A stretch of DNA of 32,014 nucleotides from Sphingomonadaceae bacterium (GTDB lineage Bacteria > Pseudomonadota > Alphaproteobacteria > Sphingomonadales > Sphingomonadaceae). The position numbers were made by a program, and so were the translations under genes. Below, piece by piece: positions 1-32,014 of this stretch. The stretch's first letter is position 1, and the number at the start of each line of letters is the position of its first letter. The notes under the pieces were generated by a model. The model saw nothing but the letters and a program-made list of their open reading frames with translations, searched no databases and was not told where the DNA came from. The stretch spans positions 1 to 32,014 of the forward strand of contig JAHRVR010000122.1 in NCBI GenBank assembly GCA_019090585.1, in the 5' to 3' direction.

Positions 1-448
1 CGACGCGGTCCAGAGCAATTTTCAGCACCAGCTTTCCGCTTCTGGCCGGCCAACCCAGCCCTTTTTCGGCATCGGCAATGGCATCGCCGGCGCAGACCAC
101 ACGCCACAAAATATCAGTAAGCCCCGGACCTGCCTGTTCAACGGCGCCGTCGAAACGCGCTTTGGCCGCCATTTGCCGCTCGGTCGGATTCAACCCACGC
201 TCCCCGCCGCCGCTCACCCGCACTGGATCCCAACTCATGGTAAGGCTGGGCGATAGCTGGGCGCGCTCCCAGTCGGCGCGCAACCTTTCGCCTGCGTCGA
301 ACTGGCGATCAGTGACATGCCCGCGCGCATGCAACCATGTCAGCGGGGATTCCGCGAGGTTTACAGTCGCACTGCGCCTCGCCTTGCGCACGCGCCGCTT
401 CGTCGGCCCCTCAGCCGTCAGTTCGCGCTCTGCCAGAACCCTTTTCAT
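1..448 (-). CDS. DUF6456-like protein, partial (3' end outside window)
   Basis: Absent from the ORF track because it runs off the left edge. Reading the minus strand from the ATG at 446-448 gives an open frame of about 149 codons without a stop. The start reads MKRVLAERELTAEGPTKRR, followed by a stretch with TVNLAESPLTWLHARGHV and DAGERLRADWERAQL. From memory these are the hallmark segments of the DUF6456 family of alphaproteobacteria, a short helical, probably DNA-associated protein of unknown role. The basic N-terminus fits nucleic-acid binding, but that is inference. It diverges from the XRE regulator at 541, and the two share a 92-bp control region. The plus-strand ORF 78-464 is its shadow. 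Family call fairly sure, function unknown. Confidence 0.72.
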   Translation of the reverse strand, partial: MKRVLAERELTAEGPTKRRVRKARRSATVNLAESPLTWLHARGHVTDRQFDAGERLRADWERAQLSPSLTMSWDPVRVSGGGERGLNPTERQMAAKARFDGAVEQAGPGLTDILWRVVCAGDAIADAEKGLGWPARSGKLVLKIALDRV

Positions 449-510
449 GGATTTCCCCTTTTGATGAGTCGCGACCTATTGCCAAATTCAACATAATGTA
501 GGAAAGATAA

Positions 511-523
511 AACCTATTTGGTT
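511..523. promoter_or_regulatory. Operator-like imperfect palindrome before the XRE regulator
   Basis: The 13-mer AACCTATTTGGTT has arms AACC/GGTT and five of six symmetric pairs. It ends 17 bp before the ATG of the XRE gene, a good place for an autoregulatory operator that could also act on the divergent DUF6456-like gene. A perfect version, AACCAAATTGGTT, occurs at 7530-7542 before the holin gene. Binding is inferred only. Confidence 0.35.
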
Positions 524-540
524 ATCCGCGAGGCAAAGTT

Positions 541-1113
541 ATGATCAATCGCATTCGCGACATCAGGAAGGAAAAGGGGCTTACTCTCGCTGAAGTGGCT
601 CAGCGGTGCTCTCCCCAAACCACAGCCCAAACCATCGGCCGATTGGAAACCGGCATGCGCAACCTGTCGCTCACATGGATGAACCGGATTGCCACTGCGC
701 TTCAGGTTGAGCCGGAATTGCTGCTGCGCGGAGATGCTCCTGCCGAGCCCAAAATCATCGCACAACTTTCAGAAACTGGTGCCGAAGCCTTGTCCAGCCC
801 GCGTGATGCCGTGCTTCCAACCGCCCTCACCACTTCAGGTGACTTGCTGGCCATGACAGTCGAGGCCAGCGCGGGCGAATACCGCACCGGCGACCAGCTT
901 TGGCTGCGCAAGGCTGCGAAGAAGGACCATAAGCGATACATCAACCGCGATGTCCTGTGCCCGCGCCCGGGCGGCCGTTTCGCCTTTGGCCGATTGATCG
1001 ACCGGGATGAGACGCGCGTGGCATTGCTTCCCGTTGGCAGCGGACAACGCCAGATCGTTATCGAGAATCCCCCTTGGCTGGCCGTAACGGAAATGCTGGT
1101 CCGCAAGCTCTGA
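541..1113 (+). CDS. XRE-family helix-turn-helix transcriptional regulator
   Basis: 190 aa. Residues about 4-62 form a Cro/C1-type HTH, with IRDIRKEKGLTLAEVA followed by the recognition-helix region TTAQTIGRLETG. The C-terminal half (about 95-190) is beta-rich and resembles the C-terminal sensing domains of S24/LexA-like repressors (GDLLAMTVE, GRLIDRDETRVALLP). I see no clear Ser-Lys peptidase dyad, so self-cleavage is not supported. The ATG at 541 follows GAGG at a good distance. The glycosyltransferase gene begins only 17 bp after its stop, so the two may be cotranscribed. It probably controls its own promoter and that of the divergent neighbour. Its inducing signal cannot be read from sequence. 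Confidence 0.85.
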   Translation: MINRIRDIRKEKGLTLAEVAQRCSPQTTAQTIGRLETGMRNLSLTWMNRIATALQVEPELLLRGDAPAEPKIIAQLSETGAEALSSPRDAVLPTALTTSGDLLAMTVEASAGEYRTGDQLWLRKAAKKDHKRYINRDVLCPRPGGRFAFGRLIDRDETRVALLPVGSGQRQIVIENPPWLAVTEMLVRKL

Positions 1114-1130
1114 TCGGGTAAAAGCGCGCC

Positions 1131-2321
1131 ATGCGAATCCTCTCGATCAGCACCCTGTTCCCAAACCCGGTGCGGCCATCCTTTGGCAATTTCGTCGGCA
1201 GCCAGATGTGTGCAGCAGCGGCCCGCGACGATGTGGAGCTGACCATGATCAGCCCCATTGGCATTCCGCCATGGCCGCTATCCCTGCGCGAGCCCTATCG
1301 CAGCCTGCGTGAAATCCCCGCGACCAGCACGGTATCGGGAATACTGGCCCATTATCCCAAGTTCCGTCTGATCCCGAAGCTGGGCGCCGATAGCAATCCG
1401 GGCCGGATTGCCAACACAGTCCTGCCACTGGCCCGCAAGCTCCACCGGGAAAACCCCTTTGACCTGATCGACGCATCGTTCTTCTTCCCCGATGGCCCCG
1501 CCGCAGCAACGATCGCTTCCGATCTTGGAGTCCCCTTCACCATTAAATCGCGCGGCGCAGATATTCACTATTGGGGAAATCGGCCCAGAGCACTGGCGCA
1601 AATGCAGGAAGCCGCCAGCGCGGCGGGCGGGCTGCTTGCGGTTACCGAAGCTCTCAAGCAGGACATGGCCGAACTGGGCATGCCCGAGGACCGCATTTTC
1701 ATCCATTATACCGGACTTGATCGGGAGCGCTTCAAACCTATCAAGCGCGGAGCGGCACGGGCGCTCGTCTCCGCCCTGCCCAACCTCGGTATCTGGCCGG
1801 AAGGCCCGCTGATTGTTACCCCCGGCGCGTTGATTGCCCGCAAGGGACAGGCATTTGCCATAAAGGCCCTCAGCCAATTGGCACAGGGTCATTTGGCTCT
1901 GGCCGGATCAGGAGAAGACGAAACCTCACTGCGCGCGCTTTGCGCCTCACTGGGGCTGTCCGACCGCGTGCAATTTCTTGGCCATGTCGATCATGATACG
2001 CTGCCCCAGCTGCTCTGCGCCGCCGATGTGGTCGTGCTACCTTCATCAAGCGAGGGACTCGCAAACGTGTGGGTAGAAGCGCTGGCCTGCGGAACCCCTA
2101 TCGTGATTCCCGATATCGGCGGAGCGCGTGAACTGGTAGCGGGCGATACCGCTGGACGCATTGTAGAGCGCAATCCAGACGCAATCGCCGTTGCCATTGG
2201 TGACATTCTGAATAACCCACCGACGCAGGAAGAGGTTGCAGAAACAGTCTCCGGCTTCAGCTGGGATCGCAATGGCGCGCGGATCGTCGACATCTGGCAG
2301 CAGGTCGTGGCGTCAGCCTGA
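1131..2321 (+). CDS. GT4-family glycosyltransferase (GT-B fold)
   Basis: 396 aa, normal length for a family 4 glycosyltransferase. It transfers a sugar from a nucleotide-sugar donor to a cytoplasmic acceptor; the specific sugar and acceptor cannot be told. The N-terminal Rossmann half starts MRILSISTLFP and has a glycine-rich acceptor-side loop near RPSFGNF. The C-terminal half carries TPGALIARKGQ, LAGSGEDE, and the diagnostic donor-site E-x7-E motif SSSEGLANVWVEALACGTP. No signal peptide or membrane segment is visible. It is 17 bp behind the XRE gene and converges with the cupin gene on the other strand. No polysaccharide cluster is adjacent, so it could serve exopolysaccharide or glycolipid synthesis. 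Confidence 0.88.
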   Translation: MRILSISTLFPNPVRPSFGNFVGSQMCAAAARDDVELTMISPIGIPPWPLSLREPYRSLREIPATSTVSGILAHYPKFRLIPKLGADSNPGRIANTVLPLARKLHRENPFDLIDASFFFPDGPAAATIASDLGVPFTIKSRGADIHYWGNRPRALAQMQEAASAAGGLLAVTEALKQDMAELGMPEDRIFIHYTGLDRERFKPIKRGAARALVSALPNLGIWPEGPLIVTPGALIARKGQAFAIKALSQLAQGHLALAGSGEDETSLRALCASLGLSDRVQFLGHVDHDTLPQLLCAADVVVLPSSSEGLANVWVEALACGTPIVIPDIGGARELVAGDTAGRIVERNPDAIAVAIGDILNNPPTQEEVAETVSGFSWDRNGARIVDIWQQVVASA

Positions 2322-2356
2322 GCGTATCATTTGAAATTCAGCGCCAGCGCCCGGAA

Positions 2357-3142
2357 CTATGCCGGTTCAAGATATTCCGGCCGAGAAAGTTTTCCGCGCC
2401 AATATCCCGTTTCGTCCATGGTCGCGCCATTTGCGAAGTGGACTTCGTTGGGCATTCCAGCCCTGAAGTTGATGAAGCGCATCCCCTCGGGGCCGGGCGT
2501 AAAGGAGTAAAGCGTATCGGCTGGTATCGCGAGCGCGGTCCCTTCGGGAAAGAGCTTGCGCCCAAGCCGGATCTGGCCGGAGATGATGAATATAATCTCG
2601 TCTTCGGAATGGGAGTGGACGCCGACACCCGCCTGCTCGCTCGTCAAAAGTTCCGCGCCGGGAAAGCCATTCTCGTGCAGCCAGACATCGCAGGTGGGAC
2701 AATCGGAATCGGCATGCATCCCGCCACTGACGCCGGTCTCTGTCTGGTCGGAAAAACGCGGAACATGGGCATCGGGCAGGATATGAACATGCCCACCCGG
2801 CGCGGGATTTTCCCCTGGCGAAGATGCGGAAAAAAGCAGAAGATCGCAGCCCTCTGCGGCATGCGTAACGGTTAGCTGCTCGCCCGTTTCGACAATGAAG
2901 CTCGATCCGGCGGTGATACGATGACCACCGGCCATGGCCGCGCCATGCCAGACATAGCCAACGCTCTCGGTCTCCATTGGACCGACCGTCACTTCCTGAC
3001 CCGGGGCAAGGCTCAGCTTGTGCAATCGGAGCGGAAATTTCGACGAATCGGTATAAACGCGCGCGTCGCCGTTACTCGAACAGCCCACGGGGACGGCACC
3101 CGGCTGCGCTTTCTCCGGCGATAATACCAGGATTCTGGCCAT
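2357..3142 (-). CDS. Cupin-domain (bicupin) protein
   Basis: 261 aa. The C-terminal half (about 150-245) is a clear cupin_2 barrel with the metal-binding pattern HSHSEDEIIFIISG and a second motif around PEGTALAIPADTLYSFTP. The N-terminal half (about 35-110) looks like a second, metal-poor barrel (LSLAPGQEVTVGP, ITAGSSFIVETGEQ). A CPTC pair lies in the linker between them. The start ATG follows GGGAG. Substrate and reaction are unknown; cupins include dioxygenases, isomerases and sugar-binding regulators. It lies 57 bp downstream of secF on the same strand and could be read through from the sec operon, though no functional link is evident. Confidence 0.75.
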   Translation of the reverse strand: MARILVLSPEKAQPGAVPVGCSSNGDARVYTDSSKFPLRLHKLSLAPGQEVTVGPMETESVGYVWHGAAMAGGHRITAGSSFIVETGEQLTVTHAAEGCDLLLFSASSPGENPAPGGHVHILPDAHVPRFSDQTETGVSGGMHADSDCPTCDVWLHENGFPGAELLTSEQAGVGVHSHSEDEIIFIISGQIRLGRKLFPEGTALAIPADTLYSFTPGPEGMRFINFRAGMPNEVHFANGATMDETGYWRGKLSRPEYLEPA

Positions 3143-3199
3143 TGACTTCTCCCCTCGCAGGCGGCCCAGTCAAGCCTCTTGTTTCTCGTATTCTCGCAG

Positions 3200-4177
3200 T
3201 CAGCCGCGTTCTCTGGCCAGCCGTTCCTGCCGGTCCACGTCGCTTTCCCTTGGCACGAAACTGTCCGAAGTCACCTTCAGCCAGATCAGGATCGGCGCCG
3301 CCATGTAGATCGAACTATACGTGCCAACAAAGATGCCCAGCACAATGGCAATGGTCAATCCGAAAAGGCTGACCGGCCCAAGAAACAGAAGTGGGGTCAG
3401 CGCAACAAGCAGCGTCAATGAAGTCATCACCGTGCGCGACAGCGTTTCATTCACGGACAATTCGAGCAGCTCAACAATCGGCATACGGCGATACTTCTTC
3501 AGATTCTCGCGGATGCGGTCATAAACGACGATCGTATCGTTCAGTGAATAGCCGATGATCGCCAGAATAGCGGCAATGATCTGCAAACTGAATTCGAGCT
3601 GGAACAAGGCAAACATGCCCAGCGTCAGCGAGACATCGTGGAACAGGGCAAACAGCGCGCCAATGCCAAACTGCCACTCAAACCGGACCCAGATATAGAT
3701 CGTTATGGCAAGCATTGCGGCCAGAAGTGCGTAAACCGCCTTCTCGCGGAATTCTCCGGAAACCTTGCCAGATACATTGTCATTGCCATCCATGCGGAAA
3801 TCAGGATGCGCCGCGCTCACTTTGGCGATGATCTGGTTGGCGATACGCTGGGCGGCCCCCTTGTCCCCCTCGGCCTCTTCAGGCAGCCGGACTCGAATCG
3901 AGACCTCATTGGGCGCTCCGAAACGCTGGATGACCGGCTCGCCATAGCCAAGTGAACCAATCTGTTCCCGCAGATCGGCAATTGGCGCTTCCTCACTCTC
4001 GGTAAAAGTCGCGCGAATTTCCTGACCGCCGGCAAAGTCGACGCCGTAATTCAGGCCCTTGGTCAAGACCAGCGCCCAACTCGCCGCGATCAGCAGAACA
4101 CTGACCACGTAAAAGGGCACGCGCCATTTCAGGAACTTGATGTTGGTATCATCAGGGACGAGCTTAAGAAGTTTCAT
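3200..4177 (-). CDS. secF: Protein translocase subunit SecF
   Basis: 325 aa, full length for SecF. With SecD it forms the inner-membrane complex that uses proton motive force to pull exported proteins out of SecYEG on the periplasmic side. Visible marks: first membrane helix at about 20-42, the GLNYGVDFAGGQ signature after it, a periplasmic domain of about 90 residues, then five membrane helices with IGYSLNDTIVVYDRIREN, the conserved SecF motif. The start ATG has a near-ideal AAGGAGG site that overlaps the stop of secD, only 14 bp upstream, so the two are translationally linked. The basic C-terminus is normal for SecF. Confidence 0.97.
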   Translation of the reverse strand: MKLLKLVPDDTNIKFLKWRVPFYVVSVLLIAASWALVLTKGLNYGVDFAGGQEIRATFTESEEAPIADLREQIGSLGYGEPVIQRFGAPNEVSIRVRLPEEAEGDKGAAQRIANQIIAKVSAAHPDFRMDGNDNVSGKVSGEFREKAVYALLAAMLAITIYIWVRFEWQFGIGALFALFHDVSLTLGMFALFQLEFSLQIIAAILAIIGYSLNDTIVVYDRIRENLKKYRRMPIVELLELSVNETLSRTVMTSLTLLVALTPLLFLGPVSLFGLTIAIVLGIFVGTYSSIYMAAPILIWLKVTSDSFVPRESDVDRQERLARERG

Positions 4178-4191
4178 GTGATCCCGCCTCC

Positions 4192-5799
4192 TTATACCAG
4201 AATTTCGGTAGGCCGCGCCTTGCGCAGCCAGCTAGCCGTCCACATGCGGGTGAGTGTAACCGCGGTAAAGACGCTGGTGAACAAACCGATGATCAGCACC
4301 ACCGCAAAGCCGCGGATCGGCCCCGACCCGAACAGGAACAGAAGCACGCCCGCGATGAAGTTGGTGATATTGGCATCATAGATCGCCCGGCTCGCCTCAC
4401 GATAGCCATTCTCAACCGCGGCGATCACACGTCTGCCCTTATTGCGCTCCTCGCGGATACGCTCGTTGATCAGCACATTCGCATCCACTGCCGCTCCGAC
4501 GGTCAGCACGAAACCGGCAATGCCCGGCAATGTCAGCGTCGCATTGAGGACCGCCATGACACCCAGAACCATAAGGACGTTGAAAGCCAGCGCGAGGGTC
4601 GAATAGACGCCGAAGCGGCCGTAAGTCACGATCATCAGCACGACGACCGCAACCGAGCCGATCATCATTGCAAGCAGGCCTCTGCGGATCGAATCCGCGC
4701 CCAGATCCGGGCCAACGGTGCGCTCTTCAATCACCGTCAGGTCAACCGGCAATGCGCCCGAGCGCAGCGAAATGGCCAACTGATTGGCCGTATCGACGGT
4801 AAACCCACCCGAAATTTGCGCGCTTCCACCCAGGATCGGTTCATTGATATTGGGCGCAGAAAGCACTTTACCATCAAGGATGATGGCGAAGGGCCGGTTG
4901 ACATTCTCGCTCGTCAGCTTGGCGAATTTCGCACCGCCCTGCTGGTCGAAGGTAATCGAGACGACCGGCTGGTTGGTCTGCTGCTCAAAGCTCTGGCGCG
5001 CATCGGTGAGCATGTCGCCCTTGATCCCGCCCAGTCGCCGCACGGCGATGGCCGGAACGCCGCCATATTCATCAGGATTGGCGTAAGGGATGATCTCACT
5101 GCCCGGCGGAACGATGCCAACAGCAACATCGGACGGCGGTGCAGTGACATCGACCAGCTTGAATTCCAGCTTTGCTGTCTGACCAAGCAACGCTTTCAGC
5201 GCCTGCGGATCGTCAAGACCGGGCACCTGAACGACGATCCGTTCATCACCCTGACGAAGAATTGTCGGCTCGCGCGTGCCAAGCTCATCGATGCGCTTGC
5301 GCACAACCTCGGTGGCCGAATCCATCGCCGAGGTGACTGCCTGTTCAAGCCCCGCAGCCGTCGGCGTCAGGATAAAACGATTGCCGTCAACAACCTCAAT
5401 GGTCCAGTCGCGCTGGCCCGTCAGCCCCGCTCCATATGTCAGCGGCAGCACTTCTTCGCGCGCGGCATCGACTTTCGCTTCATCCCGGACAGTAAAAGCA
5501 AGCTTGCCGCCAATGCTGGAAATATCGCCGATACGGATGCGCGGCTCTGCTTTTTTCAAGCGCGCCCGAACCGATTCTTCCATATTCTCAAGACGCTGCG
5601 CGCGCACCTGAGCAGGATCGGCCTCGAGCAGGATATGGCTGCCGCCGGCAAGGTCTAGCCCCAAATTGACCATGGGATTGGGCAAGACCCGCGGCCAGGG
5701 CACATCACCGATGGAAAAAAGCGACGGCAGCGCCGCTCCAGCGGCAAGCAGGGTCAAACCCCATAACCAAACGCGTTTCCAGGTCGGAAAATCGAGCAT
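4192..5799 (-). CDS. secD: Protein translocase subunit SecD
   Basis: 535 aa. This is the partner of SecF in the SecDF-YajC holo-translocon accessory complex. It has one N-terminal helix (about 10-30), then GLDLAGGSHILLEAD, a long periplasmic P1 region (about 60-360), and six-helix membrane half with GAAVDANVLINERIREE, the charged SecD family motif involved in proton transport. Start chosen at MLDFPTWKR, with GAGG about 9 nt upstream. It sits between yajC (40 bp upstream) and secF (14 bp downstream) in the usual order. Nothing odd in length or motifs. Confidence 0.97.
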   Translation of the reverse strand: MLDFPTWKRVWLWGLTLLAAGAALPSLFSIGDVPWPRVLPNPMVNLGLDLAGGSHILLEADPAQVRAQRLENMEESVRARLKKAEPRIRIGDISSIGGKLAFTVRDEAKVDAAREEVLPLTYGAGLTGQRDWTIEVVDGNRFILTPTAAGLEQAVTSAMDSATEVVRKRIDELGTREPTILRQGDERIVVQVPGLDDPQALKALLGQTAKLEFKLVDVTAPPSDVAVGIVPPGSEIIPYANPDEYGGVPAIAVRRLGGIKGDMLTDARQSFEQQTNQPVVSITFDQQGGAKFAKLTSENVNRPFAIILDGKVLSAPNINEPILGGSAQISGGFTVDTANQLAISLRSGALPVDLTVIEERTVGPDLGADSIRRGLLAMMIGSVAVVVLMIVTYGRFGVYSTLALAFNVLMVLGVMAVLNATLTLPGIAGFVLTVGAAVDANVLINERIREERNKGRRVIAAVENGYREASRAIYDANITNFIAGVLLFLFGSGPIRGFAVVLIIGLFTSVFTAVTLTRMWTASWLRKARPTEILV

Positions 5800-5839
5800 G
5801 AACTAGCGCCTCATCGTCCGCAAAGTGGCAACGCGCCGA

Positions 5840-6175
5840 TCAGTCATTCGCCGGAGATGCGCCGGGAGGAAGGATAACATCTGTGATCGTGCTCTTGACG
5901 GCCTTTACCTTTACGCCCTGGGCAATCTCGATATCGGCGTACTGTTCATCCACGCGCATCACTTTGCCGACAAGCCCGCCACCTGTCAGCACCTGATCAC
6001 CCTTCTTGAGGGCGTCAACTTTTGACCGGTGCTCTTTCTGGCGGCGCATTTGCGGCCTGATAATCAGAAACCAGAAAATAAGGCCCATGGCGACCAGCGG
6101 AAGGAACTGGACCCAGGCTGGCGGCGAACCAGCGGCGGAACCGGCAGCGAGAATTGTGAAAATGGAGCTGTTCAT
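5840..6175 (-). CDS. yajC: Preprotein translocase subunit YajC
   Basis: 111 aa when started at MNSSIFTIL (ATG at 6173-6175), preceded by GAGGAAG. The track ORF begins 24 residues earlier with a hydrophilic stretch unlike YajC, so the internal ATG is preferred. It has a single membrane helix at about 16-40 (VQFLPLVAMGLIFWFLIIRPQ), then the signature RPQMRRQKEH and a small cytosolic domain (KKGDQVLTGGGLVGKVMRV). It associates with SecDF, and its gene is first in the yajC-secD-secF operon here. Its exact role in export is unsettled in the literature. Confidence 0.95.
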   Translation of the reverse strand: MNSSIFTILAAGSAAGSPPAWVQFLPLVAMGLIFWFLIIRPQMRRQKEHRSKVDALKKGDQVLTGGGLVGKVMRVDEQYADIEIAQGVKVKAVKSTITDVILPPGASPAND

Positions 6176-6384
6176 CGTTAGAAAATGCTTCCTCTCAGGT
6201 CGCTTCGAAGGAATCTGGCGCACGTGTTGAGCACATCGCCAATCCAATAGGGCATATCGAGCGCGCGACTAGCAACAAAGCGTCGGCATGGCAACGCAGA
6301 GGCACCTTTCGCAACAGCCAAAGCGCCGCGTTACCTCCGCGCTTGTAATGCCCAGCGGCGCTCACTATAGGCCCATGCCTCGGT

Positions 6385-6461
6385 CGGGACGTAGCGCAGC
6401 CTGGTAGCGCATCACACTGGGGGTGTGGGGGTCGGAGGTTCGAATCCTCTCGTCCCGACCA
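6385..6461 (+). tRNA. tRNA-Pro (anticodon GGG)
   Basis: 77 nt, folds by eye into a full cloverleaf. The 7-bp acceptor stem is CGGGACG/CGTCCCG, the D stem GCGC/GCGC, the anticodon stem TCACA/TGTGG with loop CTGGGGG (anticodon GGG), and the T arm GGAGG-TTCGAAT-CCTCT. The CCA end is encoded (6459-6461). Stand-alone gene between yajC and the VOC gene. The minus-strand ORFs over it are artefacts. Confidence 0.96.
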
Positions 6462-6725
6462 AGATTCTTCTCCTGATTTCTGGCATTGTCGCCCAAGGAT
6501 GCGCGGAACAGGTGTGCACGGCGCGTTATCGTGCCCGGCCCGCGCACGCTGGAAAACAGTCAGCACAATCAATCGTCCCCCTCCCCCGTCTGCGGACCGC
6601 CTGATGCGCCATAACGGCACCTTCCAGGATTCAGCGGTTTAGCGCTTGACAATGATACGCGTTTGCCTGTTTTTGTGTGTTGCGCCTCATACAAAGGCAC
6701 CAACAATCAAAAAAGGGGAGAGCTT

Positions 6726-7163
6726 ATGACTTCGTGGCTGCGCCAATTCTGCGTTCATGTTTCGGATATGGAAGAATCCATCAGATTCTGGGAGACGGTG
6801 GGGCTTGAGTGCACGAGCCGCACGAAGATCACCGGCGAGATCGACGAAGCGGTGATGGAGAACCCAGAGCGCGGTGCATGGATACAGCTCGCAACCAACA
6901 GCACGATCACCGCTCCAATCGACATGGGCACGGCGATGTGGAAGCTCTATCTCTACACCGACGATTGCCAGGGGGTTTACGATAAAGCGATGGCCGCCGG
7001 ATATCGGTCGCACACCGCGCCGTCCAAATTGGACCGCTGGCCAGTGACGGTCGCATTCATTCTCGATCCGGACGGCTATCTGATCGAAATCCTGCAGCGT
7101 GATGTAGCGCCAACGGAACGCACCGCCGGCGGTTCGCCGCGCGACCAGTCCATCAACCCTTGA
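6726..7163 (+). CDS. VOC-fold (glyoxalase/bleomycin-resistance superfamily) protein
   Basis: 145 aa from the ATG at 6726, preceded at good spacing by GGGGAG. The track ORF starts 21 codons upstream without a ribosome site. The fold is visible as two beta-alpha-beta-beta-beta halves: FCVHVSDMEESIRFWE at the N-terminus and LYLYTDDCQGVYDKA, then VAFILDPDGYLIEILQR near the end. Of the usual metal ligands I can place the first His (in CVHVSD) and the last Glu (in YLIEIL). The second-half His position holds Lys, and the first-half Glu position holds Gln. Classic glyoxalase I activity is therefore doubtful. The specific reaction is unknown. A strong hairpin directly after the stop probably ends transcription. 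Confidence 0.82.
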   Translation: MTSWLRQFCVHVSDMEESIRFWETVGLECTSRTKITGEIDEAVMENPERGAWIQLATNSTITAPIDMGTAMWKLYLYTDDCQGVYDKAMAAGYRSHTAPSKLDRWPVTVAFILDPDGYLIEILQRDVAPTERTAGGSPRDQSINP

Positions 7164-7174
7164 ATAAACGGCGT

Positions 7175-7201
7175 CCGGACGGGGCCGAGTTTCCCGTCCG
7201 G
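7175..7201 (+). terminator. Stem-loop after the VOC gene
   Basis: Perfect 9-bp inverted repeat CCGGACGGG/CCCGTCCGG with a 9-nt loop, starting 12 bp after the VOC stop. No T-run follows, so it is either a weak intrinsic terminator or an mRNA 3'-end stabiliser. Confidence 0.55.
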
Positions 7202-7577
7202 TATTGCCGGGACAGATCAGCACCGCTCCGTCTGTACGGGCAGTCCCTTGTGCCCGTATAGCACCGCTCCGCCGCACCGAACCCGTCCGACCACCACGCC
7301 AACAGCTCGCTATTATCGTGCAGGCGCTCTGCAATCGCGCTGCGAGCCAGTGGACTAGTGCTATATTTCTTCGGTTCAGGCTGACTGCCCATTGGTCATC
7401 CTGCGCTGACCGCTTGCCGGACATCTTTGGGCTGAATCTTTTGGCAGCTCCGGGAACGGTAAATCAAGTGCATGACAGATCCGAAGGCCGGTGACTTCAC
7501 CTAATTTGACGATCGGATTTTCCTACTTGAACCAAATTGGTTAGTTCAGCCGCTGTTGTTTCCAGTGGAGCTACCCG
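7202..7577. other. Gap without a supportable gene before the holin
   Basis: About 375 bp. The track ORFs here (7204-7494 plus, 7153-7392 minus) have no recognisable family, no ribosome site and low-complexity, proline/arginine-rich translations typical of shadow frames. The only structure I see is the perfect palindrome at 7530-7542, just before the holin gene. Confidence 0.5.
7530..7542. promoter_or_regulatory. Perfect operator-like palindrome upstream of the holin gene
   Basis: AACCAAATTGGTT: two perfect 6-bp arms around one central base, 35 bp before the holin ATG. It matches 11 of 13 positions of the element at 511-523 before the XRE regulator, which suggests a shared repressor. Direct binding is inferred. 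Confidence 0.4.
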
Positions 7578-7991
7578 ATGGGCATTCTCGAAGCGTTGAT
7601 AGGTCCGATCTCATCCATCATCGACAAGGTCATTCCAGATCCAGAGGCGCGAGCGAAAGCGAAGCTTGAGCTGCTCAGCCTGCAAAATACAAGCGAACTG
7701 AAAACACTCCAGACACGGCTATCCACGATCGTCACCGAGGCAGGCTCAAAGGACCCATGGACGAGTCGTGCCCGCCCAAGTTTCCTCTATGTGATGTATG
7801 CCCTGATACTTTGGGCCATCCCGATGGGGTTGCTGGCCGCCTTCAACCCCGGCGCGTCCCAAGCCATTGGCAAGGGCATGACCGATTATCTGGGCGCCCT
7901 TCCCGAGCCACTCTACGCGCTCTTTGGCACCGGCTATCTCGGCTATGCGGTCGTGCGGCAGTGGGGCAAGGTCAAGGGCAGCGACCGCTAA
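7578..7991 (+). CDS. Holin of the 3-TM gene-transfer-agent-release type
   Basis: 137 aa. The N-terminal part (1-60) is amphipathic and helical (IDKVIPDPEARAKAKLELL). It is followed by two clear membrane helices, about 68-90 (FLYVMYALILWAIPMGLL) and 105-125 (PLYALFGTGYLGYAVVRQW), and a short basic tail. The N-terminal segment could supply a third, weaker one. The DPEARAKAKLELL and RARPSFLYVMYALILWA segments match, from memory, the GTA_holin_3TM family, which releases gene transfer agents or phage in alphaproteobacteria. No endolysin, spanin or capsid gene is adjacent, so it is a lone holin. It may be a detached part of a GTA release cassette or a prophage remnant. The stop is followed after 76 bp by aroQ. 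Confidence 0.8.
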   Translation: MGILEALIGPISSIIDKVIPDPEARAKAKLELLSLQNTSELKTLQTRLSTIVTEAGSKDPWTSRARPSFLYVMYALILWAIPMGLLAAFNPGASQAIGKGMTDYLGALPEPLYALFGTGYLGYAVVRQWGKVKGSDR

Positions 7992-8067
7992 AGGGCCTGC
8001 TCGCAGCTTGCGCGATGCCCCCATGCGGCCTAATCGCTTCCGGTCGGGCGACTATCGAGGGCATTTC

Positions 8068-8505
8068 ATGACGGACAAACTGGTCTATGTGCTTAACGGC
8101 CCTAACCTTAATCTTCTCGGCCTGCGCGAACCGGAAATTTACGGCACTCAAACGCTCGATGATATCGCCGGGATGCTGGAAGACCGGGCGCTGGAGCTTG
8201 GGATCGAAATCGACATGCGGCAATCGAATCACGAAGGCCATCTTGTCGACTGGCTGCATGAAGCACAGGCACAAGGCGCCCATGCGGTTCTGCTGAACGC
8301 CGCTGCCTACACGCATACGAGCATCGCCCTGTTCGATGCGATCAAGGCGATCACAACGCCGGTGTTCGAAGTCCACCTGTCTGACCCGCACACGCGCGAA
8401 TCATTTCGTCACCTTTCCTATGTCGGGATGGCGGCGAAGGAGACATTTCAGGGCCACGGCGCGCAAAGTTATGTCCTTGCGCTCGAAGCTGCAGCGAAAC
8501 TCTGA
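8068..8505 (+). CDS. aroQ: 3-dehydroquinate dehydratase, type II
   Basis: 145 aa, normal for the type II dodecameric enzyme. It removes water from 3-dehydroquinate to give 3-dehydroshikimate in the shikimate pathway, in the cytoplasm. Visible active-site blocks: NGPNLNLLG, then REPEIYG with the catalytic Tyr, QSNHEG, NAAAYTHTSIALFDA, and EVHLSDPHTRESFR with the conserved His and Arg. Start chosen at ATG 8068 (MTDKLVYVL), preceded by GAGGG; the track ORF runs upstream through the holin gene's end. The family usually has Asn after HLS where this one has Asp, a small variation. Confidence 0.96.
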   Translation: MTDKLVYVLNGPNLNLLGLREPEIYGTQTLDDIAGMLEDRALELGIEIDMRQSNHEGHLVDWLHEAQAQGAHAVLLNAAAYTHTSIALFDAIKAITTPVFEVHLSDPHTRESFRHLSYVGMAAKETFQGHGAQSYVLALEAAAKL

Positions 8506-8528
8506 GTTGCGAACCAGCGCCGCCGCCG

Positions 8529-8560
8529 AATTATTCAAGTGGCCGAAATTATTCTAGTGG
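8529..8560. repeat. Short direct repeat between aroQ and the Lrp gene
   Basis: AATTATTCAAGTGG and AATTATTCTAGTGG: two 14-mers with one mismatch, 18 bp apart start to start. The second copy spans the stop codon of the convergent Lrp-type gene. It looks like a small local duplication. Confidence 0.6.
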
Positions 8561-9013
8561 AACGCCGGGAACACTCTTTGCGGTCCGGATTGTCAGCGAC
8601 GTCTTGACGCTGGCTACATTGGGCGCTGGGGTGAGCTTTGAAGTCAAAAATTCCTGAAAGCTCTGAAGGTCTCTGCTGACGATCTTCAGGATGAAATCTA
8701 TCTCACCATTGAGCATGTGGCATTCGCGCACATCAGGCAGCTCGCGCATATGATCCTCAAACTGGCGCAGCGATTCCTCGGCCTGGCTCTTCAGACTCAC
8801 CATCGCGAAAACGGTAATCGAATAGCCCAGCTTCGACCCGTCGAGATCGGCATGGTATCCCCTTATTACGCCTCTTTCTTCCAAAGTGCGCACCCGGCGC
8901 AAGCAGGGCGGCGGAGTGAGTCCGACTCGCTGGGCCAGGTCAACGTTTGTTATACGTCCCTCGCGCTGAAGCGCGGCAAGCAGCCGCCTGTCGATATCAT
9001 CAAGGTTAATCAT
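8549..9013 (-). CDS. Lrp/AsnC-family transcriptional regulator
   Basis: 154 aa from the ATG at 9011-9013, preceded by GGGGGAA. The longer track ORF would add 77 residues unlike the family. The N-terminal HTH covers about 4-60 (DDIDRRLLAALQREGRITNVDLA, then PPPCLRRVRTLEERGVIRGY). The C-terminal RAM/AsnC ligand-binding domain (about 65-150) shows YSITVFAMVSLK, VRECHMLNGEIDFILKIV and SVKTSLTIRT. Such regulators respond to amino acids and form octamers. The target is unknown; the divergent kinase-like gene, 225 bp away, is one candidate besides its own promoter. Confidence 0.93.
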   Translation of the reverse strand: MINLDDIDRRLLAALQREGRITNVDLAQRVGLTPPPCLRRVRTLEERGVIRGYHADLDGSKLGYSITVFAMVSLKSQAEESLRQFEDHMRELPDVRECHMLNGEIDFILKIVSRDLQSFQEFLTSKLTPAPNVASVKTSLTIRTAKSVPGVPLE

Positions 9014-9238
9014 TATTCCCCCCGGCGGCACGAAGACATCTGTAGATGCTCCGTTCCGGACGTTCATACATTTCAGATCGTTCGCTGCACGATAATATAA
9101 TTGTTCATAACGCGATCGTCCCGCTTTGCAACGCACCTGCAACGCGCTCTTCCCCAAAGCAACTGGATTGCTAGGGAAGGATGCGCTTTGTGCGCCAATG
9201 GCATCCGGCCAAAAACCGGAATCCGCCCTGGAGAATCG

Positions 9239-10906
9239 ATGCATTTCGACGATCGCCTGACCACTGTCCTAAAACAGCCTGTTTCAGGCAAGGCGATCGC
9301 GCGCATCCAGTATGTTCAGTTGATCGACCTGCTTGGAACCCTACCGAACGACGCGCAGGGACCGCTGGTGGATTCGGCTTATGACCGGCTGCTGGAACTG
9401 ACCCCCACGATAGACATGAAAAGCAGGGCACGCCTGTTGCGCGATTCGGGATTGCGCCTGCGCAACCCGAAGGTGCTTGCCCTGCTCGCGGAGAACGAAC
9501 CGCCCGTGGCATCTGCCGCCATTGCAGTGGCGGAGCTTGAGGAAGATCAATGGCTGGAGCTGATCCCGGCCCTGCCAGTCCGCTCAAGAGGCATATTGCG
9601 GCACCGCCGAAATCTTGGGGAAAAGATCGAAGCTCGGCTGGAACGGCTCGGAATTGCGGATCGAGGCTTGCCCCCGGGCAACGACAATGCGGACGCCGTG
9701 GCAATACCCGGGCAGGCGCGCGCTCCTGTATCCCACGAAACCACGGGAAGCCCCAATGGCATCGGCGCAATTGTCAGGCGGATCGAAGCCTACCGAAAGG
9801 AACACCCGGCAAATCCCGGACAATCCGGAATCGATGCACCGCGCCTTCCGCTTGGCGACGTCGAAGCCGGGTTTGCACATGACCAGCCCTGCAACTTCGA
9901 TTTTACGACGAATGCCAAAGGCCGGATTATCGGGGCCAACCCCGAAGTAGCACCCATGCTGATCGGTCTTGCACTTGCATCGCAGGGCAGCAAATCCAGA
10001 CGCGGCGCGGCAATGGATCTGGCCGGCGCAATTGGACTGCGCCAGCCCATCCACGGGCAGATCCTAACGATCAGCGGCGCGCCAGCAATCAGCGGCGACT
10101 GGCAGATCGACGCTGCCCCCCTGTTCAATGAACTGACATCGGCGTTCACCGGCTATACCGGCAGGGCGCGGCGCATGCCTGCTACCCCTGACGAGGTATC
10201 CCCGGCACGCCAAGAGGCAGACCGCATGCGGCAAGTGCTCCACGAATTGCGCAATCCTGCCGGAGCGATTCAGGTAAGCGCGGAGTGCATCCAGCAACAA
10301 GTGTTCGGTGACATCGCAAATGAATATCGTGCAATCGCCGCATCCATCGCCAGCGACACCGCGCTTGTCCTTGCAGGATTCGAGGAGCTTGAAAGGCTTG
10401 TAAAGCTGAACGCGGGCGCCATCGAAATTGAACCCGGTGTGGCCGATCTTGCCGCGACTGTGACAGCAACGGCTGCGCAGATCCATCACCATACCCAGCA
10501 GCGCGAGAGCGGCTTTGCACTTGCGCTGGGCACCGCGAAACAGCTGGTTGCGATGGACCACGCAGCGCTTGAGCGGCTAATCTGGCGCCTGCTTGCCGGA
10601 ATCGCGGGCGAGGCACAGGCAAAGGAAATGCTCGGGCTGTGCCTGGACAGTGACGACACAGCCGCCCAACTGAAGGTTGTACTGCCACAAAGCCTTGCCC
10701 ACCTGACCGACGATGAGCTTTATCAGGCGCAGCCCAAGGACCAGCCCCAAACATTGTCATCCGGCATGTTTGGCCTGGGATTCACTCTCAGGCTTGCGGC
10801 AGCCGAAGCCCGTGCGGCAGGCGGTTCACTACACCGTGAGGAAGGTCGGCTTGTTCTGACATTGCCTCAACCCTCGGCAGTTTCAGCAAAAATTAGTGAG
10901 GCTTGA
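9239..10906 (+). CDS. Histidine-kinase-like protein with an intact H-box but degenerate ATPase domain
   Basis: 555 aa from ATG 9239, with GGAG just upstream; the track ORF extends 46 codons upstream into non-family sequence. Residues 1-150 are helical, HEAT-like (LLDLLGTL, RARLLRDSG, EDQWLELIPALP) and resemble DUF2336-type regions. A PAS-like middle follows at about 200-310. The dimerisation/phosphoacceptor helix has VLHELRNPAGAIQ with His about 335. In the ATPase half the last glycine box is recognisable (GMFGLGFTLRLAAAEARAAGG). The N-box Asn (expected in ERLIWRLLAGIAG) and the DxGxG motif are not visible. No membrane segment and no adjacent response regulator. It may act as a phosphotransfer protein or pseudokinase rather than as a full kinase. 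Confidence 0.75.
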   Translation: MHFDDRLTTVLKQPVSGKAIARIQYVQLIDLLGTLPNDAQGPLVDSAYDRLLELTPTIDMKSRARLLRDSGLRLRNPKVLALLAENEPPVASAAIAVAELEEDQWLELIPALPVRSRGILRHRRNLGEKIEARLERLGIADRGLPPGNDNADAVAIPGQARAPVSHETTGSPNGIGAIVRRIEAYRKEHPANPGQSGIDAPRLPLGDVEAGFAHDQPCNFDFTTNAKGRIIGANPEVAPMLIGLALASQGSKSRRGAAMDLAGAIGLRQPIHGQILTISGAPAISGDWQIDAAPLFNELTSAFTGYTGRARRMPATPDEVSPARQEADRMRQVLHELRNPAGAIQVSAECIQQQVFGDIANEYRAIAASIASDTALVLAGFEELERLVKLNAGAIEIEPGVADLAATVTATAAQIHHHTQQRESGFALALGTAKQLVAMDHAALERLIWRLLAGIAGEAQAKEMLGLCLDSDDTAAQLKVVLPQSLAHLTDDELYQAQPKDQPQTLSSGMFGLGFTLRLAAAEARAAGGSLHREEGRLVLTLPQPSAVSAKISEA

Positions 10907-11022
10907 GCTATCCCCGCAAAACCCGGCATAATCCTCGCCGGGCAAGGACCTGACATATATAGAGGCCCGAATACAACCAGGGGCCTGAATACGTGCCAAG
11001 GGCGAGAGGGAGACTTCCGGCG

Positions 11023-12030
11023 ATGAGCGGCGAGAATATACTGAGCCTGCCCGGCGCGGACCAATTCGCCTCTTTTGACGAGGACTTCGGCCAACGCTTC
11101 CTCGTCACTGTCGACACCGAAGAAGAGTTTGACTGGGACGCGCCGATGGGCCGGACGAGCCACTCGCTTGGCGCCGTCCCGCGCCTGCGCGAGTTCCAGG
11201 CCTTTTGCGAAACGCGCGATGTCGTGCCCCTTTACCTGATCGATTACCCGATAGCGACGTCGCCCGAAGCGATACAGATACTGAAACCGGCCGCTGAAGA
11301 CGGGCGGGCCGAGATTGGCTTGCACCTCCACCCATGGGTCAGCCCGCCATTCAACGAGGAACTGTCCGACTATAACAGCTACGCCGGCAATCTCACGCAG
11401 GAGCAGGAGCGGGAAAAGTTCAACCAGTTACGCGATGTAATTGAAGAAAATTTCGGTGTGCGGCCCACAATTTACCGTGCCGGGCGCTACGGTGCGGGTC
11501 CGCACACCGCCGCGGTGCTGCAAGACGCAGGCTTCCTGATCGACAGTTCCGTCCGCACCGCTTTCGATTATAGCAACAGCGGCGGCGGCCCAGACTTTCA
11601 CAGTCACCCGGTCAAGCCATACTGGATCGACCAAGGCCGGTCGCTTCTGGAGCTGCCGGTTACGACCGTCTTCTGGGGCCCGCTGCGGACACTGGGCCCT
11701 CGGTTATTTCCGCTGGCACGCTTTGCTGCCCGTTTGCCTGGCCTTCTGGCGCGCACTGGCCTGCTGGAGCGCATACCCCTCACGCCCGAGGGTGTGACGG
11801 CAAACGAAGCGATCCGCGCCATCGACATCGCCATCGACGATTGCGTCCCTGTGCTGGTCTTTTCCTTTCACAGCCCCTCGCTCGCTCCCGGCCATACGCC
11901 TTATGTGAAAAGCGATGCAGATCTCGAAAGGTTCTATGCATGGTGGAATGAGGTTTTTGACTATCTCGAAAAACGCGGCATCGCGCCGACAACAGTGGGT
12001 GAAACTGCCGAGTCAGTCTCTCTTGCCTAG
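11023..12030 (+). CDS. Polysaccharide deacetylase family protein
   Basis: 335 aa from ATG 11023, with GAGGGAG upstream. A GTG at 10993 is possible but has no ribosome site. NodB-like features: the metal/catalytic motif VTVDTEEEFDWD at about 25-36, GLHLHPW with the His-x-His metal ligands at about 100, and IYRAGRYGAG for the third motif. A late FSFHSPSLAPG supplies the closing His. No signal peptide, so it is probably cytoplasmic. Family members remove N-acetyl or similar groups from sugars; a sequence like this is often linked to cell-envelope sugar genes. It begins 117 bp after the kinase-like gene and could be cotranscribed. A 16-bp tandem duplication overlaps its stop codon. Confidence 0.86.
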   Translation: MSGENILSLPGADQFASFDEDFGQRFLVTVDTEEEFDWDAPMGRTSHSLGAVPRLREFQAFCETRDVVPLYLIDYPIATSPEAIQILKPAAEDGRAEIGLHLHPWVSPPFNEELSDYNSYAGNLTQEQEREKFNQLRDVIEENFGVRPTIYRAGRYGAGPHTAAVLQDAGFLIDSSVRTAFDYSNSGGGPDFHSHPVKPYWIDQGRSLLELPVTTVFWGPLRTLGPRLFPLARFAARLPGLLARTGLLERIPLTPEGVTANEAIRAIDIAIDDCVPVLVFSFHSPSLAPGHTPYVKSDADLERFYAWWNEVFDYLEKRGIAPTTVGETAESVSLA

Positions 12031-12050
12031 TTCCTCTCTTGCCTAGTTCC
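12018..12050. repeat. 16-bp perfect tandem duplication at a stop codon
   Basis: TCTCTTGCCTAGTTCC occurs twice head to tail (12019-12034 and 12035-12050), and the repeat extends one base upstream. The first copy holds the deacetylase stop codon (TAG). This is a recent-looking slippage duplication, harmless to the protein. Confidence 0.85.
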
Positions 12051-12075
12051 CGAAGGCGAGCTAACGGGCTTCCTG

Positions 12076-12102
12076 CCTTCCGGAATTTCCGATACCGGAG
12101 GG
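12076..12102 (+). terminator. Stem-loop between the deacetylase and the tRNA genes
   Basis: CCTTCCGG pairs with CCGGAGGG (8 bp including one G-T) around an 11-nt loop. It stands between the deacetylase stop and the first tRNA. No T-run, so a weak terminator or processing signal. Confidence 0.4.
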
Positions 12103-12127
12103 CGCGGCATGTGGTGATTGGTTTTGG

Positions 12128-12204
12128 GGGCCTGTAGCTCAGTTGGTTAGAGCTGGCCGCTCATAACGGCTAGGTCGCAGGTTCGAGTCCTGCCGGGCCC
12201 ACCA
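12128..12204 (+). tRNA. tRNA with CAU anticodon (probably Ile2, possibly Met)
   Basis: 77-nt cloverleaf: acceptor GGGCCTG/CGGGCCC, D arm GCTC-AGTTGGTTA-GAGC, anticodon stem GGCCG/CGGCT around CTCATAA (CAU), T arm GCAGG-TTCGAGT-CCTGC, CCA encoded at the end. A CAU anticodon can belong to elongator Met, initiator Met or lysidine-modified Ile. The GGGCC acceptor end, and an anticodon stem without the GGG/CCC triple of initiators, favour the isoleucine type, but I cannot settle it by eye. Confidence 0.93.
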
Positions 12205-12249
12205 TCGCCGCATTTCAAACGGCGGAGCAATCCGCCCATCGGCCCCGGT

Positions 12250-12326
12250 CGGGGAGTGGCGCAGCCTGGTAGCGCATCTGCTTTGGGAGCAGAGGGTCGC
12301 AAGTTCGAATCTTGTCTCCCCGACCA
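12250..12326 (+). tRNA. tRNA-Pro (anticodon UGG)
   Basis: 77-nt cloverleaf: acceptor CGGGGAG/CTCCCCG, D arm GCGC-AGCCTGGTA-GCGC, anticodon stem TCTGC/GCAGA around TTTGGGA (UGG), T arm with TTCGAAT, CCA encoded. It follows the CAU tRNA by 45 bp and is likely cotranscribed. Second proline tRNA in the window, with a different anticodon from the one at 6385. Confidence 0.96.
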
Positions 12327-12763
12327 ATTACTGAAAACTGATTATCACTCGTCAGATCTTGACGTGTTTGTTGACACTAACCGCTTACGTCACTGACCTC
12401 ATCCGAAAGGTCACTTTCAGTCTAGGCGGGGCATCCGGCGCTCACCCAGTGAACGAGCGTCTGCGGACCTCGTCGATTGCGCAAAACACGGCACTGCCGA
12501 ATGCGCACGATGCGCTCGAAGATCAGGTTAGAAGAAATATCGGCGTTTGGGCCGTTTGCTGACTGTCCGCTCTTGGCGGCGTATTGCCGGAAAGCAGCCG
12601 CTCTGGTCGTCCGGTTTGGGTGCGTTCCTGCCGACAAGCAGTAAATTTGAGCGACCGGTTTTGGGATTGCATAAATCGCCATTTGACTGCAGAGACGGCG
12701 TCGTTAGTGGCCTGAGCGCGGAGCCGGTCGCATACGATAGCCGCGGGCATCACACCGGACGGC
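12327..12763. other. Gap after the tRNA genes without a supportable gene
   Basis: About 440 bp. Short ORFs on both strands (12359-12562, 12422-12682, 12523-12765) match no family I know and lack ribosome sites. The segment 12540-12640 has the look of decayed intergenic sequence (TGACTGTCCGCTCTTGGCGG). I see no convincing RNA or mobile element. Confidence 0.45.
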
Positions 12764-12779
12764 ATGGAGAGCTACAAGC

Positions 12780-13856
12780 TTGAGCGTTTCGACAATTACC
12801 ATCGCGGCCATTCTTGCCACTGGGGCCGCAATTCCGTGTGGCGGCCCTTCTGACTTGCCCGAAAATGCGGCAATCGAGGATAAGCGCGCACTCGCGGCCA
12901 CGTTCCTGTCGTCGCCTGAGGAAACGCAGCCGTTTGACTCTGGTGTCGAGTCATCGCCGGATGCGGCGCAACAGGCGCCGGTTCCCGCTGCGCCGGTCAA
13001 TGACGATGCAGCAGTAGGTCAACCGGTTGTCGATGCGGACGAGATGAATGCAGATCACCAGGACATTCTGGTGGAGGGATTGACCGGACCGTCGCCCGGC
13101 GATCCGCTTGAGACTGTCAATGTGCAGACCTTCGAAGCCGTTCAGGCGGTGGACAAAGCGCTGGTCGAGCCGGTTACCGTCGGTTACATCAACGTGCTGC
13201 CCAAGCCGATGCGAGACGGGCTGCACAATGCCGTGACCAATCTTGACGAGCCGCTTGTTTTCCTGAGCTTCTTGCTACAATTGAAACCGCTCAAGGCGTT
13301 GGCCACGGCCGGTCGTTTCGCGGTCAATTCGACGATCGGGCTGGGTGGGCTGATCGATGTTGCCAAGCGCGAGCCCTTCAACCATCCCCACCAGCGCAAC
13401 GGCCTCGGCCATACGCTCGCCTACTACGGGGTTGGGCCGGGGCCATTTCTCTATTTGCCGCTGATCGGATCAACGACGGTGCGCGATCTGTCCGGCACGC
13501 TGGCCGCGATGCCGCTCCTGCCGTTCATCATTGGCAAGCCGTTCAACAATCCCGCCTATGTCATCCCCAAGGCCACGCTCAGCGCGATTGACGAGCGTGC
13601 TCAGGACAACGAACGCCTTACCAAAATTCATTCAGAAAGTTCAAATCCCTATCCGGTGTATCGCTCTTACTATCTGAGGAAGCGTGAGGCGGAGGTAGAT
13701 ATGATACGCGGCCTGCGCGACAATGCCGAAGTTCCCGTGTTCGAGGATGAATTGCCGGACATTGAGGACCCGCCGCACGTTGACAAGGGCGCCGCGTTGG
13801 ATGCCGGGGGCCATCTGTCTGCCACCAATGATGATGCAGTGACGCCAGCGGAATAG
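12780..13856 (+). CDS. MlaA (VacJ)-family protein with long acidic extension
   Basis: 358 aa from a TTG at 12780, with GGAGA 9 nt upstream. MlaA is the outer-membrane part of the Mla system, which removes misplaced phospholipids from the outer leaflet. The family core is about 100-300: GDPLETVNVQTFEAVQAVDK, then NAVTNLDEP, GRFAVNSTIGLGGLIDVA, and the GLGHTLAYYGVGPGPFLYLPL block. A hydrophobic N-terminal segment precedes a Cys at about 20, but the lipobox (AAIPC) is poor. About 75 acidic, Ala/Pro-rich residues separate it from the core, and the C-terminus has another acidic tail (FEDELPDIEDPP). No mlaBCDEF genes are nearby. Family sure, anchoring uncertain. Confidence 0.88.
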   Translation: MSVSTITIAAILATGAAIPCGGPSDLPENAAIEDKRALAATFLSSPEETQPFDSGVESSPDAAQQAPVPAAPVNDDAAVGQPVVDADEMNADHQDILVEGLTGPSPGDPLETVNVQTFEAVQAVDKALVEPVTVGYINVLPKPMRDGLHNAVTNLDEPLVFLSFLLQLKPLKALATAGRFAVNSTIGLGGLIDVAKREPFNHPHQRNGLGHTLAYYGVGPGPFLYLPLIGSTTVRDLSGTLAAMPLLPFIIGKPFNNPAYVIPKATLSAIDERAQDNERLTKIHSESSNPYPVYRSYYLRKREAEVDMIRGLRDNAEVPVFEDELPDIEDPPHVDKGAALDAGGHLSATNDDAVTPAE

Positions 13857-14354
13857 GGCGGCCATGCGGACGCAGAGGCAATTCATCTTGAGGCGAGTGA
13901 AATCCGCGCGCCATTCGTGGCCTGACGCGGAAATGCTGGTGATCATCTGCCACGGCGCGATGGCTTCCTCGGTGGTGCCCGTGCCAGCAACGTAAGGGCG
14001 GTCTTCGCGCGCCGTGCGTCAGCCCGCAACTGACGGTCCACTTCCCACCAATGGCATTTCTTCGGTGCGGTCTGATCGAAAGGCCGCTTTTGGAAAGCTG
14101 CCGATTGAGGTTTGATGACCGCAAGGAGGGCGTAAAACGGCCATAGGGTGAATTCCCGCCATCGTAAGGTGATATGGGGGCGGAGCACTATCAACCGATC
14201 GGCAGGGTGTGCTCTGCCCGGCGCAAGACTTCCCAGATCAACTTATTGTCCATGGCGTTATGCCTTCAGATTGGAAATCTGAACAATCAGGCTTGATTTT
14301 GGTTAACCACTTCCATCCACCGTGACTTGAGAGGTGGCGGGATAATCGGGCTGC
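13857..14354. other. Gap without a supportable gene before the LapG-like gene
   Basis: 498 bp between the MlaA-like and protease genes. Minus-strand ORFs 13618-14124, 13943-14194 and 14238-14459 have arginine/proline-rich translations with no family resemblance. I see no RNA gene. The promoter of the protease gene should lie in the last 100 bp, where a GGTTAACC palindrome (14301-14308) is the only distinct short element. Confidence 0.45.
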
Positions 14355-15305
14355 ATGAACTTGCGCCCGCTTCATCCGGCCTTTGCCGTCTGCATTGGCA
14401 TATTGGCAGCCATGCCTGCCGCTGCGCATGCGGCTGGCGCCTTCAGCCAGATACCGCAAGCCCTGATTCGCGCGGCAACTTACGCACAGCCCGCTTGCGG
14501 CGTTGCTGTCGCACCCGCAAGCGGGCTCGTCCGCTCTGCAATTTCCGTTAGTGCATCAAGCAAGGCGTCGGCCATACTTGGTGGCAGGCCCAGTGCTCTT
14601 GAACGCATGCGCCTCCAGCAAGCAGGAAATCTTGCAACTGCGCAGACCGCGCCCACGACAACCAGACTGAGCCCTAATTCGATCCGGTCCGCAGCAATCC
14701 CCGCATTTTGCCAGAACCTCGCACCTTCGCGCGCGTCCTTTGCGCCGTCGCTGGGCAGAATGCGCGAAAGCACTCAGACTTCTGATGATTTCCTCGCCAG
14801 CAAACGAATCCGCATTCGCCGCACCAGCTTCGACGCCCAATGGCGCCGGGTACGCAGCCAGAGACTCTCCCGCTCGACTGTAGCGAGCCTTGCCGCAGCG
14901 GTCCCGGGCCGGGTCAACACAGCCACGCTCCATGCCGTCAATGCATGGGCCAATGCCCGCATCCGCTACGTCGAGGACATCGAACTTTATGGAAAGTCCG
15001 ATTACTGGGCGAGCGCGAGAACCACGCTGCGCCGCAGGGCCGGAGACTGCGAGGACATCGCGATTGCCAAGATGCAGATTCTGGCGGCACTGGGCGTCTC
15101 ACGCTCCCACATGTATCTGACCGTTGCGCGCGATCTGGTTCGCAATACAGACCATGCCGTGCTGATCGTGAAACATGGCCGCAAGCACTGGATGCTCGAC
15201 AATTCGACCAATCAGCTGCTCGACGCAAAAGACAGTCACGACTACCGGCCGATCATGTCTTTCAGCAAGTCAGGCAAATGGCTGCACGGATACTCGCGGC
15301 TTTGA
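14355..15305 (+). CDS. LapG-like periplasmic cysteine protease (bacterial transglutaminase-like, BTLCP)
   Basis: 316 aa. A signal peptide is visible at 1-27 (AVCIGILAAMPAAAHA), so the enzyme acts in the periplasm. Residues 28-150 are an Ala/Ser/Arg-rich extension. The catalytic domain (about 155-316) has the BTLCP triad: Cys232 in RRRAGDCEDIAIAKM, His267 in NTDHAVLIV, Asp282 in HWMLDNSTN. The acidic residues round the Cys (DCED) match the calcium site of LapG. In Pseudomonas, LapG cuts the N-terminal retention module off the adhesin LapA at a di-alanine and frees it from the cell. Here the gene converges on a type I secretion operon carrying a large adhesin with a suitable di-alanine site, which supports the same job. 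No lapD is in the window. Promoter and start codon have only a weak ribosome site. Confidence 0.88.
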   Translation: MNLRPLHPAFAVCIGILAAMPAAAHAAGAFSQIPQALIRAATYAQPACGVAVAPASGLVRSAISVSASSKASAILGGRPSALERMRLQQAGNLATAQTAPTTTRLSPNSIRSAAIPAFCQNLAPSRASFAPSLGRMRESTQTSDDFLASKRIRIRRTSFDAQWRRVRSQRLSRSTVASLAAAVPGRVNTATLHAVNAWANARIRYVEDIELYGKSDYWASARTTLRRRAGDCEDIAIAKMQILAALGVSRSHMYLTVARDLVRNTDHAVLIVKHGRKHWMLDNSTNQLLDAKDSHDYRPIMSFSKSGKWLHGYSRL

Positions 15306-15365
15306 ACGCCTAATCCAACGCTGCCTTGGTGACCTGGCTTCGGGCGGATGCCACCTGGCCCTCGC

Positions 15366-16679
15366 TCAGCGTTCCGTCAACGCCTCATCGAACGCCCGCA
15401 GCACGGGTTTGAGCATGTAAGCCATCACGCTCTTCCTGCCGGTGATAATCTCTACATCACAGACCATACCGGGCATAATCGGCAATTTGCGGCCGTTTCT
15501 TTCAAGAAAGGCTCGGTCAGTTTCCACCGAGACGGTGTAATAAGCCTTCCGCTCCACTTCATCGTAAATGCTGTCGGCGCTGATATTTCGCACACGGCCT
15601 TTCAGTCCGCCGTAAATCGAGAAATCATAAGCTGTTATTTTCACATTGGCCGGATCGTTTTCCTTGATGAACGCAATGTCCTTGGGATCAACCCGCGCCT
15701 CAACCAGCAATTTGTCGCCAAATGGCACGACCTGCATGATCTTCTCGCCAGCACTGAGGAAACCGCCGACGGTCGTCACTTGAATGTCATTGACCAGTCC
15801 GGTCACCGGCGCACGAACCTCGCTACGCTCGACCGTAGCGGAAGCGCCTTTTATCGTTTCCTTGTTCACCGCAATCCGGGTGGAGATCTCGCTACGCTCG
15901 GCAAGCGCCTGCTGACGGAAATCGAAGCGCGCTTCGCTCAACTGTGACCGGGCTTCGGAAATCGCAGCCATGGCCCGTGCAACGCCCTGCCGGGCCGCGG
16001 CCAGCCTGCCCCTTGTATCCACAACATCGCGCTGCGCCGTCATCAGCTCGGTCTTGGGAATAATCCCCTTTTTGGCCAAGGGAGCGAGCATATCGACCTG
16101 CTCCTGTGCCAGTTTGATGCTGGCCTGAAGCGCGGAAACAGTCGCCTGCCCTTCCCGCAAATCCCGGCGGCGCTGTTCTACAACTGCGGCCAGAGCATCT
16201 TCCCGGCTACGCGCGGTGGCCCGGCGCATTTCGGAAAGCCTTGCTTCTTCCTCGCAGGCAGAGCCTTCCTGACATGCCTGCCCCTCCCCGGTGCCTTCCT
16301 GCTCAAGCCGGGACGCACGCGCTTGCAGGCGCTCGTTTTCCGCTTTCAGCGATCCAAGCTGTGCGGAAGATTGCGGATCATCGAGCCGAACGAGCAATTG
16401 GCCCTTTTTTACCATCTGGCCCGGACGCACGAGAATTTCCTTGATAGTCGAAGGGGAGCCCGCCTGGACAACCTGTACTTTGCTTGAAGGGATAACCTTG
16501 CCCAACCCGCGCGTCACTTCATCAACCTGAGCAACCGCAGACCACAAAATGACCAGCACCATGCCCAGTGCAGTCAGCGCGATAAGCTTGCGGCTGGCGT
16601 CCCAGTCCTCGACACCAAGCCATTCACGGCATTGTAGATGCGCATCATCGGACGGCAACCGTCTTTGGATTGCCTGCAA
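15366..16679 (-). CDS. HlyD-family type I secretion membrane-fusion protein
   Basis: About 437 aa. This adaptor bridges the inner-membrane ABC transporter and the TolC channel. Features: a short cytosolic start, one membrane helix (LIALTALGMVLVILWS), then EVTRGLGKVIPSSK, a lipoyl-like half (EILVRPGQMVKKGQLLVRLDDP), a long coiled coil, the second lipoyl half (VRAPVTGLVNDIQV) and a beta-barrel (VKITAYDFSIYGGLKG). It is LapC-like. No ATG fits: the family begins just before RRLPSDDAH. I chose the TTG at 16679, with AAGAGG directly upstream, overlapping the hydrolase gene by 35 bp; TTG 16658 or ATG 16736 are alternatives. Last gene of the operon. Confidence 0.92.
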   Translation of the reverse strand: MQAIQRRLPSDDAHLQCREWLGVEDWDASRKLIALTALGMVLVILWSAVAQVDEVTRGLGKVIPSSKVQVVQAGSPSTIKEILVRPGQMVKKGQLLVRLDDPQSSAQLGSLKAENERLQARASRLEQEGTGEGQACQEGSACEEEARLSEMRRATARSREDALAAVVEQRRRDLREGQATVSALQASIKLAQEQVDMLAPLAKKGIIPKTELMTAQRDVVDTRGRLAAARQGVARAMAAISEARSQLSEARFDFRQQALAERSEISTRIAVNKETIKGASATVERSEVRAPVTGLVNDIQVTTVGGFLSAGEKIMQVVPFGDKLLVEARVDPKDIAFIKENDPANVKITAYDFSIYGGLKGRVRNISADSIYDEVERKAYYTVSVETDRAFLERNGRKLPIMPGMVCDVEIITGRKSVMAYMLKPVLRAFDEALTER

Positions 16680-17721
16680 GCGCCTCTTGCCGGCTGGGCT
16701 GTGTAGACTCCCGCGTCTCGGCAACAATCTGGTCATAGCGAGAACTGCTCTGGGTCGGATCAGGTATCGACAGGCGCCACTGCTTGGTGACATCAAGCCT
16801 TCCACCAACATCATTCCCGGCATGACGGTCTGTAACATGGGGCGTCACTGTAAGGCCGGGAACCAGCGGCGCGTCTGCATCAGCGTTCACGCGGTCCCGC
16901 AAGGCCGCAAAATCGATGAAAGGCATACGCTCAACACCGCTATATTGGGCATTGAAAGCGGCCGAACGCCCCCAACCGCCCCGGAAGCGATAGAAGATGT
17001 GACGGCCAAGCTGGGTGATCTTTCCAAGCTGGAAGGCCCATTTCGGCAAGACATAATCGGCATGGTAATGCGTGGCCGTGCCCACGCTCTTCTCAACCCG
17101 CCCGGCCAGTGCTTCCTTTGCCGCCTTTCCCGCTTCACGCCATGGGCCCGGCATCGGCTTGCGCAAAAGTGATCCGTCGCATGTAAAACTGAACTGACAC
17201 CCTGTGCGCCGCTGCGATCCATCATAGACTACACCGCAAACGCTGGACGGGTAAGCCTTGTGTCGCAACCGGTTGAGGACGACCTGCGCTACTGCGCGCC
17301 GTCCCTCCAGCGGCTCATGGGCTGCCTCGTAATAGATAGCTTGCGCCAGGCATTTCTGCGCTGTGGCCTTGCTCGGCATGCCTGCCGCGCCAAGCTCAAA
17401 CGCGCCGATAGTCTCCACCGCAAGCCTAGAGATGGGGAGCTTCGCGTTGCGTTCCTGCGCGTCCCCGCCCTGAACAAGAATCTGTTCTTCGTCATCGACC
17501 GTCATGTCCGAAACTTCGCGCAGCTCTTCTTGTGTGATCGCTGACGCGGGCTGACCGCCCACAGTGAAAACGCCAGGAAACGCAAATCCGGCCACAGCGA
17601 GAACAGCCGTAGCGCCAACCGCCAGGACTCCTCCGGCTGCAAACAACCGCGGCTTGAGGGAGAGCTGCTTCTCCGAGCCGAATGCAGCATCCGCCTCATT
17701 TGTGGTTTTGCGTGGGATCAT
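16645..17721 (-). CDS. SleB-family cell-wall hydrolase within the secretion operon
   Basis: 358 aa from the ATG at 17719-17721, with AGAAGG upstream and 2 bp after the ABC gene's stop; the track's TTG two codons earlier is less likely. One membrane helix at about 27-50 (FAAGGVLAVGATAVLAVAGF) puts the rest in the periplasm. The Hydrolase_2 domain (about 120-240) shows CLAQAIYYEAAHEP with the presumed catalytic Glu, GRRAVAQVVLNRL, YPSSVCGVVY and TGCQFSFTCDG. This family contains spore-cortex lytic and Gram-negative peptidoglycan hydrolases of the lytic-transglycosylase type. Its gene is overlapped by HlyD and coupled to the ABC gene, so it is cotranslated with the secretion machine. It may open the wall for the channel or for the adhesin; this is inference. 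Confidence 0.9.
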   Translation of the reverse strand: MIPRKTTNEADAAFGSEKQLSLKPRLFAAGGVLAVGATAVLAVAGFAFPGVFTVGGQPASAITQEELREVSDMTVDDEEQILVQGGDAQERNAKLPISRLAVETIGAFELGAAGMPSKATAQKCLAQAIYYEAAHEPLEGRRAVAQVVLNRLRHKAYPSSVCGVVYDGSQRRTGCQFSFTCDGSLLRKPMPGPWREAGKAAKEALAGRVEKSVGTATHYHADYVLPKWAFQLGKITQLGRHIFYRFRGGWGRSAAFNAQYSGVERMPFIDFAALRDRVNADADAPLVPGLTVTPHVTDRHAGNDVGGRLDVTKQWRLSIPDPTQSSSRYDQIVAETRESTQPSRQEALAGNPKTVAVR

Positions 17722-17723
17722 GA

Positions 17724-19856
17724 TCAAACCTTCTGGCCCGCGCTGGCTGACGCGATGACCTCGTCACGCGGACCGTCGGCAACAATTCGCCCCTTGTCCA
17801 GTACGATCAGGCGGTCGCACACGCTGAAAAGCGCCGGGCGATGGGTCGAAATGATCAATGTCTGATCGGGTGTCAGGGATTGGGACAACCGATCCACAAA
17901 GAGTTTCTCTGTCTGGCTGTCCATCGCCCCGGTAGGCTCATCAAGGAACAAGAGCCGGGATGGCGAGACGAAGGCACGGCTCAAGGTCAAGAATGCCCTC
18001 TGCCCGCCCGAGAGGCGAATACCGCTCTCTCCGACGGCGCGGTCAAAACCGCCAGCGTCGCGAGACAAGAATTCGTCCGCGCCAATACGCCGCAATGCCT
18101 CGATCAGCTCCTCGTCGCTGGGACGGTCTGAACCAAGGCTGAGATTGTCCTTGATTGTCCCGCTGAACAAGTTGGCGTCCTGGCCGACGAACCGCATCGC
18201 CATTCGCAGATCCTGAGGCCTATATTGCTGACTGTCGATGCCGTCGACCAACAGCGCGCCTTCGCTTGGCTGATAGAGCCCGCACAGGATCCGCCCGAGT
18301 GTGGACTTGCCCGATGCGACGCGCCCGATGACGGCAATGCGTTCGCCCGGATTGATTTCAAGATTTAGTTCGCTGAGCGAAGGGCCCGATGCATCGGGGT
18401 ATGAAAAGCTCAGCCGCTCCAGCTTGAGGTGAGCCGAGCGCACTTGCGGCGCAACCGATGCGCTGCCCATGCGCCGCTCATCGCTTTCGCCCCAAAGTGT
18501 CTGGATCGATTCGAGCGCATGCAACGCCTGCTTTCCGCGCGTCAGCAGGAAGGCAAATTGCCCCGCCGGGGCAAGCGAACGCGAGGCCAGCATGACAATG
18601 GCGATGATCGCCCCCATCGTGATCTTGCCCGCAGCAAACAGGTAATAGCCGCCTACGACGAGGGATATGCTGGTGAGCTGCTGACACGTGGCCGCAAGGC
18701 CGATGGCCGTGGAACTGATATCGCGCAGCCGCCGTTCCGATTGCGCGCCAAGCTCTGCAAGCCGGCGCCAGCGCCCGAGCATGGTGCCTTCGCCAGCCAC
18801 ACTCTTTAGCGTTTCGATGCCGGAGATCGATTCGACCAGCAATGTCTGCTGCAATCCGCGGTCCGCCTGCGCCTCTATCGCCGCTTCGGACACTTTGCGT
18901 TGCAAGCGCAAACCCATCACCAGCATCGCTGCGGCTATGACGATTGGCACCAACGCCAGCCAGCCCGCGATATAAGCTATCAGTGCGATGAAGAAGACCA
19001 TGAAGAACAGATCGACGATCAGGACGATCGTCGTCGACGCGAAGAAATCGCGCACAATGGCGAATTCACTAACCCGGGCGACCATGTTTCCGGTGTAACC
19101 CTTGCGGGCAGCAAGCGGCGCCGAAAGCACTTTCGAATAGATTTTCTGCGATAGCTTGAGGTCCAGATCGCGCCCCAGTCCATCAAGCACCTTGGTCCGC
19201 GCGCGTCGCAGGGAATAATCCAGAATGAAGGCAATGAGAACACCCGAAGCCAGAACCCAGAGCGTGGCCTGCGCGCGGTTGGGGATCACCCGATCATAGA
19301 CGTTCATGGTGAACAGCGGCAGAGCCAGTGCCAGCACGTTGATGAGCATTGAAGCCACCAGCACCGGCCTGAAATCGTGGCGCAGCTTGTAAACTTCGCT
19401 CCAGAACCAGTGCGTTCGCGCATTTTCCTGCCACGGCTGGCCTTCGGACCGTATCGCCGTCGCATCGCCAAAAACCGTGGCCATCCAGCCGGTATATTCC
19501 GCCTGAACTTCTCCGGCAGGCTCCCACCGGGCTTCGTCCGACGCAGGCCGCCAGACCAACATGTCTCCTTCGCGATAGTCTTCAATGACGGCAAGAGCGC
19601 CGCCTTCAAGAGAAACGATCGCGGGATAGTGCTCAACCTGGCGTGGCAACTTGGGCAGTTTGCGCGCGTCGCAATTGAGGCCGAGAATCTCGGCAGCCGG
19701 CTCCACCTGATGCCGGGGGAGCTGGCCATCGCCGCCGCGTACAAGGCTGGAGAACAGTGTAGGCGCAAAACCCACGCCGAAGCGATCCGCCAACCTGTCC
19801 AGACAGGCGATCAGCGGATCGGCGTGGCGCGCTTCATGGTCTGGCCCATCGGCCAT
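17724..19856 (-). CDS. Type I secretion ABC transporter (permease/ATPase) with inactive C39-like domain
   Basis: 710 aa. It powers export of the adhesin through the HlyD and TolC partners. The N-terminal 130 residues resemble a C39 peptidase domain, but the catalytic Cys and His are not visible, as in LapB-type transporters, where the domain only binds substrate. The six-helix membrane part runs about 165-440 (LINVLALALPLFTMNVYDRVIP). The ATPase is at about 470-700: Walker A GRVASGKST, signature RLSGGQR, Walker B RLLFLDEPTG, H-loop STHR. Start ATG has AAGAGGG upstream. Its stop is 2 bp from the hydrolase start. This is the closest family to the LapB/LssB transporters. Confidence 0.95.
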   Translation of the reverse strand: MADGPDHEARHADPLIACLDRLADRFGVGFAPTLFSSLVRGGDGQLPRHQVEPAAEILGLNCDARKLPKLPRQVEHYPAIVSLEGGALAVIEDYREGDMLVWRPASDEARWEPAGEVQAEYTGWMATVFGDATAIRSEGQPWQENARTHWFWSEVYKLRHDFRPVLVASMLINVLALALPLFTMNVYDRVIPNRAQATLWVLASGVLIAFILDYSLRRARTKVLDGLGRDLDLKLSQKIYSKVLSAPLAARKGYTGNMVARVSEFAIVRDFFASTTIVLIVDLFFMVFFIALIAYIAGWLALVPIVIAAAMLVMGLRLQRKVSEAAIEAQADRGLQQTLLVESISGIETLKSVAGEGTMLGRWRRLAELGAQSERRLRDISSTAIGLAATCQQLTSISLVVGGYYLFAAGKITMGAIIAIVMLASRSLAPAGQFAFLLTRGKQALHALESIQTLWGESDERRMGSASVAPQVRSAHLKLERLSFSYPDASGPSLSELNLEINPGERIAVIGRVASGKSTLGRILCGLYQPSEGALLVDGIDSQQYRPQDLRMAMRFVGQDANLFSGTIKDNLSLGSDRPSDEELIEALRRIGADEFLSRDAGGFDRAVGESGIRLSGGQRAFLTLSRAFVSPSRLLFLDEPTGAMDSQTEKLFVDRLSQSLTPDQTLIISTHRPALFSVCDRLIVLDKGRIVADGPRDEVIASASAGQKV

Positions 19857-19895
19857 GGCTTACCCTCTTTCGAACTGCCAAGCTGCCCGTTGCAG

Positions 19896-21293
19896 TCAGG
19901 GCACCGTGCGGTACTGAAGCTCCGCAGGTGCGGAAGGCCCGTAGTTATACTCCTCGCGCTCATTCTCACCGGCCCCCGCACCCGGCTCGATCTCGAGGCC
20001 GGAAAGGAAACGGTTGGTCGCCGCGAGTGTCTGATACTGGGCGAATATCCTTGAAAATTTCGCCGACTCCAGACGGACTTGCACACTGTAGCGCGTATTC
20101 TGTGCATCCAGCACATCGAGCAGCGAACGTCTCCCGACGTTGAACTGGCTGCGATAGGATAGCAGCAAGTCATCACTGACCGTGCTCTGGCGGGCAAGTT
20201 GCTCGGTCACGCGGGTCTGCGTCTTGAGCTGCGACCAGGCATTGCGAACATCTTCCTCAGCCTCGCGCTCCACTTCATGAAGCCGATAGCGAGTCCCGCT
20301 CGCGCGGCGCACCATCTCCTGATACTTCGCGCGATTAATACCACCATCGAAGATGTTCCAGCGCATGAAGACACGGGCCTGCAGGTCGGTTGTTTCCCCC
20401 CTGAAGCCGTCGATATCCTCACCGTATCGGCCCCTCGCATCGACGCCAATCTCAGGATAAAGATCGCCCTTGGCGCTGCGGGACAGCGCATGCGCTGCGT
20501 CGACATCAGCCTTGGCCTCGCGGACTCGCGGATTGTTGGCACGTGCAATCCCGACAGCCTCGTCAAGGTTGGTCGGCATCCGGGCCGCGAGTTCCGGCGG
20601 CAACTGGACCTGGGAAATGTGGAGACCAGTCAGCTTTTGCAGTGCGTTCTGCGATTCTGTCAGCGACTGTTCGGCCTGGGTCTGGCGAACAAGTGCAGCC
20701 TGAAGACGTTCCTCAGCCTGCTGCTGGTCAGCAATTGAGATCGACCCCTGTTCAACACCGCTGGACAAGTCGCCCACCAGCACCCGGTGGAAACCGACAT
20801 TATCCTGACTGGCCGCAACAACGCGTTGCTGCAACAGCACGCCAAGGTATTGGCGCGCGACCTGCAATGCCACGAACTCGGAGCGTTCGAGGACACGAAG
20901 CGATGCCCCGTCGACCCGCGCGGCCTGACGGTGCAATTCACCGCGGCGCCGGCCAAAATCAAACATAACCCATTCCGCGCTGCCTTCGGCCCCGATCGGA
21001 TAGAGTTCATTGTCGGCAATGCCGAGCGATCGCCTTGTCGGGTTCTTCAGGCTGCGGATTCCCGCAGACCCTTCAATGTCCGCACGTGGCAGGAACAGGC
21101 CCTGTGCCTGCTTGCGTTCGAATTCGATCGCTTCCTTGTTGTATTGCGCCTGCGCGATGCTCGGATTTGCGCTCATCGCAACCGCAATCGCTTCTTCGAG
21201 GCTCACGGCTCCGCCGCCCTGGGCAAGTGCCGGCATGGCAGTTCCGGAAAGCAGAACTGCGGCACCGGCGGCGAAGAGTTTGTTCTTCAGCAT
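19896..21293 (-). CDS. TolC-family outer-membrane channel of the type I system
   Basis: 465 aa with a signal peptide (LFAAGAAVLLSGTAMPALA). Duplicated TolC repeats are visible: SLEEAIAVAMSANPSIAQAQYN near residue 30 and DEAVGIARANNPRVREAKADVDAA at about 230-255, each opening a long alpha-hairpin. The C-terminal half has the typical SYRSQFNVGRRSLLDVLDAQN. An acidic C-terminal tail (AGENEREEY) follows. AAGGAG precedes the ATG, and the OmpA gene ends 20 bp upstream. This is the LapE-like outer-membrane exit duct, in the operon between the OmpA and ABC genes. Confidence 0.94.
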   Translation of the reverse strand: MLKNKLFAAGAAVLLSGTAMPALAQGGGAVSLEEAIAVAMSANPSIAQAQYNKEAIEFERKQAQGLFLPRADIEGSAGIRSLKNPTRRSLGIADNELYPIGAEGSAEWVMFDFGRRRGELHRQAARVDGASLRVLERSEFVALQVARQYLGVLLQQRVVAASQDNVGFHRVLVGDLSSGVEQGSISIADQQQAEERLQAALVRQTQAEQSLTESQNALQKLTGLHISQVQLPPELAARMPTNLDEAVGIARANNPRVREAKADVDAAHALSRSAKGDLYPEIGVDARGRYGEDIDGFRGETTDLQARVFMRWNIFDGGINRAKYQEMVRRASGTRYRLHEVEREAEEDVRNAWSQLKTQTRVTEQLARQSTVSDDLLLSYRSQFNVGRRSLLDVLDAQNTRYSVQVRLESAKFSRIFAQYQTLAATNRFLSGLEIEPGAGAGENEREEYNYGPSAPAELQYRTVP

Positions 21294-21313
21294 GATCCTA
21301 ACTCCTTGCCAAT

Positions 21314-22018
21314 TTACTGAACGGTAACTTCAACCCGACGGTTCGTCGGATTGCGTTCGCCGTCCAAGGTCGGCACTTTCGGCTCGCCTTCACCCCGGCC
21401 AGATACTGCCATCTGGCCAGCGGCAAGCCCCTTGGCTCCCAGAAGGTCAGCAATCGCGTTGGCGCGGGCGACAGAAAGAACGTCATTATAAGCGTCACTG
21501 CCCGAGCGATCGGTATGCCCGGTCACGACAAGACCGGACCATCCACAGCCGTTGAAATTGTTCACGACCGAATCCAGAGTTTGCGAGGCATCGACCCCCG
21601 GCACGGCGCTGTCCCAATCGAAGAAGACAATACCGGCGACGGGCTGACTACACAACGTATCTGGCACCAGCGGTGGAGGCGGTGGCGGCGGCGGAACAAA
21701 TTTCATCCGCTCTGCAGCATCGACGCATTTGCCAATGCTGACCGGATCCTTGGTGCTGCTCTTCAGAAAACCAAGGGCGATGCCGCACTGGGCCTTTGCC
21801 TGACTGGCCCACATATACTGGGAAGTATCCGCCGATACGACGCCTGCATCCTGAGTCAGGGCAAGTGCCGCATCATAGCGCTGCTGAACTTCCCCACGCA
21901 GCGAGGCTATGCCCATGGCCATAAGGTCATCCGCCGTTGTCTGCGCCGCTGCCACACCGGGCAACGCCAGAGCTATCACGGCAGCGCCCAGGGCCATGCC
22001 TGAACGGTTAGATCGCAT
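21314..22018 (-). CDS. OmpA-family peptidoglycan-binding protein
   Basis: 234 aa. Signal peptide 1-25 (AAVIALALPGVAAAQ), a short alpha-helical region (30-108), an unbroken run of eight prolines as a linker, and a C-terminal OmpA domain (about 125-234). The domain shows FFDWDSAVP, VTGHTDRSGSDAYNDVLSVARANA and the closing ERNPTNRRVEV, with the Asp and Arg that bind diaminopimelate. No beta-barrel, so it is a periplasmic or OM-attached wall linker. Ribosome site AAGGGGACTGAAA. It is the second gene of the adhesin operon, 32 bp after the adhesin stop, which is not a standard place for an OmpA gene in Lap operons. Confidence 0.92.
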   Translation of the reverse strand: MRSNRSGMALGAAVIALALPGVAAAQTTADDLMAMGIASLRGEVQQRYDAALALTQDAGVVSADTSQYMWASQAKAQCGIALGFLKSSTKDPVSIGKCVDAAERMKFVPPPPPPPPLVPDTLCSQPVAGIVFFDWDSAVPGVDASQTLDSVVNNFNGCGWSGLVVTGHTDRSGSDAYNDVLSVARANAIADLLGAKGLAAGQMAVSGRGEGEPKVPTLDGERNPTNRRVEVTVQ

Positions 22019-22050
22019 TTTCAGTCCCCTTATTGCAGTCTCGATGCATC

Positions 22051-25000
22051 CTAGGCAGCGGCCGCAGCCGCACTTAACTCCTCGGCCATATCATTGAATT
22101 CAAATGCTCCCTGGCCAACAGCAGGCACGCTATCGACGTCAGTTGCAAGCAGTAACTGCAACCCATCAATACTGCCTTCCGTTGAATCGGCCTCCCCGCT
22201 GCCAAGTTCGTCGATCAAGTGATCAACGAAGTTCTCCCCCTCAGCCTCGACGATTGCTTCACCAAGATAGTCGAGATCGCCGGAGGCGTCTTCGACCGGC
22301 GTTACCTGTGAGAGCAACAGCAGGCTCTGCATGACTTCGCCGCCATCCGAGTTGCCGCCGGAAACAAGGTCGCTCGATGCCTCCACATGGCTTTCCGAAG
22401 GCGATTCGTCTCCGGAGCCGCCGGAATAATGATCGATAAGATCAGCCAATCCAGCATCCGACATTTCGCCATCGGAAACTTCCGAGGAAGAGCTTCCGCC
22501 ATCGCCAGCGAGTTCGCCGGTGGCATCGCCGAGATATATCTGCGAACTGATACCCGCCTCTTCGCCACCATCACTGGCGACGGTTTCGGACAGCGCCGCC
22601 ATGGGCACGTCCCGGGGCGAACTGTCAGTTGTAACCGTTCCCTTTGCCTCCGCATCAGGTGCCTCGACCAGCAGCGCGCTCGCCATCACGCCCGCTGCGA
22701 TCGCAGCATTGGTAATTTCAAGGCTGCGTGTCTCGATCTTCTGCGCGCCGACTGCAAAGCTGGCATCGGCCAGAACGCCAGTGGCGCCGCCAGCCGTTGT
22801 AAAGGCAGCCTCTCCATGGACGGTCACATCGCCATCCGCAGCACTGTAGCCCTCGCCATCCGAGGTCAGCTCAATCGAGACGATGCCAAGATCATCCAGC
22901 GAGCGGAACTCGCCTGCATCAGTAACGCCATCGCTATCCGCATCCTGCCAGACGCCAAAGTCGCCCCATGCCGCATCGGCAGAGGTCAGAACGCCATCGT
23001 CATTGCCGTCGTAGGCTTCGCGCACGCCTTCGAGGTCAGTCGCAGCGCCGGGCGCGTCGTCGGAAAAGACAATGTCCAGACCCTGCGCCGTCTGACGCGC
23101 CAACAGCCCGTCATCTGCACCGGCCCAGGCCGTCGCGACCAGACCTGTCCCATAATCGAAGGTTACACCTGCATCCTGCGAAAGGAATTCAACGCCGTCA
23201 CCATCGAGATCGAGAACGACGGGATTCACCACCACCGGATTAAGGGTGATATCCAGATCGCTGGTCGCAGTCTTGTCACCGTCTTCGTCCATAATCAGGA
23301 GGGGAACGGAGAACTCGACCGGGCTTTCGGTTTCGACAGCAGCACCAAAGCCACCGAACTTGATAGAATTACCGCCGTCTAGCGGGTCTTCATTCGTGGC
23401 TTCAAGCGTCGTGTATCCGTCCGCGGTGTAGATCGCGATTGTCGTCGTCAGCTGTTGATTGCTGTTGCCGTTGGCGCCTGTAACATTGGTGACCAGGACG
23501 CTCAGGCCATCAAGCTGATAACCGAAAGTCTCGCCGCCGACAGACACGTTTTGAGATAATCCCGTGGGCGTCAAAAGCGTGCTCTCGTCATTATTGTAGA
23601 AAATGACGATATTGGTGATCGCCTCTTGATCACCGTCTCCGACGACGTTGTTGGCATCGTCAGCCCCTTCGTCATCGAAAGCTTCGAAGCGCATGGTCGT
23701 ACCAGACGTCGATTGGCGGAAGCTGATTGTTGCCCCGTTGGTCGTCCAATGTTCGTCGAAAGAATGGCCGTTGGTTCCGCCGATCACGTAGTTGGAGTTC
23801 GGCGGGCTTCCCGTAAGATCGACAACATAATCGAGACGGAACCCCTCGCCAGGATCAACACTTTGACCGCCCCCCACACCGCCCAGGATATTGCTGGTAT
23901 TGATTGTATCGGCTGATAGCGGCGTGATCAGCACGTCCTGGCTGTTATCGTTGACAGGAGCATCACCGCCGCCGTCACCCTGCCCGGTCGGAACGATTCC
24001 GAACCAGGCTCCATTGCCGCCGACAAGATCAAAGGCCCCAGGGTCATAGTCGATCTGGACGTTGCTATCGACCGTGCCGAAGGTGTCATCCATGTCGATG
24101 GTGTAGTTCGAATTCGCCTGGTCGAGCGTAATTGTGAAAACCGTATTCGCGCCGACTTTGCCATACAAAATCTGCCCACTCGCGGACACGTCATAAATGA
24201 TTGGCTGGAAGCCCGAGGTGAGGCCACTGCTGGCTCCTTCAAGGCTTGGATCGAAAATGACGGAGCCTCCGTCGGCACCGATATTGTTGAGGATGTTGCC
24301 ATCCCCGGGCGCGACATCGAGACTGCCCATCACCGTGCCGTCCACCGAATTTTCAAGTTCGGCAGCTTCGACAACGAAAGAAGACGGCGCATCGTCATCG
24401 AACGTGATCTGAAGCAACACATCTGAAGCCGACGGAGAGCTATCGAAGTCAACGACGTTAAACTTGATCGTCGCAACTGCATCATTGACGGTCAGGTTCT
24501 CGGTATCGTCGTCCGATTCTCCGTCACGCGTTGCATGCAGAACATTATCGAGCAACTCGACCGTATAAGTGCCGGCTGCCGTATCGGTCAGCGTCACTTT
24601 GAATAAGTCCCCGCGTGGTCCTGTCGCGGTCAGTATCGTGCCCCCGCCAGACAGTGCAAAGGAGACCGTCTCCTGACCCACAGTTGGAGTGGCGGTCAGC
24701 ATGTCGGAATGGAAACTCACCGTCACCGGCGTATCGCTGCCCGGCGAGAAATTCAGTGCGCCAGAGAACGTCTTCTCGCTCGAAGCAAGACCATCGGCAT
24801 CGTCATCCACCGTCCCCGATGACTGATCCTGGCCTTCATTCGTGTCGAGGTCATTCACAGTCGAGTTTGGATTCCCGCCAGGGAGCCCATCATCGTCGAC
24901 GAGCGCATAAGCCGTTCCGCCCGAAGGCGTTGAATCTTCGCCAATATTTACAGTTATTGTCGCGGTCGATGGATCGCCGTCGCCATCGGTAATCGTATAA

Positions 25001-28000
25001 GTGAAGCTGTCTGCGCCCACCGCGTTCTGATTTGCCGTGTAAGTGAAAGTGCCATCGTCATTGTAGACCGCCGTGCCCTGACTGGGACCGCTGGCGACGA
25101 CGACCGAGCTGGGTATAGCGTTAGTCGTATCCACTCCGTCCGCGCCAAACACGTCGTTAACAAACGCAGAGTTGATCTGATAGGCAACGCCTGCCTCTAC
25201 GTTAAAGATCCCGTCATCGTTGGCGGTTGGCACGTCGTCGACAACCTGAACGACAAGCGTATCTGCGTCCGAATCGCCATCGATGTCAGTCAGACTGACT
25301 GCGAGGTGATCAAATAGCGAGTTCTGGCCATTTGCATTCGAGTGCGCTTCGTTGTCATCCAGCGTGTACTCGTAAGTGATCTCGCCAGTGCCCGCGTTGT
25401 AACCGGTAAACTCGATCGTATTGCCAAGCTCAGACGTCGTGCCCGTGGCATTGGCCTGAAAGACACCGTTGATGAATACGTTGATCCCGTCGACAACAAC
25501 ATCATCGACACCGTCCGGTGCGGAAATGAAGAAACTGCCCGTCACGGTCGTCGATTGAGACTGATCTGATCCCTCAGGGATCACCAGATCATCTTCGTCA
25601 ACTATCGCATCCCCGCCTTGCAGCTCGGGCACCAATCCCGTGATCACCGCCGGATTGTCCGGTGGAGGCACGAAAGTATCCCCAACCAGAATGGTCAGCG
25701 TGGTCGTTGACAAATCGCCATCGGAATCACGGATAGAATAGACAAATACGTCCTGCACATCCGCGGTCACGCTGCCAGCCTGGTAGGAATAGCTGCCATC
25801 GGCATCCAGCGTGAGTGTGCCGTAGAGCCCGACAATCACTCCGCCCGTTCCGGTTGTTACGGGCGTAGTCGTATCGCCGCCAGCGGCGCGCACGCCAACA
25901 ACACCGCCCGCAGGCGAAGTCACATCGGGGCCATCCGCGCCGAACGCATCGTTGGGCAGGACATTGCCCAGGACAGTGCCCAACTCATCGACACTGTTGA
26001 AATCCGCACGGGCAATCGGAACATCGTCGACGATATCGACTGTGATCGTGCCCTCGATCACATTGCCATTGTCGTCGCTCGCTTCATAAGTGAAGACGTC
26101 TTGCGCCGGCGCTGTCTCGTGGCCGTCATTGGCATGCGGCAGATTGTCGACAGGAGTGGTCAGCGTGTACGTGTAGCTGCCATCGGCATTGATCTGGATA
26201 AGACCGTAAGTGCCTGTCGCAGTCCCGACGATTGCAAAACTTGTTGCACCGGGCACGTCGAGCGCACCCGAAACCGTTTCCAGTGTATTTCCCGGGGCCG
26301 ATCCCGTCACGATACCGGGTGCCAGATCGTCGCCGGTCTGGAAGAGATCCAGCGACGGCTCGTACACGGTCACGTTCTCGTCATCGGCAATGAGCGTAAC
26401 ATCGTCGACCGTAATCGTCAGTGTCGTGGTCGAACGGTCTCCGTCATCATCCTCGATCGTGTAGACAAAGATTTCCACTACATCTTCGGTAATGGTGCCC
26501 GGCGCCGTGACGTAAGTATAACTGCCATCGGCATTGAGGATCAGCGTGCCGTAATCGCCGAAGATTTCGGTCCCGGTCCCGGTCGTGACATCAGTTGTCG
26601 TATCGCCATCAGCCTTTCGCACGCCGATAACGCCGCCCAAAGGCGCAGTCGTTGCCGGGCCGTCAGCACCGAACGCGTCGTTGGGCAGGACATTGCCTAC
26701 AGCAGTGCCGCCTTCGCTGACGGTATCGACATCGGCAGTGGCGACCGGGATGTCGTCAATAATATCGACTGTGATGGTGCCTTCGACAGTGTTGCCGTTC
26801 GCGTCCGTCGCCAGATAAGTGAAGACATCGCCAGCTGGCTGGGTTTCCGTCCCGTCATCCGCATGCGGCAGATTGTCGAAACGGGACGTCAGAGTATAGA
26901 TAAAGTTCCCATCATTATCTATTGAAATTAAGCCATAAGTTCCTTCACTGGAGCCAACAATCTCAAATGCAGCCGCACCTGCGATCACCACGGTGCCACC
27001 AACAGTTTCATCGGTGCTGCCCGGTGTCCGCCCGGTTGTGTCTCCGGGCGCAAGATCGGCGCCATCCTGATTGAGATCCAGCGCCGCCTCATCAACAATA
27101 ACGCCAACATCATGCTGGAGCAGCGTGATCGCGGAAATATCGATAGTGAGCGTGGTGGTCGAAATGTCCCCCTCACCCTCATCGCCATCTTCGATCGTAT
27201 AGACAAATACGTCGACCACATCGGTATCGATAATGTTCGCGTCAGACTTGTATGTGTAACTGCCGTCAGCGTTGAGCACCAACGTACCGTAAAGACCGCG
27301 TATTTCGGTGCCTGTGCCAGTTTCGACGGGAGTTTCCGTATCGCCATCAGCAGCACGGACGCCGATTACACCGCCCTCAGGCGCAGTCGTTGCAGGACCG
27401 TCAGCACCAAACTCATCATTGGGCAGGACATTCCCGGTGGCCGTTCCGCCTTCGCCGACAGAATCGAAATCTTCAACGGCGGTTGGAATGTCATCGACGA
27501 TCTCAATCGCCAGAACATCCTCGGCAACGTCACCATCGGGGTCGGTCACAACGATGGGAAATGAAACCTCCGAACCGCCGGGATCAAGCGTATTGTCGTT
27601 GAGCGTATACTCGTAAGTGATCGATCCGGTCTTGGTGGCATCATCGAAGGTATAACCAGTGATGATCAGCGTGCCCACTTCATCAGACGACACGACCTGC
27701 GGCAACCCGTTGGGATCGATGACAACGCCATTGATCGTGACCGTTTCGACACCATCAAGCGAGGTGAAATCGATCGTGTTAGCCGTGATCTCCACGTCGC
27801 TTTCATCCTGCGAACCAGGAGATTCAGAATCGCGGATGACTGTGCTGGAAGCAAGACCGGCCTCCTCCACGCGGGTACCGGAGGCAATTTCGCCAACCCG
27901 CGGAACAAAAGTAATTTCCGGCTCATTGTTGATCGCCGAAAAAACTTCCTCGTCCTCGCTCTCGGGGAACGCAAGCTCAGTATATGGAAGCAGATTGCCC

Positions 28001-28395
28001 AAGCCATATGCAGGCTGGATCGGAGCGGCTGGATCAAAGAAATTCCCGCCGGAACTCTGCGGATTACCAGCAGCGGGCTGCGGCTGGCTTTCATTGAGAT
28101 AGGCAGCAAGGTTGAGCGGCGGAACAGCCACACCATCGACAACCAGAACCGGCACAAATATGGCGCCATCTGGGATGATATAAGTCTTGCCTTCTACTTC
28201 GATGACAAGATCGCGCCCGCGAACGGCAACGTCGTCAAGCGTCGCACCTTCGGGCAGCGCCACGATATTATCGGCATCGGGAAGCAGCGGAATTGCACCG
28301 GCACGGCCTGTCGCAGCTGCACCACTTGCGATTTCCAGCCCGAGATTGGAGTTCTCGGTATCGCTATCTCGATCAACGGGGCGTTCGTAGTCCAT
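22051..28395 (-). CDS. Giant LapA-like adhesin with retention module (type I secretion substrate)
   Basis: 2114 aa, acidic, no signal peptide, as expected of a type I substrate. N-terminus (about 1-130): a compact Val/Ile-rich, retention-module-like domain (TYIIPDGAIFVPVLVVDG) ending at PQPAAGNPQ; the di-alanine is at 108-109, a plausible LapG-type cut site. Next comes a T1SS-143 type repeat (about 195-310), then tandem VCBS/cadherin-like units (GNVLPND.FGADGP; TYGLI.I.ADGSYTYTLT) to about 920, a second T1SS-143 unit (FTGYNAGTGEITYEYTLDDN) and several more Ig-like domains. Towards the C-terminus are DLDGDGVEF and EF-hand-like loops (DGNDDGVLTSAD, DADSDGVTDAGE). No GGxGxD RTX repeats are visible. 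The tail ends in seven residues that are almost all Ala. First gene of the operon. Confidence 0.92.
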   Translation of the reverse strand: MDYERPVDRDSDTENSNLGLEIASGAAATGRAGAIPLLPDADNIVALPEGATLDDVAVRGRDLVIEVEGKTYIIPDGAIFVPVLVVDGVAVPPLNLAAYLNESQPQPAAGNPQSSGGNFFDPAAPIQPAYGLGNLLPYTELAFPESEDEEVFSAINNEPEITFVPRVGEIASGTRVEEAGLASSTVIRDSESPGSQDESDVEITANTIDFTSLDGVETVTINGVVIDPNGLPQVVSSDEVGTLIITGYTFDDATKTGSITYEYTLNDNTLDPGGSEVSFPIVVTDPDGDVAEDVLAIEIVDDIPTAVEDFDSVGEGGTATGNVLPNDEFGADGPATTAPEGGVIGVRAADGDTETPVETGTGTEIRGLYGTLVLNADGSYTYKSDANIIDTDVVDVFVYTIEDGDEGEGDISTTTLTIDISAITLLQHDVGVIVDEAALDLNQDGADLAPGDTTGRTPGSTDETVGGTVVIAGAAAFEIVGSSEGTYGLISIDNDGNFIYTLTSRFDNLPHADDGTETQPAGDVFTYLATDANGNTVEGTITVDIIDDIPVATADVDTVSEGGTAVGNVLPNDAFGADGPATTAPLGGVIGVRKADGDTTTDVTTGTGTEIFGDYGTLILNADGSYTYVTAPGTITEDVVEIFVYTIEDDDGDRSTTTLTITVDDVTLIADDENVTVYEPSLDLFQTGDDLAPGIVTGSAPGNTLETVSGALDVPGATSFAIVGTATGTYGLIQINADGSYTYTLTTPVDNLPHANDGHETAPAQDVFTYEASDDNGNVIEGTITVDIVDDVPIARADFNSVDELGTVLGNVLPNDAFGADGPDVTSPAGGVVGVRAAGGDTTTPVTTGTGGVIVGLYGTLTLDADGSYSYQAGSVTADVQDVFVYSIRDSDGDLSTTTLTILVGDTFVPPPDNPAVITGLVPELQGGDAIVDEDDLVIPEGSDQSQSTTVTGSFFISAPDGVDDVVVDGINVFINGVFQANATGTTSELGNTIEFTGYNAGTGEITYEYTLDDNEAHSNANGQNSLFDHLAVSLTDIDGDSDADTLVVQVVDDVPTANDDGIFNVEAGVAYQINSAFVNDVFGADGVDTTNAIPSSVVVASGPSQGTAVYNDDGTFTYTANQNAVGADSFTYTITDGDGDPSTATITVNIGEDSTPSGGTAYALVDDDGLPGGNPNSTVNDLDTNEGQDQSSGTVDDDADGLASSEKTFSGALNFSPGSDTPVTVSFHSDMLTATPTVGQETVSFALSGGGTILTATGPRGDLFKVTLTDTAAGTYTVELLDNVLHATRDGESDDDTENLTVNDAVATIKFNVVDFDSSPSASDVLLQITFDDDAPSSFVVEAAELENSVDGTVMGSLDVAPGDGNILNNIGADGGSVIFDPSLEGASSGLTSGFQPIIYDVSASGQILYGKVGANTVFTITLDQANSNYTIDMDDTFGTVDSNVQIDYDPGAFDLVGGNGAWFGIVPTGQGDGGGDAPVNDNSQDVLITPLSADTINTSNILGGVGGGQSVDPGEGFRLDYVVDLTGSPPNSNYVIGGTNGHSFDEHWTTNGATISFRQSTSGTTMRFEAFDDEGADDANNVVGDGDQEAITNIVIFYNNDESTLLTPTGLSQNVSVGGETFGYQLDGLSVLVTNVTGANGNSNQQLTTTIAIYTADGYTTLEATNEDPLDGGNSIKFGGFGAAVETESPVEFSVPLLIMDEDGDKTATSDLDITLNPVVVNPVVLDLDGDGVEFLSQDAGVTFDYGTGLVATAWAGADDGLLARQTAQGLDIVFSDDAPGAATDLEGVREAYDGNDDGVLTSADAAWGDFGVWQDADSDGVTDAGEFRSLDDLGIVSIELTSDGEGYSAADGDVTVHGEAAFTTAGGATGVLADASFAVGAQKIETRSLEITNAAIAAGVMASALLVEAPDAEAKGTVTTDSSPRDVPMAALSETVASDGGEEAGISSQIYLGDATGELAGDGGSSSSEVSDGEMSDAGLADLIDHYSGGSGDESPSESHVEASSDLVSGGNSDGGEVMQSLLLLSQVTPVEDASGDLDYLGEAIVEAEGENFVDHLIDELGSGEADSTEGSIDGLQLLLATDVDSVPAVGQGAFEFNDMAEELSAAAAAA
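25690..27480 (-). repeat. Tandem 729-738 bp repeats inside the adhesin gene
   Basis: The marker encoding NVLPND recurs at about 25951, 26680 and 27418, giving periods of 729 and 738 bp (243 and 246 codons). Each period has an A part (GNVLPND.FGADGP ... ADGSYTY ... STTTLTI) and a B part (DLAPG..TG ... GTYGLI ... DNLPHA.DG ... GTITVDI). Order is A-B-A-B-A. The identity seems high enough for unequal recombination. Confidence 0.85.
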
Positions 28396-28528
28396 AACTC
28401 AAGCCTTTGCCTCGACCCCTCTGAAAACGATCAGGATCGACCTACTGCGCACGCTGAGCACCAAGTTCTCAAACCGAGTCGGTTCGATTGGTCAATTGCG
28501 CTCAACATCGCGCAAACCTTTGAGTATT

Positions 28529-28548
28529 TGTGGAAAACTTGTGGATAC
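28529..28548. promoter_or_regulatory. Two DnaA-box-like 9-mers
   Basis: TGTGGAAAA (28529-28537) and TGTGGATAC (28540-28548), each one mismatch from TGTGGATAA, in the same orientation, 11 bp apart. Could be chance or a regulatory site; no origin features are nearby. Confidence 0.25.
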
Positions 28549-28632
28549 CTTGGAAATGTCCCGACAGGGGTACCCGGCCACAAATCTCTATAACCCAAAG
28601 AAAACACCAGAAACGGAATAGTTTCAAGGACC

Positions 28633-28647
28633 TTAACCATTCCTGAA
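28633..28647. promoter_or_regulatory. CtrA-box-like sequence
   Basis: TTAA-N7-TGAA, 7 of 8 matches to the alphaproteobacterial CtrA consensus TTAA-N7-TTAA, about 238 bp from the adhesin start. CtrA often controls envelope, motility and adhesion genes in this class. Sequence match only. Confidence 0.3.
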
Positions 28648-28664
28648 AACCAAAATACGGCCAT

Positions 28665-28694
28665 CAGACTGGCGGCTCGAACGGCAGTCTGCCG
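28665..28694. repeat. Inverted-repeat cluster
   Basis: CAGACTG/CAGTCTG (7-bp arms, 28665-28671 and 28685-28691) overlaps the near-perfect palindrome CGGCAGTCTGCCG (28682-28694). The two are mutually exclusive stems, or an operator for a dimeric protein. Confidence 0.45.
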
Positions 28695-28746
28695 TCAGAT
28701 TGACCAATTTTCGCCGTTCGCCGCTTCTTTTCAGAGCGTTCGGATC

Positions 28747-29604
28747 TTAAGGTTTTGATGAGGCTAGAATAACGGCGTCCCGGATCGGGTCATATCGAAC
28801 ATCAAACCCTGCGGCGCGTAGCGCGTCAAAGTCCAGATAGCTGTTATCGCCATAAGGGGACGCGATCGCGGAAAGGCTTTTCCTGATTCGCTGATTATTC
28901 ATGGCTTCGGCCAGTTGCCGTGAATTCACCAGAATGGTCGTGTCGTTGACTATGCGCAGCGTGACCTTGCCCTTGTCCACGCCATCGACATGCAACAATT
29001 TCATAATTTCGATCACACCGGCGGGGAGACCCGGCTGGCCGAGATTGTAATCCACCGCCAGCATGCCGTCCGGCGTGCGGCGCGTCGATGGATCCGCAGA
29101 TGGATCCATCGGTGCGTCCAAAGAGCCACTCGGCTTCGTGCCCGGCATGGCAAAAGCACTGAATATCTCGGAAAAGCTGCGCGCATCATCCTGCGGCCGG
29201 CCGTCTGCATCGCCCCCCTCCCGATCACCTTCGGCAAGCGCTTTCTCAACTTCAACGCGGTGTGCGCCCGCTCCATAGTCAACATCGCCGGAAATGAGTG
29301 CGGGGTCAGACATCCGATCCGCGAGAAAATCAAAGCGAGAAGGGTAAGATTCGCTCTTCTTCCGGTCTCCACCCGCTGACCGGTCATCAGTGCGCAGATC
29401 GGAACCGCCCAGCCCCAGCCGGTACGGCAAGGAACCAATCACGGCCGACACATCACCCAAGATCCTGGAAGCCTTCGCGCGCAGCCCCGAGCCGTCCCCG
29501 GCAACCATCACAACAGGCGCGGCAACAATAACCAGTGCCAGCATTGCGGCAGCCAGTCTGGTCTTCAGGCCCGATACGGGCTGATGAGCATATCGGCCGC
29601 TCAT
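28747..29604 (-). CDS. Unrecognised membrane-anchored protein
   Basis: 285 aa; I do not recognise a family. One membrane helix at about 15-36 (RLAAAMLALVIVAAPVVMVAG) after a short basic start, so the rest is probably periplasmic. Residues 60-190 are acidic/hydrophilic and low-complexity (SAGGDRKKSE, EGDREGGDADG). The C-terminal 80 residues look folded: KVTLRIVNDTTILVNSRQLAEAM, then YLDFDALRAAGFDVRYDPIRDAVIL. Its 'value-then-Asp-Pro' ending is faintly like copper-amine-oxidase-N / stalk domains that bind cell-wall glycans. It lies upstream of the adhesin operon on the same strand, 351 bp away, so it may be part of the envelope system or unrelated. Confidence 0.7.
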   Translation of the reverse strand: MSGRYAHQPVSGLKTRLAAAMLALVIVAAPVVMVAGDGSGLRAKASRILGDVSAVIGSLPYRLGLGGSDLRTDDRSAGGDRKKSESYPSRFDFLADRMSDPALISGDVDYGAGAHRVEVEKALAEGDREGGDADGRPQDDARSFSEIFSAFAMPGTKPSGSLDAPMDPSADPSTRRTPDGMLAVDYNLGQPGLPAGVIEIMKLLHVDGVDKGKVTLRIVNDTTILVNSRQLAEAMNNQRIRKSLSAIASPYGDNSYLDFDALRAAGFDVRYDPIRDAVILASSKP

Positions 29605-29793
29605 TCTTCAGGACGTCTCCAGCAAAGAGAATGGCTGCCATACAGCAACTTGCCGCCAGTCTCTACAAATAGAGCGTTCTTGCTGGTCGCGGCCAACAAG
29701 ACATGGCGACAGCAAGAGACTTATTCGAAACCCGGTTGGGTCACAAAGCCAAGGCTGATGACACGGGCCACACCCCAGCCTATCCACCGGGCC

Positions 29794-30261
29794 ATGCCGC
29801 GCCCCGCCATCTTGTTCGTATGCCTTGGCAATATATGCCGCTCGCCCATGGCCGAAGCCGCATTCCGGCACGAGGCAGCCCGCTGCGGACTGGAATTATC
29901 CGTCGATTCTGCCGGAACCGGCGACTGGCATGTCGGCAAGCCACCAGACCCGCGCGCGCAGGCTGAAACGCTGCGCCATGGCCTCGACATCTCCAGCTAT
30001 CGGGCGCGGCAGATCAATTCTCGGGATTTCCATGAGTTCACCCACATCCTTGCACTGGACCAGAGCAATCTGGAGGATCTGCACGCCATCGCGCCGGCAG
30101 ACGCGGCCGCGCACCTCTCGCTCCTGCTCGATCATGTTGAAAGAATGGAAGGCCAGTCTGTCGCCGATCCCTACTTCGGCGATGCTTCGGGGTTTGAGGA
30201 AACCTGGCGCCAGGTCACTCTCGCGGCGCAGGCTCTGGCGCAAAAGTTCCGCACGCTCTGA
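29794..30261 (+). CDS. Low-molecular-weight protein-tyrosine-phosphatase family protein
   Basis: 155 aa from ATG 29794. The active-site P-loop CLGNICRS is at residues 9-16 (Cys9 nucleophile), so the enzyme starts almost at the first residue, as usual. The general-acid loop is DPYFGDASGFEE, with the Asp-Pro pair. It removes phosphate from tyrosine on proteins, and homologues control exopolysaccharide export kinases or may reduce arsenate; the choice here is open. An upstream in-frame ATG (29758) has a slightly better AAGG site and would add 12 residues. It is divergent from the unrecognised gene at 28747. The track ORF start (29584) lies inside that gene. Confidence 0.93.
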   Translation: MPRPAILFVCLGNICRSPMAEAAFRHEAARCGLELSVDSAGTGDWHVGKPPDPRAQAETLRHGLDISSYRARQINSRDFHEFTHILALDQSNLEDLHAIAPADAAAHLSLLLDHVERMEGQSVADPYFGDASGFEETWRQVTLAAQALAQKFRTL

Positions 30262-30426
30262 TCAGCGCTGCGGGACCAGCACTGCCGCACCATCGCCTTC
30301 ACGCTCGCGCCCACCTTTCTCAGGACCGCCGCAAGCCATGGCTTTTATCGTTCCGGCCACAGGATAAAAACCCGCGCATACAGAATTTCATGGGCATGTG
30401 ACTTCGCACCGCCCCAATGCGCGTAT

Positions 30427-30456
30427 TTGATTTTGTATAGTCATGGATTATATAGT
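30427..30456 (+). promoter_or_regulatory. Possible purC promoter
   Basis: TTGATT (30427-30432) and TATAGT (30451-30456) with an 18-bp spacer, just before the leader hairpin and 81 bp from the purC ATG. Match is moderate, and the region is locally AT-rich. Confidence 0.35.
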
Positions 30457-30462
30457 CTTCCC

Positions 30463-30509
30463 AGCCCCGGCTGTGCAGTCACCTCATGCGGATTGCCATT
30501 GCCGGGGCT
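30463..30509 (+). promoter_or_regulatory. Leader stem-loop of purC
   Basis: Perfect 9-bp stem AGCCCCGGC/GCCGGGGCT with a 29-nt loop, ending 27 bp before the purC start. It would lie in the mRNA leader, so it could be an attenuator or protein-binding hairpin. No known purine riboswitch core is visible. Confidence 0.5.
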
Positions 30510-30536
30510 TAGTCTTTTCGCACCAAGGATTTCCTG

Positions 30537-31319
30537 ATGTCCCGTCGCCGCCAGATATACGAAGGCAAGGCCAAGATTCTCTACGAAGGCCCGGAGCCGG
30601 GTACGATCGTCCAGTATTTCAAGGACGATGCCACTGCGTTCAATGCGCAGAAAAAGGGCAAGATTCAGGGCAAGGGCGTCATCAACAACCGCATCAGCGA
30701 ATATGTGTTCACGCGCCTCAACCATATTGGCGTGCCGAACCACTTCATTCGCCGGATCAACATGCGCGAACAGCTTGTGCGGCAAGTTGAGATCGTGCCG
30801 ATCGAAGTGGTGGTTCGCAACGTGGCAGCGGGATCGATTTCCAAGCGCCTTGGCATTCCCGAAGGGGAAGCCCTGCCCCACACGCTGATCGAATATTGCT
30901 ACAAGGATGATGCGCTGGGCGATCCCCTGATTGCCGAAGAGCACATCGCCTGCTTTGGTTGGGCCTCGAATGAGGAAATGCAGGACATTTCCTCAATGGC
31001 GATCCGCGTGAACGATTTCCTGTCCGGCATGTTCGCGGCGATCAACATCCGCCTGGTCGATTTCAAGCTGGAGTTTGGCCGCATCTGGGATGGCGATTTC
31101 AGCCGCGTGATCCTGGCCGACGAGATCAGCCCGGATAGCTGCCGCCTGTGGGACATGACGACGGGCGAAAAGCTGGACAAGGATCGTTTCCGCCGTGACC
31201 TTGGCGGTGAAGAAGAGGCCTATCAGGAAGTCGCCCGGCGGCTGGGCCTGCTCCAGGACGATAACGGCCCCAGCGAAGTGTTCGATCTCTCAAAACACAG
31301 GAAACTCAGGGGGAAATAG
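30537..31319 (+). CDS. purC: Phosphoribosylaminoimidazole-succinocarboxamide synthase (SAICAR synthase)
   Basis: 260 aa. It joins aspartate to CAIR with ATP to form SAICAR, in purine synthesis. Hallmarks: an N-terminal nucleotide-binding glycine loop in [29 protein letters not shown], then [42 protein letters not shown] and [12 protein letters not shown]. Start ATG follows AAGGA. The adjacent M16 peptidase starts at the next base after the stop, so the genes are coupled, a pairing with no obvious pathway logic. Normal length for the bacterial enzyme. Confidence 0.97.
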
Positions 31320-31320
31320 A

Positions 31321-32014
31321 TTGTCCCCCAGACAAGCAGCCCTTGCGATGATCCTGCCGCTGCTGGCGGCATGTGTATCGCAGCCCAGCCCGGCAGCCAT
31401 CGCATCGCCAAGCGATGTCGTCCTCGCCAGCGATCCTGCATGGTCTTTTGAGGAAAGCGACATCCCGGTCGATCCGGGATACCGTTTCGGCCTGCTGCCC
31501 AACGGCATGCGCTATGTCATTCGCAGCAACGATACGCCCGACGAGACTGCAATCGTCCGCATGGAAGTGCAGACAGGATCGCTGGATGAAAACGAGTCGG
31601 AGCTCGGCTTTGCTCATTTTGTCGAACATATGGCCTTCAACGGCAGCACCAATGTGCCCGAAGGTGAGATGATCCGGCTGCTCGAACGCGAAGGGCTGGC
31701 CTTTGGTGCCGATACCAATGCCTCCACCGGCTTTGAACATACCCAATACATGCTTGACCTGCCGCGCAATGACCATGCGCTGCTGGATCTGGCTCTCATG
31801 CTCATGCGCGAAACTGTCAGCGAGCTGACCTTCTCACCGGCTGCCGTCGCGCGCGAAAAAGGTGTGGTCCTGGCCGAAATGCGGGATCGCAACTCTTTTG
31901 CTCAGCGCAATGCGGTGGACAACATGCACTTCCGCAATCCCGGCGCGCTCTACCCCCAACGCTTCCCGATTGGCACTACAAAATCCCTCAACGCCGCGAG
32001 TTCTGAGGGTTTGC
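31321..32014 (+). CDS. M16-family zinc metallopeptidase lipoprotein, partial
   Basis: Runs off the right edge, so it is missing from the track. Start chosen at TTG 31321, 7 nt after a GGGGG site and 1 bp after the purC stop; the in-frame ATG at 31348 is the alternative. The lipobox LLAAC sits in the short hydrophobic start, so it is probably an outer-membrane or periplasmic lipoprotein. The inverted zinc motif HFVEH is in GFAHFVEHMAFNGS, and the third-ligand region EKGVVLAEM follows about 75 residues later. The first 230 residues show the pitrilysin-type N-terminal domain. The C-terminal copy would lie outside the window. Confidence 0.92.
   Translation, partial: MSPRQAALAMILPLLAACVSQPSPAAIASPSDVVLASDPAWSFEESDIPVDPGYRFGLLPNGMRYVIRSNDTPDETAIVRMEVQTGSLDENESELGFAHFVEHMAFNGSTNVPEGEMIRLLEREGLAFGADTNASTGFEHTQYMLDLPRNDHALLDLALMLMRETVSELTFSPAAVAREKGVVLAEMRDRNSFAQRNAVDNMHFRNPGALYPQRFPIGTTKSLNAASSEGL

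Follow-up and report, generated by a model that had tools for sequence, protein, structure and literature searches.

A Lap-type adhesin secretion locus of sphingomonads with a conserved SleB-family cell wall hydrolase encoded between its ABC and HlyD genes

Several envelope-spanning machines are encoded together with a dedicated lytic transglycosylase, as is the case for VirB1 of type IV secretion systems (T4SS), EtgA and IagB of type III systems (T3SS), and FlgJ of flagella. For T3SS and T4SS, dedicated enzymes that cut peptidoglycan are established (Zahrl 2005, cited in PMC6403190). Unlike T3SS, T4SS and flagella, type I secretion systems (T1SS) are treated as crossing the wall without a dedicated enzyme. 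The closest described counterpart of the sphingomonad locus analysed here is the Lap system of Pseudomonas fluorescens and P. putida (LapA-LapEBC-LapG-LapD), and the relatives of that system in Shewanella (Bpf), Vibrio, Legionella (RtxA) and Desulfovibrio (Dvh) are also alike. The shared components are an LssB-type ABC protein, an HlyD adaptor, a TolC channel, a LapG-type BTLCP protease and a giant adhesin, the last with an N-terminal site of the [TP]AAG type at around residue 108. The sphingomonad locus differs in its convergent LapG gene and in an additional gene for a hydrolase, which lies between the counterparts of lapB and lapC and overlaps both; the LapD N-terminal domain (PF16448) was undetected in the host genome, which is a weak negative.

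The locus lies in the window, i.e. the whole stretch of 32,014 nt that was analysed (contig JAHRVR010000122.1 of GCA_019090585.1, a 249-contig draft assembly of a Sphingomonadaceae bacterium). The operon is on the minus strand and begins with a giant adhesin of 2114 aa (nt 22051 – 28395) carrying Big_9/cadherin-like repeats (PF17963, PF17803), followed by an OmpA-family protein with a peptidoglycan-binding domain (nt 21314 – 22018; PF00691, 1.4e-12) and a TolC-family outer membrane channel (nt 19896 – 21293; PF02321, 1.1e-43; TIGR01844). The next gene specifies an LssB-type, LapB-like T1SS ABC permease/ATPase (nt 17724 – 19856; TIGR03375, 706.6 bits against a cut-off of 693.1), and is followed by the SleB-type cell wall hydrolase (nt 16645 – 17727, starting at ATG 17721 or TTG 17727) and a LapC-like periplasmic adaptor of the HlyD family (nt 15366 – 16658, start uncertain; TIGR01843, 1.5e-101). 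Convergent with the operon, on the plus strand, is a LapG-type BTLCP cysteine protease (peptidase C93; nt 14355 – 15305; PF06035, 3.4e-21). It matches NF045674 at 3.1e-24, under the equivalog cut-off, and its C-H-D triad is discernible (GDCED, DHAVL, LDN). Outside the operon, the window carries a holin of the gene-transfer-agent type (PF11351, nt 7578 – 7991). The same genome has a second LssB-type ABC (L026, on contig G000:C94), with neither hydrolase nor LapG nearby.

In the N-terminal domain of the adhesin, residues 107-110 read PAAG and are succeeded by SSGGNF; the two together are a candidate for the region of retention and of cleavage by LapG, the PAAG being similar to the LapG site of LapA in both position and sequence. 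This N-terminal region was found again in 13 of the 39 operon loci, and many of the remaining loci stop short of the 5' end of the adhesin gene. The combination of an LssB-type operon, a LapG-type protease and a PAAG adhesin points to an adhesin system of the Lap-like kind that includes a hydrolase as an extra component. Judged by its ABC-HlyD-TolC-adhesin operon, adjacent LapG and AAG-type site, the locus is a Lap-type (two-step) T1SS adhesin system, with cleavage of the adhesin predicted. For the c-di-GMP receptor of the LapD type, which controls LapG in Lap systems, PF16448 gave weak matches in 3 of 121 genomes and none in that of the window, and the control genomes likewise gave none. In the same search, sphingomonad LapG-type proteases occurred without a detectable LapD N-terminal domain, a result to be read with that outcome of the controls.

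The genes around the hydrolase are tightly joined. The start given in the earlier note, 2 bp past the ABC stop, is correct for the ATG at nt 17721, which lies 2 nt beyond the stop codon (nt 17724 – 17726). A TTG at nt 17727, in the same frame, overlaps that stop by 4 nt (reading TTGA), and it may be the actual start, because the ABC/hydrolase junction is a 4-nt in-frame start-stop overlap in 34 of 36 homologous loci. At the other end, the HlyD ORF of the window is open back to nt 16838, implying an overlap with the hydrolase of about 190 nt. While that exact overlap is a mechanical product of ORF listing, coupling at both ends of the hydrolase gene, as proposed earlier, is upheld by the relatives, in which HlyD starts at ATGA or GTGA and an in-frame 4-nt overlap with the hydrolase is found in 30 of 38 loci. 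The window does have an ATGA at nt 16648, but in a reading frame other than that of the HlyD body, which suggests either a small indel in the draft assembly or an HlyD start at TTG 16658. The corollary that hydrolase and transporter are expressed equally does not follow, as overlap implies coupling, not stoichiometry. An apparent extra gene in the ABC-HlyD gap of another locus (L051) was rejected, the sequence being repeat-like with no convincing ORF.

The family assignment of the hydrolase made from the bare sequence was confirmed. The ORF at nt 16645 – 17721 (minus strand) matches PF07486 (Hydrolase_2) at 7.5e-26 (91.1 bits; curated cut-off 27) and aligns to the SleB catalytic-domain structures 4f55 (1.9e-9) and 4fet (9e-9). 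It matched no family other than Hydrolase_2, had no RTX-type domain, and scored 60.8 bits against the SleB equivalog TIGR02869, below the cut-off of 236.5. The Hydrolase_2 domain occupies residues 136-244 and is separated by a linker of roughly 70 residues from an N-terminal transmembrane helix at about residues 27-47. An AlphaFold model (four sequences) also places the helix at 27-47, with a poor mean pLDDT of 38.7. A hydrophobic N-terminal segment is found in all 39 operon hydrolases, beginning at residues 6-35, and is probably an uncleaved membrane anchor. Among 36 aligned operon hydrolases the Glu of a YYEA motif is invariant, as is the active-site region around it, and this residue aligns with the Glu region of SleB, where the catalytic glutamate is reported to be essential for lytic transglycosylase activity (PMC12331253). 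The operon enzymes share the catalytic domain and Glu region of the spore cortex-lytic enzymes SleB and CwlJ (PF07486), but differ from them in being Gram-negative and membrane-anchored, in having no PG_binding_1 domain, in standing in a secretion operon and not in a germination context, and in a private C-terminal motif. In the window this motif reads DVGGRLDVTKQWRLSIPDP (about residues 304-322). Its core, D-x-GG-x-x-D, is present in 39/39 operon hydrolases and in none of the paralogues, counted on 24 full-length sequences; the longer form, extending through W to P, is present in 38/39. A second type of Hydrolase_2 paralogue occurs in sphingomonads (L087, L088, L090, L092, L095, L096, L098), without an exact YYEA (WYEAG and similar) and with a distinct conserved C-terminal region.

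The earlier note had called for a neighbourhood survey of this ABC family, on the view that the hydrolase should prove conserved rather than absent from most orthologous operons, and conserved it is. Of 401 Sphingomonadaceae genomes surveyed, 85 carry an ABC orthologue (threshold E <= 1e-160), and in 84 of these the hydrolase lies directly downstream on the same strand. The two genes co-occur almost perfectly in this set of 401 (Fisher 7.5e-82, with no correction for phylogeny). The ABC gene is patchy within at least 14 genera (g1, g3, g16, g17, g23, g38, g39, g43, g70, g71, g75, g78, g90, g96), and the hydrolase is present or absent together with it, except in genome G538. These counts come from whole-genome surveys; a scan of contigs with the hydrolase as query yielded only four loci. 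That the hydrolase is a chance neighbour was rejected, the same gene order in 84/85 orthologous operons being far beyond chance. It is not a general feature of LssB loci either: among 69 such loci in 120 genomes, 19 carry an operon-type hydrolase, while the other 50 are without it. A LapG gene within 10 kb accompanies 18 of the 19 hydrolase-bearing LssB loci vs 0 of the 50 others (Fisher test uncorrected for relatedness). Other Hydrolase_2 paralogues are found in nearly every host genome and might substitute for the operon enzyme.

The exceptions are few. In G538 (L063, contig G538:C191), the only genome with an ABC orthologue and no hydrolase, a clean ATGA joins ABC to HlyD; only a weaker LapG-like match was seen in this genome, on a different contig. 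The hydrolase of G523 is without an ABC match since the contig end cuts the ABC gene, and G504 has a hydrolase locus with a truncated ABC. G706 (L066, contig G706:C5) has no OmpA, TolC or ABC gene at the locus; an in-frame fusion connects the N-terminal portion of the adhesin with the hydrolase, giving an ORF of 2034 aa that reflects either a deletion or an assembly fault. Lastly, G570 has a second hydrolase copy, in which the match crosses one stop codon.

Phylogenetic analysis places the 39 operon hydrolases on one side of a branch (support 96/91) and 23 paralogues on the other, the tree excluding L003, a very divergent paralogue that distorted it. The ABC partners of the hydrolase likewise form a clade (SH-aLRT 100), the nearest outside relative of which, L048, has no hydrolase. 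The ABC of G538 is nested inside the hydrolase-bearing clade with moderate support (SH-aLRT 90), which indicates that the hydrolase can be lost. In other alphaproteobacterial families none of 15 sampled homologous ABC-HlyD loci had the hydrolase (a LapG-like gene was near about half of them), and a sparse survey of the class found no hydrolase outside the family scoring as operon-type, the best outsider (G182) being without the motif. The simplest reading of the trees is a single recruitment of the hydrolase in the sphingomonad lineage, long retention within the unit, and one loss. Dedication of the enzyme to its transporter, as first proposed, is therefore retained for the orthologous operons only; its absence from the 15 loci elsewhere and its loss in G538 argue for a lineage-specific dedicated accessory, and against a requirement that T1SS or large adhesins have in general.

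The position of the hydrolase between the two inner-membrane subunits, the two-sided coupling, the anchor, the private tail, the intact active site and the co-inheritance together favour an enzyme working at the exporter. We consider it somewhat more probable than its opposite that the tethered hydrolase, likely a lytic transglycosylase, opens the wall locally for a long-lived ABC-HlyD-TolC-adhesin assembly in this Lap-type system. It would be held in the inner membrane by its single N-terminal helix, and coupled translation would produce it beside the ABC and HlyD subunits. Acting as a lytic transglycosylase, it would cleave glycan strands at the site of the exporter alone, and the resulting gap in the peptidoglycan would let HlyD and TolC meet. 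The assembly, plugged by the retained adhesin N-terminus, would persist in the gap. Docking to the exporter would most plausibly be through the C-terminal D-x-GG motif specific to the clade, which would keep the hydrolase local. Enzymatic activity, docking and a need for wall opening are all presumed in this scheme; of the roles considered for the enzyme, the one first suggested, making way through the wall for the TolC-HlyD bridge, is the most plausible. Since relatives export without it and G538 has lost it, the hydrolase may raise efficiency or suit the sphingomonad wall, and need not be strictly essential.

A less probable alternative, though one that accounts for several of the observations, is that the hydrolase, co-expressed with the adhesin system, thins or remodels the wall to suit an attached lifestyle (e.g. 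in the cell cycle or in biofilms) and is not needed for exporter assembly. This agrees with the homologous exporters that run without a hydrolase in several Alphaproteobacteria, with the loss in one sphingomonad (G538), and with the persistence of the hydrolase locus in G504 and G706, where the ABC gene is truncated or missing. However, the exact placement between the genes of the two inner-membrane subunits, together with the overlaps with both neighbours that persist across the whole clade, fits a physical partner better, and the private C-terminal motif also suits a partner more than a co-regulated passenger. It is improbable that the hydrolase instead trims the peptidoglycan, or otherwise prepares it, to allow the OmpA-like protein of the operon to anchor the TolC-adhesin complex to the wall, a function in retention and positioning rather than passage. 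An OmpA-family peptidoglycan-binding protein does share the operon in most loci compared, where its gene is kept 5' of TolC, and the adhesin has a LapG-type retention region, but the OmpA gene stands towards the adhesin, distant from the hydrolase, and tblastn did not find it in four loci with a hydrolase (L024, L025, L072, L074), where divergence may hide it. Still less probable is a non-enzymatic role, in which the protein is a SleB-derived wall-binding scaffold that positions the exporter: glycan binding is a property of SleB-type folds and the private tail could serve as a scaffold, yet the YYEA Glu and its active-site surroundings are invariant in the aligned set. That the hydrolase is itself a T1SS substrate, an exported lysin, has only its operon location in its favour and was rejected as very improbable, given the N-terminal membrane anchor in 39/39 and the lack of any RTX-type domain beside Hydrolase_2.

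Among known systems, the sphingomonad hydrolase is also close to VirB1, EtgA/IagB and FlgJ, each of which likewise cuts the wall and is encoded together with a machine that spans the envelope. The sphingomonad enzyme is of a different fold family and its machine is a T1SS; it too is encoded with the secretion machine and co-inherited with it (84/85), the two being jointly present or absent in at least 14 genera. In the open-access literature, dedicated wall enzymes were found for T3SS, T4SS and other machines and none for T1SS, and the portion of a large T1SS review that was consulted does not mention lytic transglycosylases. A Lap-type T1SS with a dedicated hydrolase thus appears to be new, as judged against open-access literature only, so that priority is not certain. 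The full proposal, on which our judgement is evenly poised, is that this is the first T1SS with a peptidoglycan hydrolase of its own, a SleB-family enzyme that would have been recruited once in sphingomonads, would be tethered to ABC-HlyD by its private C-terminal motif, and would cut at a long-lived, adhesin-plugged exporter.

With this conserved hydrolase, the way in which T1SS cross peptidoglycan becomes directly testable: the gene is defined, its catalytic residue is a target for mutation, the C-terminal motif is a candidate for docking, and nature provides systems that have the enzyme as well as systems that lack it. The analysis also describes a Lap-like adhesin system that is widespread among sphingomonads. 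The findings suggest that the sphingomonad adhesin exporter, having its own wall-cutting enzyme, opens the wall for itself.
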